Assembly (NCBI GenBank): GCA_003112755.1
Contig: BFBT01000001.1
Location: forward strand, 1,178,001 to 1,242,000
Direction: 5' to 3'
DNA: 64,000 bases
Origin: Lawsonibacter asaccharolyticus
GTDB lineage: Bacteria; Bacillota; Clostridia; Oscillospirales; Oscillospiraceae
Each line of letters starts with the position of its first letter. Positions within the stretch are counted from its first letter, which is position 1. The position numbers and the translations under genes were made by a program. The notes under the pieces are model-generated. The model was not told where the DNA came from, did not search any database, and worked only from the letters and a program-made list of their open reading frames with translations. This document shows positions 1-64,000 of this stretch, in pieces.

Positions 1-580
1 AGGAAAATGTTGCACGTACATTTTTCATCAATTTCTGTGGATACGAAGCGCTGTCCTCGATCCTACAATTTCCTACCCCCATCTGGCCTCCGCTATTATC
101 TCCCCATACCCAGAGTGTTCCGTCGGTTTTTACGACCGAAATATGAGAGGAGCCGACAGCGGCGTTTTCAACGCCATCCATAATTCTGACTGGACGATCA
201 AAGGGAACACGTCTCTCTTGTAAAAGGAGACTGAAATATCCGCCCCATCCCCACAAGGTATGAGAATCGTCAAGGGCCAGGGAACAGTGCCTTCGATTGG
301 AATATACCTCGCTTACATGGGATAAAAGTGTTTTACGCGCCCAATAGGGGTAGACAGGCAAGGCTCCATTCCCCACCAGACCATTCGTATTCCAGCCCCA
401 GGTGATGAGGTCGCCGTTTGGCGCAATCAAACAATAGGAGTCGTAAAAAGTAGTGATCGCCTGGTTTGCGGCAAAAGAATCAAATTTCGCGGGGAAAAAA
501 TTGAGAATCACGAATGTGATGCAGAGCGCCAGGTAGAAGCATCGCCGGATGAGGAAATATTTTTTTCTTTTGCAGAGCAT
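1..580 (-). CDS. RCC1-repeat surface or secreted protein, 3' end outside window
   Basis: An open frame starts at an ATG (578-580) and runs off the left edge, so only about 193 residues are visible. The N-terminus has basic residues and then a hydrophobic stretch (about residues 14-30), consistent with a signal or anchor segment. Three RCC1-like blades follow, recognised by LITWGWNTNGLVG, TLWGWGG and TLWVWGDNSGGQMG. In bacteria such repeats form beta-propellers in exported proteins. It lies downstream of, and on the same strand as, the lipoprotein at 832-1449, with a hairpin between them. The function beyond the propeller fold cannot be named. The repeats are clear; export is inferred from the N-terminus. 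Confidence 0.75.
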   Translation of the reverse strand, partial: MLCKRKKYFLIRRCFYLALCITFVILNFFPAKFDSFAANQAITTFYDSYCLIAPNGDLITWGWNTNGLVGNGALPVYPYWARKTLLSHVSEVYSNRRHCSLALDDSHTLWGWGGYFSLLLQERRVPFDRPVRIMDGVENAAVGSSHISVVKTDGTLWVWGDNSGGQMGVGNCRIEDSASYPQKLMKNVRATFS

Positions 581-747
581 GAATACAGACACCCTCTCTC
601 TATGTGTTTTTATTATATAAAACGCAGAATTAAATCCAAATGCAACAGTACAATATTGATTAATTCATATATTCCCTTTCACTATCAGAAATGGTACCTC
701 GGAAGTTTGAAGCACCACCGATTATGACTGCTATAATGTTTCGATAT

Positions 748-785
748 AAGCACGGGCCCAGAACCTAAGTTCTGGACCCGTGCTT
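748..785 (-). terminator. Hairpin terminator between lipoprotein and RCC1 genes
   Basis: A long inverted repeat (AAGCACGGG...CCCGTGCTT, with inner arms CCAGAAC/GTTCTGG) lies just past the stop of the lipoprotein gene. T-rich sequence follows on the plus side. It probably ends leftward transcription. Confidence 0.6.
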
Positions 786-831
786 TATCCTGCATTTTTA
801 GACCCACCCATTTTCCAGGCACTTCACCCCC

Positions 832-1449
832 TTATTCGATCTCCTTGATATGGGTGGCCAGGTACTCCATTTGACTGGACAGTGCTTGGTAGCGGGCCGC
901 CAGTGCCTCATCGCTCTCACTGAACTCTACCCCGCTGGGGGCACGGACAAAGACCGCGAAGTCCTCTGTCTGGAGTGCCCGCCGGCTCGCCCCGGCCATC
1001 ACTGGCCGGTCGTCCTCCGCCCACACACCGGGATAGCAGTCGATGTAAAACAGGGCCCCGTGGCCCTCCTTCTCCAGCGTCTCCCGGTGATAGATCGTGA
1101 TGCAGTTCCCTCCATTTTGGTGCGGCAGATCGTACTCCTCCTCCAGCTGGATCAGGCCAGCCCATTCCACCGGGAACTCGATGGTGAACCCAAGCCGCTG
1201 GTTCACATACAAAAGAGCACTTGACTCCACCGGGAGTGCGATCCCTGTCACCTCGCTGCTGTTCTCCTCCGGCTCCTCTTCGATGATATGGGCGATGCTG
1301 ATGTCGCTGCTATCCTCGTCGTTCACAGGGGGCAACTCCGTCTGGCCGCATGATACACAAAATGTCAGCGGCAACATGACAGCAGCCAGTATCAGGTATT
1401 CCCTCCATGTCCCAGCCGATATTCCGCCCTTCTGCTTCATTCTTTTCAC
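832..1449 (-). CDS. Putative lipoprotein with a PsbP/Mog1-like domain
   Basis: 205 residues. The GTG start at 1449 follows a GGGG-type ribosome site by about 9 bases. A hydrophobic segment (about residues 18-33) ends in CVSCGQ, which is a poor but possible lipobox. An acidic, serine-rich linker comes next. The remaining part (from about residue 80) has the pattern LGFTIEFPVEWAG, which resembles the start of PsbP-like and related small exported domains in Firmicutes. It is expected to be tethered to the outer face of the membrane. No enzyme motif is visible. The lipoprotein call is moderate and the domain call is weak. Confidence 0.55.
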   Translation of the reverse strand: MKRMKQKGGISAGTWREYLILAAVMLPLTFCVSCGQTELPPVNDEDSSDISIAHIIEEEPEENSSEVTGIALPVESSALLYVNQRLGFTIEFPVEWAGLIQLEEEYDLPHQNGGNCITIYHRETLEKEGHGALFYIDCYPGVWAEDDRPVMAGASRRALQTEDFAVFVRAPSGVEFSESDEALAARYQALSSQMEYLATHIKEIE

Positions 1450-1635
1450 AACCGCCCACCCCTTTAACGAAAAATGATCGAGCCTTTCTATTATTATAGA
1501 CGGTCAGTTTTCCCAAGTGCAACATATCCACGATATTTTTCTGTTTTTTTGACCGCATATCGTGCTGCAGCGCTCTCAAAGACTGCCTTTGCCCCAGAGT
1601 AGGGACCGGCGTACGATTCGCAGCAGCAGTCAGGA

Positions 1636-1756
1636 CCACCCGTAAAACGGGTGGCCTGCACTGACCCTATAAGGGTCTAGTATTGGCCGCGCCTCAAGGC
1701 GCGGTGAAACGGTCTGCCGACCGCATTCTCTTACGAGCGGCCCCACCAAGTGGGGC
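1636..1756 (-). repeat. Cluster of five hairpins at the downstream end of the IS200 element
   Basis: Five consecutive perfect or near-perfect palindromes occur at 1636-1654, 1663-1677, 1687-1704, 1710-1723 and 1740-1756, immediately after the IS200 transposase stop. IS200/IS605 ends are recognised as folded single-stranded DNA, so part of this is probably the right end. Five hairpins is more than a right end needs, and some may act as a terminator or a structured 3' RNA. Confidence 0.5.
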
Positions 1757-1761
1757 TGCTC

Positions 1762-2247
1762 TTACTTGCTCTTATTAACCGGCTCACCCGTAAACGGGTC
1801 ATAGTATTCTTTGATTGTGAGCTGGTCGCTTATTTTGTCTTCCTGGAGCTGATTTCGGATATACTCCGCAATGGCTTTTTTGTTTCTTCCCACCGTATCC
1901 ACGTAATATCCCTTACACCAGAACTGTCGATTTCCATACTTATACTTCAAATTCGCATGTCGATCGAATATCATCAGTGAACTTTTTCCTTTGAGATATC
2001 CCATAAACTGTGATACACTATACTTCGGTGGTATACTTACGAGCATATGGATATGATCCGGACAAGCCTCTGCCTCTATGATTTCCACACCTTTATACTC
2101 GCACAGTTTCCGAATAATCACCCCGATATCCGATCGAATCTGCCCATATATCACTTGTCTTCGATATTTTGGGGCGAAGACTATATGATACTTACAGTTC
2201 CATTTTGTGTGGGCCAAGCTGTCTGTTTCTTCTTTTTTCTTTATCAC
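1762..2247 (-). CDS. tnpA: IS200-family Y1 (HUH) transposase TnpA
   Basis: 161 residues from a GTG start at 2247, preceded by AGGAGG at a normal distance. Longer upstream reading lies in IS110 sequence and is not coding. The protein starts with the family's typical SLAHTKWNCKYHIVFAPKYR. It has the HUH motif in PDHIHMLVSIPP and a C-terminal helix with the candidate catalytic tyrosine (GYYVDTVGRNKKAIAEYIRNQ). Full length is usual for IS200 TnpA, which excises and inserts single-stranded DNA. There is no tnpB partner. The ribosome site comes from the left end of the neighbouring IS110 element. Confidence 0.92.
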   Translation of the reverse strand: MIKKKEETDSLAHTKWNCKYHIVFAPKYRRQVIYGQIRSDIGVIIRKLCEYKGVEIIEAEACPDHIHMLVSIPPKYSVSQFMGYLKGKSSLMIFDRHANLKYKYGNRQFWCKGYYVDTVGRNKKAIAEYIRNQLQEDKISDQLTIKEYYDPFTGEPVNKSK

Positions 2248-2255
2248 TGATATTC

Positions 2256-2534
2256 CTCCTATTACAATGTATTTACGGTTGAAGGCACGGCAGCCAGCCG
2301 TGTCTTTTTCCGCATCGTTGCCTAAGCTGTTAGAATGAGAGAGTCTTGGCCTGATGTATACCTCCAAGGACCAGCGCGTCCGTGACGAAGTCCGTCAGCC
2401 GGCCTCTCATTCGCAGCGTTCGATTTATGCAGGTTGAGCCACCTCCTTGGTGCGCCCGTGTCATCAAATAGATTGGATCGGCAATGGTGGAATGGCTGGT
2501 CGCCAAAACAAATCCATGATGAGGAGCGATCAAT
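2256..2534 (+). ncRNA. IS110 left-end noncoding region, candidate bridge RNA
   Basis: IS110-group elements are known to encode a guide (bridge) RNA in the noncoding end before the transposase. Here 279 bp precede the start codon. They include a hairpin followed by five Ts (arms 2284-2291 and 2297-2304) and further GC-rich self-complementary sequence. The same region occurs in copy 2 at 7750-8028. The guide loops were not resolved, so the RNA is inferred from family and position. Confidence 0.4.
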
Positions 2535-3746
2535 ATGAACAATGTGGCAGGGATCGATGTTTCCAAAGGAAAGAGCATGGTATCCGTTCTCCGCCCTTTT
2601 GGAGAAGTGGTAGCAAAACCATTTTCTATTGGTCACACCGGCAGTGAACTCAAGGAGCTGGCAGACTACTTGAAAAGCCTGGACGGTGAGACACGAGTAG
2701 TCATGGAGCATACCGGACGGTACTATGAGCCGGTAGCCCGTTTTCTTCATGAGGAGGGCGTCTTTGTCAGCGCAGTCAATCCGAAGCTTATCAAAGACTA
2801 CGGGAACAACACCCTGCGAAAAGTGAAAACAGACAAGGCAGATGCCCGGAAGATTGCCCGCTATGGGCTTGACAACTGGGCAGAATTGCGCCAACATACA
2901 CCCATGGATACGATTCGAATGCAACTGAAAACGCTGAACCGGCAGCAGAGTCTATACGCTAAGACTAAGACGATGATGAAAAACAACCTCATCGCCCTTC
3001 TTGACCAGACCTATCCCGGCGTCAACGCCCTATTTGACAGCCCTGTCCGTGAGGACGGCAGCCAGAAGTGGGTGGACTTTGCCACGGCCTTTTGGCATGT
3101 GGACTGTGTGCGAAACATGAGCCTCACTGCCTTTGCCGAGCGTTACCGTAAGTGGTGTAAACGGCATGGCTACAACTTCAGCCAGAGCAAAGCCGTTGAG
3201 GTCCACACCGGAGCACAGGACCTGATTGCCATGCTCCCCAAGGACGCTCTGACCAAAACCATGGTCCGGCAGGCCATTGATGCGCTGAACGCCGTCTCTG
3301 CCTCTCTGGAACGGCTCAAGGCTGAAATGCAGGCCCTGGCAGCCCAGCTCCCGGAATACCCTGTGGTCATGGCCATGCACGGTGTAGGCGATTCTCTCGG
3401 CCCTCAGCTTATGGCGGAGCTTGGGGATGTGGCCCGGTTTACCCACCGAAACGCCATTACCGCTTTTGCGGGCGTTGACCCTGGCGCTGACCAGTCCGGC
3501 ACTCACGAGGCTAAGAGCACAAGGGTTTCCAAAAGCGGGCCGCCGGAGCTGCGCCGCGCCTTATTCCTGGTTATGGACTGCCTACTGAAAACACAGCCCC
3601 AGGATGACCCGGTATACCGTTTCATGGACAAGAAACGAGCCGAGGGCAAACCCTATCTGGTTTACATGACAGCCGGCGCCAACAAGTTCCTGCGCATCTA
3701 TTATGGCAGAGTAAAAGAATATCTGGCATCTCTGGAGGAAAATTAA
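2535..3746 (+). CDS. IS110-family transposase (DEDD N-domain, Transposase_20 C-domain)
   Basis: 403 residues, the usual family length. The N-terminal RuvC-like domain shows GIDVSKGKSMV (first acidic residue), VVMEHTGRYYEPVARFL, and VKTDKADARKIARYG (paired Asp residues). The C-terminal Transposase_20 domain shows MHGVGDSLGPQLMAELGD, AFAGVDPGADQSGTH and STRVSKSGPPELRRAL, which contains the serine used by this family. It is a serine/DEDD recombinase that inserts at short cores. The start follows GAGGAG. An identical protein is encoded at 8029-9240. Confidence 0.95.
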   Translation: MNNVAGIDVSKGKSMVSVLRPFGEVVAKPFSIGHTGSELKELADYLKSLDGETRVVMEHTGRYYEPVARFLHEEGVFVSAVNPKLIKDYGNNTLRKVKTDKADARKIARYGLDNWAELRQHTPMDTIRMQLKTLNRQQSLYAKTKTMMKNNLIALLDQTYPGVNALFDSPVREDGSQKWVDFATAFWHVDCVRNMSLTAFAERYRKWCKRHGYNFSQSKAVEVHTGAQDLIAMLPKDALTKTMVRQAIDALNAVSASLERLKAEMQALAAQLPEYPVVMAMHGVGDSLGPQLMAELGDVARFTHRNAITAFAGVDPGADQSGTHEAKSTRVSKSGPPELRRALFLVMDCLLKTQPQDDPVYRFMDKKRAEGKPYLVYMTAGANKFLRIYYGRVKEYLASLEEN

Positions 3747-3823
3747 GGAAGTATCCTTCCTTGTAGCAGAACCATATTGCCCATACGCTAAAAGCATCTT
3801 ATGACAGAAAGAGAGCGATTAAG

Positions 3824-4237
3824 ATGTTTTTAGACAATTTATCCACCTCCGTCCTCAAATTATGTGATACTCAAAAGCTCAGCTATGAAGCTGCCTCGGA
3901 ACGATGTGACCTCAGTTCCAGGTACTTTGGCGACATTGCCAGAGGCAAGACTGCGCCCACGATCCTGACGCTGGAAAAACTCTGCGTTGGCTTTGAACTG
4001 ACGCCAAATGACCTGTTGATCCCCTCAGAGTTCTGGAGAGAGATGGCCTTCCGCGAACCGATGCCAGTTACACACATCCGCTGCTTTCGATACCTCTCTG
4101 GCGTGACGGGTTTTCCTGTTTGCCCGCAATGTAGAAGGACTATGGAACGGGAATACCAGTCCTATTGTGACCGCTGTGGGCAGTGCCTTGACTGGAACAA
4201 CTTCTCTAAAGCAACGATTATTCTGCCTCAGAAGTAA
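3824..4237 (+). CDS. XRE-like HTH plus zinc-ribbon passenger protein of the IS110 element
   Basis: 137 residues. Residues about 1-65 form an HTH of XRE type (LSYEAASERCDLSSRYFGDI and LTLEKLCVGFELTPNDLL). The C-terminus has a four-cysteine zinc ribbon, CPQCRRTMEREYQSYCDRCG. The gene starts after GAAAGAGAGCG, 77 bp past the transposase stop, and lies inside the duplicated unit, so it travels with the IS. It may repress or help the transposase or act on host genes; neither is shown. Passenger genes are uncommon in IS110 elements. Confidence 0.75.
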   Translation: MFLDNLSTSVLKLCDTQKLSYEAASERCDLSSRYFGDIARGKTAPTILTLEKLCVGFELTPNDLLIPSEFWREMAFREPMPVTHIRCFRYLSGVTGFPVCPQCRRTMEREYQSYCDRCGQCLDWNNFSKATIILPQK

Positions 4238-4444
4238 TGTGCACTGTTACATACCTGACCATCCGGCCAGCGTCCTTTACCTGCTGGCCGCTTTTGGCAT
4301 GGCCTTTTTCTCTCCTCAATTTTGCTTTATTTCCCTATTGACTTTTTATTTGCAGACTTCGTTTTTGAGATGCGGTCGGCCAACCACTCTCATTCTACCG
4401 AAGGAGGTTTATCTTTTCTACGTATAGGCATAGCCTTTTTGGAG

Positions 4445-4463
4445 CCACGGGCATAGCCCGTGG
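4445..4463. repeat. Perfect hairpin, likely IS200 left-end structure
   Basis: CCACGGGCATAGCCCGTGG is a 19-base palindrome with a short loop. It stands alone between the IS110 right end and the terminator of the next gene, where an IS200 left end would be expected. Confidence 0.45.
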
Positions 4464-4480
4464 TTGCCGTTTTACAAAGC

Positions 4481-4512
4481 GGGCCTGGATGCCAGTATGT
4501 GCATCCAGGCCC
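4481..4512 (-). terminator. Strong hairpin downstream of the small secreted protein gene
   Basis: Twelve-base arms GGGCCTGGATGC and GCATCCAGGCCC with an 8-base loop lie 13 bases past the stop of the gene at 4526-4924. A U-run is not obvious on the minus strand, but position and stability fit a terminator. Confidence 0.55.
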
Positions 4513-4525
4513 ATCTCTTTTGTGT

Positions 4526-4924
4526 TTAGAAGCTTTCAATCGTGGAATACGAGGTAGCGTCTTCAACAAGATCTCCATCGGAATCATAGATATCTGCGGA
4601 AATTTTTAGCCGGTAGTCATAGCCGCGGGAAACGAACTGCCCTTTATCAAAAGAAACTCTTCTTCCGCTGTCGCTCCAATCCATGATGGTCGTCCAGGAA
4701 GACCCCTTCTTCTGCTGGAGTTCCAATATCACCTCTGCGTCATATTCTGACCGCACCGTACAATCCCCTAGGCAAGAAGCGTAACCGCCGCTGCTGATTG
4801 TCAAGTCCGCTGTTAATGACCTTATGGCCGTGTATCTAGCCGATATCACAGTAGTCATTGACAGAAGCACACATAGCACCAACAATACAGTGCAGAATCT
4901 TTTTGTATTTTTTTGTTTTTTCAT
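4526..4924 (-). CDS. Small secreted protein, Ig-like, unknown function
   Basis: 132 residues. A clear signal peptide (MKKQKNTKRF then a hydrophobic core ending near VISARY) is followed by about 100 residues of alternating polar and hydrophobic strands, with one Cys pair (YASCLGDC). The arrangement SLTADLTISSGGYASC then ELQQKKGSSWTTI then SRGYDYRLKISADIYDSDG looks like a small beta-sandwich of the kind found in exported clostridial proteins. Export is well supported; function is not. It lies 72 bp downstream of the DUF4367-type gene and may be cotranscribed with it. Confidence 0.6.
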   Translation of the reverse strand: MKKQKNTKRFCTVLLVLCVLLSMTTVISARYTAIRSLTADLTISSGGYASCLGDCTVRSEYDAEVILELQQKKGSSWTTIMDWSDSGRRVSFDKGQFVSRGYDYRLKISADIYDSDGDLVEDATSYSTIESF

Positions 4925-4996
4925 TATTTGACACTCCCTTTATTTTTTGAGCTATGTTTACAGTAATAAGGTTTGAAATAGAGTATAACTTTAAAT

Positions 4997-5812
4997 TTAT
5001 GTTTCCCAATGCACCCCCTCAGCCAAGGCAATTATCTCCTCTGTTGTAGGGGCACCATCCGCTGGACCAGTTGCTGTGATCTGGATAATGAATTGATTTT
5101 CCTCATCGATCCAAAACAAGATTTGGCTGTAAAAAAGATCGGGATTTTTTATATATAATGTCGCTGGAAATCCCTGAATTTCCAAACTAATCACGGATGA
5201 ATCCTCGGAATCGATTTGTCGGGAAAACCCCCCAGAATATCTGATTACATCCACATCAATGGCATGTCTTGCTCCATCATACAGTGAAAGTCCACGTGTT
5301 CCATTTGTTCTGGACCAACCATCATCGCCAACTTCATAGCCTTCCGGAATCCACTCAAAGCCTACTCCATAGTAATAGGTCCAATCTTCGTTCTGTTCCG
5401 CCTCTTCGGGGGTCGGATCTCGTGGAGCGACTTCGTCTTCCCCTTTGAACGTGAGTTCGGTGTACCGGTCATAAGTATTGATCACGGCGTTAAGCACACC
5501 CAGCCGAAACTGTTCCGATGCCGCCATTGCGGTCGTCAGCAGCACCACCATCAGCATAACGGCAACAGAGACCCGACGCACGATCTTCCATGTCACCTTT
5601 CCAAGTTTTTTCGCCCTTTTTCGATTAAATTCCCGGCGAATGGTTGCCTCACAGCGCCGCCGTGCGGACTCCGGCACCTCTGCTGCCGGATCTGCCTTCA
5701 ACCGCTCATTCAGCTCCAGGGCCTGCTTGCCCTCCTCCTCGGCCACTGAATCCATCAACAGGGCAAACAGAGCATCTTCATACTGCTCCGTCAGCCGCTC
5801 GTGGTTAGTCAT
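4997..5812 (-). CDS. Membrane-anchored DUF4367-type protein, probable sigma-factor partner
   Basis: 271 residues. About 80 charged cytoplasmic residues precede one transmembrane helix (about residues 83-98, VSVAVMLMVVLLTTAMAA). An extracellular domain follows with the DUF4367-like pattern GFEWIPEGYEV ... SLEIQGFPATLYIKNPD ... LFWIDEENQFIIQI. The start overlaps the stop of the upstream sigma gene by 8 bp, so the two are translationally coupled. Such a membrane protein next to an ECF sigma factor is commonly its regulator or anti-sigma factor. That role is inferred from topology and context. Confidence 0.7.
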   Translation of the reverse strand: MTNHERLTEQYEDALFALLMDSVAEEEGKQALELNERLKADPAAEVPESARRRCEATIRREFNRKRAKKLGKVTWKIVRRVSVAVMLMVVLLTTAMAASEQFRLGVLNAVINTYDRYTELTFKGEDEVAPRDPTPEEAEQNEDWTYYYGVGFEWIPEGYEVGDDGWSRTNGTRGLSLYDGARHAIDVDVIRYSGGFSRQIDSEDSSVISLEIQGFPATLYIKNPDLFYSQILFWIDEENQFIIQITATGPADGAPTTEEIIALAEGVHWET

Positions 5813-6377
5813 CCTCTTCGCTCCTCTTCATGATGTCCAACAATTTTCTTCTCGCTCGGGTCAATTTCATCCGAATGCTGTCAGGCTTGCATTTAAAGTC
5901 CGCCGCCAATTCCTTGTCACTCTGAGCCAGGATGTATTTCCCCTCCAAAAGGGCACGCTCCTGAGGCTCCATGTGCTCCAGTCCCTCTCTCAGTTGCCGA
6001 GCCATCTCCTGCCTGATCATCTCCTCCTCTCTGATGGGGATCATATACCGGCGCAGGGCATCTTCCCCCAAGGCATCCAGGCTCAGGATTTTATCTTTCC
6101 CCTTTGTTTTCTCCCGGAGGATCGAGATCGCTGTGTTTCTTACCGTAGTTGCAACATACCCGGCCTGAGCAGCCTGGGCAAGCCCAGCTAGTCTCTCCTG
6201 CTTTTCAATCAGCTTTTTCAGGCTTTCCTGTACCACGTCCTCCTGCTCTGTCCGGTCGTCGATATACCGCCTTGCCGTGGCAAACATCAGACGTTCATAC
6301 TCATAGTAAATCCCGGTAATAAATTCCTGTTTTTCCTGGTAGCCGCTCCCATTTCTTTCTTCTCTCTCTATTTCCAT
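5805..6377 (-). CDS. ECF-type RNA polymerase sigma factor
   Basis: 190 residues. Region 2 is recognisable at about residues 22-85 (YYEYERLMFATARRYIDD, EQEDVVQESLKKLIE, YVATTVRNTAISILRE). Region 4 is at about 135-185 (LEPQ-like stretch, SDKELAADFKCKPDSIRMKLTRARRKLLDIM) with a normal HTH. AGGAG lies 9 bases before the ATG. It is divergent from the XRE/sigma pair at 6612. Target promoters are unknown. Confidence 0.85.
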   Translation of the reverse strand: MEIEREERNGSGYQEKQEFITGIYYEYERLMFATARRYIDDRTEQEDVVQESLKKLIEKQERLAGLAQAAQAGYVATTVRNTAISILREKTKGKDKILSLDALGEDALRRYMIPIREEEMIRQEMARQLREGLEHMEPQERALLEGKYILAQSDKELAADFKCKPDSIRMKLTRARRKLLDIMKRSEEDD

Positions 6378-6537
6378 TTAGAATAACTCCTGTTTTGTAT
6401 GAGGTCTTTTCCTTTCAGCATATAAGACCTCTTTTTTCCAATAATGCAACACGGTTTTTTTGCTTGCAATTAGTTTTCTTAATCAAAATATTGGTTATTC
6501 TAAAATTATATCATTAAATATTTCAGTTTCAATTAGA

Positions 6538-6570
6538 TTTCTAAAATAAGGCCCCTCTATATTTTAGAAA
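6538..6570. promoter_or_regulatory. Candidate operator in divergent promoter region
   Basis: A perfect 10-bp inverted repeat, TTTCTAAAAT and ATTTTAGAAA separated by 13 bases, lies 41 bp before the XRE regulator. A third half-site (TTCTAAAAT) is at about 6498. The whole 234-bp gap is AT-rich and separates two divergent regulatory genes. An autoregulatory site for the XRE protein is a reasonable inference. Confidence 0.5.
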
Positions 6571-6611
6571 TTATATAATAAAAACATAATTCATCAAGGA
6601 GGGGGCAGTCG

Positions 6612-6989
6612 ATGGCGCATTTGGGTGAACTTCTGGCCGAGCTGCGCCAGGATCGTGGGCTGACACAGGACCAACTTGCAGAAATCATTTCAGTGTCACC
6701 TGGTACAATATCCAATTACGAAGACGGTCGACATCTTCCTGATTTGGACAAACTGAAAATGATTGCAGACTATTTCCATGTCACGACTGATTACCTGCTG
6801 GGACGCACCTCCTCCAGCATCCCAATCGACCTTCTTCAAAAGAGGCTCGCCGATGGGAAAACAGTCTCTGATCTCATCAGCATCTTTCTCCGGCTCTCTC
6901 CAGACCGTCAACATGCGCTGCTGCTCATCCTTTCGGATATGGATCTTCTCCATTCTGTAATCAATCAATGCGGCCGGAGGGATCAATGA
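6612..6989 (+). CDS. XRE-family transcriptional regulator
   Basis: 125 residues. A classic HTH_3 fills residues 4-60 (LGELLAELRQDRGLTQDQLAEIISVSPGTISNYEDGRHLPDLDKLKMIADYF, read in pieces). The C-terminal helical region is of unknown role. AAGGAGGGGG lies 6 bases before the ATG. Its stop overlaps the start of the following sigma-like gene (ATGA), so the pair forms one operon. Confidence 0.85.
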   Translation: MAHLGELLAELRQDRGLTQDQLAEIISVSPGTISNYEDGRHLPDLDKLKMIADYFHVTTDYLLGRTSSSIPIDLLQKRLADGKTVSDLISIFLRLSPDRQHALLLILSDMDLLHSVINQCGRRDQ

Positions 6990-7561
6990 TGTTTTTTATT
7001 CCCCCAGCCATCCTAGCAATCGAAGATGAAGATGACAGAAGTTTTATGGAAAATCTTTATCGGTCCTACTATCGTCTTATGTATCACGAAATCTTTACAG
7101 TCACCAGTGACCCCTGGCTGGCCGAAGATATCCTTCAAAATGTCGTCATTAGTCTCATTCGGAATTTATCTACTATTAAAAAGCTGTCCACAGCAAGGCT
7201 AGTAAATTACATTAAAACGGCATCAATCAACACTTCTTATAACTATTTGCGGAAAAATCGCAAACTGGCGGTCTCAACTTTCACAGATCTTAACTATATC
7301 GCAGAAATCCTTGACAGTGAAGAGAAGGGCCCCGAACTGCTTTACCTTCAAAAAGAGGATGCACAAAAGTTTATGGTGGTCTTTCATGAGTTGGATGCAA
7401 AAGATCAGTATCTTTTGACAAGCCGTTTTGTGGAAGGAAAATCTTATTCCAGTATGGCCAGTGATTTGGGGATACAGCCCAACAGCGTGCGCATGGCTGT
7501 TACTCGTGCAAAGCGCAGAACCTTTGAATTACTTAAACAGAGATACCCTGATGAAAAATGA
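6986..7561 (+). CDS. Sigma-70-like (ECF) RNA polymerase sigma factor
   Basis: 191 residues from ATG 6986, which overlaps the preceding stop and has GGAGG 5 bases upstream; a longer in-frame start at 6968 has no such site. Region 2 includes FMENLYRSYYRLMYHEIF and WLAEDILQNVVISLIRN. Region 4 includes DQYLLTSRFVEGKSYSSM and DLGIQPNSVRMAVTRAKRR. It is coupled to the XRE gene, which may control it. Spacing and motifs are convincing; the regulon is unknown. Confidence 0.82.
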   Translation: MMFFIPPAILAIEDEDDRSFMENLYRSYYRLMYHEIFTVTSDPWLAEDILQNVVISLIRNLSTIKKLSTARLVNYIKTASINTSYNYLRKNRKLAVSTFTDLNYIAEILDSEEKGPELLYLQKEDAQKFMVVFHELDAKDQYLLTSRFVEGKSYSSMASDLGIQPNSVRMAVTRAKRRTFELLKQRYPDEK

Positions 7562-7581
7562 GTGCTTAACTCCTTCCACTC

Positions 7582-7749
7582 TCACTTTGAATCCCCCCCA
7601 CCAGATGAGCTATGAGCAGAAATTTGGCTTTTCAGCTTATTGAGGGCTTTTAATTTAATCTGATTGACAGATTGCCGGCTACATCCCCAGCGCCGTGCGA
7701 TAGCCGCTGCACTTATGCTTTTCTCGAACATTAGAAAAATAACAATACG
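7582..7749 (-). pseudogene. 3' half of UviA/TcdR-like sigma gene cut by IS110 copy 2
   Basis: Reading leftward from the IS edge, the frame gives RIVIFLMFEKSISAAAIARR then WGCSRQSVNQIKLKALNKLK and a stop at 7582. This is a typical sigma region-4 HTH with no start of its own. Its missing front is at 9855-10243 on the other side of the element. Joining the halves through a single C (7750 or 9854) gives an unbroken frame DLLTE-RIVIF. Confidence 0.82.
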
Positions 7750-8028
7750 CTCCTATTACAATGTATTTACGGTTGAAGGCACGGCAGCCAGCCGTGTCTT
7801 TTTCCGCATCGTTGCCTAAGCTGTTAGAATGAGAGAGTCTTGGCCTGATGTATACCTCCAAGGACCAGCGCGTCCGTGACGAAGTCCGTCAGCCGGCCTC
7901 TCATTCGCAGCGTTCGATTTATGCAGGTTGAGCCACCTCCTTGGTGCGCCCGTGTCATCAAATAGATTGGATCGGCAATGGTGGAATGGCTGGTCGCCAA
8001 AACAAATCCATGATGAGGAGCGATCAAT

Positions 8029-9240
8029 ATGAACAATGTGGCAGGGATCGATGTTTCCAAAGGAAAGAGCATGGTATCCGTTCTCCGCCCTTTTGGAGAA
8101 GTGGTAGCAAAACCATTTTCTATTGGTCACACCGGCAGTGAACTCAAGGAGCTGGCAGACTACTTGAAAAGCCTGGACGGTGAGACACGAGTAGTCATGG
8201 AGCATACCGGACGGTACTATGAGCCGGTAGCCCGTTTTCTTCATGAGGAGGGCGTCTTTGTCAGCGCAGTCAATCCGAAGCTTATCAAAGACTACGGGAA
8301 CAACACCCTGCGAAAAGTGAAAACAGACAAGGCAGATGCCCGGAAGATTGCCCGCTATGGGCTTGACAACTGGGCAGAATTGCGCCAACATACACCCATG
8401 GATACGATTCGAATGCAACTGAAAACGCTGAACCGGCAGCAGAGTCTATACGCTAAGACTAAGACGATGATGAAAAACAACCTCATCGCCCTTCTTGACC
8501 AGACCTATCCCGGCGTCAACGCCCTATTTGACAGCCCTGTCCGTGAGGACGGCAGCCAGAAGTGGGTGGACTTTGCCACGGCCTTTTGGCATGTGGACTG
8601 TGTGCGAAACATGAGCCTCACTGCCTTTGCCGAGCGTTACCGTAAGTGGTGTAAACGGCATGGCTACAACTTCAGCCAGAGCAAAGCCGTTGAGGTCCAC
8701 ACCGGAGCACAGGACCTGATTGCCATGCTCCCCAAGGACGCTCTGACCAAAACCATGGTCCGGCAGGCCATTGATGCGCTGAACGCCGTCTCTGCCTCTC
8801 TGGAACGGCTCAAGGCTGAAATGCAGGCCCTGGCAGCCCAGCTCCCGGAATACCCTGTGGTCATGGCCATGCACGGTGTAGGCGATTCTCTCGGCCCTCA
8901 GCTTATGGCGGAGCTTGGGGATGTGGCCCGGTTTACCCACCGAAACGCCATTACCGCTTTTGCGGGCGTTGACCCTGGCGCTGACCAGTCCGGCACTCAC
9001 GAGGCTAAGAGCACAAGGGTTTCCAAAAGCGGGCCGCCGGAGCTGCGCCGCGCCTTATTCCTGGTTATGGACTGCCTACTGAAAACACAGCCCCAGGATG
9101 ACCCGGTATACCGTTTCATGGACAAGAAACGAGCCGAGGGCAAACCCTATCTGGTTTACATGACAGCCGGCGCCAACAAGTTCCTGCGCATCTATTATGG
9201 CAGAGTAAAAGAATATCTGGCATCTCTGGAGGAAAATTAA
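8029..9240 (+). CDS. IS110-family transposase, copy 2
   Basis: Identical in all 403 residues to the protein at 2535-3746, with the same DEDD and Transposase_20 motifs. Both genes are intact, so the elements could still be active. Confidence 0.95.
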   Translation: MNNVAGIDVSKGKSMVSVLRPFGEVVAKPFSIGHTGSELKELADYLKSLDGETRVVMEHTGRYYEPVARFLHEEGVFVSAVNPKLIKDYGNNTLRKVKTDKADARKIARYGLDNWAELRQHTPMDTIRMQLKTLNRQQSLYAKTKTMMKNNLIALLDQTYPGVNALFDSPVREDGSQKWVDFATAFWHVDCVRNMSLTAFAERYRKWCKRHGYNFSQSKAVEVHTGAQDLIAMLPKDALTKTMVRQAIDALNAVSASLERLKAEMQALAAQLPEYPVVMAMHGVGDSLGPQLMAELGDVARFTHRNAITAFAGVDPGADQSGTHEAKSTRVSKSGPPELRRALFLVMDCLLKTQPQDDPVYRFMDKKRAEGKPYLVYMTAGANKFLRIYYGRVKEYLASLEEN

Positions 9241-9317
9241 GGAAGTATCCTTCCTTGTAGCAGAACCATATTGCCCATACGCTAAAAGCATCTTATGACA
9301 GAAAGAGAGCGATTAAG

Positions 9318-9731
9318 ATGTTTTTAGACAATTTATCCACCTCCGTCCTCAAATTATGTGATACTCAAAAGCTCAGCTATGAAGCTGCCTCGGAACGATG
9401 TGACCTCAGTTCCAGGTACTTTGGCGACATTGCCAGAGGCAAGACTGCGCCCACGATCCTGACGCTGGAAAAACTCTGCGTTGGCTTTGAACTGACGCCA
9501 AATGACCTGTTGATCCCCTCAGAGTTCTGGAGAGAGATGGCCTTCCGCGAACCGATGCCAGTTACACACATCCGCTGCTTTCGATACCTCTCTGGCGTGA
9601 CGGGTTTTCCTGTTTGCCCGCAATGTAGAAGGACTATGGAACGGGAATACCAGTCCTATTGTGACCGCTGTGGGCAGTGCCTTGACTGGAACAACTTCTC
9701 TAAAGCAACGATTATTCTGCCTCAGAAGTAA
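9318..9731 (+). CDS. XRE-like HTH plus zinc-ribbon passenger, copy 2
   Basis: Identical in all 137 residues to the protein at 3824-4237, again 77 bp after the transposase. Its presence in both copies shows that it is part of the mobile unit and not a chance neighbour. Confidence 0.78.
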   Translation: MFLDNLSTSVLKLCDTQKLSYEAASERCDLSSRYFGDIARGKTAPTILTLEKLCVGFELTPNDLLIPSEFWREMAFREPMPVTHIRCFRYLSGVTGFPVCPQCRRTMEREYQSYCDRCGQCLDWNNFSKATIILPQK

Positions 9732-9854
9732 TGTGCACTGTTACATACCTGACCATCCGGCCAGCGTCCTTTACCTGCTGGCCGCTTTTGGCATGGCCTT
9801 TTTCTCTCCTCAATTTTGCTTTATTTCCCTATTGACTTTTTATTTGCAGACTTC

Positions 9855-10243
9855 TCCGTAAGTAAATCCAGCTGAAATGTCTGGTCCAATTGCATATCCT
9901 GGCTCTGGTCGCTGCCTGTTAAATACGCAGCTTCCTCTTTAACTGTTATTTCTTCCAAGCTAATGATAGTGGCAATTGGATTGTGGTGCTTCTTGTATAT
10001 CTTAAAGCAACTATAATTCATGGCATTTTTGATATACTGGACCACTTTACCGTCATCTTGACTTCTCAACCTTTCAGGACGGAACCGTTTGATCAGTTCA
10101 ATGAAAGCAACCACCATCTCCTGTTCTCCATCTTCTATATGAAGCTGACGGCCACACTTTCGAATCAGTGGTCTAAAACGATAAATCAATGCCTCTAATT
10201 CCTTATTATCTCTCTGCGCTAGTGTAATGCTTTCAATCAGCAT
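9855..10243 (-). pseudogene. 5' half of UviA/TcdR-like sigma gene cut by IS110 copy 2
   Basis: From ATG 10243 (GGGAG 8 bases upstream) the frame gives MLIESITLAQRDNKELEALI, then YRFRPLIRKCGRQLHIEDGE and YIKNAMNYSCFKIYKKHH, ending at the IS edge with FQLDLLTE. The pattern of a short N-terminus, RFxPLI, DGEQEMVVAFIELIKRF and a conserved YIKNAM stretch resembles UviA/TcdR/BotR-type sigma factors and phage-like sigma proteins. The readable extension into the IS (to 9821) is artificial. The subgroup assignment is an inference from pattern only. Confidence 0.78.
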
Positions 10244-10768
10244 ATCCCCCACTCCCAGAACGAATCTGGAAATGAAAGAGAGAATGCCGCTTAGAAAGTA
10301 AACCTCAGTTTAAAAATCTTTTATGGTGCTGCTTTATCCTTCCCATACTAAAAGACGCTTTTTTTAAAATTTGCAACATCGCAGACTTGAAATGGTTATA
10401 ATTCTGCCCTCCCAACATTTTTAAGAAGGCTTCCGAAAATCTTTCGGAAGCCTTCTTTATAGATAAACGTCAATTTTTATTAGGTGCAACATAGTTAACT
10501 ATTTTTTCATTTTTTGCTGTTACACCGTAAAATCACGTTGCATTTTTCAATTAAATTCCGTCTTATAAGACAGAGGAAACCCAAAGAATAACTTGTTATA
10601 CTTTTGGGGGTGATTCCCATGACGTAGTACTTTCCATGCCCCGAATAGGCACCCATGCATTCTCATCTATCCCAATAAGTCTAAGCGTATCTAAAGCAAG
10701 AAGCTGAATCAATGACAGGCAACAGGCACAGACTTTGACGGCGCAAATTAGAAAGGGGCAAAATTTCC
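10244..10768. other. Noncoding stretch before the C39-like gene
   Basis: No convincing gene was seen. It holds one strong hairpin (10423-10457), AT-rich promoter-like sequence, and a palindrome GTCTTATAAGAC at about 10560 that could be a regulator site for the downstream gene. Confidence 0.4.
10423..10457. terminator. Long hairpin, bidirectional terminator
   Basis: Sixteen-base arms (AAGAAGGCTTCCGAAA and its complement) with a 3-base loop are flanked by A and T runs. It isolates the broken sigma gene from the C39-like gene. Confidence 0.7.
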
Positions 10769-11488
10769 ATGAAAAAAAGATCTCGCATCATTCCCGTTTT
10801 ATGCACACTTTTGGTCGCCACTTTTTTGTTTGGAACTGTATCCGCAACGAACATCAGTATGATTGGCAATACAGTTACTGAACCGCCTCTCACCCAAGAG
10901 GAACTGGAGCATATCAGTGAATGTAACGCGCTGATTGAACAGCAACTTGCCCGCGATAACCTCACCAGGGCGATCTATAATAACTATCTTTCTATGAGCG
11001 TGATCACCCAGGAAAATGGGTATTACTGTGGACCAGCGACTGCTTGTATGGTTGCAAAGACACTGGGCCTGGGCACCTATACCCAGAAAGAGATGGCTTC
11101 CCTGCTTGGGACCACGACCAGCGGAACTAGCGGTGCACAGATCTGCAATACGTTAAACAGCCTGCTCTCTAAAACTTCGGATACACGGCGTTTCCAGCGT
11201 GTCACAATTTCCACCGCTGCCCTGGAAACTAGTGTTCGGTCGAGCCTCAGAAATGATTTTCCGCTTACACTCAACGTGAAAGAAATGCCCAACTACACAT
11301 CTGGCAGCGGGCACTTTATTGCTGTGAAGGGTTATTACTTCAACACATCGACCGATTTTAAGACCATCACAATTTGCGATCCTCATCCCACTTATTCCGG
11401 CACGTACACCTATACCCTCGAAGAAATGGAGACCGCAGTCGAATCGAGCAACGGCTATTACAACCGTCTGGATGCCAGCACAGTGTAA
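10769..11488 (+). CDS. Secreted C39-like (papain-fold) cysteine peptidase
   Basis: 239 residues. The signal peptide (KKRSRIIPVLCTLLVATFLF, cut near VSA-TN) is followed by a short linker and a Peptidase_C39-like domain. The catalytic Cys lies in NGYYCGPATACMVA (about residue 91), the His in GSGHFIAVKGYYF, and the Asp/Asn position in ITICDPHPTYSG. Such domains cleave peptides outside the cell or trim leader peptides, but no ABC transporter is attached, so this is a free exported enzyme. AAAGGGGC precedes the ATG. Confidence 0.78.
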   Translation: MKKRSRIIPVLCTLLVATFLFGTVSATNISMIGNTVTEPPLTQEELEHISECNALIEQQLARDNLTRAIYNNYLSMSVITQENGYYCGPATACMVAKTLGLGTYTQKEMASLLGTTTSGTSGAQICNTLNSLLSKTSDTRRFQRVTISTAALETSVRSSLRNDFPLTLNVKEMPNYTSGSGHFIAVKGYYFNTSTDFKTITICDPHPTYSGTYTYTLEEMETAVESSNGYYNRLDASTV

Positions 11489-11497
11489 ATTGCTTTT

Positions 11498-11534
11498 GGG
11501 AGTAGCAACAGGAATTTCTCCTGTTGCTACTCCC
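11498..11534 (+). terminator. Terminator of the C39-like gene
   Basis: GGGAGTAGCAACAG and CTGTTGCTACTCCC arms lie 10 bases past the stop codon. Confidence 0.7.
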
Positions 11535-11654
11535 TCTGCCAGATAAGTCTGGTTAACCCCTCACATAAATCTGTAAAAATATTGGAATAGCTTTTATTTG
11601 AGAATTATACCTATTTGTCATTGAAAGGTCTTTGGCATTTAGAGAGGTGATGTT

Positions 11655-12854
11655 ATGATTAAAAAGTCCATATTCTTTATACTCCTTGCGCTCTTGTTGA
11701 TAATGAGTGGATGCGGGACCAACAGCCAAGCCCCTAACAGCTCCGCCAGCACCTCTGCTCCGACTGAAAGCTCAGGTTCCGCGGGGAGCACGCAGCCGGA
11801 CCAGGAGGGATTCCTGACAAATCAGAACGAACCTCTGACTCATGCGTCTGCACTGGGCCTGTATGAGAGCTTAGATGTATCAGAGGACCAGAGGGTCGAG
11901 ATACTGGACATGAACGAGGACTACATATTTCTCAGTGTAAATTATGACGCTTTTGAAATTGAGCTCACCCGCGAGGTCGGATTTACATACATGAGCGAGA
12001 AATTAGTTCTCCTGGAATATCCGAATATGACTCTTGTTTCAGAAATCCTACTCCCATCTGCGGTCTACTGTACAAGCGGGGCTCTTTTTGATGATGGCTA
12101 TTCATACTCCACTATCACAATATCTGATTCCATCGAATCTGATTATTCTATCTATTATCATTCAAATCAATCGGAAGCTCCTGACGCGCTGATTGATCAT
12201 GGTAAATGCTATGCAGTTGATTTTAACATTCCTTCTCTGCTTACGATGGACTCGGGCAAAATCGTGTACAGCTATACCAATTTGGAGAACGGCACACTGG
12301 GAATCAGCACAATTTTGCCTGGTGGAAAATTGAGATCCAACTTTGAATACGCTTTTACAGATGATGGCCTTGGATTCCTGGGAAATTTGAAAACCAACGG
12401 CAACCAGTTTATGATATTTCTTGAACTGGATGGGGTCAGAGGTCTTCTGCTCGGTGATACGCAGTCCGATTGCAGCTTCCTTCCCAGTGCTGAGGGCGAA
12501 CAGATTTTTGACTATTGCCTGCTAGAATCCACCTTTTTGTGTTCTCTGAGACGTACAGATATCAACTCTATCGAGTATTTAGAAGAACGGGATTTTACTG
12601 GCAGTACCATAAAATCTATGAAATATCCATCGGTTTACCGAATGGTTTCCGATGGACAGGACTGTGCCCTGGGAATCAACGGGAAGTATCAAATCATTGC
12701 GATTCGTGTTGAGGACCAAACAGCAGCGATCTATCGAGACACAGAAATGACTCTGCCCGTGCTGTTTTACGAAATCAGCGACGGAGCCTTCGGAGCTCAT
12801 TTCTATAACGCTGTTTATGGTCCAAGATCTCTGAGCACATTCACCTTCTTCTGA
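11655..12854 (+). CDS. Lipoprotein of unknown function
   Basis: 399 residues. A short signal peptide ends in a good lipobox (IMSGC, Cys about residue 20) and is followed by a Ser/Thr/Pro linker. The remaining 340 residues are rich in beta-type alternation (for example LLLGDTQSDCSFLPSAEG, IAIRVEDQTAAIYRD), suggesting a propeller-like or sandwich domain, but no family was recognised. GAGAGGTGATG precedes the ATG. It has its own terminator downstream. Surface location is confident; function is not. Confidence 0.7.
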   Translation: MIKKSIFFILLALLLIMSGCGTNSQAPNSSASTSAPTESSGSAGSTQPDQEGFLTNQNEPLTHASALGLYESLDVSEDQRVEILDMNEDYIFLSVNYDAFEIELTREVGFTYMSEKLVLLEYPNMTLVSEILLPSAVYCTSGALFDDGYSYSTITISDSIESDYSIYYHSNQSEAPDALIDHGKCYAVDFNIPSLLTMDSGKIVYSYTNLENGTLGISTILPGGKLRSNFEYAFTDDGLGFLGNLKTNGNQFMIFLELDGVRGLLLGDTQSDCSFLPSAEGEQIFDYCLLESTFLCSLRRTDINSIEYLEERDFTGSTIKSMKYPSVYRMVSDGQDCALGINGKYQIIAIRVEDQTAAIYRDTEMTLPVLFYEISDGAFGAHFYNAVYGPRSLSTFTFF

Positions 12855-12904
12855 ACTGACACTCCATATTTATGAACACATATCTTTAAAAAGCAAAAAG
12901 GCAC

Positions 12905-12949
12905 GGGACTGGTAATGGATCAGAGTTTCATTACCAGCCCCTATTTTTA
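12905..12949 (+). terminator. Terminator of the lipoprotein gene
   Basis: Arms GGGACTGGTAATG and CATTACCAGCCCC are followed by ATTTTT, 50 bases after the stop. Confidence 0.7.
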
Positions 12950-13100
12950 TAAGCATATCACTTGCCGCGCGGGCCAGATCTCTTATTCGTTCTTTTCAGA
13001 CTCATACTCCTTCCGTATGCCTTTATTTTATGGGGTCAACAAAACAACTGACCTATCCTCAAGCCGCCAGTCTTGTTATACGAAAAACTAGGAAAATAAA

Positions 13101-13138
13101 GGGCGGCATCTCTGAATAGAGAGGTGCTGCCCTCATTT
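13101..13138. terminator. Hairpin between convergent genes
   Basis: Arms GGGCGGCATCTCT and AGAGGTGCTGCCC lie between the plus-strand lipoprotein and minus-strand CHAP genes, about 113 bp past the CHAP stop on the minus strand. About 250 bp around it hold no gene. Confidence 0.55.
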
Positions 13139-13250
13139 TGCAGTTGTTTACTAAGAATTTATCCGTCTACAGACTGTCTATATAGTGAACACTGCGAAAA
13201 AGTTTGTGTTGTCCAGGTATTGGTCCTTACCACAACATCCTCCGACTGCG

Positions 13251-13691
13251 TCAGCTGTTGCTTCCGTACCAGACGATGTGGCCGAAGGCACTGCTGTATC
13301 CTTTCAAATCATACTTTCCATTCTTGACAATACTGTCGTAGATAGTATCTCCGCTCATATTCCCTTCAACAGTAATAATCTGATCATCCGTGATTTCGGA
13401 GATGATCCCAATGTGTGTGATATTATCATTTCCTTTCGGATCAATAAAAGCCAAATCCCCCTCCTTTGGGAAGTTGCTCCCAACAAACGCAAAGTTTCCG
13501 TTGAGGCCCCAAAGTTTAGAGGCAGTATTGGAGCTACCAAAATTCATATCAGCCTTGGCTCCACACTGGCGCACAAACCATGCACACCAATCTACACCGG
13601 GATCGCTCGTGTCAAAATGCTTGACACATTCTTTCAGATTCATGCCCACACATTCTTCCGCAACACTAATGAGAGTATCAATGGATGCCAT
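13251..13691 (-). CDS. CHAP/NlpC-like cell-wall hydrolase without signal peptide
   Basis: 146 residues, a single domain. The catalytic Cys is in VDWCAWFVRQCG (about residue 36), the His in THIGIISEI (about 93), and a polar third residue in VEGNMSGD. This is the CHAP/amidase fold that cuts peptidoglycan peptides or amide bonds. There is no signal peptide or anchor, so the enzyme would need a holin or lysis to reach the wall, as phage endolysins do. A TcdE-like holin gene is at 16593. AAGGAGG lies 6 bases before the ATG, just outside a structured leader. Confidence 0.8.
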   Translation of the reverse strand: MASIDTLISVAEECVGMNLKECVKHFDTSDPGVDWCAWFVRQCGAKADMNFGSSNTASKLWGLNGNFAFVGSNFPKEGDLAFIDPKGNDNITHIGIISEITDDQIITVEGNMSGDTIYDSIVKNGKYDLKGYSSAFGHIVWYGSNS

Positions 13692-13710
13692 ATTAGTTCC
13701 TCCTTACAAA

Positions 13711-13793
13711 ATTTGTGAGCCGGATCACTAAATTGGACGTAACGAGACAACGCGGTGTCCAAACACGTTGTCCCGAATAATCCGGTTACAAAT
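13711..13793 (-). ncRNA. Structured leader element B upstream of the CHAP gene
   Basis: On the minus strand the 83-nt element folds into an outer stem AUUUGU/ACAAAU, a second stem CCGGAU/AUCCGG and an inner hairpin GACAACG/CGUUGUC. The hairpin loop carries UUGGAC, complementary to GUCCAA downstream (pseudoknot). The same architecture with different stem sequences is found at 15061-15141. The ribosome site follows 9 bases after the element. No known riboswitch class was recognised. Confidence 0.5.
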
Positions 13794-13883
13794 ATAAAAG
13801 ACCATTTGAACAGAAAGAAAGTAAACCTTTTTCCAGGTGCTTTGCAGAATATAATAAAACGTGAGGGGATAATGACCTATAAA

Positions 13884-13915
13884 AAGGGTGACCACATATG
13901 TGATCACCCTTCGGA
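13884..13915 (-). terminator. Terminator of the leaderless 364-residue protein gene
   Basis: AAGGGTGAtcACATATGTggTCACCCTT followed on the minus strand by TTTAT, 27 bases past the stop at 13942. Confidence 0.7.
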
Positions 13916-13941
13916 ATGACTGCTCTCTAATTTTAGTATGC

Positions 13942-15036
13942 TTAATCCACACTCCACTCATGACTAGAGGCACCAACGCCATAGGAGGCAACAATGTGCT
14001 GCCAGTCAAAGGAACAAGTGTCATTTGGCGCAAGTGTAATCTCACACCACCGCCAGGTCTTTAAGCCATCAAGTAAATTAGCTGCCTGTACATTCCCGCC
14101 AAGATTCATTACCTGACAAGTACCAGCAGATCCTACATACCCGTGGATGGTATATGTCTTACTGGTATTATTTTTGAATGTGATCGTATTATAGTTGTGC
14201 GCACACCAGTTCCCCAGATTGTTTAAATCGTCATTGGAGGAATTGGGGTCAGCCGTTAACCCACCCTGAATCATCTTGATAGGAATCATCTCATTGCTGT
14301 TTCCATATCCACCCTGAGCATTAGAGGTATAGATATACGGCCGAGACAGCAAATCAGATACATATTTTGTCCCATGAGTAAATGTCAGATAATAGCCTGT
14401 TCCTTTCCCACTATAAACGGCGGGATAGGTATGATTGATGGATTTATCGGCACTGTACGACAAGCCATAGGGGAACGCCACTGCATTACCATCCACAGCG
14501 CTAGTAGATTGGTATGCATATACGGTTACTACGACACTTCCGCTGGTTTCAAACCGACACATCCCGGTAAACGGGGTCGAAGAATCTGCGGGTATCGCCT
14601 GAGAAGTCGCGATCCATGCCGCCTTGCCTGAAGCAATGGTAACGGAGGTCTTTTTCGAAGAGAAAAAGTTTTTGACCGCATTAATTGATTTGTACCATCC
14701 ACTGCTGTCACCATAATTTTGGCATGTCACGGTAACGGACTTAGAAGAGCTATTATACGCCTGTATGCCCACATAAAGTCTCTTTCCAGTGTAATTTGTG
14801 TGGGAGTAAAAGACTTCCGCCGTGCCAGAGATAGTCTGTTGGTTTAAAAAATATCCATTTTCAGCCAGAGCAAGGCCCTTCCCATTTTTTCCGATGGCTT
14901 CTGGATAATTGGAATAAATCCAGGGGTTGCTATTTCTCGTAACAGTAAGGCGTGTCCGTTTCTCAGTGTCAATCGTTTTAGAGGTAGAAAGATTGCTCCC
15001 TGACGGAGATAGCATTTTTGCGCTTACAGTTGCCAT
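13942..15036 (-). CDS. Leaderless beta-rich protein, candidate exported cargo
   Basis: 364 residues, unrecognised. Composition is extreme for a cytoplasmic protein: very rich in Ser, Thr, Asn, Tyr and Gly, few charged clusters, with alternating strands (SGTAEVFYSHTNYTGKRLYV, SGSVVVTVYAYQSTSAV). No signal peptide, transmembrane helix or lipobox is present. Residues 1-25 read MATVSAKMLSPSGSNLS and onward. It sits next to the CHAP hydrolase, shares the same type of structured leader and is near a holin gene, so export through the holin route is a plausible inference. GAAAGGA precedes the ATG and is paired in the leader helix. Confidence 0.55.
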   Translation of the reverse strand: MATVSAKMLSPSGSNLSTSKTIDTEKRTRLTVTRNSNPWIYSNYPEAIGKNGKGLALAENGYFLNQQTISGTAEVFYSHTNYTGKRLYVGIQAYNSSSKSVTVTCQNYGDSSGWYKSINAVKNFFSSKKTSVTIASGKAAWIATSQAIPADSSTPFTGMCRFETSGSVVVTVYAYQSTSAVDGNAVAFPYGLSYSADKSINHTYPAVYSGKGTGYYLTFTHGTKYVSDLLSRPYIYTSNAQGGYGNSNEMIPIKMIQGGLTADPNSSNDDLNNLGNWCAHNYNTITFKNNTSKTYTIHGYVGSAGTCQVMNLGGNVQAANLLDGLKTWRWCEITLAPNDTCSFDWQHIVASYGVGASSHEWSVD

Positions 15037-15044
15037 TTTTAAAA

Positions 15045-15150
15045 TTCCTTTCTGTATGTTATTTGTGGCCTAGCAGCACCTTGGACTTAACGAAGGATTA
15101 CGGTGTCCACCCGTGAATCCTCCGGCTACCGGGCTACACATACAGAAAGA
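15045..15150 (-). ncRNA. Structured leader element A upstream of the 364-residue protein
   Basis: Core 15061-15141. Stems on the minus strand are UGUG/CACA, GCC/GGC plus GUAGC/GCUGC, and hairpin GGAUU-ACGG/CCGU-AAUCC. The loop's UGGAC is complementary to downstream GUCCA. An extra perfect 12-bp helix (15138-15149 with 15048-15059) closes the element and buries AGAAAGGA, the ribosome site of the next gene. Elements A and B keep UGGACACCG, CGUUA-GUCCAA and CACAAAU but differ in the stems with compensating changes. Confidence 0.55.
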
Positions 15151-15227
15151 GAATTGAAAATCTGAATTGTAAACTCAAGTAAAAAGTGCCTGTTGCAAAA
15201 TGGAATTTCGAAAAATTGGTCCAAAGG

Positions 15228-15273
15228 AAAAGTTGCTGAGAACCGTCATTCAGGCGGTTCTCAGCAACTTTTT
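15228..15273. terminator. Long bidirectional terminator
   Basis: Arms AAAAGTTGCTGAGAACCG and CGGTTCTCAGCAACTTTT are flanked by A and T runs, 60 bp past the stop of the stalk-domain gene. Confidence 0.75.
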
Positions 15274-15332
15274 TATGCATCAATTTTCTGCGTGGGTCTA
15301 AAAATTGCATCTTGCAACAGACCCCTTCGAGA

Positions 15333-16412
15333 TCATTGGATCATCTCCAGCAGCTCACTCACATTCAGGCAGAGGTCCGGCCTCTCCAAGTCAAACAGGG
15401 GCACTCCGCCCAGTTCCGTCTGGAATACCTGTCCATTCCGCACCAGGCGCAGAGGGACAGAGAGATAGGCCAGCGCACAGCCGGGATACATATCCTTCTG
15501 CGGCATGATGTGCTTTCTCAGGGTCAGGTGGTCCCCTTCTCGCTGAAATACCCGTCCCCCCCCCTGCACGATTTGACTGAGGAAATACACATCCAAAGCA
15601 GGTTCCCGCAAGACGAGCCCTCCCGCTTCCACAGAAAGCCGATAGTCCAGAACTATGTCCTGGACCGCACTCATAGAGGTGAGTTCCCCGAAATCGCAGG
15701 AGCACGCCGATGCGTCCCAGTGGGCCACCGGGTCTTCCCCCGGGACCTGGGAGGGGAGTTGATATTGGACAATTCCGGCAGACCATGTCCCGAAGGCAGG
15801 GAGGATCGTCTTGACTGTGCAGGAGAGCCCGTTCACCTCCAGGGGATCGCCGGGATGCAGGCTGGAGAAACGGACCGTCCTGGTCTCCCCGTCCCACTCT
15901 GTGCGGCAGAGGGAGCGAGAATATCCGATTAGAAAGTTGGGATTACCCAAGATGAATCCATGCATTTCGACCTTCCCCACCTCGGACAGAGGGATCATCA
16001 TCCACCCGCCAATGTTATAGACATGCTCCAGCTCATTGCCATTGAAGAGCACCCTGATGTCAGTGGCATAGTAGCTGCCCCGGACCGTTCCGGGAACCTC
16101 CCGGGTGATGTCAGGCTCCGGCATGCGCTCCGGCCGCTGGGCCGACGTGACCGTTACCCACCGGGTCTCCGGGTCCCACTCCACCTGAAAGCCGTATCCG
16201 GCCAGATCGCTCACCGAGACAACGGTGGTCCCGCCGATGTTGTAGGAGGCAATGGGGGCCCCGTCTATATAGGTAACGATGTCGGTGGTATAGACGCTGC
16301 CCAGCCGGGTCCCCACAGGGACCTCCTCTTCCGCATCCTCCGCAAAGGAGGGGGCTGCCAAGAGGCAGGACAAGAGCAGCACAGCACACAGAAATCCAAG
16401 TTTTTGTTTCAT
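15333..16412 (-). CDS. Secreted protein with two stalk (copper amine oxidase N-like) repeats
   Basis: 359 residues. The signal peptide ends near PSFAED. Two copies of a stalk-type repeat follow: VGTRLGSVYTTDIVTYIDG with YNIGGTTVVSVSDLAGYGF (about residues 33-90), and TVRGSYYATDIRVLFNG with YNIGGWMMIPLSEV (about 108-150). Such domains are common at the N-terminus of clostridial exported proteins and are usually structural. The C-terminal 190 residues are unrecognised, apart from a late motif resembling another strand-rich repeat. GAAAGGAG precedes the ATG. It is divergent from the holin gene. Confidence 0.68.
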   Translation of the reverse strand: MKQKLGFLCAVLLLSCLLAAPSFAEDAEEEVPVGTRLGSVYTTDIVTYIDGAPIASYNIGGTTVVSVSDLAGYGFQVEWDPETRWVTVTSAQRPERMPEPDITREVPGTVRGSYYATDIRVLFNGNELEHVYNIGGWMMIPLSEVGKVEMHGFILGNPNFLIGYSRSLCRTEWDGETRTVRFSSLHPGDPLEVNGLSCTVKTILPAFGTWSAGIVQYQLPSQVPGEDPVAHWDASACSCDFGELTSMSAVQDIVLDYRLSVEAGGLVLREPALDVYFLSQIVQGGGRVFQREGDHLTLRKHIMPQKDMYPGCALAYLSVPLRLVRNGQVFQTELGGVPLFDLERPDLCLNVSELLEMIQ

Positions 16413-16592
16413 AGACGGCTCCTTTCAAAAATATCAGACAGGCCAAATAGTTTTCTATATAGTAATACGATACACCACACCAAAATGCAACGGTTTTGTT
16501 AAAAATTCGGATTTACATTTTACTCGGAGGTATCTCCTTATAGTTTGCCAGAAAAAAATATGGGCAAGCAAATAAATGAAAGGATCTTTTGT

Positions 16593-16985
16593 ATGTTAAA
16601 CATTATTTTAAACTCTCTCGGGAAAATCATTTCATTTTTCCTGGGGGAACTGGACGGGCTCTTATACGCTTTGGTAATCTTCGTTATTTTAGATTATATT
16701 ACAGGTGTCTGTGTTGCAATTCAAACCAAAAAGCTGTCCAGCAATATTGGTGCGAAAGGAATTGCGAAAAAAGTGGCAATTTTCTTGATGATCTCAGTCG
16801 CACATGTGGCGGATCAGTATCTTGTAGAATCCACGGATGTTCTTCGATCTGTAACAACGCTTTTTTATCTGTCAAATGAAGGCATCAGCATTTTTGAAAA
16901 TGTCTGCAAGATTGGTCTTCCCTTGCCCGGTCGGCTCAAAAATCTTTTAGAAAAATTTAAAGACATCAAAAATCAGGCGGAGTAA
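16593..16985 (+). CDS. TcdE/phage-type holin (holin family 4)
   Basis: 131 residues from ATG 16593 (AAAGGAT 8 bases upstream). A longer TTG reading from 16545 has no ribosome site. Three hydrophobic segments are visible (IIFFLG region, LDGLLYALVIFVILDYITGV, VAIFLMISVAHVADQYLV). The family's central DYITGV and the pattern LSSNIGAKGIAKKVAIFLM are typical of Bacteriophage_holin_4, which includes TcdE and UtxA. It forms membrane pores that release endolysin or large toxins. A truncated second copy of its 3' end is at 35019-35151. Confidence 0.82.
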   Translation: MLNIILNSLGKIISFFLGELDGLLYALVIFVILDYITGVCVAIQTKKLSSNIGAKGIAKKVAIFLMISVAHVADQYLVESTDVLRSVTTLFYLSNEGISIFENVCKIGLPLPGRLKNLLEKFKDIKNQAE

Positions 16986-17020
16986 CTAAGGAATAATGCT
17001 CTGGCCCCTTTGAAAACACA

Positions 17021-17055
17021 AACGGCTGGCCGGAATCCCGGGCAGCCGTTTTTTC
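17021..17055 (+). terminator. Holin-gene terminator
   Basis: AACGGCTG and CAGCCGTT arms with a GC-rich loop and a run of six Ts lie 33 bp past the holin stop. The same structure occurs at 35187-35221. Confidence 0.75.
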
Positions 17056-17170
17056 TGTAAGACCCAATGGTCAAAGTTTCTTCCCACACTTAGGACATAC
17101 TGGTGCAGTTCATCTGCATCGGCTCTTTTGGTTTCTCCATCCGAGATTGTTTCGCTTCTCCCACCATCTC

Positions 17171-18829
17171 TCATTCATTATCGGGAAGACACTCTCCCGA
17201 CAACGACAACAGATCACGGAAGGGAATCTGCTCTCCGCCTTCCAGAATCATGACCTCTCTATAAGCGTCAATTTTGCGGACCGCCCCGGTGGCAATCAAG
17301 TAATTTCCGCCCTCTTTTTTTCCGTCTGGCCGAAACCAGGTCACCGTCACCGCTGGATGCTGATCCAGCAATCCGGCCAGCACACGGAGCTGCTTGTCCA
17401 GTTCCTCCTGGACACCTTCATCCAGCTCTTTTTGCAGCGTGGTTAACCGCCCCGCCTCCTGCAGGACCGCATCGTAACCAGTCAAGGCGGTAAAGGGAGA
17501 AAACAGGTCCATCTGCTCACTGGCATCTACTTCTGGCACTTTCCGCTCCGACATCACATGGTTGGCCGTGATATTGAGTCGGCGGAACAGTAGTCCCGTG
17601 TCCACAATCCTGTGAAAAAGCGGATCGGCGGCATTCTGAATCTTTCGTGTGGATGAAGTGTATTTCTCGATATTTTTTCCATGGCTGTGCTTCGGCACAA
17701 ATCTGCCGTATCGGTCCCTCTTGATCTTGCCCCGATACCGACTGAGGCGTACCGGATCTCGGATATTCTCAATATCATATCCCGCGGTCAGGGTCAGCTG
17801 ATCTGTTGCAAGTCCCTTTCCACCAGCTCCAGGGCCAGCGTATCCGCCATCTCACGTATCACAATGCGGGCTTTCTCAGCACTGTATGGGCATTGGAGGA
17901 CCTGACCTGATCCAATGCTGTTGGATTCCGGCCGATAGGCTTTGATGTCTGATATCGTGCAGGGCTCCCACCCCCAGGCGTGATCGATCAGCAGCTCCGC
18001 ATTGATCCCGAACAGCTTATAGAGCAGGTCCTCATTGTGCAGGTCACCCGGGCCGCCGAGAGAGCAGCGCGCGATGTCCCCCATCGTATAAATGCCGTGC
18101 TCCGCCAGCCTTTTCGCATACCCCGGCCCCACCCGCCAAAAATCTGTAATAGGGCGATGGGACCACAGGAGCTGCCGGTAGCTCAGCTCATTCAGCCTCG
18201 CGATGCGGACACCGTCTTTATCCGGTCGGATATGTTTGGAGACGATGTCCAGCGCAGCTTTGCAGAGGTAGAGGTTGGGACCGATCCCCGCGGTGGCGGT
18301 AATTCCAGTGGTGTCAAGTACATCTTTGACCACCCGCTTTGCGAATTCCCACGGGGCCAGGCCGGTAGTTTGAAGATAGGGCGTGATGTCCATGAACACC
18401 TCGCCGATGGAATAGGGGTGGATATCTTCCGGCGCCACATGGCGGAGGTACACCTGATATATGCGGGCGCTCCACTCCATGTAGCGGGCCATGCGCGGCG
18501 GGGCCACGATATAATCCAGCTCCAGCGCAGGATTGGCTCTCAGCTCCAGATCATTACTGGAAGAGCCGGAAAAGACGTGGCTGGGAACCCGCTGCCGTCG
18601 CTGAGCGTTGATCTCCCGGACCTTCTGGATCACTTCAAAGAGCCGGGCCCGCCCCAGGATTCCATACGCTTTCAGCGCAGGCGTGACGGCCAGACAGATG
18701 GTTTTCTCCGTGCGGGTCAGATCTGCTACCACAAGGTTGGTGGTCATGGGGTCCAGCCCCCCGCTCCACGCACTCCACCGAGGCGTAGAAGCTCTTCAGA
18801 TCCACCGCGAGATATGTTCTTGCTTCCAT
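17171..18829 (-). pseudogene. Decayed Y-family DNA polymerase fused to YolD remnant
   Basis: Compared with the intact copy at 35337-37279, this copy has one extra base in a C-run near 18760, one missing base near 17815, and a deletion joining polymerase residues EQMDLF to YolD residues SPF. The catalytic motif SIDEVF reads SIGEVF (about residue 136), removing a metal-binding Asp. Readable pieces are 18635-18829, 17794-18747 and 17171-17698. It can no longer make an active translesion polymerase. Confidence 0.88.
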
Positions 18830-19024
18830 AATCCCGTCCCCCTTTTCTGATAGTCTATCCTAGCATTTTGATTATATCACCGGGGTGACAGCCACAACAC
18901 AGTTTTGCAAAATAAAACTACACAGGCATATAATGCACAGCATGGTTACTGCTGTGGAATATAACATCAAACAAATTAAAGCAACACCATATCGGTTTAG
19001 CTTGCTGAATTTTTGAGAAGGAAA

Positions 19025-20776
19025 TTATTCGGTTTCCCGCTGGTTGGGCATGGCCCAAGCAGTATGGTCACTGTGGAGCAGGTACTCGGAGATCTCGCTG
19101 AGGGGTTTGCCCAAAAACTCCCGGTACAGGGCCTGGACCTGGGGATTCTCGTGGGAGAAGCGCAGGGGGGCCTGACCGTCCAGCTGGTGGAGCCGGTCGC
19201 CGCGGATGCCGCCTAGCTCCCGGTCCTCCTTGTCAATGGGCTGGCCGCCGCCGCCCACGCAGCCGCCGGGACAGGCCATAACCTCCACGAAGTCGTAATG
19301 GATCTTGCCCGCCAGAATGCGATCCAGCAGCTTCCGGGTGTTGCCCAGGCCGCTGACCACGGCGCAGCGCACCGAGGTGCCCGCCAGGTCGTAGGTGGCC
19401 TCCCGCAGGTCGGGCCCCTCACGCAGCTGGGAGAATGCCTCTGGGTCGGGGTTCTGCCCGGTGAGCAGGAAGGAAGCGGAACGCAGGGCGGCCTCCATCA
19501 CGCCGCCGGTGGTGCCGAAGATGACACCGGCGCCGGTGGATACACCCATGGGGTCGTCCAGGCCCTCCTCCGGAAGGAGGGAGGGGATAATCTTGTCGGC
19601 GCGCAGCATGCGCACAAACTCCCGGGTGGTGAGCACCAGGTCCACGTCAGGACCGTGCTCGGTGGCCATGGTGGGCAGCTCGCTCTCTGCCTTTTTGGCC
19701 ACGCAGGGCATGATGGACACGCAGAAAATCTTCTCCGGCTCCACTCCCAGCTTCTGGGCGAGCCAGCTCTTGGTCAGGCTACCAAACATCTGCTGCGGGC
19801 TCTTGGCGGTGGACAGCTGCCCGGTAAGCTGAGGATACTGGCCCTTGAGGAAGCGCACCCAGCCGGGGCAGCAACTGGTGAACATGGGGTACTGGGCCAT
19901 GTCGCCCCGCTGGAGGCGGCGGAAGAACTCGCTGCCCTCCTCCATGATGGTGAGGTCGGCGGTGAAGTTGGTGTCGAAGATGTAGCGGAAGCCCAGCCGG
20001 CGCAGGGCGGCGGCCATACGGCCCATGGTAGCCTGCTCCCGGGGCAGTCCGAAGGCCTCGCCCCAGGCGGTGCGCACCGCGGGAGCCACTTGGACCACGG
20101 TAATTTTGTCCGGGTCGGCTAGGGCGGCAAAGGCGCGCTGGGTGTCGTCCCGCTCCCGCAGGCCGCCGGTGGGGCAGTGGGTGATGCACTGGCCGCACAG
20201 GGCGCAGTCCGAGTCCTTTATGACCCGGTTATTGGATACGTCGATGGTGGTGCGGCTGCCGGTTCCGGCCACGTCCCAGATGCTCAGGGACTGGATTTTG
20301 TCGCACACCTGGATGCAGCGCATGCACTTGATGCACTTGTTGTAGTCGTGGAAGAGGGGGAAGGTGGTGGTCCAGGCCTTCCGCAAGCCCTGGGGCAGCT
20401 GGATCTCAAAGGGCAGCTCCAGAATGCCCAGGTCGTTGGCAATCTCCTGGAGCTGGCAGTTGCCGCTGCGCACACAGGTGGCGCACTTGCAGTCGTGCTG
20501 GGACAGAATGAGCTCCACGTTGATGCGTCGGGTGCTGCGGGCCCGGGGGGAGTTGGTGTGGACGGCCATGCCCTCCTGGACGGGGTTGTTGCAGGCGGTG
20601 ACCATGGCCCGTTCCCCCTCCACCTCCACACAGCACACCCGGCAGGCGGCAATTTCATTGATGCCCTTCAGGTAGCACAGGTGGGGAATGTGGATGTCGG
20701 CCTGCCGGGCAGCCTCCAGAATGGTGGTGCCTTCGGGCACCTGGGCGGGGCGTCCGTCAATGGTGAGGTTTACCAT
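19025..20776 (-). CDS. [FeFe] hydrogenase catalytic subunit, group A2-like
   Basis: 583 residues with all cluster ligands. The [2Fe-2S] domain has Cys34, 45, 48 and 62. A His-Cys3 cluster (HDCKCATCVRSGNCQ) and two ferredoxin-type [4Fe-4S] sites (CIKCMRCIQVC, CALCGQCITHCPTG) follow. The H-cluster motifs are TSCCPGW (about 300), MPCVAKKAESE (about 355) and VEVMACPGGCVGGGGQP (about 500). A C-terminal small-subunit-like tail is present. It should make or oxidise H2. Its start overlaps by 7 bp the end of a GltD-like gene, which is the hallmark used to define group A2 hydrogenases linked to glutamate-synthase-type flavoproteins. The group label is from context, not phylogeny. Confidence 0.9.
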   Translation of the reverse strand: MVNLTIDGRPAQVPEGTTILEAARQADIHIPHLCYLKGINEIAACRVCCVEVEGERAMVTACNNPVQEGMAVHTNSPRARSTRRINVELILSQHDCKCATCVRSGNCQLQEIANDLGILELPFEIQLPQGLRKAWTTTFPLFHDYNKCIKCMRCIQVCDKIQSLSIWDVAGTGSRTTIDVSNNRVIKDSDCALCGQCITHCPTGGLRERDDTQRAFAALADPDKITVVQVAPAVRTAWGEAFGLPREQATMGRMAAALRRLGFRYIFDTNFTADLTIMEEGSEFFRRLQRGDMAQYPMFTSCCPGWVRFLKGQYPQLTGQLSTAKSPQQMFGSLTKSWLAQKLGVEPEKIFCVSIMPCVAKKAESELPTMATEHGPDVDLVLTTREFVRMLRADKIIPSLLPEEGLDDPMGVSTGAGVIFGTTGGVMEAALRSASFLLTGQNPDPEAFSQLREGPDLREATYDLAGTSVRCAVVSGLGNTRKLLDRILAGKIHYDFVEVMACPGGCVGGGGQPIDKEDRELGGIRGDRLHQLDGQAPLRFSHENPQVQALYREFLGKPLSEISEYLLHSDHTAWAMPNQRETE

Positions 20777-22605
20777 TCCTTGCTCCTTCCTCCCTTGAAG
20801 ATTCCGTAGCCGAAGTGGTCGCAGCGCAGGCAGCGGCTGGCCTCCTGGGTGGCCTCCTGTTCGCTCATGCCCTCCTTGAGCAGGTCAAAATTACCGTGGT
20901 AGTCGGTCAGCTGCCGGTTTTTCAAATTAACCCGGCCGCAGGGGGGCGTGTTGGTCAGGTGAGCGGGGGGAATATCCACTTCACAGTGCATCTTGTGGTC
21001 AAAGCCCAGGAAATTGTCGATGTTGGCGGCGGCCACCTTACCGGCGGCCACAGCGCGGATGACGGTGGCCGGCCCGGAAACCGCGTCTCCGCCGGCAAAG
21101 ATATTATCCGCCCCGGGCACCGAGCTGGTGAGGTCGACCTGGATGGCCCCGCGGCAGGTGGTGACGCCCACTGCCTCAAAGGGCTTGGCTGCAATGGCCT
21201 GACCGATGGCCACGATTACATAGTCGCAGGGAATGCGGAACTCCTTCTCCTGGGCCTTGGCGGGCGCGGGGCGACCATCCCGACCATAGAGGCTGATGAT
21301 TTGAGGCTGGGTCCACAGGGCGGCCACCTTGCCCTCCTCATCGGCCTCAATGCGGACTGGCGCCTGCAGGGGCAGGATTTGGCACCCCTCGGCCATAGCC
21401 TCCTCGATTTCCTCTGCCAAGGCGGTCATGTCCTCTACTCGGCGGCGATAGACACAGGTGACGCTCTCAGCGCCCAGCCGCAGGGCGGTACGGGTAGCGT
21501 CCATAGAGACGTTGCCGCCACCGATGACGCAAATCTTCTTGCCGGTGAAGTCGGGGACGTTTCCATCCCCGACACCGCGGAGTAGCTCTACCGCACTGAT
21601 CACATTGGAGGACTCCTCCCCCTCCAGGCCCAGCTTCTTGTCAACGTGGGCACCGATGGCGATGTACACCGCGTCATAGTCCTTTTGGATTTCTTCTATG
21701 GCCACGTCCTGGCCGATGGACACGGCGGTGCGGACGGTGATGCCGGTGGAGAGAATGTGGGTGATATCCCGGTCCAGCACATCCTGGGGCAGGCGGTAGT
21801 CGGGAATGCCGTAGCGCAGCATGCCGCCCAGCTTGGGGCGCTGCTCATACACGGTGACCTTGTGGCCCATGAGGGACAGGTAGTAGGCCGCGGTCAGACC
21901 GCCGGGGCCGCCGCCGATGACGGCCACCCTCTTCCCAGTGTCAGCCGCCCTGGAGGGCGCGGACAGATCGGGGGAGTGGTCCACGGCGTAGCGCTTGAGT
22001 CCGCAGATGTTCACGCTGTCATCCACCATCCGCCGCCGACACTGGGCCTCGCAGGGGTGCTCGCACACATAGGCGCACACGGCGGGGAAGGGGTTATCTT
22101 TACGGATGAGGCGCACCGCGTCCTCGTACCGCCCCTCCCGGACCAGGGCCACATAGCCTGGAATGTCCACGTGGGCGGGGCAGGTGGACACGCAGGGCAC
22201 CGGGTGGCTTAGCCCGCAGAAGCACCGGCCGTGGAGGATGTGCTCCTCATAGTCCTCGCGGAAGCCCCGAATGCCCAGCAGCACCATATTGGCTGCTTCG
22301 AAGCCGATGGCGCAGTCCGCCGAGTCGGCAATGACCTTGGCGGTGCGTTCGATAAGGTCCACGGTCTCCAGGGTGGCAGTGCGGTCCAGCACCTGCTCAA
22401 TGAGCACTGCCAGCTGACCCAGCCCGATGCGGCAGGGCACGCACTTGCCGCAGGTCTGGGCATGGCATAGCCGCAGAAAGTTCAGCGACATGTCCACCGG
22501 GCACAGCCCGGGCTGGCTGGCAATGATGCGCCGGCCCATGTCCCGGTACAGGCAGCTCAAAACAGTCTGGGCCTGGCCGGGGGTCTCAATGGCTAATCGG
22601 CTCAA
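20770..22605 (-). CDS. GltD-like NADPH/FAD oxidoreductase with NuoF-type iron-sulfur N-terminus
   Basis: 611 residues. Residues about 40-130 match the C-terminal iron-sulfur part of NuoF (TCGKCVPCRIG), without the FMN/NADH domain. About 130-215 form the Fer4_20 region of GltD (CFCGLSHPVPCVSTCPAHVD, CAYVCEHPCEAQCRR). The rest is a two-Rossmann flavoprotein: FAD site VAVIGGGPGGLTAAYYLS (about 230), NADPH site ICVIGGGNVSMDATRTALRL, and GDAVSGPATVIRAVAAGK at the FAD ribityl site. It probably passes electrons between NAD(P)H and the hydrogenase; bifurcation is possible but unproved. Confidence 0.88.
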   Translation of the reverse strand: MSRLAIETPGQAQTVLSCLYRDMGRRIIASQPGLCPVDMSLNFLRLCHAQTCGKCVPCRIGLGQLAVLIEQVLDRTATLETVDLIERTAKVIADSADCAIGFEAANMVLLGIRGFREDYEEHILHGRCFCGLSHPVPCVSTCPAHVDIPGYVALVREGRYEDAVRLIRKDNPFPAVCAYVCEHPCEAQCRRRMVDDSVNICGLKRYAVDHSPDLSAPSRAADTGKRVAVIGGGPGGLTAAYYLSLMGHKVTVYEQRPKLGGMLRYGIPDYRLPQDVLDRDITHILSTGITVRTAVSIGQDVAIEEIQKDYDAVYIAIGAHVDKKLGLEGEESSNVISAVELLRGVGDGNVPDFTGKKICVIGGGNVSMDATRTALRLGAESVTCVYRRRVEDMTALAEEIEEAMAEGCQILPLQAPVRIEADEEGKVAALWTQPQIISLYGRDGRPAPAKAQEKEFRIPCDYVIVAIGQAIAAKPFEAVGVTTCRGAIQVDLTSSVPGADNIFAGGDAVSGPATVIRAVAAGKVAAANIDNFLGFDHKMHCEVDIPPAHLTNTPPCGRVNLKNRQLTDYHGNFDLLKEGMSEQEATQEASRCLRCDHFGYGIFKGGRSKEW

Positions 22606-22684
22606 TGTAAATGCTCCTCCTTATCGCTGATTTGCAACAACACGGTACGCTTGATCAAATCAGCATTAGTGCTTATGGCCGCAA

Positions 22685-24019
22685 CTAATTAGACACTCTT
22701 GCCCTCTTTCGAAATACTTCTCCGGCAATCAGGAAGACAATTAACAGAACAACGCTGATGCCGAAGACCAGCTTGGGACTACTGATAACCAGCATAGGCA
22801 TAATAAGGAGGTAGGGAAGAGAATAGCTGTAGCCCAGTGTGCAGGACGCTGCAACCGTTTCAGCGGCCACTGTTTTATGATCCGGATCTACTACCTTTGC
22901 CAGTAGCAGGCCGGTCGAGAGCAACCCCATGTAGGCACCGTACTGCGCCACAGCGGAAGCAAACCAATCTTGGGGACACCAGCGCTTGGAAAAGAAAATG
23001 GAGACCCAGGTCGTCGCGGCGATGACCACTACGGAAATAACCACAATAGGAAGTAAATAGGAGACAAAGGTTTCGATTGAGGTGGTTGCCACAGCAGAAG
23101 TGATAAGATACTCCAGAGAAACGTTGGAAATACGCTCAATGGTGTCGCGGTCAATAAACTGTTGAAGTGCCGGAATTCGGCCGATAATGATTCCAAATAC
23201 GCCGCTGCAGAACAGGGAAGTGGACAAAAGAGGAAGATTTTCCCAAAACGGATCAATGCTGATTAAAAAATTTCGGAGCCAAAGGGCACAGGCGACAACA
23301 AGACCCACAAAGGCCAGCTGAAGGGTAAACGGGTCCACCGATGAGGATTTGGACACTGCGCTTCCAATGGAGGGCCGCTTTCCAAGGGCAATGTATCCGG
23401 TACGGAACTCCTCGGGTAAATCGTCCAACGAAGCAGTGGTGTGCTTAATAAGCCCCTTCCGAATGCCAATATTGACCATTACAATGCCAAATACAATGCC
23501 GCAAACCACCCCTATGGTAGCGATGGTGATAGCGACCGGCACAGCATTGGTCCAATAGCCCTCCTCCTCAAAAATAGTTGCGACAGGAACAGACCAGCCA
23601 ATACCACCATAAAGGGCAAAAAGCGGAATCAGTCCGAAGCCAATGGGAACAACAGACTGAAATAGGAAGGCGACAATCATACCCAGAACTGCCTGAGCCT
23701 GATGGGCGACGCCGCCCACCAAGGTTGCCGCCACCGCTTGTTTTGTAATTTTTTCCATGGACTCGCCCAAAAACGAGCAGGCAAAGGTGACGGCCAGCAG
23801 CACGCCGGACCACTCACTGATGCTGGCGGTATAGGTGACATGTACAGGAGAGTACAGCCCCAGAATCTGAGGCCCGATTATGAGGCCTATCAGGCCCCCG
23901 ATAATGGATGCGGGGAGGAAGAGACGCTGAAACAATTTGACTTTCATGCGAAGAAAATATCCGATGGCCAGTAGGATGCTGACGACTGCAAAGTCATGGG
24001 CGACATCCATTAAAGTCAT
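22685..24019 (-). CDS. GltS-type sodium/glutamate (carboxylate) symporter
   Basis: 444 residues with about 11-12 hydrophobic segments. The two halves carry family-like re-entrant loops with GGVAHQAQAVLGMIVAF and FALYGGIGWSVP, and the second half has the inverted-repeat pattern (AVAQYGAYMGLLSTGLLLAK). It is expected to import an anionic amino acid or dicarboxylate with Na+. It lies between the redox genes and the catabolic genes, so the natural substrate is likely that of the cluster or a glutamate-like product. GAGGGAAGAAT precedes the ATG. Confidence 0.8.
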   Translation of the reverse strand: MTLMDVAHDFAVVSILLAIGYFLRMKVKLFQRLFLPASIIGGLIGLIIGPQILGLYSPVHVTYTASISEWSGVLLAVTFACSFLGESMEKITKQAVAATLVGGVAHQAQAVLGMIVAFLFQSVVPIGFGLIPLFALYGGIGWSVPVATIFEEEGYWTNAVPVAITIATIGVVCGIVFGIVMVNIGIRKGLIKHTTASLDDLPEEFRTGYIALGKRPSIGSAVSKSSSVDPFTLQLAFVGLVVACALWLRNFLISIDPFWENLPLLSTSLFCSGVFGIIIGRIPALQQFIDRDTIERISNVSLEYLITSAVATTSIETFVSYLLPIVVISVVVIAATTWVSIFFSKRWCPQDWFASAVAQYGAYMGLLSTGLLLAKVVDPDHKTVAAETVAASCTLGYSYSLPYLLIMPMLVISSPKLVFGISVVLLIVFLIAGEVFRKRARVSN

Positions 24020-24044
24020 ATTCTTCCCTCCTACACAAAATACG

Positions 24045-24089
24045 GAGCCGGCACCGATGGGCTATAGGCTCAGCAACAGTGCCGGTTCC
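24045..24089 (-). terminator. Intra-cluster hairpin between aldehyde dehydrogenase and symporter genes
   Basis: GGAACCGGCACT and GTGCCGGCTCC arms lie about 30 bp after the dehydrogenase stop. No long U-run is present, so it may attenuate rather than end transcription into the symporter. Confidence 0.5.
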
Positions 24090-24119
24090 CGGTAAGTTTG
24101 CAGTTTTTTGTGACGAAGC

Positions 24120-25565
24120 TCAGGAAATTGCCATCCTTATGCCCTTGATATAAGTGTATTCCTCCAGGGAATACCGGCTTCCATCCTTCCCTATTCCGCT
24201 GTTTTTACAGCCGCCGTGGGGAACCGCCGGTCCGGTTCCGGGGCCGTTTACATTGACGATGCCGAACTGGAGACCGCGGGTCAGCCGGTAGACTTGGCTC
24301 AGGTCGGTGGACCAGATGTAGGAGGAGAGGCCGTATTCCGTGTCGTTGGCCATGCGGATGGCCTCCTCCTCCGTTTCATAGGACATAAGGGCCAGCACGG
24401 GGCCGAAGACCTCCTCCCGGAACACCCGCATCTCCGGCATCACCCCGGTAAGAATGGTGGGCAGGAAATAGAATCCGGATGTTTTGTCCGCAGGCCGGGT
24501 TCCGCCGCACGCCACACGGGCCCCCTTCTCTACCGCGTCCTCCACCAGCTGCTCCATTCGGGCAACCGCCGCCTCGTCAATAAGGGGACCGGTGTTGGCC
24601 TGCTCATCCAGCGTGCCGCACTGGGCCCCGGAGGCAATTTCCGTGCACATCGCCAGAAATTCCCGGTACACGCTCCGGTGAACGAAGGCCCGCTGGGGCG
24701 CCACGCAGGTCTGGCCCGCGCAGCGCATTTTGTTCCCGATCACATGGGCCGCGGCGGCGCTCAGGTCTGCGGAGGGAGTCACAATGACAGGGGCGTTTCC
24801 CCCTAGTTCCATGGAGAAACGCTTTACGCTGGTGGTAGAATCCCGTACCATGCGTAGACCGCCGGCGGTGGAGCCGATCATGGTGATCATGGCGGGGATG
24901 GGGCTCTCACACAGGGTGGTTCCGATCTCCCGGGCATCTCCAGCTACAAAGTTGATGACCCCCTTAGGGAACCCGATGCGGTGGAGGATCTCACCGAAAT
25001 AGAGGGTGGAGAGAGGGGTCTTGGTGGCCGGCTTAATGACTGCGGTACATCCCGACGCCAGAATGGGACCAAGCTTGGTGGCCAGGTTGTGCATGGGGAA
25101 ATTCCAGGCCAGTGCGGCCACCACCACCCCCACCGGCTCCCGCACGGCTAGGAACATGTTTTTTCCCCCGGCGGCGTCCCTGATGCCCTGGGTGTGCTCA
25201 CTCTTGGCCTGCTCCAGGAAGAAACTGAGGTAGCCAGTTAGACTGCCTGTTTCAAAGGCCGCGTGGGAGCGCAGCTTGCCGCTCTCTAGCATGAGCAGGT
25301 TGAGCAGGTTTTCGCTCTCACGCTGGATGGCGTCCCGCAACTTCATCATCCAGGCGCCCCGTTCCTCCAGCGTCAGTGCGCTCCAGCCGGGGAAGGCGTC
25401 GCGGGCGGCCTCCAGCGCCTGCTGGGCCTGTTCCTTGGTGGCCAAGGCTATCTGAGCCACCGGTTCGCCATTGCCGGGGCAGCGAATTTGTGTGGTACGG
25501 CCCCGGCCGGATACCAGCTCGCCGTTGATATACTGACGAAAGTCATCGGTTGGAAGGGAATACAT
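24120..25565 (-). CDS. NAD(P)-dependent aldehyde dehydrogenase
   Basis: 481 residues, full length for the ALDH superfamily. Motifs in order: cofactor region VVAALAWNFPMHNLATKLGP, IGSTAGG, catalytic Glu in FSMELGGNAP (about residue 251), nucleophile Cys in CAGQTCVAPQRA (about 284), and EEVFGPVLALMSYE. It is closest in style to succinate-semialdehyde/lactaldehyde dehydrogenases, but substrate cannot be read from sequence. It would oxidise the aldehyde formed in the pathway and supply NAD(P)H to the flavoprotein/hydrogenase pair. Spacing to the aldo/keto reductase upstream is only 18 bp, so they share an operon. Confidence 0.87.
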   Translation of the reverse strand: MYSLPTDDFRQYINGELVSGRGRTTQIRCPGNGEPVAQIALATKEQAQQALEAARDAFPGWSALTLEERGAWMMKLRDAIQRESENLLNLLMLESGKLRSHAAFETGSLTGYLSFFLEQAKSEHTQGIRDAAGGKNMFLAVREPVGVVVAALAWNFPMHNLATKLGPILASGCTAVIKPATKTPLSTLYFGEILHRIGFPKGVINFVAGDAREIGTTLCESPIPAMITMIGSTAGGLRMVRDSTTSVKRFSMELGGNAPVIVTPSADLSAAAAHVIGNKMRCAGQTCVAPQRAFVHRSVYREFLAMCTEIASGAQCGTLDEQANTGPLIDEAAVARMEQLVEDAVEKGARVACGGTRPADKTSGFYFLPTILTGVMPEMRVFREEVFGPVLALMSYETEEEAIRMANDTEYGLSSYIWSTDLSQVYRLTRGLQFGIVNVNGPGTGPAVPHGGCKNSGIGKDGSRYSLEEYTYIKGIRMAIS

Positions 25566-25583
25566 AAATTTGTCCCCCTTTTC

Positions 25584-26552
25584 TTAGCTGTAAATGTGGA
25601 TCTTGGAAATGGCCTCGTCCAGCTCTTGCTTCTCCTGAACGGTTAGCTCCCAGGCGGCGGCGGCACAGTTCTCCTCCGCCTCGGCCGCATTGCCTACGCC
25701 GGTGAGGACGGTGTGCATGTAGTCATGGGCAAGGGCCCAGTTAATGGCCACCTGGGCCACCGTGGCCTTGTGGGTCTCAGCGATGCCGTCCATGACCTTA
25801 AGCAGAGTCTGAATCTGGGAGAAGCCGGGCTCGGTGAACATGGGGCCGTAGAAAGAGGCGCGCATATCCCCGTGGCCAAAGGTGGGTACCTCCCGGAACT
25901 GGCCGGTGAGGATGCCGCCGCCCAGAGAGCCATAACCCATTGTGCCGCATCCCTGGCCGGCATAGTACTTCAGAACATCCTCCTTGGTGCGGTTGATCAT
26001 ATTGTAAGGATACTGAACAATATCCAGAACGCCGTCCGCCAGCAGGCGGTCTGCCAGGTCGCGCTCCAAATTGGACATGCCCAGGAAGCGCACCTTCCCC
26101 GCGTTCTTCAGCTCCTTCATGCAGGCGATGGTCTCCTCGATGGGGGTCCCCACCCGATCGTCCCAGTGCATGAGATAGCCGTCGATGTAGTCGGTCTGGA
26201 GCCGCTTCAGGCTGGCATCAATGGACTTGAGCATATTTTTCCGGCTAGAGTCCTTGATAGTGCCCTTGTCGCTGTCGTTGGGGTCCACAAATTCGCTGCC
26301 AAATTTGGTGATCAGAAATACCTTGTCCCGATATCCGCCCTGAAGGGCCTTGCCCAGGACCTCTTCCGAACCACCGGAAGCATAGATAGGGGCGGTGTCC
26401 ACAATGTTTACGCCGCAGTCAATCATGGCGTGCACCGCTGCCACGGCGTCTTCCTGGGTGACGGCACCGAACTGCTTTCCACCCAGCGCCCAGGTGCCCA
26501 GACATAAAACGGAGATATCCTTGCCGGTGCTGCCGAATTTCTTGTAACGCAT
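25584..26552 (-). CDS. Aldo/keto reductase
   Basis: 322 residues, a complete TIM-barrel AKR. The catalytic tetrad is visible: Asp52 and Tyr57 in VDTAPIY, Lys83 in LITKFG, His129 in YLMHWDD. The C-terminal cofactor-binding region is VLTGVGNAAEAEEN. It interconverts a carbonyl and an alcohol with NAD(P)H. Its partner aldehyde dehydrogenase suggests an alcohol-aldehyde-acid sequence. It sits 49 bp downstream of hyuB. Confidence 0.87.
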   Translation of the reverse strand: MRYKKFGSTGKDISVLCLGTWALGGKQFGAVTQEDAVAAVHAMIDCGVNIVDTAPIYASGGSEEVLGKALQGGYRDKVFLITKFGSEFVDPNDSDKGTIKDSSRKNMLKSIDASLKRLQTDYIDGYLMHWDDRVGTPIEETIACMKELKNAGKVRFLGMSNLERDLADRLLADGVLDIVQYPYNMINRTKEDVLKYYAGQGCGTMGYGSLGGGILTGQFREVPTFGHGDMRASFYGPMFTEPGFSQIQTLLKVMDGIAETHKATVAQVAINWALAHDYMHTVLTGVGNAAEAEENCAAAAWELTVQEKQELDEAISKIHIYS

Positions 26553-26601
26553 CCAAAACGCTTCCTTTCTTTATTCATTAAATCGTTGCATGGACTTTTC
26601 G

Positions 26602-28308
26602 TCACGTTTTTCCGAACACTTCAATCTGGGCCAGATCCTCCTCGGTCAGCCCATAGTCCCGCAGAGCGCTCTCCGGGGTGATATATCCCTCCTCCAGGTC
26701 ATGGACAATCAGAGCACGATCCCGCTCCAGGGGATTGCCGTAGCCGCCGGCCCCAGGCATCTGACAGCGGAGCACACCGCCGGATTTCAAGGTGGTACCG
26801 GATTTCTTGGAGTCAATCACCGCCTCCTGATCCGTTCCGGGATAGATGGTGATGACACCAGGTAGACCGGGCTGGCCGCCGAACAACCCCCAGGGCGGCG
26901 TTTTTTGCCGGTCGGCCTTGATGGTAAACTGGCTGTCATGGCCCAGGACCCGGATGTCCTTACTCATGGACAGGCCACCCCGGAACTTGCCGGGCCCGCC
27001 GGAATCCGGCACCAGGGTGTACTGCTCTACCATGTAAGGGAACTCAATCTCCATGCTCTCGATGGGGAGGTTGGAGGTGTTGGTCATGTGGACCTGGACA
27101 CAGCTCAAGCCGTCCTTGTTGAACCGGGCGCCGGAGCCGCCGCCGAAGGTCTCCATATAGACGTAGTACTCGTGGGTCTTGGGGTCCACGCCGCCGAAGT
27201 AGACACCGGTGATGGAGCTGTTGCTCCCCGCCAGTACCTTGTGGGGCACCACTTGAGACATGGCGCCGAACACCATGTCGGCCACCCGCTGGGCTGTGTC
27301 GCTACGGCCAGCGCAGGCCGCCGGCTCGGTGCAGCCCAGGATACAGCCCGGCCGTGTCTTAATCTGGATGGCCCGATAATAGCCTCCGTTGGCCGGCAGG
27401 GTGGGGTCCACAATGCTACGCACGCCATAGTAAACGGCGGCCCGCAAGGCGGACAGGGGGAGATTGATGGCCCCCTTTACCTGGTCCGGATTGTCAGTGA
27501 AGTCCAGGGTGATGTCCTGATCCTGAATCTCCACGGTGACAGACAGCTTGATGGGACCGCTACCCACGCCGTCGGAGTCCAGATAGTCGGAGAAGGTGTG
27601 CACGCCGTTGGGAATCTCCGCCAGAGCCATGCGGATCTTCCGCTCGGAGTAGTCCAGCAGCTCCTCCATGCAGGCGGTGACAGTAGCGGTGCCGTAGCGG
27701 GTGCACACATCCTCCACCCGCTGCACGCCCTTGCGGTTGCAGGCAAACTGGGCGTTCAAGTCTCCCCGGCGGATGTGGTTGACCCGGCAGTTGAGGAGGA
27801 TGAGGTTGAGGATGTCCTCCACCAGCTCCCCCTTCTGGAAAATCTTCACCGGGGGAATCCGGATGCCCTCGGCGTAGATGGAGTCGGAGTCGGCGGCATT
27901 GGAGCCGGGGACTCGGCCACCCACGTCGTTGTGGTGGGCGATGTTGGCAACATAGGCCACTACCTTGTCCTCGTAAAAGACGGGGGAGGCCACGGCGATG
28001 TCGGGCAGGTGGGTGCCGCCGCCGTTATAGGGGTCGTTGGCGATAAACATGTCTCCGGGATGGATTTGGTCGGGAGTAAAATTCTTTTTGATCTCTCCAA
28101 TCAGGCCCAGCAGGGAGCCCAGGTGCATGGGAATATGTTCGGCTTGAGCGATGGTGTGGCCTTCCGCGTCGAACAGCGCGCAGGAGCAGTCCTTGCGCTC
28201 CTTGATGTTGGTGGAATATGCGGACTTGACCAGGACTGCGCCCATCTCCTCAGCGATGGACATGAAGGTGTTTCCAATAACCTCCAGCAGGATACCATCA
28301 ATTTTCAC
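26602..28308 (-). CDS. hyuB: HyuB-type hydantoinase/oxoprolinase/acetone-carboxylase subunit
   Basis: 568 residues, the normal length for hydantoinase B. Typical blocks: VLVKSAYSTNIKERKDCSCA near the N-terminus, PGDMFIANDPYNGGGTHLPD (metal-binding region), HHNDVGGRVPGS and TDNPDQVKGAINLP. The first bases overlap the end of hyuA by 4 (ATGA), indicating coupled translation. With HyuA it forms an ATP-dependent enzyme that opens lactam or hydantoin rings or carboxylates ketones. The subfamily is undecided. Confidence 0.88.
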   Translation of the reverse strand: MKIDGILLEVIGNTFMSIAEEMGAVLVKSAYSTNIKERKDCSCALFDAEGHTIAQAEHIPMHLGSLLGLIGEIKKNFTPDQIHPGDMFIANDPYNGGGTHLPDIAVASPVFYEDKVVAYVANIAHHNDVGGRVPGSNAADSDSIYAEGIRIPPVKIFQKGELVEDILNLILLNCRVNHIRRGDLNAQFACNRKGVQRVEDVCTRYGTATVTACMEELLDYSERKIRMALAEIPNGVHTFSDYLDSDGVGSGPIKLSVTVEIQDQDITLDFTDNPDQVKGAINLPLSALRAAVYYGVRSIVDPTLPANGGYYRAIQIKTRPGCILGCTEPAACAGRSDTAQRVADMVFGAMSQVVPHKVLAGSNSSITGVYFGGVDPKTHEYYVYMETFGGGSGARFNKDGLSCVQVHMTNTSNLPIESMEIEFPYMVEQYTLVPDSGGPGKFRGGLSMSKDIRVLGHDSQFTIKADRQKTPPWGLFGGQPGLPGVITIYPGTDQEAVIDSKKSGTTLKSGGVLRCQMPGAGGYGNPLERDRALIVHDLEEGYITPESALRDYGLTEEDLAQIEVFGKT

Positions 28309-30380
28309 GCCTCGTCGCCTCCTTTCCCGTCGCCAAAGGCATTTACAATCAGATTGCCGTGGATATCCACCTCAAACCAGGTGTTGGGCGGAATGACTGT
28401 GGTGGAGTCCATCTGCTCCACAATGCACGGGCCGTCCACACGGGGACAGCGGCCGAATTTGCTTCTGTCATAGACAGGGCAGCGAACCAGACCCGACTCC
28501 TCGAAGTAGACATCCCGATGGTCTATCACCGCTCCGGAGGGGGTCTCCATGTGCCCAGTCAGCTCGGCCAGTCGGGGCTTTTGCACCTGACCGATGGCCT
28601 CGCTGCGGAAGTTGACAAACTGAACGGGGGCGTTGGGATTGTAATAGCCGTAGTTCATCTCGTGGGCCCGGAAGAAATCTTCCTTCATTCGGTCCAGGTC
28701 CGCCTGATCCACCAGACCGGCGGGAATTTCCACCTGGAGCTCGTAGTTCTGTCCCACGTACCGCATCTCGGCCACGTTGTGGAATTGGCGCCGCTGCTCC
28801 GGGACGTTTTCCGAGGCCAGCCACCGGCTGCCCTCCTCCATCAGCGGCAGAACCGCCTGGTTAATCTGCTCGGGCGTCGCCTGGTCGTAGGGGATGAGGG
28901 CGGTTTTCACATAGCTCTTTTTGATGTCTGCCGTCAGCAGACCCAGGGCGCACAGAGCGCCGGGGGCGGGTGGGATGAGCACCGTGTGGATGCCCATCTC
29001 CTGGGCCAGGTGGACGGCGTGGAGGGGACCGGCGCCGCCGTAGGCCACCAGGGTGAAATCGGAGGGGTTGTGGCCTTTTTCCACGGTAATCACACGGATG
29101 GCCCGGGCCATGTTGGAGTTGACGACGCTGATGACGCCCTGGGCCGCTGCCTCCACGGAGAGTCCCATAGGGTCTGCAATCTGCTTTTTCATGGCCGCCC
29201 GGGACAGTTGGGCGTCGATTTTCAGCCGGCCGCCCAGTACGTAGTGGGGATTGATCCGCCCCAGCACCAGATTGGCGTCGGTGACCACGGGTTGTTCATT
29301 GCCCAAGTTATAGGCTACCGGCCCGGGATTGGCGCCCGCGCTCTCTGGCCCCACCTTCAGTGCGCCCGCGTTGTCGATGTGGGCGATGGAGCCGCCGCCG
29401 GCGCCTACCGCGTGGACATCGATCATGGGCACACCGGAGGGCAGGCCACACACCTTGCGCTTGGTAGTGTATTCCGCAATTCCATCCTTTACCAGCGAGA
29501 CATCGGTACTGGTTCCCCCCATATCATAGGTGATGATGTCCAGGAAACCAGCCGCCTTGGCAACGTAAACGGCGCCCATAACCCCCGCGCTGGGGCCGGA
29601 CAGGGCCGTCTGGACAGGGGTCTGAATGGTGGAGGAGATGGACATGACGCCGCCGTTGGACTGGGTGATGTAGGGCTCCACCCTGACACCCACCTGGCGG
29701 ATGCGATCCTGCAGGTGGTGGATGTACATTTTCATCCGGGGGCCCAGATAGGAGTTGATCACCGTGGTGCTGAGACGTTCAAACTCCCGAAACTCCGGAA
29801 GAATGGTGGAGGAGACGGAGCAATAGACCTCGGGCCAGGTCTCCTTGATGCACTGCTCTACAATTCGCTCGTTTTCCGGGTTCAGGAAGGAGAACAGGAA
29901 GCATACCGCCAGCGACTCCACACCCTTTTCCTTCAGCTGGCTGAGTACCCGCAGCACCTCGTCCCGATTTACCTTCCGGAGGATGGTGCCGTCGGCCATG
30001 GTACGTTCGTCCACCTCCCGGCGAAGCGCGCGGCGCACCAGGGTCTCCGGTTTGTCCTCCATAATATCATACAGGGAGGGGCGTGTCTGACGGCCGATTT
30101 CCAGCAGGTCCCGGAAGCCCTTTGTAGTGATCAGAGCGGTCTTCGCGCCCTTGCGCTCAATAATCATGTTGGTTGCAACCGTGGTGCCGTGGCCAAAATA
30201 CTCCAGCTGCTCCACCGGGACCCCGTAGAGCGCCAGAGTTTCTTTTGTCCCGTTTGCAATTGCTTCTGACTGGTCATGCAAAGTGGAGGAAAGCTTATAG
30301 GTGTAGTAGGCTCCTGTTTCTGAGTTCAGCAACGTGACATCGGTAAAGGTACCACCTACGTCAATACCGATTCGATACAT
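28305..30380 (-). CDS. hyuA: HyuA-type hydantoinase/oxoprolinase ATPase subunit
   Basis: 691 residues. The N-terminal ASKHA nucleotide site is YRIGIDVGGTFTDVTLLN, followed by GHGTTVATNMIIERKG. The central ATPase block is IITYDMGGTSTDVSLV, with the later AYGGAGPLHAVHLAQEMG and a C-terminal hydantoinase_A tail. Length and order fit N-methylhydantoinase A, 5-oxoprolinase A-part or acetone/acetophenone carboxylase subunits. It is first in the leftward operon; a 351-bp divergent region separates it from the glycerate kinase. A Na+/glutamate symporter nearby makes 5-oxoproline one candidate substrate. Confidence 0.88.
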   Translation of the reverse strand: MYRIGIDVGGTFTDVTLLNSETGAYYTYKLSSTLHDQSEAIANGTKETLALYGVPVEQLEYFGHGTTVATNMIIERKGAKTALITTKGFRDLLEIGRQTRPSLYDIMEDKPETLVRRALRREVDERTMADGTILRKVNRDEVLRVLSQLKEKGVESLAVCFLFSFLNPENERIVEQCIKETWPEVYCSVSSTILPEFREFERLSTTVINSYLGPRMKMYIHHLQDRIRQVGVRVEPYITQSNGGVMSISSTIQTPVQTALSGPSAGVMGAVYVAKAAGFLDIITYDMGGTSTDVSLVKDGIAEYTTKRKVCGLPSGVPMIDVHAVGAGGGSIAHIDNAGALKVGPESAGANPGPVAYNLGNEQPVVTDANLVLGRINPHYVLGGRLKIDAQLSRAAMKKQIADPMGLSVEAAAQGVISVVNSNMARAIRVITVEKGHNPSDFTLVAYGGAGPLHAVHLAQEMGIHTVLIPPAPGALCALGLLTADIKKSYVKTALIPYDQATPEQINQAVLPLMEEGSRWLASENVPEQRRQFHNVAEMRYVGQNYELQVEIPAGLVDQADLDRMKEDFFRAHEMNYGYYNPNAPVQFVNFRSEAIGQVQKPRLAELTGHMETPSGAVIDHRDVYFEESGLVRCPVYDRSKFGRCPRVDGPCIVEQMDSTTVIPPNTWFEVDIHGNLIVNAFGDGKGGDEA

Positions 30381-30731
30381 TGGCTCACACTCCTTTGACC
30401 GTTTAAAATTATATGATTCGTCTGAATATATACATACAATACCGATCTATGCTTACAGTATACACCACGAGTTTTGCACATGTCAATATATTTGATTTGG
30501 ATATCAAACAATAAATTAAACAAAATAACCAAAACAAAACTGGTTATATTGCTGTATTGAATGCGAAAATGTACTATGATATACTTTTTTCGCTGAGCAA
30601 TATCCTATAACGCAGAACCTCTTAAAGGAAAAAACAGGGGGGAATACGCTGCGCCAGGGTGCCTGATCTGCAAAATGTATGAGATGAAATATTTTTTTAC
30701 CTAGCGAATACTGCTGTATGGGGGTTTCTTT
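30381..30731. promoter_or_regulatory. Divergent promoter region with two candidate operators
   Basis: There is no gene in 351 bp. Two perfect inverted repeats are present: TTTGAT-N6-ATCAAA (30491-30508) and ATAACC-N11-GGTTAT (30525-30547), in very AT-rich sequence. They lie between hyuA and the glycerate kinase operon and are likely sites for the RpiR regulator encoded at 33599. Confidence 0.5.
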
Positions 30732-32150
30732 ATGGGCAAAAAAATAAAAAATCGCAGCGAGCTTCTTTCACACGGACACCGGCATTCCCGGCAGACAGTT
30801 CTTGATATTACTGACGCCGCGCTGGAAGAACTGGATGCCTACGGGCGGATTCGCTCCTTTTTAAAATGTGAGGGAAATCTGCTGAGGATTGGAGATCGCT
30901 GTTGGGATCTGGACCGCAAGCGAAACGTCTATCTCATCGGTGCGGGAAAGGCGTGCAACGCCATGGCCATGGCGGTGGAGGATGCGCTGGGCGAGCGCCT
31001 GACCGATGGGATCGCGGTGGTCAAAATTCTGGAGCCCGGGGACCGGTTTGTGCGTACCAGGGTTCGGATTGGCGGACATCCGATTCCCAACCAGGCCGGC
31101 TACGAGGCCTGCCTGGAGATTTTGGACCTCATTGACCGGGCTGGACCGGAGGATCTATTCCTGTGCGTGATGAGTGGAGGCTCATCGGCACTGATGAGCT
31201 GTCCGGTGGACGGAATTTCCCTAGAGGATGAGCAAAAGACCACGGATATTCTGCTGAAATCCGGCGCTGGAATCCTGGAGATCAACGCGGTGCGCCGCCA
31301 CATCTCCCGCATGAACGGAGGCAGGATGGCCCAGCGGATTGCGGACCGGGGAGCGGAACTCATCGGCTTCAACATCAGCGATTCCGTGTCCAATCCGCCC
31401 ACCAGGGACATTTCCATACCTTGGGAGCACTACTACGGCACGCCCATGGGCCCGGACCAGACCACCCTTCAGGACGCTCTGGCCTGCATCGAAAAGTACA
31501 ATCTCCACAGCCGCCTGCCGGCGTCCGTAACCCGGTATCTCGCCTCCTGTGGCCCTGCCGGCGAGACACCCAAGGCCTTTCCCCAAAATACATACTATCA
31601 AATCAACACCTTGCCGGACAGCGCTGCGGCCGCACAGCGCGCAGCGGAACAGCTGGGCCTGCGCGCGGTGGTGCTCTCTACCTTCATCGAGGGAGAGGCC
31701 AAGGATATGGGGACGCTCATGGCCTCCATCGCCAGAGAAATACAGGCCTATCACCGCCCGGTGCCGCCCCCCTGCGCCCTCATATCCGTAGGGGAGTCGG
31801 TCACCACCATTTCGGAGGACTGTGTTATTACCGGGCACGGCGGACCGTCCCAGGAGATGGCGCTCAGCTTTGCGGTGTCCGCCACAAAAACCAGGGGTGC
31901 CTGTCTGCTCTCCATTGATACCGAGGGGACGGACGGCACCACCGTATGCGCGGGCGGCATCACCGATTCCGACAGCCTAGCGGATATGGAGAGAGCCGGC
32001 GTGGACATCTACGGCGCTCTGCGGGGGCATGCCAGCTTTGAGGCGCTCTCCGCTGCGGGCTGCGTAGTCATGACCGGTAATACCGGCACCAACCTGTGTG
32101 ATCTGAATATTATGTATGTACCCGTTCCAGAGAAGGAAGAGGAGAAATGA
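30732..32150 (+). CDS. Glycerate 2-kinase (GckA/MOFRL family)
   Basis: 472 residues. The N-domain has VYLIGAGKACNAMAMAVEDAL and CVMSGGSSALMSCPVDGISL, with the EINAVRRHISRMNGGRMAQ lysine/arginine block. The C-terminal MOFRL-type domain has TGHGGPSQEMALSFAV and SIDTEGTDGTTVCAGG. The family phosphorylates glycerate at C2 to give 2-phosphoglycerate. The stop overlaps the start of the enolase-like gene, so product and next enzyme are genetically coupled. GGGGG lies about 8 bases before the ATG. Confidence 0.85.
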   Translation: MGKKIKNRSELLSHGHRHSRQTVLDITDAALEELDAYGRIRSFLKCEGNLLRIGDRCWDLDRKRNVYLIGAGKACNAMAMAVEDALGERLTDGIAVVKILEPGDRFVRTRVRIGGHPIPNQAGYEACLEILDLIDRAGPEDLFLCVMSGGSSALMSCPVDGISLEDEQKTTDILLKSGAGILEINAVRRHISRMNGGRMAQRIADRGAELIGFNISDSVSNPPTRDISIPWEHYYGTPMGPDQTTLQDALACIEKYNLHSRLPASVTRYLASCGPAGETPKAFPQNTYYQINTLPDSAAAAQRAAEQLGLRAVVLSTFIEGEAKDMGTLMASIAREIQAYHRPVPPPCALISVGESVTTISEDCVITGHGGPSQEMALSFAVSATKTRGACLLSIDTEGTDGTTVCAGGITDSDSLADMERAGVDIYGALRGHASFEALSAAGCVVMTGNTGTNLCDLNIMYVPVPEKEEEK

Positions 32151-33448
32151 TGATGAATACTGTAATTCAGAAAATTTCCGCCCGTCAGGTACTGGACTGC
32201 AAAGCGAGACCCATGCTGGAGGTGGACGTGTTTACGCAGGACGGCAGCATGGGCCGGGGCGCCGCGCCCACCGGAACCTCGGTAGGAGCCCACGAGGCAT
32301 TTGTCCTCCGGGACTATGATGTAAACGAGTTTAACGGCTTGAGTGTCCACAAGGCCGTAAATACAGTGGAAACGGTCATTGCTCCGGCACTGCTTGGAAT
32401 GGATGCAGCCGATCAGCGGGCAATTGACCAGCGTATGCTGGAACTGGACGGAACGGAGAACAAAGAGCGACTGGGCGGCAACTCCATTTACAGCGTCTCC
32501 ATTGCCTGCCTGCGCGCTGCGGCTGCTGCCCACAAGATGCCGGTGTACCGCTATCTTCGGGGCGGAGTGCTGACCAACATCCCCCTGCCTACCTTCAATG
32601 TAATTAACGGCGGACGTTATCCCCAGCTGACTCAGCCCTTTAACGAATTCATGCTGGCCCCCTGGAAGGCCGACTCGGTGGAGGAGGCCGTGGAACTGGC
32701 GGTGAAGGTCTATCAACGCCTGGAACAGGTGATTAGCCGGTATTTGGGAGGCAAAAAGCCCTTCCTGGGCGGGTCCTACGGCTGGGCAGCTCCCAGCGAT
32801 GATCCCGATGTTGTCCTGCAACTGATGGCTCAGGCAGTGGAGGAGTGCGGCTGCGCGGATAAAATGGCCTACTGCTTGGATTGCGCCTCCAGCGAAATGT
32901 ACGACAGACACACGGACACCTATCTCTACGGCTCCCGCCGGGTCTCTCGAGAGGAGCTGATCGACCACGCCGCCGAGCTGATTCGGAAGTATCCCATCTT
33001 GTTCATTGAGGATCTGCTGGCAGAGGACGATTGGGATGGATTTGTTCAGGCCCATCAGAAGCTGAAGGGGGTCAAGCTGATTGGCGACGATTTCATTGTG
33101 ACCAACCGCCGGCGGCTCCAGAAGGCCTATGAGCGCCATGCGCTGGACGGATTTATCCTAAAACCCAACCAGGTGGGCACCATCACTGAGGCCCTGGATA
33201 CTCACGCCTACGCCCAGAGCAAAGGTCTGCTTACCATCCCCTCCGGCCGTTCCGGCGGGGCTGTGGGCGATATTGTGGCCGACTTGGCGCTGGCCCTGGA
33301 GGCGCCCATTTCCAAAAATGGGGCACCCAAGTCCGGAGAGCGGCTGGACAAAATCAACTCCCTGCTCCGCGCCAGTAGCGACAACCCTGCCAGCCATCTG
33401 TGGAATCTGACGGAGGTATTCTATCCGCTCTGCCTCCAACACGCTTAA
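32147..33448 (+). CDS. Divergent enolase paralog, catalytic residues altered
   Basis: 433 residues, collinear with enolase. Magnesium ligands are kept: Asp245 (LDCASSE), Glu288 (FIEDLL) and Asp314 (IGDDFIVTN). The catalytic lysine 339 (LKPNQVGT) and Lys390 (SKNGAP) are kept. Changed: the loop His of NGGxH is Tyr158, the DE of GDEGG is replaced (GGSYGW, 208-213), the His of SHRSGE is Gly367 (PSGRSGG), and the N-terminal SRGNPT is CKARPM. A housekeeping enolase therefore must exist elsewhere. It likely acts on a related 2-phospho or acid substrate. Start codon choice among ATGATGATG is uncertain by two codons. Confidence 0.82.
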   Translation: MMMNTVIQKISARQVLDCKARPMLEVDVFTQDGSMGRGAAPTGTSVGAHEAFVLRDYDVNEFNGLSVHKAVNTVETVIAPALLGMDAADQRAIDQRMLELDGTENKERLGGNSIYSVSIACLRAAAAAHKMPVYRYLRGGVLTNIPLPTFNVINGGRYPQLTQPFNEFMLAPWKADSVEEAVELAVKVYQRLEQVISRYLGGKKPFLGGSYGWAAPSDDPDVVLQLMAQAVEECGCADKMAYCLDCASSEMYDRHTDTYLYGSRRVSREELIDHAAELIRKYPILFIEDLLAEDDWDGFVQAHQKLKGVKLIGDDFIVTNRRRLQKAYERHALDGFILKPNQVGTITEALDTHAYAQSKGLLTIPSGRSGGAVGDIVADLALALEAPISKNGAPKSGERLDKINSLLRASSDNPASHLWNLTEVFYPLCLQHA

Positions 33449-33598
33449 AATGCACAGAACTGTTAAAAAGTTCGCCGCAACCTCGGACTCTCTTGTCAAA
33501 AACGATAAAATACGCTATAATTAAGCTATCATTTCTAGCAGAGACGGTGTTTGCGGCTGATCAGGAAAGTGACGCTACATCAGGAAGGATAGGGTTCT

Positions 33599-34447
33599 AT
33601 GACAGATTTCCAACAGCAGATCCGAAATGCGTATGAGCATTTGACCAACATCCAGCGGACCATCGCAGATTACTTTCTGGAACATCTGGATACGATTCCG
33701 TTTAAAAGGCTGGAGGAGTTGGCAGATCTGATTGGGGTCAGCACCACCTCCGTGATTCGATTTACCCGCAGCATCGGCTATCAGGGCTACGGCGATATGC
33801 AACAGGAACTGCAGCAAAGTATTTTGGGAAAAGCCAGCTTACCGGAACGGCTCAAAAGCTCCATACAGGCGGAAGGGGATAACCACCTGCTCCTGCGTAC
33901 ATTTCAGACGGATGTCGATAATATTCAAGAGACCTTGTCTGTCTTATCTGAAACGGTTTTGTCGGAAGCGGTATCCTCTATTGTTCAGGCAAGAAATGTC
34001 TATATCATCGGAATTCGCGGCAACTTTTCTGTGGCTCACTATTTGGGGTACCGCTTGGGACAGATCAAGCCGGGAGTACATTTGGTGGACGGGATTTCCA
34101 TGGCCTATCCCGAGCAGGTCATAGGAATCCAGCCTGAGGATATCTGCATTGCATTTTTGACTCCCCGCTATTCAAAAATGACGGCCAATTTGGTTTCGTG
34201 GATCAAACGAAAAGGAATTAAAGTCATTTTGTTTACCAAAGCGGGAAACAAGGAGATTCACCCGTATGGAGATATCATTTTACCTTGTCAGACAACAGGT
34301 GTATCGTATAAGAGCTCATTGACGGCCTTGTTTTGTGTCTGCAATTATCTTTTAGCGGCAGTTGCACTGCAGGATCATGATCATGCAATGGATACTTTGG
34401 CGAATACAGAGGAATTACTGGGTCAAGGATTTTTCTTGGGTATTTAA
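33599..34447 (+). CDS. RpiR/MurR-family transcriptional regulator
   Basis: 282 residues. The N-terminal HTH_6 (about residues 1-77) includes ELADLIGVSTTSVIRFTRSIGYQGY. The C-terminal SIS domain (about 110-250) includes ARNVYIIGIRGNFSVAHYLG and EDICIAFLTPRYSKMTANLV. SIS domains of this family bind phosphosugars or phospho-acids, so a pathway intermediate such as a phosphoglycerate could be the effector. AAGGATAGG precedes the ATG, 150 bp after the enolase-like gene. It probably controls the divergent cluster. Confidence 0.88.
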   Translation: MTDFQQQIRNAYEHLTNIQRTIADYFLEHLDTIPFKRLEELADLIGVSTTSVIRFTRSIGYQGYGDMQQELQQSILGKASLPERLKSSIQAEGDNHLLLRTFQTDVDNIQETLSVLSETVLSEAVSSIVQARNVYIIGIRGNFSVAHYLGYRLGQIKPGVHLVDGISMAYPEQVIGIQPEDICIAFLTPRYSKMTANLVSWIKRKGIKVILFTKAGNKEIHPYGDIILPCQTTGVSYKSSLTALFCVCNYLLAAVALQDHDHAMDTLANTEELLGQGFFLGI

Positions 34448-34459
34448 AATTAAAGGGAA

Positions 34460-35018
34460 ATAGCCTCGGAAAACCTTTCTATGGACTGGTTTTCCTATAA
34501 CCGGGAACGGGCACAGGAGGAGCAATAAAAATATCTTAAGCTCTCCAGAAATAGAGGCTCCCTATGTTTGACCCACACGCCGACCCACACGGAGAAAGGA
34601 CTGTACGGAGCCAAGGAGCAAAGAGTGCCGCCGACCTCATCCTTTTGGAGAAAAAGGGCCGGAAAGCGTTGGAATATAAAGACTGGAAGGCTCCCAATCA
34701 GTTGGTAAGGAGCAGATCCAGCAGTACGGATATACTGTGGACACTGTGCGGCAGACGATCCAGAAAAACTTTGCGGCAAAAGGATTATCCTGCGTTTCCA
34801 ATGGCGAGAAGTGTCCTTTATAGGCTGTGGCAGCGAAGAAGATTTCTCTAATATGTGGGCCATTTTGATGGCATTGCTTCGGACAGACGGATAGATTGGT
34901 TTCCCAAGTTCGCGGCTTCCTGCACTTGGTATGATGATGACGGTACGCAGGAAGATGTGCTGTCTCAGGCAGGGAAAGTGTCTGGATACTGCGGGGCACC
35001 ACAGTAGGATAAATAAAA
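34460..35018 (+). other. Decayed coding remnants, probably mobile-element origin
   Basis: No intact gene. Protein-like pieces appear in shifting frames, for example KDWKAPNQLV joined by a one-base shift to EQIQQYGYTVDTVRQTIQKN (about 34680-34825), and a stretch ending AGKVSGYCGAPQ before a stop near 35008. The segment abuts the right copy of the long repeat at 35019. Its family was not recognised. Confidence 0.4.
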
Positions 35019-35151
35019 AACAACGCTTTTTTATCTGTCAAATGAAGGCATCAGCATTTTTGAAAATGTCTGCAAGATTGGTCTTCCCTTGCCCGGTCAG
35101 CTCAAAAATCTTTTAGAAAAATTTAAAGACATCAAAAATCAGGCGGAGTAA
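35019..35151 (+). pseudogene. 3' fragment of holin gene
   Basis: Matches the last 44 codons of the holin at 16593-16985 (reading NEGISIFENVCKIGLPLP) with one Arg-to-Gln change, and has no start. It marks the left edge of the right-hand repeat. Confidence 0.85.
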
Positions 35152-35336
35152 CTAAGGAATAATGCCCTGGTCCCCTTGAAAACACAAACGGCTGGCCGGA
35201 ATCCCGGGCAGCCGTTTTTTCTGTAAGACCCAATGGTCAAAGTTTCTTCCCACACTTAGGACATACTGGTGCAGTTCATCTGCATCGGCTCTTTTGGTTT
35301 CTTTATCCGAGATTGTTCTGCTCCTCCCTCCATCTC

Positions 35337-35759
35337 TCATTCATTATCGGAAAGACACTCTCCCGACAACGACAGCAGATCACGGAAAGGGATCTGCTCT
35401 CCGCCTTCCAGAATCACGACCTCCCTATAAGCATCAATTTTGCGGACCGCCCCGGTGGCAACCAAGTAATCTCCACCCTCTTTTTTCCCGTCTGGCTGGA
35501 ACCAGGTCACCGTTACCTCTGGATGCTGATCCAGCAGCCCGGCCAGCACCCGGAGCTGCCCGTTCAGTTCTGCCTGGACGCCCTCGTCCAACTCTTTTTG
35601 CGGCTGGGTCAACCGCCCCGCCTCCTGAAGGACCGCATCGTAGCCACTCAAGGCTGCAAAGGGAGAAAACTGCGCCGCCCGATCATGGCGGGACATCTGA
35701 GGGTGGCCCGCGGAGACATGGTGGGGCAAGAAGAGCATATCGTCGTATTTTCCGCTCAT
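35337..35759 (-). CDS. YolD-like protein
   Basis: 140 residues. The family signature is the N-terminal SRHDRAAQFSPFAALSGYDAVL, with later VTWFQPDGKKEGGDYLVATG and a C-terminal RKIDAYREVVILEGGEQIPF. YolD proteins are usually encoded directly after UvrX/UmuC-type polymerases, often on mobile elements, and are thought to modulate them. The start overlaps the polymerase stop by 4 bp. The other copy is fused to polymerase debris at 17171. Confidence 0.82.
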   Translation of the reverse strand: MSGKYDDMLFLPHHVSAGHPQMSRHDRAAQFSPFAALSGYDAVLQEAGRLTQPQKELDEGVQAELNGQLRVLAGLLDQHPEVTVTWFQPDGKKEGGDYLVATGAVRKIDAYREVVILEGGEQIPFRDLLSLSGECLSDNE

Positions 35760-37279
35760 GCCTGGTGCCCCCCGATTTTCTGATTCCGCTCGCGGCTGGT
35801 GGCGCCGTCCTCCAGCGCAGTCCCCTTCAAAATGGCGTTCTTACCGAATTTCCTCTTGATATCCAGCACGGTGCTCTGAATCTTTTTCTCCCGCACCTGC
35901 TCTGCCTCCTCCCGGCGTTTCTCCTCCTGCATGATCTCATAGTCCACAAACAGGTCCATCTGCTCACAGGCGTCTGCTTCCGGCACCTCCCGCTCCGACA
36001 TCACATGGTTGGCCGTGATATTGAGTCGGCGAATCAGCAGTCCCGGGTCCACGATCCTGTGAAAAAGCGCGTCGGCGGCATCCTGGATCTTTCGCGTGGA
36101 TGATGTGTATTTTCCGATGTTTTCTGTCCCATGACTGTGCTTCGGCACAAATCTGCCGTATCGATCCTTCTTAATCTCGCCCTGATACCGACTGAGGCGT
36201 TCCGGATCTTGGATGTTCTCAATATCATATCCCACGGTCAGAGTCAGCTGATCCGTTGCAAGCCCCTTTTCCACCAGCTCCAGGGCCAGCGCATCCGCCA
36301 TCTCACGTATCACGATGCGGGCTTTCTCAGCACTGTATGGGCATTGGAGGACCTGACCTGATCCAATGCTGTTGGATTCCGGCCGATAGGCTTTGATGTC
36401 TGATATCGTGCAGGGCTCCCACCCCCAGGCGTGATCGATCAGCAGCTCTGCATTGATCCCGAACAGCTTATAGAGCAGGTCTTCATTGTGCAGGTCACCC
36501 GGGCCGCCGAGAGAGCAGCGCGCGATGTCCCCCATCGTATAAATGCCGTGCTCCGCCAGCCTTTTCGCATACCCCGGCCCCACCCGCCAAAAATCTGTAA
36601 TAGGGCGATGGGACCACAGGAGCTGCCGGTAGCTCAGCTCATTCAGCCTCGCAATGCGGACGCCGTCCTTGTCCGGTCGGATATGTTTGGAGACGATGTC
36701 CAGCGCAACTTTGCAGAGGTAGAGGTTGGGACCGATCCCTGCGGTGGCAGTGATCCCAGTGGTGTCAAGCACATCTTTGACTACACGCTTTGCAAACTCC
36801 CACGGTGCAAGTCCGGTGGGCTGAAGATAGGGCGCGATGTCCATGAACACCTCGTCGATGGAATAGGGGTGGATGTCTTCCGGCGCCACATGGCGGAGGT
36901 ACACCTGATATATGCGGGCGCTCCACTCCATGTAACGGGCCATGCGCGGCGGGGCCACGATATAATCCAGCTCCAGCGCAGGGTCGGCTCTCAGCTCCAG
37001 ATCATTACTGGAGGCACCGGAAAAGACGTGGCCGGGAGCCTGCTGCCGACGCTGAGCGTTGATCTCCCGGACCTTCTGGATTACTTCAAAGAGCCGGGCC
37101 CGTCCCGGTATCCCATGCGCTTTTAAGGCCGGCGTGACAGCCAGACAGATCGTTTTCTCTGTGCGGGTCAGATCTGCCACCACAAGGTTGGTGGTCATGG
37201 GGTCCAGCCTCCGCTCCACGCACTCCACCGAGGCGTAGAAGCTCTTCAGATCCACCGCGAGATATGTTCTTGCTTCCAT
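35756..37279 (-). CDS. Y-family (DinB/UmuC/UvrX-like) DNA polymerase
   Basis: 507 residues, intact. Catalytic motifs: Asp10 in LAVDLKSFYASVECVERR and Asp-Glu in HPYSIDEVFMDIAPYL (about 136). Helix-hairpin-helix region: WRVGPGYAKRLAEHGIYTMG. The little-finger domain carries SIGSGQVLQCPY and TLTVGYDIENI. The charged tail (about 440-507) is typical of the UvrX group. It allows synthesis past damaged bases. The upstream palindromic or LexA-like site was not resolved. A decayed duplicate is at 17171-18829. Confidence 0.9.
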   Translation of the reverse strand: MEARTYLAVDLKSFYASVECVERRLDPMTTNLVVADLTRTEKTICLAVTPALKAHGIPGRARLFEVIQKVREINAQRRQQAPGHVFSGASSNDLELRADPALELDYIVAPPRMARYMEWSARIYQVYLRHVAPEDIHPYSIDEVFMDIAPYLQPTGLAPWEFAKRVVKDVLDTTGITATAGIGPNLYLCKVALDIVSKHIRPDKDGVRIARLNELSYRQLLWSHRPITDFWRVGPGYAKRLAEHGIYTMGDIARCSLGGPGDLHNEDLLYKLFGINAELLIDHAWGWEPCTISDIKAYRPESNSIGSGQVLQCPYSAEKARIVIREMADALALELVEKGLATDQLTLTVGYDIENIQDPERLSRYQGEIKKDRYGRFVPKHSHGTENIGKYTSSTRKIQDAADALFHRIVDPGLLIRRLNITANHVMSEREVPEADACEQMDLFVDYEIMQEEKRREEAEQVREKKIQSTVLDIKRKFGKNAILKGTALEDGATSRERNQKIGGHQA

Positions 37280-37543
37280 AATTCTGTCCCCCTTTTCTGA
37301 TAGTCTATCCTAGCATTTTGATTATATCACTGGGGTGGCAGCCACAACACAGTTTTGCAAAATAAAACTACACAGGCATATAATGCACAGCATCCACACA
37401 ATGGCTGCTACGGTTGACATTGTAGTAATTTTTCCTTAATGTTTGGGTTGATCTCTCTGGCGTAACACAACCAGAAATTGTTTGTCGGAGCTGACTTGGC
37501 AATGTGACTTCAAAAGTCTTTCAACCCCTGAAGTAATAAGAAT

Positions 37544-37592
37544 AGAAGAGCCGGCGTGTTATTTCGCGGAGAAATAACACGCCGGCTCTTCT
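37544..37592 (-). terminator. Very strong terminator
   Basis: Twenty-two-base perfect arms with loop GCGGA lie 44 bp past the stop of the gene at 37636-38232. Confidence 0.75.
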
Positions 37593-37635
37593 TATACTCT
37601 TGCCGCTTTTAGGTGACTTGCACCCTTTACCAAAT

Positions 37636-38232
37636 TTATAAGGTGACATTAGTGTGCGGCCCATTTTCAGCCACAAAAGCATCCACCTGTTCCATATAGT
37701 CCACCAGAACCGCTTCCAGTGATGGCTGATCAGTCACCCAAGTTTCGTCATTCCAAGCCAGCTCAAGCGCCACATCTTCAATGGTAGTCTGATCATCTTC
37801 TGTGAGTGCTATCTGCTCACGGGCTCCGAGCATGCTCTGTATTTCTCCCTCATAAGTCAGCCGGTAACCGGTCAGCACACGGTTCTCAAAACGCAGTTCA
37901 ACAGGAACCCCCTCATGAACAAACTTCGGATACACGATCTCTAAATCGCCGGAGGAAGCCGAGGCACAGGCCAGATATCCTGTATCATTGGAAATCTTTA
38001 TAATGTGGCTGTCCACTGCGCTGTCTCCATTGTCCAAATAGTTCTGATAATCCGCTTCCTGTACGAGATCAATATATAGGCCATCGTAATATGGCCCCGA
38101 CGGGGACACACTTGAAGATTCAGGAACGGTCATTTGGACCATTCGGATAAACATGGCTGTCATCAAGGCTATTGCTATGATCATAAACGAGATAAACGAG
38201 GCCATAGCTCCCCATAAAATTTTTCTTTTCAT
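37636..38232 (-). CDS. Membrane-anchored protein of unknown function
   Basis: 198 residues. One N-terminal transmembrane helix (about residues 8-30) is followed by an extracellular acidic domain with strand-like segments (DSHIIKISNDTGYLACASAS, PVELRFENRVLTGYRLTYEG). No family was recognised. GGGAGCAACGT precedes the ATG. It resembles the other exported small proteins of this chromosome in style. Confidence 0.55.
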   Translation of the reverse strand: MKRKILWGAMASFISFMIIAIALMTAMFIRMVQMTVPESSSVSPSGPYYDGLYIDLVQEADYQNYLDNGDSAVDSHIIKISNDTGYLACASASSGDLEIVYPKFVHEGVPVELRFENRVLTGYRLTYEGEIQSMLGAREQIALTEDDQTTIEDVALELAWNDETWVTDQPSLEAVLVDYMEQVDAFVAENGPHTNVTL

Positions 38233-38421
38233 ACGTTGCTCCCTGTTCTTTTAGATAAATTGATTTGCAGCTGGTGGCCGAAATTATAGCACAGATAGGA
38301 AAAGCTGTCCAGTCAAACCCGACTATTTATCTGCACAGGCAAAGTGGAAGGAGAGATACTGAAAGAGTCAGACGCTAAAACTGCAAGGCTTTTGGAGTCT
38401 CCAGTAGAGAGAAAATACGGC

Positions 38422-38841
38422 TCAATTTGTTTTGCGCCGTAAAAAGCGCAGAAATCTGGGCAACTGCTTGGTCACACCTCCAGCTTTCCGTGGTTCGTCT
38501 TTTTCGTAGTCGAAATCATCAGGGCAGTCTGTGAGGATATGGGTCATCCAGGAAAGCGTTTGATAGTCAAAACCAGTTTGTTTGATTTGTTCATATTCAG
38601 ATTTGGTATATATGCACTCGTACACAAAGGCAAGGCTTAAAGGCTCAACAAAGCCTCCCAGTGTGACCGAATAGACCGGCTCTGGTGGATCGTACATCCA
38701 GACATAGCGCCACTCATCTGTGATATCTTCTTTGTCAATCCATTCCAATATTTCAATATGATAGCACGGTTGCTCCGGAAAGAACATTCCCTCAGACACA
38801 AACTCCCCTCCGGTATCTTGTTTTATATTGCTATCATACAC
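38422..38841 (-). CDS. Hypothetical acidic cytoplasmic protein
   Basis: About 139 residues from the GTG at 38841, which has AGAGGTG 6 bases upstream; an alternative GTG at 38850 lies inside that site. The protein is acidic and aromatic-rich (EWRYVWMYDPPEPVYSVTLG), without signal or membrane segments, and ends in a basic tail (LPRFLRFLRRKTN). It may be an immunity- or SMI1-like protein, but no motif supports that. It lies between an anchored protein and an SLH protein. Confidence 0.5.
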   Translation of the reverse strand: MYDSNIKQDTGGEFVSEGMFFPEQPCYHIEILEWIDKEDITDEWRYVWMYDPPEPVYSVTLGGFVEPLSLAFVYECIYTKSEYEQIKQTGFDYQTLSWMTHILTDCPDDFDYEKDEPRKAGGVTKQLPRFLRFLRRKTN

Positions 38842-38969
38842 TGGAATCACCTCTTGTCAAGGCAAAAGAAATAAAAGGGCTGGAATATCGGTAGTCCAGT
38901 CGGGTAAGAACGCTTTGAGTGCTGGGGGCATAGACGTTCATGTCCACTCTAAACTGCATTCCTAGGAAA

Positions 38970-39002
38970 TGGCCCCACACCGTCCAAAACGATATGGGGC
39001 CA
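38970..39002 (-). terminator. SLH-protein gene terminator
   Basis: TGGCCCCA and TGGGGCCA arms lie 14 bp past the stop at 39016 on the minus strand. Confidence 0.6.
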
Positions 39003-39015
39003 TCTTTGTGAAAAC

Positions 39016-40773
39016 TTATTCGATTGCGTTGTCCTGGCAGAAATTCATAAAAATCTGCGCCACCTGAGCGCGGGTTGCAGCTCCGTCTGGGTCGAGCATC
39101 CCGTCTCCAGTACCAGAAATCAGGCCAGCATTTACTGCCCACTGTACAGCCTCCAATGCCCAGCCGGAGATGGATGCGGAATCACTGAATTCCTGAATGG
39201 CCATACCACCCTGGTGGGGAGCATATCCTGCCACCTGGGCATAGTGATAGAGAATCAGAGCCAGCTGCTCTCGGGTCAGAGGGGCGTTGGGGCCGAACAT
39301 TTCCTTTCCCATACCTGAAACCACACCGTTGGCAGTTGCCCAAGACACCGCATCGGCGTACCAGTCGCCGCGGTTCACATCGACAAAGTCATTGGAAGCA
39401 GATACAGTAGGCCCCCCCGCCAGGGCATACAGGATCTGGACCGCCTGGGCCCGGGATAGAATCGCATTTGGGGCAAACTGTCTGTCGGACACCCCGGTCA
39501 TTAGACCACGCTGGGTCACATACTGGACTGCATCGTAATACCACGCCCCCTGAGCCACATCGTAGAACACATTAGAGGTACTGGGCATCTCCACTCGCAC
39601 AAAGTGAGCGTCAATGCTGACGCGGCCGTCAGGCATGATAAAGGTGTAGGTATTCTCGTTCCGCTGGGTGAGAGCAAGTTCAGTTCCGCCCTCGTTAAGC
39701 ACGACAATCCGGTCCAGTTCATAACCACTATCCGAGTCCACTGTGATGGCCACACGAGTGCCAACAGATGCACTGGTGGGCCGCACGGACACATTACCGC
39801 CTCGGGTGATCACGTCCACGTCGATACGATAGCTGGGATCGCTGGAAGAATCGCTACCAGAGAGATGATCATCATCTGTAGGTCTGTCAATGTAGACCCA
39901 GTGAGCATAAACTGTGGTTTCCTTGGTAAAGACGGTACTCGTTGTAATCTGTACACCGCCGGTAGGCTCAGTAAACCAGCCGTCAAACCGATAATTCCCG
40001 TCTCGAGAGGCAGTGGGCAAAGTATCCAGTGTTCCGTCCGTCCCGGTCTCCATGGACGTCTGGGAGGCTGTACCGCCATTTCCATTGAAAATAATTGTGT
40101 AGGTTTCAGGTGGGGACGGGACAATCGGCCTCAGATTTATCAGGGATTGGTCTATGTCCGCTGACACTTCCTTATTGCCAGAGGTAATCAGACTGTATTC
40201 TTCTGTTTCCGATTGAATAGCTTCGGGAATATTTTGTGTATATGATTGTTCCTTCACCAAGGGAACATTGTAAAATGCAATCTGCCTCGCCGGGGTCTCG
40301 CAGCCGGAAAATTCAGTGAGAGTAATATCCATGGTGCCATTGTCTGTTGCTACGTATTTGATCGTGTATAGGTCTTCCAAATCCGTAATATACTTTGTTT
40401 CACCCTTTACAGATAGGCCGAACTCATTGGAACTTTGAGTGACGACATCATTTTCGATTGAACCGCATAAATCACCATTCTGATTGTAAACAAATACATC
40501 GACAGGACAGGCAATTTTTGCGTTGGTTGTCGGCCAGACAAGGAGCTTCCAAACTTCGTCCTTAAAGGTGGTTTCCATCTCCTCAAAAATCATTTTTACA
40601 ATGTCATTAAAAAGGAAGTCTGCCACTTGATTTGCTGAGTTCCCCCACACTTCATTGTATTGTTCTTTAAGTTCCGCTTCCACGAGTGAATATGCGGCAG
40701 TAAGCGTCAAGTAAAGTGACGGGTAGACAGACATGAGAGAATAGTGGTGGAACGTTTTGAGACGTTCCGGCAC
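39016..40773 (-). CDS. SLH-domain surface protein, N-terminus lost at IS66 junction
   Basis: The readable 585 residues start at a TAG-less edge, not at a real start: no ribosome site or signal peptide is present and IS66 sequence begins next to it. Order: an unknown domain with CPVDVFVYNQNGDLCGSIEN; an InlB-type repeat (TYTIIFNGNGGTASQTSM to TVYAHWVY, about 225-295); a second beta domain; then three SLH modules (FYDVAQGAWYYDAVQYVTQR, FVDVNRGDWYADAVSWATAN, FSDSASISGWALEAVQWAVN) that bind secondary cell-wall polymer. The intact gene would encode a larger surface protein. Treat as a probable pseudogene. Confidence 0.75.
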   Translation of the reverse strand: MPERLKTFHHYSLMSVYPSLYLTLTAAYSLVEAELKEQYNEVWGNSANQVADFLFNDIVKMIFEEMETTFKDEVWKLLVWPTTNAKIACPVDVFVYNQNGDLCGSIENDVVTQSSNEFGLSVKGETKYITDLEDLYTIKYVATDNGTMDITLTEFSGCETPARQIAFYNVPLVKEQSYTQNIPEAIQSETEEYSLITSGNKEVSADIDQSLINLRPIVPSPPETYTIIFNGNGGTASQTSMETGTDGTLDTLPTASRDGNYRFDGWFTEPTGGVQITTSTVFTKETTVYAHWVYIDRPTDDDHLSGSDSSSDPSYRIDVDVITRGGNVSVRPTSASVGTRVAITVDSDSGYELDRIVVLNEGGTELALTQRNENTYTFIMPDGRVSIDAHFVRVEMPSTSNVFYDVAQGAWYYDAVQYVTQRGLMTGVSDRQFAPNAILSRAQAVQILYALAGGPTVSASNDFVDVNRGDWYADAVSWATANGVVSGMGKEMFGPNAPLTREQLALILYHYAQVAGYAPHQGGMAIQEFSDSASISGWALEAVQWAVNAGLISGTGDGMLDPDGAATRAQVAQIFMNFCQDNAIE

Positions 40774-40799
40774 TATTAACTATTAGGCGGTGTATCCGG

Positions 40800-41144
40800 A
40801 TGACGAGCAATGAACTGAAGCACCAGGCAAAGGTTCAGAAATGGGGATTGGCAATACAGGACTGCCGGAGCAGCGGGCTGTCAGTGCGGGAGTGGTGCCG
40901 CCAGCGGGGCATCACGCCAACAACATATTACCGATGGGAAAGAGAGGTTCTGTCCGGTATAGGTAGGAAAGACGCCGAGGGACGTTCTGGGGGCACATTT
41001 GTAGAACTGCCAGCACCGCAACCATTGCGAAATAATTCGGAACGTACCGCTACACTCAACATCGGGAGTAGCAGCATTGATCTGTATCAGGAAATGGGGC
41101 CGGAATTGCTGCGGACTCTGGTGGAGCTGCTGAGACAATGCTGA
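40800..41144 (+). CDS. tnpA: IS66 accessory protein TnpA
   Basis: 114 residues with an HTH (SVREWCRQRGITPTTYYRWE) as in IS66 OrfA. The last 7 bases overlap the next frame. It is required with TnpB and TnpC for transposition in this family, but its exact role is unknown. Confidence 0.82.
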   Translation: MTSNELKHQAKVQKWGLAIQDCRSSGLSVREWCRQRGITPTTYYRWEREVLSGIGRKDAEGRSGGTFVELPAPQPLRNNSERTATLNIGSSSIDLYQEMGPELLRTLVELLRQC

Positions 41145-41494
41145 ACGATTTTACCGGAGCAGACAAGGTCTACATCGCCTGTGGATATACAGATCTGCGC
41201 AAAGGGATCGATGGTTTGGCCACGATGGTACAGCAGCAGTTTGAACTGGACCCATTCACCAACACACTGTTTCTGTTCTGCGGGCGAAAGCGGGACCGAA
41301 TAAAAGGGCTGTACTGGGAACGGGATGGCTTCATCCTCCTCTACAAGAGGCTGGAGCAGGGAGCGTACCAGTGGCCGAGGTCCGAAGTTGAGGTGAAGAT
41401 GCTGACGCCGCAGCAGTACCGCTGGCTGATGGAAGGGCTGAAGATCGAACAGCCCAAAGCGCACAAAGCAGTGACTGGCCTGAGTATGGTATAG
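41138..41494 (+). CDS. tnpB: IS66 accessory protein TnpB
   Basis: 118 residues, full length for IS66_Orf2. It has the family signature VYIACGYTDLRKGIDGLATM and LFLFCGRKRDRIKGLYWERD. The start overlaps tnpA, indicating coupled translation. Confidence 0.9.
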   Translation: MLNDFTGADKVYIACGYTDLRKGIDGLATMVQQQFELDPFTNTLFLFCGRKRDRIKGLYWERDGFILLYKRLEQGAYQWPRSEVEVKMLTPQQYRWLMEGLKIEQPKAHKAVTGLSMV

Positions 41495-41573
41495 CATTGA
41501 AAATTGGATGCTATTTTCTCGCAAACCATTGAAAGAACTGGTATTTCAAGGGTTTTTATGTTATAATAAAGAT

Positions 41574-42758
41574 ATGAAAAACGAAGTGAACATTACCACA
41601 AGCAGCACAGAAATGATGACCATTTCCCGTGCGGAATATGAGTCTCTAAAGGCGGAACGAGACGAACTGAACCAGAAGCTGGACTGGCTGATGGAACAGG
41701 TGCGTCTTGCCAAAAAGAAGGTCTATGGGACATCCTCCGAGCAGACGAAGGAGGAGTTGGTTGGCCAGCTGAGTTTCATGTTTGATGAGACGGAAGCATG
41801 GCTGTCTACCAGGAGGACTGCCACGAGGGAAACCAGGGTTGCCGCTCATACCCGGCAGAAGCGATCCTCCCGTGTGGAGGAGGTTCTGCCTGAGAACATC
41901 CCTGTTGAGGTGGTGGAGCACCGCGTCCCGGAGTCTGAACGTAACTGTCCTGAATGCGGTACGCTCATGACAGAGATTGGGACCGAGGTGCGCCGTACTC
42001 TGGTAATGGTCCCTGCCCAGGTGAAGATCCGGGAAGATGTTTATTTTACATACGCCTGCCAGAACTGCAAGCAGACAGGGACGGAAACACCTATCCTGAA
42101 AGCCCCCAAAGAGCCTCCCCTGATTTCGGGCAGCTATGCCTCCCCGGAGGCTGTGGCCCATATCATGGTGCAGAAGTTTGTGATGTACGCTCCGCTGTAC
42201 CGGCAGGAACAGGAATGGAATCGTGCTGGGGTGATGCTCTCCCGGCAGACGATGAGCAACTGGGTGCTGCGGGTGGCGGAGGACTGGCTGCGGCCCATCT
42301 ATGACCACTTGCACCGGCAGTTGCTTCAGCGCGAGGTTCTCCATGCGGATGAAACAACCTTGCAGGTGCTGAAGTTGGAAGGGCAGACAGCCAGGAGCAA
42401 GTGCTATATGTGGCTGTACCGGACTGGCGGAGACGCCGAGCATCCCATAGTTCTGTATGAGTACCAGCAGAACCGGAAGGCGGAGAATGCCGAAGCATTC
42501 CTCAAGGGCTTTACGGGCTGGCTCCATGCGGATGGGTATTCCGGCTACCACCGATTGCCGGAGAACATCCGGGTGGTTGGCTGCTGGGCGCATCTGCGGC
42601 GAAAGTTTGACGAGGCGGTGAACGCCTTGCCAAAAGAGCAGCAGGTTGGCTGCACGGCGTTGGAGGGACTGCAATACTGTAATATTCTTTTCGCCATTGA
42701 AAAGGAACTAGCGGATCTGCCGCCGGAAGAACGTTATATCCAGCGTCGAATTAAATAA
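41574..42758 (+). pseudogene. tnpC: Truncated IS66 transposase TnpC
   Basis: About 394 readable residues from the ATG at 41574 (an upstream reading from 41508 is possible). N-terminal leucine-zipper-like region, zinc-finger ERNCPECGTLMTEIG, then the DDE core with VLHADETTLQVLKLEG and WLHADGYSGYHRLPENI. The catalytic Glu region and about 100 C-terminal residues are missing. The final residues IK come from foreign DNA. It is therefore inactive. Confidence 0.85.
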
Positions 42759-42924
42759 AAATGACTCTCAATTATTGGAAGTCAATTTATTAAACCAATT
42801 AAAGCTTGCAAAACGTGTAAATCTTTTTGATTATTCTTTAGAAGAATTACAAGCCGTTCATGAGTATTGGCGGTCAATGAATCGTTACTCAAAACAAGTT
42901 TTGAATAAAGAGAAAGTGGCTTAA
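42748..42924 (+). pseudogene. 3' fragment of epsilon antitoxin
   Basis: Fifty-eight codons beginning ELNKNDSQLLEVNLLNQLKL and ending RYSKQVLNKEKVA. This is the C-terminal two thirds of the epsilon antitoxin of pSM19035-type streptococcal/enterococcal plasmids, joined in mid-gene to IS66. No start codon remains. The zeta start follows one base later, as in the native operon. The family is recalled from memory of the epsilon sequence and is a strong match. Confidence 0.85.
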
Positions 42925-42925
42925 T

Positions 42926-43087
42926 ATGGCAAATATAGTCAATTTTACTGACAAACAGTTTGAGAATCGCTTAAATGATAATTTAGAAGAATTGGTTCAA
43001 GTAAAAAAGCGGTTGAATCGCCAACCGCTTTTTTACTTGGTGGGCAATCAGGGTCAGGGAAAACCAGTTTGCGAAGAAGATGATTGA
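42926..43087 (+). pseudogene. 5' fragment of zeta toxin, frameshifted
   Basis: Starts [20 protein letters not shown], the known zeta N-terminus. One lost base in an A-run near 42985 shifts the frame. The correct frame then reads [20 protein letters not shown], including the Walker A of this UDP-N-acetylglucosamine kinase toxin, and breaks off at about 43080. Not functional. Confidence 0.85.
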
Positions 43088-43134
43088 GCAGGCAGGAACA
43101 AAGTGATAAATTCAAATTGTGAGGGAAAATACAG

Positions 43135-43680
43135 ATGAATCAAGGAAGAATTATTGTGATTACAGGCTCACCGGGGACAGGAAAAACAACAACTGCGTCA
43201 ATTGTCGCAAAGGAATCAGATATGGATAAATCAGTGCATATGCACACCGATGACTTTTTTCATTACTTAAGCAAAGGCGCAATACCACCACATTTGCCAG
43301 AATCCAACAAGCAAAATCTGGTTGTCATTGAAGCCTTTTTAGAAGCTGCAAAGCGATATGCTCGTGGCGGATATGATGTAATTGTAGATGGGATTGTCGG
43401 GCCATGGTTTTTGGAGCCATGGAAAGCTCTTGCCCAAGAAGATTACGAGGTACACTATATTGTATTAAGAGCGAGTAAAAAAGAAACTATGAAGCGAGCT
43501 GTGGAACGCTCAAAATTAGATAGAAAAACAAATATTGAATTAGTGGAAACAATGTGGGAGCAATTTTCCGGTTTGGGGATATATGAATCAAATGTCATAG
43601 ACACAACTACATTCACAATTAAAGATACGGTTTCCGCAATAAAAGAAAGAGTTGCATGTGGGACGTCTTTACTATCTTAG
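43135..43680 (+). CDS. Small P-loop kinase/ATPase, chloramphenicol phosphotransferase-like
   Basis: 181 residues. Walker A is IVITGSPGTGKTTTASIVAK (about residue 8). A nucleotide-kinase-like acidic segment HMHTDDFFHYLSKG and GYDVIVDGIVGPWFLEPW fit the family of small kinases that includes chloramphenicol phosphotransferase and gluconate/shikimate-type kinases. The lid is basic (ERSKLDRKTN). GAGGGAAAATACAG precedes the ATG. It sits where the middle of the zeta gene should be and is AT-rich like its flanks. The substrate is unknown; an antibiotic-modifying role is only a possibility. Confidence 0.65.
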   Translation: MNQGRIIVITGSPGTGKTTTASIVAKESDMDKSVHMHTDDFFHYLSKGAIPPHLPESNKQNLVVIEAFLEAAKRYARGGYDVIVDGIVGPWFLEPWKALAQEDYEVHYIVLRASKKETMKRAVERSKLDRKTNIELVETMWEQFSGLGIYESNVIDTTTFTIKDTVSAIKERVACGTSLLS

Positions 43681-43971
43681 ACATTCCCATTTGTCAGGAA
43701 GATAGCAAAGCCAGCCGAGCCAGTCAACGGTCAAGATGAACGGCGCATTTCATGCGCCGCCGTTGACAGTCACGCCCGTCTTTGCTAAAAAGTAATCAAG
43801 GCGGGAAAGCCCTAAAATGGCTTCCCGCCCATTTCAATTTTTAGAAAAGAAACGCTCCAAAATCAGAAAGAGAGCGTCCAAGCACTTTGAGGGATTGGCC
43901 GCCTTGTCCACCCATTCAGCGGGACAGCGGGCGGAGGTCAAGGCCGGGTGTAAACCCGTTCATTTCAGCTT
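43681..43971. other. Noncoding linker with hairpins, foreign origin
   Basis: No gene is seen. Hairpins at 43741-43759 (CGGCGCATTTCATGCGCCG, extended by flanking GTCAACGG/CCGTTGAC) and 43801-43828 (GCGGGAA...TTCCCGC) may terminate the kinase gene. The base composition differs from both neighbours, suggesting another junction. Confidence 0.4.
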
Positions 43972-44270
43972 AGAAACCCTTCATAAAACGGGCTTATTTA
44001 GCGATATAAGGCTTTATAATAGAGAAGGAGTGAAACTTCTATTCAAGTTTAGAAACGCCTTCCATTAGTCCGAAAGAGACCTTAGAAAGAGAATTAAATC
44101 GTAAAGTATCAGGGAAAGAAATTCAACCGACTTTGGAGAGAATAGAGCAAAAAATGGTTCAAAATCAACACCAAGAAACCCCTGAATTTAAAGCAATTCA
44201 ACAAAAATTGGAAAGCTTGCAGCTACCTACACCACCAATACCCAAAACACCTAAACTTCCAGGACTTTAA
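43972..44270 (+). pseudogene. 3' fragment of zeta toxin
   Basis: Begins [20 protein letters not shown], then one inserted C near 44040 shifts the frame. The corrected frame reads on through [20 protein letters not shown] to the zeta C-terminus PKTPKLPGL and stop at 44270. The toxin core, about 170 codons, is absent. Confidence 0.83.
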
Positions 44271-44285
44271 ACCTTAAAAAAGGAA

Positions 44286-44323
44286 AAGAGTAGTTACCAA
44301 AAAACGGTAACTACTCTTTTTTT
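44286..44323 (+). terminator. Terminator of the epsilon-zeta operon
   Basis: AAGAGTAGTTACC and GGTAACTACTCTT arms with an A-rich loop and a run of Ts lie 16 bp after the zeta stop, as expected for the native plasmid operon. Confidence 0.75.
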
Positions 44324-44396
44324 ATAAAAACCTTTCCTCATGTTTGAAAAGCTGATCGAGAAATAAAGCACACAACGGTATTCTTTCTTTTTTCAG

Positions 44397-45014
44397 TTGG
44401 TACATTTTGCAGTCTGTAACGTGTCATTTACTGTTTGTTACCTTAACACAACAGGAAGTATGCTAAAACGTGAGGGTGGAACTATCACCCAAGCAGAAAA
44501 GGAAAGATTCGGACAGTCAAAAATGATTCGATATGTTTCAGGAATTGACCAGATGATCTATCCGATTGCATTCATCAAAAATAAAATACCGATGGCGAAG
44601 CGATCAATCGTTTGTAGTTATACAAAAGAAGGTCGTGCTCTGATTCATACAGAACTTAACCTTAATCAGTATGTTCTGAAAGGACTGAGAGAAAAAATAT
44701 CCGTTGGTCATAGCACAGAATACCATGACAGTAAAATATCTTTATTTTCTGCTCAAAAGGGAAAATGTGCAATCAGTGGAGAAGAATTCGCAGATGCGGA
44801 ACATGTAGCTGTATGGCTCAAAGTACCAGGATCACTTGGTGGATTTGAAAGATATAAAAACATGGTTCTGATTCACAAAAAATATCTGATTCTGTTACAA
44901 GAACTGCCCCAAGCAGCAATAAAAGACCTGATAAAAACACTCAATATCACAAAAAAGATGCTCGTGAAAATCAATAGTCTGCGAGAGCAGGCGAACCTGT
45001 CAGCAATAATATAA
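44397..45014 (+). pseudogene. C-terminal part of group II intron maturase with HNH domain
   Basis: The frame gives maturase X-domain-like sequence (ITQAEKERFGQSKMIRYVSG, KEGRALIHTELNLNQYVLKG) and an HNH-like tail (KGKCAISGEEF, ADAEHVAVWLKVPGSLGGFE) with some His/Cys positions altered. Reverse-transcriptase domains are missing, so the 5' part of the intron was lost when the zeta segment joined. The start at 44397 is only the frame boundary. Confidence 0.7.
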
Positions 45015-45046
45015 AACTTAAATTTGGTGACTGATTAAATGTCTTG

Positions 45047-45146
45047 TGAAGACAATCGATGGAGCGCCGGATGCGGTGAAAGTCGCATGTCCGGTGTGAA
45101 GTGGGGGAAAAGGTGGAGATAATATCAAAACCTTACCTATCACTAT
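45047..45146 (+). ncRNA. Group II intron domains V and VI (3' end)
   Basis: GAGCGCCGGATGCGGTGAAA followed by GTCGCATGTCCGGTGTG folds into the domain V hairpin. An A-bulged purine-rich hairpin (GGTGGAGATAATATCAAAACC) follows as domain VI, ending near CTAT. The downstream codons resume the coupling-protein frame (AETLLYTALIGYIYYEAP), so the intron had inserted in that gene. Confidence 0.75.
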
Positions 45147-46198
45147 AAGCAGAAACCCTGCTCTATACGGCACTAATCGGATATATCTACTATGAGGCCC
45201 CGGCAAATGAACAGAATTTTGCCACACTGGTAGAAATGCTGAACGCAATGGAGGTCCGTGAGGATGATGAATCGTTCAAAAATGCCGTTGACCTTCTCTT
45301 TGACGCCCTGGAACAAAAAGACCCGGATCATTTTGCCCTGCGTCAATATAAGAAATATAAGCTCGCTGCCGGAAAAACAGCGAAGTCGATCCTTATTTCC
45401 TGTGCTTCCAGGCTGGCTCCTTTTGACATTAAAGAAGTCAGGGAAATTACCATGTATGACGAACTGGATCTGGATATGCTGGGAGATGAACGGACTGCTC
45501 TTTTCCTTATTATGAGTGATACGGACGGAACCTTTGCATTTTTGATCAGTCTGATCTATTCCATTTTGTTTAACCGCTTGTGTGAGCGGGCGGATGATGT
45601 ATATGGTGGAAGGCTTCCCATCCATGTACGCTGCCTGATCGACGAGGCGGCAAATATCGGGCAGATCCCGAACCTGGAGCGTCTTATGGCGACCATCCGA
45701 AGCCGTGAGATTTCTGCCTGTCTGGTGCTGCAGGCTCAGAGCCAGCTCAAAGCCCTGTATAAAGACAACATGGACACCATCATCGGTAACTGTGACGCCT
45801 CCCTTTTCTTAGGAGGCAAAGAAGAAACCACCTTAAAAAGCTGGAACTCCCTATTGGGGAAAGAGACCATCGACCTGTATAACACCAGTGTCACAAAGGG
45901 CAATCAGGAATCCCACGGACAAAATTTTCAAAAGCTGGGAAAGGATCTGATGTCGGTGGATGAACTGGCAGTCATGGACGGGGGTAAATGTCTGTTGCAG
46001 ATCAGGGGTGTGCGGCCGTTCCTCTCCTGGAAATACGATATAACCAAACACCCAAATTACAAACTGCTTTCCGATTTTAATGAGAAGAACGCTTTTAATA
46101 TCGAAAAGTTTCTTTCTACCCGGATGCCGATGCGTCCCGGTGAACGATACCGCAATTATGAAGTCACAGCCGAAGATCTGGTTTCCCAGACTTTATAA
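45147..46198 (+). CDS. VirD4/TcpA-type coupling ATPase, 5' exon missing
   Basis: About 350 C-terminal residues, open from the intron edge. It matches the conserved end of Tn1549-type VirD4/TraG proteins: LLYTALIGYIYYEAP, YKKYKLAAGKTAKSILISC, Walker-B-like VRCLIDEAANIGQIPNLERL, ATIRSREISACLVLQAQSQL and DASLFLGGKEETTLKSWNSL. The protein would link the relaxosome to the secretion channel. The Walker A half is absent from the window, so without it the element cannot conjugate alone. The ATG at 45236 is internal. Confidence 0.82.
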
Positions 46199-46326
46199 AG
46201 TTGTTCCTGCCTGTCAAAGCATGACGCCCTGGCAGGCTTTGTTTTTGTCACGATGAAAGGAGGATTTTTTGAGGATTCGTGATTCTCCCTGAAAAGTAAA
46301 TAACCGCAGGATTTTTCCTGCCCCAT

Positions 46327-46382
46327 GCCGCCGTGCTGTTTGAAACAGATTTTTTCTAAAAACAGTGCGGCGGCTTTTTTTG
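46327..46382 (+). terminator. Terminator or attenuator before the pilin-like gene
   Basis: GCCGCCGTGCTGTTT and AAACAGTGCGGCGGC arms with seven Ts lie 129-184 bp after the virD4 stop. The 244-bp gap also has a weaker GCCTG...GCAGGC hairpin at about 46210-46236. The following gene has its own ribosome site. Confidence 0.7.
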
Positions 46383-46442
46383 TTTCCGGCCTGATACGGC
46401 CATATCACAAATTAAAATTTCTGAAATTAAAGGAGGAACTAT

Positions 46443-46658
46443 ATGGCATTTTTTGCAAGCGCGATTGATACTTTGAAGATCCTTGTGATCGCCCTGGGCG
46501 CAGGTCTGGGCGCATGGGGTGTTGTAAACCTTCTCGAAGGTTACGGAAATGATAACCCAGGTGCAAAATCCCAGGGGATCAAGCAGCTTATGGCAGGCGG
46601 AGGTATCGCTCTGGTTGGTGCAACGCTGATTCCGCTGCTTTCCGGTCTGTTCGGTTAA
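46443..46658 (+). CDS. Maff2-family small membrane protein (VirB2-pilin-like)
   Basis: 71 residues, two hydrophobic helices (TLKILVIALGAGLGAWGVVN and GGIALVGATLIPLLSGLFG) separated by a short polar loop (GNDNPGAKSQGIKQLM). This is the small membrane protein found after virD4 in Tn1549-like elements and is proposed to act like VirB2. AAAGGAGG lies 8 bases before the ATG. Confidence 0.85.
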   Translation: MAFFASAIDTLKILVIALGAGLGAWGVVNLLEGYGNDNPGAKSQGIKQLMAGGGIALVGATLIPLLSGLFG

Positions 46659-46668
46659 GGGCTGACTT

Positions 46669-47532
46669 ATGGGCAGTCTGTTTGAATGGATAACAGACTG
46701 GATTAAAGAGGGCCTGATCGATGCAATTACCGGACAGTACACCAGCATTTTCAACTCCGTCAACAACCAGGTTGCGGATGTGGCAAATCAGGTAGGACAG
46801 ACCCCGCAGGGCTGGAATGGCGGCGTGTTTTCCATGATCCAAAATCTTTCGGAAACCGTCGTCATTCCCATTGCGGGCATGATCCTGACCTTTGTTCTGG
46901 TGTATGAACTGATCCAGATGATTCTCGAAAAGAACAACATGCACGAATTCGATACATTCAACATCTTCAAGTGGATTTTCAAGACTTTTGTTGCCACTTA
47001 CCTGCTCACCAACTGTTTTACGATTGTGATGGCGGTCTTTGATGTGGCCCAAAATGTGGTGTCGCAAAGTGCCGGTGTCATAAACGGGAACCTGGATGTG
47101 CAGGCGGCGTTGTCTGATCTGGAAACCCAGCTTGAAGCAATGGGAATGTGGGAACTGATTGGACTATGGCTGGAAACCAACATCATCAATCTGTGTATGT
47201 GGGTACTGTCCATCGTGATCTTTGTCATTGTATATGGCCGTATGATCGAGATTTATTTAACCGTGAGCCTTGCACCGATCCCGTTTTCCACAATGGCAAA
47301 CCGGGAATGGGGACAAATGGGAACCGGGTATCTGCGTTCCCTTTTTGCCCTGGGCTTTCAGGGTTTTTTGATCCTGATCTGTGTTGCCATTTACGCAGTG
47401 CTGGTCCAGTCTATCCCATCGTCCGGCGACGTGCACGGCGCGATCTGGGGAACGGCGGGTTATACGGTGCTGCTGGCCTTTGCCCTGTTTAAGACAGGTT
47501 CGTTATCCAAATCCATATTTAATGCAAGATAG
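46669..47532 (+). CDS. VirB6/TrbL-like conjugation membrane protein
   Basis: 287 residues. A polar N-terminus (about 65 residues) is followed by six hydrophobic segments, including ETVVIPIAGMILTFVLVYEL and LCMWVLSIVIFVIVYGRMIE. The late motif YLTVSLAPIPFSTMANREWG is conserved among these ICE proteins. It forms part of the inner-membrane channel. Only 10 bp separate it from the pilin-like gene. Confidence 0.82.
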   Translation: MGSLFEWITDWIKEGLIDAITGQYTSIFNSVNNQVADVANQVGQTPQGWNGGVFSMIQNLSETVVIPIAGMILTFVLVYELIQMILEKNNMHEFDTFNIFKWIFKTFVATYLLTNCFTIVMAVFDVAQNVVSQSAGVINGNLDVQAALSDLETQLEAMGMWELIGLWLETNIINLCMWVLSIVIFVIVYGRMIEIYLTVSLAPIPFSTMANREWGQMGTGYLRSLFALGFQGFLILICVAIYAVLVQSIPSSGDVHGAIWGTAGYTVLLAFALFKTGSLSKSIFNAR

Positions 47533-47570
47533 CATGAACAAAACCAATTCTAAAAAGGAGGATTTTATAT

Positions 47571-48023
47571 ATGAGTAAAACCAATACAGAAAAAATGGCA
47601 CCGGAGACACAGACGCCGGAAATGGCAAACGGCATGAAGCTGGATGTCCGTGTGCGTCCGATCGCCCCAATGGGAAACCTGCTGGCGTTTGCCAATGTTA
47701 CGATTGGCGGATGCTTTAAGATTGACGGCTTCCGTATCTGTTCCAGTGAAAAGGGGCTGTATGTCAATATGCCCGCAACCCAGGATAAGGGAGGCAACTG
47801 GAAAGATGTCTGCTGGCCGGTTACGGCAGAGTTCCGCAAGCAGCTCAACGATGCCCTGATCGATGGGTACGGGCAGGCTATTGAAAATTTGCAGGCGACT
47901 CTTGAAGCAACAAAGGGAGCTGCGGAAAAGCCTTCCCTGACCGGTGCATTGAAGGAAAATGCCGGTAAGGTCAAAGAACAGCCGGCCAAACCTGCCCCAT
48001 CTAAGAATGAGCAGGCTCGCTAA
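47571..48023 (+). CDS. SpoVG-domain protein of the conjugation operon
   Basis: 150 residues. Residues about 22-110 match the SpoVG fold (LDVRVRPIAPMGNLLAFANV, GGCFKIDGFRIC, GLYVNMPATQDKGGNWKDVC, PVTAEFRKQLNDAL). SpoVG proteins bind nucleic acid and tune gene expression. The C-terminal tail is charged and low complexity. AAAGGAGG precedes the ATG. Its stop overlaps the methylase start. Confidence 0.8.
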   Translation: MSKTNTEKMAPETQTPEMANGMKLDVRVRPIAPMGNLLAFANVTIGGCFKIDGFRICSSEKGLYVNMPATQDKGGNWKDVCWPVTAEFRKQLNDALIDGYGQAIENLQATLEATKGAAEKPSLTGALKENAGKVKEQPAKPAPSKNEQAR

Positions 48024-48580
48024 TGCCGGAAACGAAACAGTACGGCATTATCTATGCCGATCCGCCCTGGCGCTATGACAGGAAACATGGAAGCGGCGTT
48101 GCGGAAAACCATTACCCCACAATGAGCATTGAAGAAATCTGTGCCTTGCCGGTATCGGAACTTGCCGCAAAAGACAGCGCCCTCTTTCTGTGGGCGACCT
48201 TCCCGCAGCTTAATGAAGCCTTCAGGGTGATCGACGCTTGGGGGTTCAAATATAAAACGCTGGCTTTTCTATGGCTCAAACAGAACCGAAAAGCGGATAG
48301 CTGGTTTTATGGCATGGGCTTTTGGACCCGATCCAATGCGGAGGTCTGCCTGCTGGCAACCAGAGGCCGACCGAAACGCCAGTGTGCGAGAATCCATCAG
48401 TTTGTGATCTCCCATATTGAGCAGCACAGCAAGAAACCGGACGAGGTGCGGGATAAGATCGTAAAACTCATGGGCGATCAGCCCAGAGTGGAACTGTTTG
48501 CAAGACAAAAGACACCCGGCTGGGATGTATGGGGCAATGAAGTGAACTGTACGCTGACTATGCCGGAGCGAAAGGGGTGA
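48023..48580 (+). CDS. MT-A70-family adenine DNA methyltransferase
   Basis: 185 residues. The catalytic motif DPPW is in GIIYADPPWRYDRKHGSG (about residue 13). SAM-site features are LFLWATFPQLNEAF and GMGFWTRSNAEVCLLATRG. It modifies adenine N6 and may protect element DNA from restriction or alter gene control. No cognate endonuclease is visible, so it appears to be an orphan enzyme. Confidence 0.85.
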   Translation: MPETKQYGIIYADPPWRYDRKHGSGVAENHYPTMSIEEICALPVSELAAKDSALFLWATFPQLNEAFRVIDAWGFKYKTLAFLWLKQNRKADSWFYGMGFWTRSNAEVCLLATRGRPKRQCARIHQFVISHIEQHSKKPDEVRDKIVKLMGDQPRVELFARQKTPGWDVWGNEVNCTLTMPERKG

Positions 48581-48586
48581 TTTTAA

Positions 48587-48994
48587 GTGCCTTATGTACC
48601 TGTACCAAAGGATTTAACCAAAGTTAAGACTAAGCTGGCCTTCAATCTGACGAAGCGCCAGCTTATTTGTTTCAGCCTTGCCGGACTTGTCGGCCTTCCG
48701 GTGTATTTCTTTACCCGCGGGGCGATCGGCAATTCGGCGGCTGTACTTTTGATGATCGGGCTGATGATGCCCTTTTTCTTCTTCGCCATGTATGAGCGTG
48801 ACGGACAGCCGGCAGAAAAGATCTTGAAGAACCGGCTCCGTTATAAGCTCTGGCCGAAGGACCGTCCATACAGGACGGATAACCTGTATAAATCTATGTC
48901 AAAGAAGGAGGTTACAAAGATTGCCAAAAAACAAGCAGCAAGAAGCTCAGGAAAAGCGTCTGCAAAAAAACATCAGGCAGGCCAAAAAGACTAG
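48587..48994 (+). CDS. PrgI-family (VirB3-like) conjugation protein
   Basis: 135 residues from a GTG start (AAAGGGGTGA upstream). The N-terminal PYVPVPKDLTKVKTKLAFNL and RQLICFSLAGLVGLPVYFF plus a second hydrophobic helix define the PrgI family, which pairs with VirB4. The basic C-terminal tail overlaps the VirB4 start by 74 bp. Confidence 0.85.
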   Translation: MPYVPVPKDLTKVKTKLAFNLTKRQLICFSLAGLVGLPVYFFTRGAIGNSAAVLLMIGLMMPFFFFAMYERDGQPAEKILKNRLRYKLWPKDRPYRTDNLYKSMSKKEVTKIAKKQAARSSGKASAKKHQAGQKD

Positions 48995-51395
48995 AGCCGA
49001 TGCAAAGCAGGGCAAAACTAAGTCTGCCCGTTCCAAGCCGTCTAAAAAAGGCGGCTTTTTTGCCGGGCTGAAAGCAGATGCCCCGCAGACGGTCCAGCAG
49101 AGCATCCCCTACCGTGAAATGTACCGGGATGGAATCTGCCGGCTGACCGATACCCTTTACACCAAAACGGTGCAATTTTTTGATATTAACTATCAGCTTG
49201 CACAGGCAGATGATAAAGCACAGATCTTCGAGGGTTACTGCGATTTCTTAAATTACTTCGATGCCTCGATCCATGTGCAGCTTACCTTTATCAACCAGCG
49301 GGCCAATATGCAGGATTTTACCAGAAGCATTGACATCCCTCCCCGCGGCGACGAGTATGACGGAATCCGCAGGGAATACGGGGATATGTTAAAGAACCAG
49401 TTGCAGAAAGGAAATAACGGTCTCACCAAACGCAAATACATTACCTTTGGGATCGAGGCAGATGACCTGCGTACTGCGAAAATGCGTCTGGAACGCATTG
49501 AAACGGATGTGCTGGCAAATTTCAAGACCCTGGGAGTTCAGGCGAGATCCTTAAACGGACTGGAACGTCTGGAACTTCTTCACAGCCAGCTTCACCCGGA
49601 CGGCCAGGAAAAGTTTCATTTCCAGTGGTCGGATCTGCCTAAGACCGGTCTTTCTACCAAAGACTTCGTTTCCCCATCCGGGCTGTCTTTTTCAAAGGAT
49701 GGAAAGACATTTCGGGTAGGCGACCATTCCGGTGCTGTCTCCTTTTTGCAGATTCTAGCGCCGGAGCTTACTGACCGGCTTTTAGCGGATCTTCTTGACT
49801 TAAACGACGCCGTGACCGTCAACCTGCATATCCAGTCTATCGACCAGGCGCAGGCGATCCGAAACATCAAGCGCAAAATGTCGGACCTGCAGAAAATGAC
49901 CATTGAGGAACAAAAGAAAGCGGTCCGATCCGGGTATGACATGGACATCATTCCCACCGACCTTGCCACCTATGGAGAGGAAGCCAAAAATCTTTTGCAG
50001 GATTTGCAGAGCCGCAATGAGCGCATGTTCCTTGTGACGGTACTGGTGGAAAATATCGCTGCCAAACGCCAAAAGCTGTTCAATGATATTTTTGCCGCTT
50101 CGGGTGTGGCACAGAAATACAACTGTGCCTTAAAACGGCTGGATTACCAGCAGGAACAGGGGCTTATGTCCTCGCTTGCTCTTGGTACGAACCAGATTGA
50201 AATTGAGCGCGGGCTTACGACCAGCAGCACAGCGATTTTTGTACCGTTTACGACCTGTGAACTGTTCCAGGAGGGCGAGGCGTTGTATTACGGCCTGAAC
50301 GCCCTTTCCAATAACCTGATCATGGCGAACAGAAAAACGCTGAAAAACCCCAATGGGCTGTTTCTCGGTACCCCAGGAAGCGGTAAATCTTTCTCTGCCA
50401 AACGTGAGATCGTCAATGTGTTCCTTCTGACGGAGGACGACATCATTATCGCTGACCCGGAAAATGAGTATGGGCCGCTGGTACAGCAGTTCGGTTCCCA
50501 GGGGCAGGTCATTGATATTTCCCCTACTTCCACGAACTACATCAACCCTATGGACATCAATCTGGACTATTCCGATGATGAAAACCCGATCACTTTGAAA
50601 AGTGATTTTATCCTGTCGCTGTGTGACCTTATCATCGGCGGCAAAGAAGGGCTTTCCCCCATTGAAAGGACGATCATCGACCGTTGTACCAGACTGGTGT
50701 ACCGGGAATACCTGCAGGACCCGTGCCCGGAAAATATGCCGATCTTAGGTGATCTTTACGAGCTGCTTTTGAAACAGTCTGAACCGGAGGCGCAGAATAT
50801 CGCAACGGCGCTGGAAATCTATGTCAATGGTTCCCTTAACGTGTTCAACCACCGTTCCAATATCCAGATGGATAAACACCGGGTACTGTGTTTCCAGCTT
50901 AAGTCACTGGGAAAAGCCTTAAAGGAAATCGGGCTTTTAATCATGCAGGATGCGGTGTGGAACCGTGTCACGGCCAATCGCTCCAAACATAAAACAACCT
51001 GGTTCTATATCGATGAATTCCATCTTCTTTTGAAAGGGCAGACAGGAAGTTTCAGCGTGGAGATCTGGAAACGCTTCCGTAAATGGGGCGGAATCCCGTC
51101 AGGTTTAACGCAGAATGTCAAGGACCTTCTGGCTTCCCGTGAGATCGAAAATATTTTTGAGAACTCGGACTTTATCTATATGCTCAACCAGGCCCAGGGA
51201 GACCGTCAGATTTTGGCAAAGCAGTTGGGGATCTCCCCGCACCAACTTTCGTATGTGACCCATTCCGGTCCCGGCGAGGGGCTTTTGTTCTTTGGAAATG
51301 TGATCATCCCCTTTGTGGACCACTTCCCAAAGGACACACTCTTGTACAGCGTGCTTACCACAAGACCGGATGAAGTGGCGGGGACCAAAGCGTGA
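48921..51395 (+). CDS. VirB4/ConE-type conjugation ATPase
   Basis: 824 residues from a TTG start with AAGGAGG 10 bases upstream. The N-terminus is basic and disordered. The central VirB4 domain contains a membrane-associated region without clear helices. Walker A is FLGTPGSGKSFSAKRE (about residue 482), Walker B TTWFYIDEFHLLLKG (about 693), with SGLTQNVKDLLASREIENI in the arginine-finger region. It powers assembly and substrate movement in the type IV secretion channel. Full length and all motifs are intact. Confidence 0.93.
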   Translation: MPKNKQQEAQEKRLQKNIRQAKKTRADAKQGKTKSARSKPSKKGGFFAGLKADAPQTVQQSIPYREMYRDGICRLTDTLYTKTVQFFDINYQLAQADDKAQIFEGYCDFLNYFDASIHVQLTFINQRANMQDFTRSIDIPPRGDEYDGIRREYGDMLKNQLQKGNNGLTKRKYITFGIEADDLRTAKMRLERIETDVLANFKTLGVQARSLNGLERLELLHSQLHPDGQEKFHFQWSDLPKTGLSTKDFVSPSGLSFSKDGKTFRVGDHSGAVSFLQILAPELTDRLLADLLDLNDAVTVNLHIQSIDQAQAIRNIKRKMSDLQKMTIEEQKKAVRSGYDMDIIPTDLATYGEEAKNLLQDLQSRNERMFLVTVLVENIAAKRQKLFNDIFAASGVAQKYNCALKRLDYQQEQGLMSSLALGTNQIEIERGLTTSSTAIFVPFTTCELFQEGEALYYGLNALSNNLIMANRKTLKNPNGLFLGTPGSGKSFSAKREIVNVFLLTEDDIIIADPENEYGPLVQQFGSQGQVIDISPTSTNYINPMDINLDYSDDENPITLKSDFILSLCDLIIGGKEGLSPIERTIIDRCTRLVYREYLQDPCPENMPILGDLYELLLKQSEPEAQNIATALEIYVNGSLNVFNHRSNIQMDKHRVLCFQLKSLGKALKEIGLLIMQDAVWNRVTANRSKHKTTWFYIDEFHLLLKGQTGSFSVEIWKRFRKWGGIPSGLTQNVKDLLASREIENIFENSDFIYMLNQAQGDRQILAKQLGISPHQLSYVTHSGPGEGLLFFGNVIIPFVDHFPKDTLLYSVLTTRPDEVAGTKA

Positions 51396-51428
51396 GGCAA
51401 AAATTAAAATGGATCGGAGGTGAGAACA

Positions 51429-54107
51429 ATGGCACACGACAGGGAATTTCAAAGGAAGCGCAAAGATACCCGGATGCCGGTGCGTGATTCCCACGGGGAG
51501 GATCAGCCGGCAGTCAGGCAGACCGAACAGGATTTTGACCTGCGCAGGGCACGGGACACCCCTTCTTCTGTCACCGGCAAAACACACAGGCAGGACATCC
51601 CTGTACAGACGGAATTTTCCCATCTGTCACCGGAAACACCGGAGTCCTTGCTGGAACAGGGCGAAGTGTATGCAACCTCTTTGGATGGCTTTTCAGATCG
51701 CTTTGAGATACCGGATGCTGCCGGAACAGAGTCCCCGATACAGGACAACGGACGAAGTAATTTCCGGCAGGAGGCTTTCAGACGTTCTCTTGTAACAAAG
51801 AATGCGACAGACCATGATACCGGAAAATATGCTCCTTCTTCCGAAGGCTCAGCCACACCGGACAGCACAGACAGATCCAGTCAGGAACACCGTTACCGGA
51901 CACATCAGCATGGGAACAAATATCAGCAGCGTTTTCAGGAAGCGGCACAGGCGGAGGAACAGGCAGCGCAGAAGGAAAAGGGTGTGGATAGCGAACCGCC
52001 AAAAACATCCAAGCTGGAATTTACTGCGGATGAACTGCCGCCGGAGACAGAGGATAAAAAGCTCACCCATGCAAGGCGGAAGGCCGAACGTACTGCACAA
52101 AAAGCAGAGCAGGCACAAAACCGGCTGCCGGCCCGGAAGAAACTGCGCATGGAGACGGTTTCCGACCCGGAGACCGGAAAAGCCAAAAAACACTTAAAAT
52201 TTGAAAAGGAGGTTAAATCCCAAAAGGCCCATGTAAAAGGACCTGTACCCCTGCGTCCGGTCAAGGCGGGCGCCAATACTGCCATTGGTTACGCCCATAA
52301 AAAGATTTATGAGGCAGAGGATGAAAATGTGGGTATCAAGGCAGCCCACCGCTCTGAACTTGTGGGCGAGGCAGGGCTTCGCACGGCATATCACCGGCAT
52401 AAAACTGCCCCCTACCGAAAGGCAGCGAAATTACAGCAAAAATCAGCAAAGGCCAACGCAAGACTTGCTTACCGGCAGGCTCTTAGCGATCACCCGGAGC
52501 TGAAGAAACATGCGATTGCCCGGATATGGCAGAAACAAAAACTGAAAAGGCAGTATGCCAAGGCTGCCCGTGAAGCCGGGAAACAGGCAAAAAATGCCGC
52601 AGTCGCAACAGAGAGGGTCAGCGTCGGTATTGTCCATGCGGTCAAACGGCACCCTGTAATCTGCCTTGTCCTCCTGCTTCTCCTTTTGGTAATTTTCCTG
52701 ATCATGTCCCTGTTTTCCACGTTCTCCAATATCGGGACCGGCGGTTTGGGAAGTCTGGCTGCTTCTACCTATCTTGCAGAGGATCAGGACATCAATCAGG
52801 CGGAGCTTACCTATACCGAGTGGGAAACGGATCTGCAAATGGAAATAGACCGGGTGGAATCAGACCGCCCCGGCTATGACGAATACCGGTATAACCTGGG
52901 CGCAATCGAGCATGACCCGTATGTGCTGATGGGGTATCTGACTTCTGCTTATCAGGGATTTACTTACGATGAAGTGGAAAGCGTGCTGCGGCAGCTTTTC
53001 CAGGAACAATATACCCTGTCCTTTTCAGAAGAAACCGAGATCCGTTACCGCACCGAAACTTCCGTTGACCCGGAAACCGGGGAAGAAACCCAGGAGGAAG
53101 TGCCTTATGAATGGCGCATCTTAAATGTCAAGCTCACAGTCACACCTCTGGAAAACCTGGTCGTTTCCCGGATGAACGCAGACCAGAAAGAGATCTGCGA
53201 GATTCTGCTGCAGACAAAAGGAAACCGCCAGTATGTCAAAAATGTTTTTGGCACCAACTGGCTCCCTTATGTGACCAGCTACTACGGCTACCGGGTACAT
53301 CCCATCAGTGGGGAAAAGAACTATCACACCGGTGTGGACATCGGGATGCCGGAGGGCACAGAGATCCTTGCCGGGCATGACGGAACGGTCACCCTTGCGG
53401 GAAATGCTGGCGGTTATGGCTTGTGTGTTGCCATTGAAGGCGAAGCATACGAAGGACATACCCTGACGACCAAATACGGGCACTGTTCCCAGATCCTTGT
53501 TTCTGTCGGGCAGGAAGTCAAAGCCGGGGATGTGATCGCAAAGGTCGGAAATACCGGAAATTCTACCGGTCCCCACCTGCATTTAGAAGTCCTGGTTGAC
53601 GGCCAGTATTTGAATCCCCTGTATTTTGCCGATACCGGCGATACCAGCGAACGGCACCTGCCGGAAGTTGGTTCAGGCGGCACAGGAAACTACTTCGATT
53701 ATGACATTCCACCGGAAGCCCTTGCAGATGAACAGTTTGCCGCAATGATGGCCGAGGCGGAAAAATATCTTGGCTATCCGTATGTATGGGGAGGCGCAAG
53801 CCCTTCCACTTCCTTTGACTGTTCCGGCTATGTGTCCTGGGTAATCAACAACTGCGGCGTTGGCTGGAATTTTGGAAGGCTGACCGCGGATGGTCTTTTA
53901 GGTGTATGTACGCCGGTATCAAGTGCGGATGCAAAACCGGGCGACCTGATCTTCTTCCAGGGAACCTACAACACCAGCGGCGCAAGCCATGTAGGAATCT
54001 ATGTGGGAAATGGAATGATGATCCACTGTGGAGACCCGATTTCTTATGCAAACATCAATACAAGCTACTGGCAGCAGCATTTTTATACATTTGGGCGTCT
54101 GCCTTAA
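51429..54107 (+). CDS. VirB1-like cell-wall hydrolase with M23 and NlpC/P60 domains (CD1108-type)
   Basis: 892 residues from ATG 51429 (GGAGG 8 bases upstream; the earlier GTG lies in that site). The first 410 residues are charged and repetitive with coiled-coil character. A transmembrane helix follows (VICLVLLLLLLVIFLIMSLF, about 410-432). Outside is an M23 domain (YHTGVDIGMP, YGHCSQ, TGPHLHLEV, about 635-740) and a C-terminal NlpC/P60 domain with Cys in DCSGYVSWVI and His in ASHVGIYVG. The two enzymes should cut peptidoglycan cross-bridges to let the transfer channel through. Type IV systems normally need one such enzyme. Confidence 0.9.
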   Translation: MAHDREFQRKRKDTRMPVRDSHGEDQPAVRQTEQDFDLRRARDTPSSVTGKTHRQDIPVQTEFSHLSPETPESLLEQGEVYATSLDGFSDRFEIPDAAGTESPIQDNGRSNFRQEAFRRSLVTKNATDHDTGKYAPSSEGSATPDSTDRSSQEHRYRTHQHGNKYQQRFQEAAQAEEQAAQKEKGVDSEPPKTSKLEFTADELPPETEDKKLTHARRKAERTAQKAEQAQNRLPARKKLRMETVSDPETGKAKKHLKFEKEVKSQKAHVKGPVPLRPVKAGANTAIGYAHKKIYEAEDENVGIKAAHRSELVGEAGLRTAYHRHKTAPYRKAAKLQQKSAKANARLAYRQALSDHPELKKHAIARIWQKQKLKRQYAKAAREAGKQAKNAAVATERVSVGIVHAVKRHPVICLVLLLLLLVIFLIMSLFSTFSNIGTGGLGSLAASTYLAEDQDINQAELTYTEWETDLQMEIDRVESDRPGYDEYRYNLGAIEHDPYVLMGYLTSAYQGFTYDEVESVLRQLFQEQYTLSFSEETEIRYRTETSVDPETGEETQEEVPYEWRILNVKLTVTPLENLVVSRMNADQKEICEILLQTKGNRQYVKNVFGTNWLPYVTSYYGYRVHPISGEKNYHTGVDIGMPEGTEILAGHDGTVTLAGNAGGYGLCVAIEGEAYEGHTLTTKYGHCSQILVSVGQEVKAGDVIAKVGNTGNSTGPHLHLEVLVDGQYLNPLYFADTGDTSERHLPEVGSGGTGNYFDYDIPPEALADEQFAAMMAEAEKYLGYPYVWGGASPSTSFDCSGYVSWVINNCGVGWNFGRLTADGLLGVCTPVSSADAKPGDLIFFQGTYNTSGASHVGIYVGNGMMIHCGDPISYANINTSYWQQHFYTFGRLP

Positions 54108-54125
54108 CAGATTGGAGGTAATAAA

Positions 54126-54371
54126 TTGAATCCTAAAATTGAAAAACTGGAAAAGGAAATTGAAAAGACCAAAACAAAGATTGCGGAAATGCAGGCAAAG
54201 CTCCATAAGCTGGAGGAACAGAAAACAGAACTGGAAAATACCGATTATGTGGCGGTGGCGCGCAGTTTCAAACTGACGCCCCAGCAGCTTGCGGATTTTT
54301 TGAAATCACAGCAGGCAGCCCCTTCGGAAACTGTTTTACCGCAGGAGAAGGAGGATGTGCATGAGGCTTAA
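54126..54371 (+). CDS. DUF4315-type small coiled-coil protein
   Basis: 81 residues from a TTG start with GGAGGTAA upstream. Residues 1-40 are a coiled coil (KIEKLEKEIEKTKTKIAEMQ) and the C-terminus has KLTPQQLADFLKSQ. It is always placed between the hydrolase and DUF4366 genes in this ICE family. Role unknown. Confidence 0.78.
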   Translation: MNPKIEKLEKEIEKTKTKIAEMQAKLHKLEEQKTELENTDYVAVARSFKLTPQQLADFLKSQQAAPSETVLPQEKEDVHEA

Positions 54372-55473
54372 AAAACTTTCCCTGCTGCTGGCGCTTACGC
54401 TTCTTGTAAGTGTCAGCGCATTACCTGTAACGGCTCATGCCGGCGGTTCCAAAGACACCACACCGCCAACGCTGACTGCTTCCCTGGAGGGCGATGCCCT
54501 GAAAATAGAAAGCAGTGACGATCTATCCGGCGTGGAGGCGGTCTTTGTTGATGAAAACCGTATCAACTCCCTCACCGATGGGAAAGCGTCGGTTGCACTA
54601 AAAGATTATGCAGGAACAGAAAAACAGGTAAGCATATACGCAAAAGATTATGCCGGCAACCGTTCTGATGTGGTAAAGCTGGATAATCCGTATTACAAAG
54701 AACCGGCTCCTGAAAAGAAACCTGCTGCGGCAGCACCCCAGAGTCCGTCCGGTACACAGACAAAACCGCCTAAGGAAGAAAAACCTTCCGGCTCAAACGC
54801 TGCAACCCCTTCCGGCGGCGGAAATTCTTCCGGTTCAGATAACAGTACCGGACAGCAGGAAAATACTTCTGCGATCCCGGAAGGTGCATTTACCCCGGAA
54901 GGCACCGGAACGGTACAGGACAATATCAGCGGTACGGATGGGGAAAAACAGTTTTACACCATCACTACGGACGCGGGCAATGTCTTTTATCTGGTGATCG
55001 ACGGGAAACGGGAAGATAACAATGTCTACTTCTTAAACGGCGTCACAGAGTCCGACCTGATGGCGCTTGCAGAAAAGAACAATGGCAGCATGAGCATGAT
55101 TCCCCAGGAAGAAAGCTGCAACTGCACCGAAAAATGTGAGGCAGGAAAAGTCAATACCGGCTGTCCGGTCTGCAAAAATGACTTGAGTGGCTGCAAAGGA
55201 AAAGAAAAGCCGACGGAAACCGAAAAACCGGCTGAACCGGAAAAGCCGAAGAAAGAGACCGGCAGTGTCGGCACGATCCTGTTTATCCTTGCTGCCTTAC
55301 TTGCGGTCGGCGGGATCGGTTACTATGTAAAAATCGTGCGTCCGAAACAGCAGGTCGAGGACGATGCGGAATTTGAGGATGACGGTTATGGAGAAGGCTT
55401 TGACCCGGATGAGGCATACGGGGAACCGGAATATCTTTCCGAGGATGATTTTGACGACAAGGACAGCAAATAA
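54361..55473 (+). CDS. DUF4366-type surface protein (CD1107-like)
   Basis: 370 residues from ATG 54361 (AAGGAGG 6 bases upstream, overlapping the previous stop). Signal peptide ends near PVTAHAGG. About 130 residues of Ig-like fold (LTASLEGDALKIESSDDLSG) precede a Pro/Gly/Ser linker. The conserved DUF4366 core contains GEKQFYTITTDAGNVFYLVI, DGKREDNNVYFLNGVTESDL and a Cys cluster (CNCTEKCEAG, GCPVCKNDLSGC). A transmembrane helix (about 302-320) and an acidic tail follow. It is probably a conjugation-channel surface component; the biochemical role is unknown. Confidence 0.82.
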   Translation: MRLKKLSLLLALTLLVSVSALPVTAHAGGSKDTTPPTLTASLEGDALKIESSDDLSGVEAVFVDENRINSLTDGKASVALKDYAGTEKQVSIYAKDYAGNRSDVVKLDNPYYKEPAPEKKPAAAAPQSPSGTQTKPPKEEKPSGSNAATPSGGGNSSGSDNSTGQQENTSAIPEGAFTPEGTGTVQDNISGTDGEKQFYTITTDAGNVFYLVIDGKREDNNVYFLNGVTESDLMALAEKNNGSMSMIPQEESCNCTEKCEAGKVNTGCPVCKNDLSGCKGKEKPTETEKPAEPEKPKKETGSVGTILFILAALLAVGGIGYYVKIVRPKQQVEDDAEFEDDGYGEGFDPDEAYGEPEYLSEDDFDDKDSK

Positions 55474-55512
55474 GGCTGTCCTTTTAGATTTTATGAAAGT
55501 GAGGATTTTTTC

Positions 55513-58500
55513 ATGGAACATATCATAACCAGGCGCCGCGGCTTTCGCAAGCTGTTGGCGTTTTTGCTTTGTATGGCAAGCATTTTGGGGCTTCTTCCGG
55601 CTCAGGCTTTTGCCATGTCTGTCGGACAGACGGCAAGCTCCTGGCTGGGCGACCAGTATGTGGGCTCTGATGGAAACCACTACCGTGCCCCGGCACCTTA
55701 CACCTATCTTGCCTACCATGCAGACGGAACCATCGACGTACACACCAGTTCCGGGGGCAATGCTTACCGGCATTATATGCTGACGGATTCTGACGGGATC
55801 AGCCACCAGGTTTACTGTGTGGAGAGCGGGATTCCTTACCATACTTCGGAAAATACCTATGTTTCGGAAAGCGGGACCAACAGCCAATACCTGAACCTGC
55901 TTCCTGCCGAGGCAAGGAGGGGGATCACCCTGACTGCGATCTATGGCTGGAAACCCGGTGCGGCGCTCCCTGTTTCCGGAATCAACGAGGATGACTATAA
56001 GATGGCAACCCAGATCATCCTTTGGGAATACCAGCAGCAACTTAGAAGCGATCCGTACAGCCGCCACGGAAACGGCCACGCAGATGCCGACCAGTATTTC
56101 AGCGTGATCGCCGGACGACCGGCAGAAAAAGCCTATGACTGGATTCTTGCACAGGTCGCTTCCCATTCCACAGTACCTTCCTTTACTTCTTCTAAGAAAA
56201 GCGAAGCACCGGAACTGGAACTGAAATGGGATGTAGAAAAAAAGGTCTATACCCTGACGGTCACAGATACCAACAACTTGAAGATCGATCTGGAGGCTTT
56301 GAAAGGCAGCGGCGTTTCTGTGACAAGAAACGGAAATGAATACACCTTTACCAGCAGGCAGATGATGATGGACCCGGTGCTGTTTGAATTCCGAAAGAAT
56401 ATCCCGGTGGCAAATGACATGCTGATCTGGGGCAGACCAGGCTACCAGACCATGATGACCGGCGCCAGCGATCCGGTTTCCTTCTTTGTAAAGATCAAAA
56501 CGGAAACTTACGGTACTGCAAAACTTGTCAAGACCAGTGAGGACGGCATTGTTTCCGGTATCACCTTCCATATTTCTGGTACGGACATTTTGGGAAATGA
56601 AGTCAATGAGGAAGTCACGACCGGAGAAAACGGCCAGATTGAAAAGAAGCTCCTGCCGGGAACCTATCTGGTAAAAGAGCTGCCGGTGGACCGCTATGTG
56701 ACCCCTTCCGCACAGTACGTGACCATTGAAAGCGGGCAAACTTCTTCGGTACATTTCAGCAATATCCTGAAGAAGTTCCGCGTCCATGTGGTAAAGAGCG
56801 ACGCTGATACCGGAAATGCCCAGGGGGACGCCACGCTTGCAGGGGCGACCTATGGGATCTTCCGTGATGGCGAACTGATCGACACTTATACTACCGGGCC
56901 GGATGGCAGCTTTATGACTCGCTATTATGTGTGCGGGGATAGCTGGACGATCCGGGAGATCGAACCGAGCACCGGGTATCTTCTGAATGAAACCGTTTAT
57001 GAAGTGGGTGCATCCCCTTCCCTGTATGAAGTGGAACTCAATACCACAGAAAATCAGGTGACGGAAACGGTTATTTACGGAAATATCCAGCTTGTCAAGC
57101 ACACCGATGACCTGGACCCGGATGTGCCTGAGGGCGAAAATACCGACGATCCCAATGCCGGTATCATCGAACGCCCGGAAGCAGGCGCAGTCTTTGAAAT
57201 TTACTTAAAGGCAGCCGGAAGCTATGACGCGGCAAAGGAAAGTGAACGCGACCTTCTTACCACGGATGCGGATGGTTTTGCTTCCAGTAAACCGCTTCCG
57301 TATGGGCATTATACGGTCCATCAGATCGCAGGCGAGGAAGGCAAAGCCTTTGTCCCGGACTTTACGGTATTCATTTCCTCTGACGGAAAGACTTGCAGCT
57401 ATATCCTGAACAACCGCACCATCACAGCCCGTCTGAAAGTTGAAAAATGTGACGCAGAGACCGGAAAGATTATCCCTGTGACCGGAACCGGTTTTCAGAT
57501 CAAGGATCTTTCCACCGGGGAATTTATCACCCAGACCGTCTACTATCCGAACCCGGAAACACTGGATACCTTCTATGTTTCTGACGAGGGCTGGCTGATG
57601 CTGCCGGAGCCTTTGGCCGCCGGGGATTATGAACTTTATGAGGTAGCTGCTCCTTACGGCTATGTGCTTTCCGACCAGCCGGTACCGTTTACCATTGACG
57701 GCAGCGAGGCGGTTGTGACGGTCACGCAGTACAATATGCCGCAGAAAGGCCAGCTTACCATCACAAAGACCGGAGAAGTATTTGCTTCTGTCCAGGAAAA
57801 CGACGGACTGTACCAACCGGTATATGAGGTTGCCGGACTTCCCGGAGCGGTCTATGACGTGATCGCAGATGAAGATATTTATACCGGTGACGGTACCTTG
57901 CGGGCAGCAAAAGATACGGTTGTGGAAACACTTACGACCGGCGAGGACGGTTCAGCAAAAAGCGGGCTCCTTTATCTCGGCCGTTACCGGCTGGAGGAAC
58001 GTCAGGCTCCTTCCGGCTGTGTGCTGAATCCTCAACCGGAATATGTGGAACTGACCTATGCGGGTGAGACCGTAGAGGTTACACAGACAGCGGCCGGTCT
58101 TTATGACGAACGCCAGAAAGTGGATGTCACACTTTTCAAGGCAATGGAGACCGATGACCTGTTCGGTCTTGGCATGAACGAGGAATATAAGGATATTTCC
58201 TTTGGACTTTATGCTTCCGCAGACCTGACGGCGGCAGATGGCAGCGTGATCCCGGCAGGTGGACTTCTGGAAGTGGTCTCTGTTTCGTCTGAGGAATCCG
58301 GCGGTTACAGCGCTTCCTTCGCTTCCGACCTGCCTTTTGGCAGCTATTATGTCAAGGAACGCACAACCAACGGCGCCTATATCCTTTCGGATCAGGAATA
58401 TCCGGTTGTCTTTGAGTATGCTGGTCAGGAAACCGCCCTGGTACAGATCCTTGTCAATGAAGGCGAGGCTGTTTCCAATGAACTTCTCCGTGGGCGTGTA

Positions 58501-60423
58501 GACGGTGTAAAAGTCGGGGAAAACCCGGAAGGCGGCGAGGATGTCACGCTTGCCGGTGCGCTCATGGGTCTGTTTAGACCTGATACCGAAGAATTTACTG
58601 AAGAAAATGCGCTGCTTACTGCTATTACCGGAAAAGACGGCAGTTTTTCCTTTGAGAACATTCCTTACGGACACTGGATCGTCAAGGAGATCTCTGCCCC
58701 TGACCTTTATACGGTAAGCCCGCAGCAGCACCATGTATATATCGGTGCAGACGGACAGCATATCGAGATCCGTGTGGAAAACACCCTGATCCGCGGCAGT
58801 GTTCAGGTAACCAAAACCGAAGCTGTGGAGGAACCTTCCCCTGTGGAAAAGGAGGATAAGAAAGACAAGAATTCTTTCCTGCGCTTCCTGTCCGGTGCAG
58901 TGTTTGACCTGTATGCGGATTCCAACGCCAACCAGGAATATGATCCTGACGATCAAAAGATCGGTACGCTGAAAGAAACCGATGCAGGCTATCATACAGC
59001 GGAAAACCTTCTGGCTGGCGGCTACTTTATCAAAGAAAGCAAAGCGCCGGAGGGCTATCAGCCTGATCCAAACGCTTACTATTTCTCCATCACAGAAGAT
59101 GGACAGATTGCAGTTGTGGAGAATGGAGAAGCCGGGCACGGATTTACCAATGAGGCTTACCGCGGCAACTTAAAGATCACAAAGGATTCCAGCGACGGGC
59201 GCAAAGATGGTTTTGCCATCGAAGTTAAGAGTGCGGACGGCTCCTACTGCGAGACATTCACCACTCCAAAATCCGGCGTGATTGAAGTTAAGGGCCTTCG
59301 TGTCGGTATTTATACCGTAACAGAAGTTGCAAACCGGGCAAGCAAGGATTACATCATTCCTGATGCCGCTACGGTGGAGATTAAGGCAGATCAGACATCT
59401 ACAGTCCAGTTCTTTAATGAAAAACCGGAAAAGCCGGATAACCCAAAGAACCCGGAAAAGCCTTCTGTTCCCTCCAATCCTTCCACCCCTCAAAAGCCGG
59501 TACCGCAGACCGGGGATGATCCGTATATTTTCCTGTATGGCGGACTGCTGGCAGCCGTACTGATCGGCGGCAGCGTATTTGCTGTGTATTATTTCAAAAA
59601 GGGAAAATACAGCAGGACTTCCCCGAAAAGAACGGCTGTCGGGGTTTCTGTCCTTTCACTCTGCGTTCTGGTGGCTCTTGGCAGCGGTTTTTTGGTGTTC
59701 CGTGACTTGAACCAGTATGCTGAGAGTAAAGATGCCTATCGAGATCTTGCCGGATATGTGGAAGTACCGGAGCAGACAGCTTCCCCGGAGTCGGCACCCG
59801 ATCCGACAGAACCAAAACGGGACGATGCCGATATTGTCCTGCCTTCGGTAGACTTTGAAACGCTCCGTGAAAATGGACCGGACATCATCGGATGGCTTTC
59901 CCTTCCTGATACGGTGCTCAATTATCCGGTAACGCAGACCGACAACAACGAATATTACCTGAACCATCTTTATGACGGAACCTATAACAAGGTTGGCTGC
60001 CTGTTTGCCGATTATGAAAACCGGGCAGATTTTTCAGACCGCAATACGATCATTTATGGTCATAATATGCGGGATGGTTCCATGTTTGCGCTGCTGAACC
60101 GGTACGATGAACAAAGTTACTTTGATGCTCACAGGCAGATGTATCTCGTTACTCCGAAGGGTGGTTATGTCATGGAGATCTTTGCGGCTTTTGCAGCAAA
60201 GCCGGAAGAATCCGGCAGTGAAACTTCTCCCTGGCAGCTTTCCTGGAAGGACGACGGTGCTTATACTACCTGGCTTACAGCTATGAAGGAACGTTCTGCG
60301 GTGGAAAGTGATGTGACTGTGACCTGCAGCGATAAGGTACTGACCCTTTCTACCTGTACGCCGGGCGGCACAGGACGCTTCCTTGTCATGGGAAAACTCG
60401 TGAAAGTAGATAACGAAATATAG
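55513..60423 (+). CDS. Thioester/Cna-B adhesin fused to class B sortase
   Basis: 1636 residues. The signal peptide (to about 36) is followed by a thioester domain with the Cys in HQVYCVESG and Gln in MATQIILWEYQQ. About eight Cna-B/SpaA-like isopeptide repeats occupy 330-1290 (repeated ITKTGEV, GLYxVKE, YTVTEVA motifs). VPQTG (about 1329) and a transmembrane helix would normally end such an adhesin. Here the frame continues through a second helix (about 1376-1396) into a sortase B domain: His in IIYGHNMRDGSMF (about 1515), Cys in LTLSTCTPGG (about 1614), Arg in GRFLVMG (about 1622). Both halves look functional. Confidence 0.87.
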   Translation: MEHIITRRRGFRKLLAFLLCMASILGLLPAQAFAMSVGQTASSWLGDQYVGSDGNHYRAPAPYTYLAYHADGTIDVHTSSGGNAYRHYMLTDSDGISHQVYCVESGIPYHTSENTYVSESGTNSQYLNLLPAEARRGITLTAIYGWKPGAALPVSGINEDDYKMATQIILWEYQQQLRSDPYSRHGNGHADADQYFSVIAGRPAEKAYDWILAQVASHSTVPSFTSSKKSEAPELELKWDVEKKVYTLTVTDTNNLKIDLEALKGSGVSVTRNGNEYTFTSRQMMMDPVLFEFRKNIPVANDMLIWGRPGYQTMMTGASDPVSFFVKIKTETYGTAKLVKTSEDGIVSGITFHISGTDILGNEVNEEVTTGENGQIEKKLLPGTYLVKELPVDRYVTPSAQYVTIESGQTSSVHFSNILKKFRVHVVKSDADTGNAQGDATLAGATYGIFRDGELIDTYTTGPDGSFMTRYYVCGDSWTIREIEPSTGYLLNETVYEVGASPSLYEVELNTTENQVTETVIYGNIQLVKHTDDLDPDVPEGENTDDPNAGIIERPEAGAVFEIYLKAAGSYDAAKESERDLLTTDADGFASSKPLPYGHYTVHQIAGEEGKAFVPDFTVFISSDGKTCSYILNNRTITARLKVEKCDAETGKIIPVTGTGFQIKDLSTGEFITQTVYYPNPETLDTFYVSDEGWLMLPEPLAAGDYELYEVAAPYGYVLSDQPVPFTIDGSEAVVTVTQYNMPQKGQLTITKTGEVFASVQENDGLYQPVYEVAGLPGAVYDVIADEDIYTGDGTLRAAKDTVVETLTTGEDGSAKSGLLYLGRYRLEERQAPSGCVLNPQPEYVELTYAGETVEVTQTAAGLYDERQKVDVTLFKAMETDDLFGLGMNEEYKDISFGLYASADLTAADGSVIPAGGLLEVVSVSSEESGGYSASFASDLPFGSYYVKERTTNGAYILSDQEYPVVFEYAGQETALVQILVNEGEAVSNELLRGRVDGVKVGENPEGGEDVTLAGALMGLFRPDTEEFTEENALLTAITGKDGSFSFENIPYGHWIVKEISAPDLYTVSPQQHHVYIGADGQHIEIRVENTLIRGSVQVTKTEAVEEPSPVEKEDKKDKNSFLRFLSGAVFDLYADSNANQEYDPDDQKIGTLKETDAGYHTAENLLAGGYFIKESKAPEGYQPDPNAYYFSITEDGQIAVVENGEAGHGFTNEAYRGNLKITKDSSDGRKDGFAIEVKSADGSYCETFTTPKSGVIEVKGLRVGIYTVTEVANRASKDYIIPDAATVEIKADQTSTVQFFNEKPEKPDNPKNPEKPSVPSNPSTPQKPVPQTGDDPYIFLYGGLLAAVLIGGSVFAVYYFKKGKYSRTSPKRTAVGVSVLSLCVLVALGSGFLVFRDLNQYAESKDAYRDLAGYVEVPEQTASPESAPDPTEPKRDDADIVLPSVDFETLRENGPDIIGWLSLPDTVLNYPVTQTDNNEYYLNHLYDGTYNKVGCLFADYENRADFSDRNTIIYGHNMRDGSMFALLNRYDEQSYFDAHRQMYLVTPKGGYVMEIFAAFAAKPEESGSETSPWQLSWKDDGAYTTWLTAMKERSAVESDVTVTCSDKVLTLSTCTPGGTGRFLVMGKLVKVDNEI

Positions 60424-60432
60424 ATTTTAGAC

Positions 60433-60458
60433 GGTGCGGGGGCAAAAGCTCCCGCACC
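60433..60458 (+). terminator. Hairpin after the adhesin-sortase gene
   Basis: GGTGCGGG and CCCGCACC arms lie 10 bp past the stop. No U-run is present, so it may attenuate rather than stop transcription. Confidence 0.5.
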
Positions 60459-60485
60459 TGCTGTTTACAAGGAGGATTTTATTTT

Positions 60486-60968
60486 ATGGTAAATACCATT
60501 ATTTCCATTCCCGGCTATGTCCATCTTTACCGCTCACTTTTGCGGTTTTACGACATGCCGGAAAATGAAGTCCGGGAAATGCTCTATCTTCTGAATACGG
60601 CAAACCTGGACTGCTACGAGTATTATCACCCGGACCGCAGTGTGATCCAGAGCGGACCGGTCGCTTTTTGTGGATGGCTGGAAACGAAAGACTGCCGCCC
60701 TTACCGCACAGAGGTACAGCTTTACAAATCGCTGCTGTTTTTGAAGCGCAGTATTGACCGTGACCTGATCGTATCAGCTCAGAGGGAGGCTCTGCAAACC
60801 CTGCGCTGTATTATCTCCAATCTGGAATACCGCTTTTATAAAGCCTATGGCATGGAGATCGAGGACAAACGCACGGTCTATGGAGAATGTACCTACCGGC
60901 TGGTTCCCAGGGAGGACGAACCCAGCGTGTGCCTGATGCACGACTGGATCTACCTGCCGAGTGCTTAA
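60486..60968 (+). CDS. Conserved ICE protein of unknown function
   Basis: 160 residues with no signal or membrane segment. Mixed aromatic and charged sequence (YVHLYRSLLRFYDMPENEVR, RPYRTEVQLYKSLLFLKRSI, VPREDEPSVCLMHDWIYLPS). GGAGGATTTTATTTT precedes the ATG. Family not recognised. Its place after the adhesin and before the regulator suggests a cytoplasmic element-encoded function. Confidence 0.6.
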   Translation: MVNTIISIPGYVHLYRSLLRFYDMPENEVREMLYLLNTANLDCYEYYHPDRSVIQSGPVAFCGWLETKDCRPYRTEVQLYKSLLFLKRSIDRDLIVSAQREALQTLRCIISNLEYRFYKAYGMEIEDKRTVYGECTYRLVPREDEPSVCLMHDWIYLPSA

Positions 60969-61022
60969 AATGTCCCGAATAATACACAATATTCGGGACA
61001 AAAGCTATCTCTGGATTATTTT

Positions 61023-61215
61023 ATCGTGTCATTTATCGTGTCAATCGTATCATGCTTTGGTTAGAAAAACACAAGTTTCTAACACAATCCTTTCAAAATT
61101 TATGAACTTGTAGGAACTATCACGTAATTATTTCTTGAGTTTGCGGGTACAATGAGAATATCGTGTCATAATCGAATCATAATCGTGTCAGGTTTATTGA
61201 CATGATTGACACGAT
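61023..61215. promoter_or_regulatory. Iteron array, candidate operator for the AlbA_2 regulator
   Basis: ATCGTGTCA occurs at 61023-61031, 61035-61043, 61160-61168 and 61182-61190. Variants ATCGTATCA (61044-61052) and ATCGAATCA (61171-61179) and an inverted TGACACGAT (61207-61215) are also present. They cluster in two groups about 110 bp apart in a 290-bp gene-free gap, the second ending just before the promoter and start of the regulator gene. Confidence 0.6.
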
Positions 61216-61259
61216 TTGATATGATAGACTTACAAATTTGAAATAAAGGAGATGGCACT

Positions 61260-62606
61260 ATGCTTTTTCGGGAAAGCGAAACCGTAGAACTGAAAGAAGT
61301 TGTGGTAGACGACATAAAAAAAGAAATCATTGCTTTTGCAAACTGTGATGGCGGAAAACTGTATATAGGGGTCAGGGACGATGGCACGGTTATCGGATTG
61401 GATAATGCGGATAGTGTTTCCCTTCAAATCAGCAATATGGTAAGGGATGCGATCAAACCGGATATAACCATGTTTCTGCATTATGAAACCATCATGGAAA
61501 ATGGGAAAAATATTGTTGCTGTAGATATTCAGCGTGGAACGGATCGCCCCTATTACCTTGCCAAAAAAGGAATGCGGCCGGAAGGTGTGTATGTCCGGCA
61601 GGGATATTCTTCTGTTCCGGCGACTGATACGGCAATCCGGCGCATGATAAAGGAAACAGACGGAGATCGTTTTGAAGCGATGCGCTGCTTAAACCAGGAC
61701 CTTACATTTGAAGCAACAAAAAAAGAATTTGAACTTCGGAAAACTGACTTTGGATCACAGCAGATGCGTACTTTGAAATTGATCGATCAGGATGGGCTAT
61801 ACAGTAACCTAGCGCTGCTTCTGTCAGACCAATGCGTCCATACCATTAAAGTTGCGGTCTTTCAGGGAACGGACCAGACCATTTTCAAGGATCGTCGGGA
61901 GTTTACCGGATCGCTGATGCAGCAGATGAACGAAGTATATGATTTTATTGACTTCCGCAATCAGACCCGTGCAACCATAGAAAAACTATACCGGGTTGAT
62001 GTCAGGGATTACCCGGAAGTCGCTGTCAGAGAAGCATTGCTGAATCTGCTGGTTCACCGTGACTATTCTTTTAGTGCCAGTGCTTTTATCAGTATTTATG
62101 AGGATCGGATTGAGTTTGTATCTATCGGAGGGCTGATGCCAGGCATAGAGCTAGAGGATGTTATGGTTGGCATTTCTGTGTGCAGAAATCAGGATCTTGC
62201 GAATGTATTTTACCGATTGCACTTAATTGAGGCGTATGGAACCGGAATGGGCAAAATTATGAAGGCATACGAAAGTATGCAGGTAAAGCCTGTGATTGAA
62301 ACCACGAAAAATGCCTTTAAGATCATATTGCCTAATATTAACGCAAAATACGAAACAGAAAATGCAACTGTAAAAACGAAATCCGGCACACCGGTTACGG
62401 TTCATACTGAAAAAGAGCTAAGTGACGAAGAAGAAAAAATATTGGAATATGCCAGAAAACATGGTGCAATTACAAGAAATGATGTGATAGGATTGCTTGA
62501 AGTAAGCGCTTCTACTGCCGCCAGAGTGATCCGAAAAATGGTAAAAACTAACTTGTTAGAACAGAAAGGAAAAGCACGAAACACCCATTATACCATTGCA
62601 GAATAA
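61260..62606 (+). CDS. AlbA_2 (Schlafen-like) transcriptional regulator
   Basis: 448 residues. The N-terminal AlbA_2 domain (about 1-125) is marked by ESETVELKEVVVDDIKKEII, AFANCDGGKLYIGVRDDGTV and GVYVRQGYSSVPA. The central part is HATPase-like (EVAVREALLNLLVHRDYSFS, IEAYGTGMGKIMKAYE, about 245-340). The C-terminus is a winged helix (GAITRNDVIGLLEVSASTAA, about 395-445). The ATG follows AAAGGAG. Proteins of this type act as regulators or defence-like factors; control of its own iteron-bearing promoter is inferred. Confidence 0.8.
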   Translation: MLFRESETVELKEVVVDDIKKEIIAFANCDGGKLYIGVRDDGTVIGLDNADSVSLQISNMVRDAIKPDITMFLHYETIMENGKNIVAVDIQRGTDRPYYLAKKGMRPEGVYVRQGYSSVPATDTAIRRMIKETDGDRFEAMRCLNQDLTFEATKKEFELRKTDFGSQQMRTLKLIDQDGLYSNLALLLSDQCVHTIKVAVFQGTDQTIFKDRREFTGSLMQQMNEVYDFIDFRNQTRATIEKLYRVDVRDYPEVAVREALLNLLVHRDYSFSASAFISIYEDRIEFVSIGGLMPGIELEDVMVGISVCRNQDLANVFYRLHLIEAYGTGMGKIMKAYESMQVKPVIETTKNAFKIILPNINAKYETENATVKTKSGTPVTVHTEKELSDEEEKILEYARKHGAITRNDVIGLLEVSASTAARVIRKMVKTNLLEQKGKARNTHYTIAE

Positions 62607-62671
62607 ATAATTAAGCCAGACAGCCGATCGGAGAAATCCAGTCGGCTGTTTTCAGTTAGGAGGGATGCCAT

Positions 62672-62989
62672 ATTACACAAAATGAAGTCAATGCCGTTTT
62701 TGACGAACAGGTACGGCTCTGTGCTGATACCTTGAAACGGAAAACCAAAGAATACACCGGGGATGACCCGGACCGGCTGGGTGCATTTAAGGCAGCGGCA
62801 GCTTTACAGCATACAACGCCCCAGCGTGCCCTTGTCGGTATGCTGGCAAAGCATATTGTTTCTCTGTACGATATGTGCTTTGCCGAAGAAGTGGTTTATC
62901 CGATGGACACATGGGACGAAAAGATCACAGACAGTCTTAACTATCTGTTCTTACTGAAAGCGATTGTAAAGGAGGGACATACCAATTAA
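62672..62989 (+). CDS. Small ICE protein, probable AUU start
   Basis: 105 residues if read from ATT 62672, which has AGGAGGG 7 bases upstream; a TAG stop just before it rules out a longer frame. From there it reads ITQNEVNAVFDEQVRLCADT then LKRKTKEYTGDDPDRLGAFK, with a C-terminal helix LNYLFLLKAIVKEG. The first ordinary start (TTG 62732) would lose a conserved-looking N-terminus and has no ribosome site. Family not recognised, but similar small proteins with KEYTGDDPDRL occur with nucleotide genes on ICEs. Confidence 0.65.
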   Translation: MTQNEVNAVFDEQVRLCADTLKRKTKEYTGDDPDRLGAFKAAAALQHTTPQRALVGMLAKHIVSLYDMCFAEEVVYPMDTWDEKITDSLNYLFLLKAIVKEGHTN

Positions 62990-63752
62990 ACAGATTGAAG
63001 TAAAAATTTTGAACTGCCAGGCGGTAGCGGAAGCAGAAAAAAACATGGTCTTTGCGGCAAGGCTTACCCAGCAGGGACATAAGATTGCCTCAATGGACGA
63101 CCTGATGGAGCTCTACGAAAAATCATTCAGCGTTCAGACAGTAGCAGCTATGGGGGCGCTTCCCCATCCTACCATCCAGAAATTTGCGGTGATCACGGTA
63201 GCCATTGTCGGCGCCAGCAGGCGTTTTCTGGCACAGATCACCCGCCATCAGAACGAAGTAAAATTTATGAGTGCATCGCTGCAGTACAGCAACTATACGG
63301 GACAGGCGGATTTCGCTGTCCCGTATTCTATTATGACGGCTCCGGCTGTGGCACAGGAGCTGTACTTAAAAAGCTGTAATGAAAGCATGAAATGTTATGA
63401 AGCCCTGTGCACTGCCGGAAGCGGGCACGATGCGGCCGGATATGCCACGCCCCAGGGATTGCGGAATGTGCTGCTCATCAGCGCCACCCCTTATCAGTGG
63501 AAACATATCATCAGCCAGCGGGTATGCCGGAGAAATACAGATGAAACAAGGATCGTGCTGCTAAAGGTCTGGAAAGAACTTTATGAACTAAGCCCTGCTT
63601 TGTTTGCCCCATCACTGACCGGGCCTTTTTGTCAGATGGATCGATGTCTGGAAGGTAAAATGACCTGCGGACGAAAACTGCAGGCAGATATGACGCCGGA
63701 GGATATTTTAGAAAAAGACTATCCTGCTCTTTGGGAAGGAGGCTGCCGATGA
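62985..63752 (+). CDS. thyX: ThyX-like flavin-dependent thymidylate synthase, probable AUU start
   Basis: 255 residues from ATT 62985 (GGAGGG 8 bases upstream), overlapping the previous stop by 5 bp; the ordinary start at 63009 has no ribosome site. The N-terminus IKQIEVKILNCQAVAEAEKN fits the family's first strand. The ThyX motif region reads ITRHQNEVKFMSASLQYSNY in place of the classical RHRxxSxNxxSxR, and the late substrate block has QWKHIISQRVCRRNTDETRI. It would methylate dUMP using FAD. The motif variants may alter activity. Confidence 0.78.
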   Translation: MKQIEVKILNCQAVAEAEKNMVFAARLTQQGHKIASMDDLMELYEKSFSVQTVAAMGALPHPTIQKFAVITVAIVGASRRFLAQITRHQNEVKFMSASLQYSNYTGQADFAVPYSIMTAPAVAQELYLKSCNESMKCYEALCTAGSGHDAAGYATPQGLRNVLLISATPYQWKHIISQRVCRRNTDETRIVLLKVWKELYELSPALFAPSLTGPFCQMDRCLEGKMTCGRKLQADMTPEDILEKDYPALWEGGCR

Positions 63753-64000
63753 AAATAAAACTGATCGATTTTGGCGTACCGGAGCACCAGCGTCCTTACC
63801 GTCCGCATGGCAATGATGCCGGAGCGGATGTTTATCTGCCCTATGACTGTACCTTACAGCCCGGAGAAATCGCCAAAATTCCTCTTGGTTTTGGACTGGA
63901 AATACCGGATGGATATGCGGGATATATCTTTCCCCGTACCAGCATGGCGGTAAAAGGTCTGGTCTGTGAACTGCCGCCTGTAGATTCCGGCTACCGTGGA
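63749..64000 (+). CDS. dut: dUTPase, 3' end outside window
   Basis: 84 residues visible. The ATG at 63749 overlaps the ThyX stop (ATGA), with GGAGG upstream. Trimeric dUTPase motifs: DAGADVYLPYD (motif 1), PRTSMAVKGL (motif 2) and VDSGYRG (motif 3). It converts dUTP to dUMP, the substrate of the preceding thymidylate synthase, so the two form a dTMP-supply unit. Confidence 0.88.
   Translation, partial: MKIKLIDFGVPEHQRPYRPHGNDAGADVYLPYDCTLQPGEIAKIPLGFGLEIPDGYAGYIFPRTSMAVKGLVCELPPVDSGYRG

What the first reader, a model, noticed from the sequence alone, without database searches (positions are those of the whole stretch)
13711..15150. Two covarying pseudoknot leaders before a CHAP hydrolase and a leaderless protein
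Elements at 13711-13793 and 15061-15141 keep UGGACACCG, CGUUA-GUCCAA and CACAAAU but have different, compensating stem sequences. In both, the hairpin loop can pair with GUCCAA. Element A is closed by a perfect 12-bp helix that hides the ribosome site. This looks like a cis-regulatory RNA class that I do not recognise.
Basis: partly seen in the sequence, partly recalled or inferred. Interest (0 to 1): 0.75.

Follow-up and report, generated by a model that had tools for sequence, protein, structure and literature searches.

The report
Pseudoknot mRNA leaders beside holin genes
Two genes in a bacterial genome, one for a cell-wall-cutting enzyme and one for a protein that seems to lack an export signal, begin with the same folded RNA shape, which also turns up in two other DNA records and each time follows a promoter-like sequence of the type used for bacteriocin and toxin genes.

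Summary
Both elements (minus strand, 13711-13785 and 15061-15134) share a 10-bp P1 stacked on a 12-bp P2 whose loop pairs with GUCC(AA) 3' of P2. A covariance model from the first copy plus a relative in a same-genus genome (G326) recovers the second (E 1.8e-6) and a fourth copy in MT836933.1 (E 8.4e-6). Across the four (38-58% identity) 93.7% of 111 cells pair and 20 of 28 pairs change on both sides. Two copies precede CHAP lysin genes, two precede genes of one 364-aa family. No Rfam match.

New here: all four lie 11-12 nt after the end of a TTTAC(A/T)-N16-18-CTCTTT-like promoter, the -35 type of TcdR/UviA (group 5) sigma factors. The exact pattern occurs four times in the 4.28-Mb genome, all at two sigma/holin loci. 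So the pseudoknot is probably the 5' end of these mRNAs. The 12-bp helix that hides the ribosome site (on the 15061 copy, also on the G326 copy) has its 5' arm in the promoter, so it would form only in read-through RNA, as with phage T4 lysozyme. What the pseudoknot does is unproven: no transcript data, four copies.

The parts
13711..13785 (-). Element A: P1 (10 bp), P2 (12 bp), loop-GUCCAA pseudoknot, 3' CACAAAT; leader of the CHAP gene
   Evidence: R2 88.2 bits (A is in the model)
15061..15134 (-). Element B: same fold, leader of the 364-aa gene
   Evidence: found by model R1, which did not contain it: 37.0 bits, E 1.8e-6
13797..13802 (-). predicted -10 (GTCTTT) of promoter A; ends 11 nt before element A
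13820..13825 (-). predicted -35 (TTTACT) of promoter A, 17-bp spacing
15146..15151 (-). predicted -10 (CTCTTT) of promoter B; ends 11 nt before element B
15168..15173 (-). predicted -35 (TTTACA) of promoter B, 16-bp spacing
15138..15149 (-). 5' arm of the 12-bp outer helix of B; overlaps the predicted -10
15048..15059 (-). 3' arm of the 12-bp outer helix of B; covers the ribosome binding site
13251..13691 (-). CHAP peptidoglycan hydrolase (146 aa), endolysin-like; no signal peptide by eye
   Evidence: Pfam CHAP 3.2e-10; PHROG endolysin 4.7e-9
13942..15036 (-). 364-aa protein, no signal peptide by eye, no family match; beta-rich model
9821..10252 (-). sigma-factor-like ORF (143 aa), weak match to sigma70-ECF (E 0.0045), no region 4; TTTACT-N16-CTCTTT upstream at 10275-10302
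16593..16985 (+). holin (ORF open from 16545), toxin secretion/phage lysis holin family; TTTACA-N16-CTCCTT upstream at 16512-16539 (one mismatch)
   Evidence: Pfam Phage_holin_4_1 4.3e-41; TIGR01593 2.6e-27
13884..13911 (-). terminator-like hairpin with T tail between the 364-aa gene and promoter A
   Evidence: seen by eye; not listed by the scan
15230..15271 (.). terminator-like hairpin between the 359-aa gene and promoter B
   Evidence: seen by eye; not listed by the scan

Best explanation
The two elements are copies of one small cis-acting RNA: a P1-P2 stack with a loop-to-3'-strand pseudoknot that forms the first ~80 nt of mRNAs started at TcdR/UviA-type promoters of a holin/endolysin/cargo gene cluster. 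It acts after transcription starts: no U tract follows it and it ends 3-9 nt before the Shine-Dalgarno-like sequence. My leading guess is that, as a 5'-terminal structure, it protects the mRNA and keeps the ribosome site open, so that cargo and endolysin are made in bulk; the sigma and holin mRNAs have no such leader. In copies B and C (weakly D) a further upstream segment is complementary to the ribosome site. It lies in or before the promoter, so only read-through transcripts carry it and are silenced, as with the lysozyme gene e of phage T4. Shown: the structure by covariation, the position before gene starts, the fixed spacing to a promoter-like sequence. Inferred: promoter use, start site, gate, and the role of the pseudoknot.
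For: Covariation: 93.7% of 111 cells paired, 20 of 28 pairs changed on both sides, 0 of 500 shuffles as high on any measure, slid controls 33-43%; one pair of the pseudoknot itself changes on both sides (GGAC/GUCC to GGGC/GCCC in C). B and D were found by a model that did not contain them. Two lysin genes and two 364-aa-family genes follow. Promoter: the -10 ends 11, 11, 12, 11 nt before P1 in A, B, C, D; GTTTAC stands in 4 of 4 upstream stretches against 64 of 3329 windows (the 3329 include the elements' own surroundings). In the whole genome TTTACW-N15-TCTCTTT is exact at 4 places: sigma 1, element B, holin 2, sigma 2. Sigma 2 has a region-4 ORF (Sigma70_r4 4.3e-12) with the letters SRQ, which PMC4031146 offers as a marker of the TcdR group (passages). 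MT836933 has the exact promoter before its holin and before element D. Gate: duplex with the ribosome site B -20.7 and C -23.1 kcal/mol, 0 of 1000 shuffles each; of 55 long ORFs only the gene of B itself passes 0.005. T4 gene e precedent: PMC3014915 passages.
Against: Only four copies in three DNA sources; the alignment was fitted to a structure that I drew. Element A has no gate (717 of 1000 shuffles as good) and D is borderline (18 of 1000, 49 of 1000). The genes of C and D do not pass in the cruder 55-ORF test. The computed closing of the ribosome site in read-through RNA is not special to gated genes: sigma 1 and sigma 2 show it too (0.59 to 0.16, 0.56 to 0.08 unpaired). The promoters of A and C are imperfect (17 of 3329 windows score as high). 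With one mismatch allowed the promoter pattern gives 19 places in the genome against 7 for the reversed control, so many one-mismatch places are chance. Sigma 1 lacks region 4, sigma 2 is split over two frames, and no homologue of sigma 1 was found in G326, so the sigma that reads these promoters is not identified. For C the nested minimum-energy fold has no P2 but pairs the pseudoknot strands otherwise. Holin 2 has a long leader (87 nt) without the element. No RNA data.
Confidence: 0.5

Rival explanations
1. A riboswitch: the pseudoknot core binds a small molecule or ion and controls translation of cargo and lysin, for example to release them only in a given metabolic state.
For: Compact pseudoknot inside a closing stem, with unpaired letters kept in all four copies (loop A, UUA linker, 3' ACAAA); directly before ribosome sites; shared by different genes of one cluster.
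Against: Few invariant unpaired letters for an aptamer; no second, mutually exclusive fold common to the four copies seen in the folds; very narrow distribution.
Confidence: 0.17
2. A protein-binding operator: a product of the cluster, such as the cargo, or a host RNA-binding protein binds the pseudoknot and represses or activates translation, as T4 gp32 does on its own pseudoknot leader (recalled).
For: The same leader on two different genes of one cluster suggests a common trans-acting factor; the conserved ACAAA lies outside the stems next to the ribosome site.
Against: No RNA-binding protein identified in the cluster; in G326 the element stands on a 5,966-base contig on which no sigma, holin or lysin gene was noticed.
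Confidence: 0.17
3. A DNA-level feature (recombination or protein site) that merely looks like an RNA fold.
For: Mobile-element genes lie nearby by eye; the 5' part abuts a promoter.
Against: Fixed position at gene starts and behind promoter-like sequences in 4 of 4 copies; 10 G-U cells against 4 A-C cells favour the mRNA strand, modestly; no further copy in the genome.
Confidence: 0.06
4. The outer 12-bp helix is a true part of the leader in the working transcript, and the element is a thermosensor or switch that opens and closes it.
For: Perfect 12-bp helix over the ribosome site in B and a helix at least as long in C with different letters on both arms.
Against: The 5' arm lies in the predicted promoter in B and C; A lacks it; holin 2, without the pseudoknot, has an equally strong one.
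Confidence: 0.1

Closest known systems
Phage T4 gene e (lysozyme), soc, 49, I-TevI leaders (PMC3014915, passages seen)
   Same: Longer transcripts hide the ribosome site of a lysis gene in a helix; late promoters just upstream give transcripts that lack the 5' part of that helix and are translated.
   Different: Here a pseudoknot module sits between promoter and ribosome site, the promoter is TcdR/UviA-like, and the gate is clear in B, C and holin 2 only; no transcript has been mapped.
TcdR/UviA/BotR group-5 sigma regulons (PMC4031146, PMC4597214, PMC5311115, passages seen)
   Same: -35 TTTACA; a sigma region 4 with SRQ; genes of secreted or released proteins.
   Different: Sigma genes here incomplete or split, cargo family unrelated to named ones by the searches done, leaders with a conserved pseudoknot. 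The -10 CTCTTT is recalled: PMC4031146, PMC4597214 and PMC5311115 hold no such string.
UviA-UviB-endolysin-Bcn5 bacteriocin clusters and holin-dependent secretion (PMC9527704, passages seen)
   Same: Sigma factor, holin, lysin and a protein without signal peptide together.
   Different: CHAP lysin and a 364-aa protein family; no secretion shown here.
T4 gene 32 pseudoknot (named in a passage of PMC3014915; details recalled)
   Same: Pseudoknot in a 5' leader.
   Different: No likeness in sequence or helix lengths was tested; a binding protein is unknown here.

Membership tests
any described RNA family (Rfam 15, 4227 models) | match at the gathering score | tested here: not met
   no match at the elements; with E up to 10 on 13600-15250, 4 matches, none overlapping 13711-13793 or 15061-15141
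TcdR-type promoter | -35 TTTACA | tested here: met
   TTTACA in B and D; TTTACT, one letter off, in A and C
TcdR-type promoter | transcription needs a TcdR-type sigma | not testable with these tools
   needs in vitro transcription or a sigma deletion
TcdR/UviA group-5 sigma factor (sigma 2, L368) | region 4.2 with SRQ | tested here: met
   Sigma70_r4 4.3e-12, letters CSRQSVNQ; the gene is split over two frames
TcdR/UviA group-5 sigma factor (sigma 1, window 9821-10252) | region 4.2 | tested here: not met
   no region-4 match in the 143-aa ORF
T4 gene e-type gate | upstream segment complementary to the ribosome site | tested here: inconclusive
   B and C 0 of 1000 shuffles, D 18 of 1000 (49 of 1000 with other borders), A 717 of 1000; holin 2 0 of 1000; sigma 1, sigma 2, holin 1 and the MT836933 holin not
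T4 gene e-type gate | own promoter starts 3' of the 5' arm | tested here: inconclusive
   predicted positions only; no start site mapped
riboswitch | ligand-dependent change | not testable with these tools
   no experiment

The most novel reading that the evidence does not exclude
A two-layer expression lock for holin-dependent protein release: a dedicated sigma factor starts the mRNA exactly at a 5'-terminal pseudoknot that senses a signal (ligand or protein) and times cargo and endolysin against the holin, while read-through RNA is silenced by a helix whose 5' arm is the promoter itself.
Probability: 0.2. Interest if true: 0.85.

Novelty: new variant of a known kind. Interest (0 to 1): 0.6.

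Why it matters
Clusters of sigma factor, holin, lysin and leaderless cargo are usually discussed in terms of transcription (my reading of the passages seen). A conserved pseudoknot at the 5' end of just the cargo and lysin mRNAs, plus a read-through gate, would add a post-transcriptional step to such a release system, and the promoter-plus-element signature gives a way to find its targets in other genomes.

Tried and rejected
DNA-pattern scans gave no further copies. All these loci were screened with R2: (L003-L180 without L165; 177 loci) gave 0 matches at E 1; (39 loci, L165 among them) gave the two known copies, a 14.3-bit antisense match over the copy in L186 and 13.4 bits in L200; (80 and 40 loci) gave at best 19.3 bits (L308, E 0.11). 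I looked at four weak ones (L291, L254, L244, L311) and saw no member; the L308 stretch printed empty by a slicing slip and was not looked at.

Protein routes. No 364-aa relative in viral contigs or phages; no DNA match of the region in plasmids (the 364-aa protein was not searched there). CHAP: one phage record, MT836933; one distant relative in viral contigs, L184, without a copy; only the own genome among 330 family genomes at 1e-15; none with the two-row alignment. Of the 5 other phage records with a relative of the MT836933 helicase-like protein I fetched 3 (L371-L373), plus one phage with a related holin (L374) and a Flavonifractor plautii plasmid with a related lectin domain (L370): best extra match 11.0 bits. 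The distant 364-aa relative in G215 has no copy by eye, R1 or R2.

R1 missed element B in the own genome under the strict filters, so that family search is insensitive; R2 finds both. My first structure count had the pseudoknot shifted by one column and was redone. The fold of the 364-aa protein gave no usable relative (Foldseek TM by query length at most 0.21 in the 50 rows shown).

Literature: the only paper holding both TcdR and pseudoknot is on the raiA-motif RNA (listing and abstract start). Listings (12 of 18 shown; 9 of 9; 12 of 18; 10 of 44) show nothing like this leader in titles and abstract starts. Absence from print is claimed only for these searches of this library.

Full report
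What is there. On the minus strand, 13711-13785 (A) and 15061-15134 (B) carry TGGACACCG-N8-CGTTA-N-GTCCA, exact twice in the window with 0 expected from 100 shuffles; a looser form occurs twice in the 4.28-Mb genome, at the same places. A stands before a CHAP hydrolase gene, B before a 364-aa gene without a Pfam, NCBIfam or PHROG match. Stretches with flanks fold more stably than shuffles: z -4.0 and -5.4; for the cores of A, B, C, D z is -3.3, -3.1, -4.1, -2.1. The perfect 12-bp helix over the ribosome site belongs to B.

A third and a fourth copy. The 364-aa family is rare: 2 of 300 family genomes with the single protein, the own one and a 30% relative, and 2 of 64 same-genus genomes with the alignment. 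The same-genus relative (G326, contig of 5,966 bases, L186) has a gene of the family at 4483-5556, with a leader of the same fold but other letters (C, L186:4384-4458). A covariance model R1 from A and C finds B (37.0 bits, E 1.8e-6) and a new copy D in MT836933.1, 'Bacteriophage sp.' from human faeces (34.4 bits, E 8.4e-6, L183:8173-8245), in 97,592 bases. D lies directly before a gene with a ricin-type lectin and a CHAP domain; its CHAP part is 57% identical to the window's. So the element precedes lysin genes twice and 364-aa-family genes twice.

Structure. P1 is 10 bp, P2 12 bp (one extra unpaired base in B), and the P2 loop (UU)GGxC pairs with GxCC(AA) after a UUA-N linker. In the alignment of the four (A6), 93.7% of 111 cells pair, 20 of 28 pairs have changes on both sides, and no shuffle of 500 reaches any of the five measures; slid versions pair in 33-43% of cells. 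The alignment was fitted to this structure, which leans the count towards it; B and D, however, were not in the model that found them. Pairwise identity is 38-58%; unpaired letters kept in all four include the A after GGxC, UUA and ACAAA; 10 cells are G-U and 4 are A-C. Caveat: the nested minimum-energy fold of C lacks P2.

Distribution. R2 (from the four copies) hits 2 of 64 same-genus genomes and only the own genome among 394 order and 391 class genomes. R1 hits only the own genome among 400 family genomes and misses B there, so these searches, run with stricter filters, lose weak members. R2 finds no member in the loci from five pattern scans; the best weak match, L308 at E 0.11, was not looked at.

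Promoter. All four copies have GTTTAC about 40 nt upstream; 64 of 3329 windows of 70 nt have it (a pool that includes the elements' own surroundings). The best TTTAC(A/T)-N16-18-CTCTTT-like match ends 11, 11, 12 and 11 nt before P1 in A, B, C and D. B and D match exactly; A and C have TTTACT and one change in the -10, and 17 of the 3329 windows score as high. In the whole genome TTTACW-N15-TCTCTTT is exact at four places: before the sigma-like ORF 9821-10252, before element B, and on both sides of a second locus (L368) with a divergent holin and sigma gene. With one mismatch allowed there are 19 places against 7 for the reversed pattern, so one-mismatch places alone prove little; among them are the one before the window's holin and one before an ORF without signal peptide by eye that weakly resembles a phosphodiester glycosidase (8.2e-5, below the Pfam cut-off). 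MT836933 has the promoter exactly before its holin and before D. A sigma-70 consensus scan lists nothing upstream of A or B on their strand. TTTACA is the -35 of TcdR-dependent promoters (PMC4597214, PMC5311115, PMC4031146; passages). The -10 CTCTTT I recall; those papers do not hold that string. The second sigma's region 4 (Sigma70_r4 4.3e-12) has the SRQ letters that PMC4031146 offers as a marker of the group. Sigma 1 lacks region 4, sigma 2 is split over two frames, and none of 50 same-genus genomes, G326 among them, shows a homologue of sigma 1. Which sigma reads these promoters is therefore open.

Read-through gate. If transcription starts 6-8 nt after the -10, the mRNA begins at the 5' end of the pseudoknot element; the 5' arm of the 12-bp helix of B overlaps its -10, and that of C lies around its -35 and spacer. 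The arms would then be present only in read-through RNA. Duplex energies of the 75 nt upstream with the ribosome site: B -20.7 and C -23.1 (0 of 1000 shuffles each), D -14.0 (18 of 1000), A -9.3 (717 of 1000). With other borders D is 49 of 1000; holin 2, which has no pseudoknot, passes (0 of 1000); sigma 1, sigma 2, holin 1 and the MT836933 holin do not. Among 55 long ORFs, taken from their first ATG, only the gene of B passes 0.005 and 2 pass 0.02; the genes of C and D do not pass with these cruder borders. Mean unpaired probability around the start codon is 0.38, 0.63, 0.78, 0.65 (A-D) for RNAs from the predicted start and 0.36, 0.19, 0.18, 0.25 for read-through RNAs; but the two sigma leaders show a like drop without passing the duplex test, so this measure is not specific. 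T4 gene e works by such a gate (PMC3014915 passages). A, without a gate, has a terminator-like hairpin just upstream (13884-13911, by eye).

Function. No U tract follows the elements and they end 3-9 nt before the Shine-Dalgarno-like sequence (read), so control of translation or mRNA stability is likelier than attenuation. Distances from predicted start to start codon are 93-104 nt for the four genes with the element, 24-46 nt for sigma 1, sigma 2, holin 1 and the MT836933 holin, and 87 nt for holin 2, which has a long leader without the element. I favour a 5'-terminal protective and expression-setting role, with ligand or protein sensing as open rivals. None of this is tested by experiment.

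Cargo. The protein search for the 364-aa family returned 15 proteins, the window's own among them. There is no solved relative by sequence and a beta-rich model of mean pLDDT 83.8 without a convincing structural match. Holin-dependent export of proteins without signal peptide next to sigma and lysin genes is described for other clostridia (PMC9527704 passages); applying it here is inference.

Noticed in passing
L368 (G000:C1:1870000-1882000) 3651-4118 - and 4553-5135 +: Second sigma/holin locus in the same genome: divergent holin and sigma genes, each behind an exact TTTACT-N16-CTCTTT promoter; the sigma is split over two frames; the holin's start region is complementary to a segment that contains its own -35.
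   Followed up: partly
L357 1579-2316 + (G000:C1 near 1176616): ORF without signal peptide by eye, weakly like phosphodiester glycosidase, behind a one-mismatch promoter of the same type: possible further regulon member, no pseudoknot seen by eye.
   Followed up: partly
L370 (NZ_CP095095.1) 9351-11804 -: Flavonifractor plautii plasmid: a lectin-domain gene and a lysozyme gene separated by an IS3 element, with a sigma-70 family gene about 1.3 kb away; no R2 match.
   Followed up: partly
window 17171-18829 -: Pol Y-like gene (IMS 4.1e-18 for 17794-18747) that looks spread over several overlapping ORFs, while L186:506-2026 shows one open frame for what looks by eye like its relative.
   Followed up: no
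window 45062-45146 +: Group II intron match in Rfam (58.7 bits).
   Followed up: no
window 15333-16412 - and L186:3266-4339 +: Proteins that look alike and secreted by eye, without a Pfam match, directly upstream of the 364-aa-family gene in both genomes.
   Followed up: no
window 10769-11488 +: C39-like peptidase domain protein with an N-terminal signal-like stretch by eye, in the same cluster.
   Followed up: no
L183 (MT836933.1): Record labelled bacteriophage carries a helicase-like gene (by eye), a sigma-like ORF, a holin and the lectin-CHAP lysin; no capsid gene was noticed by eye.
   Followed up: partly
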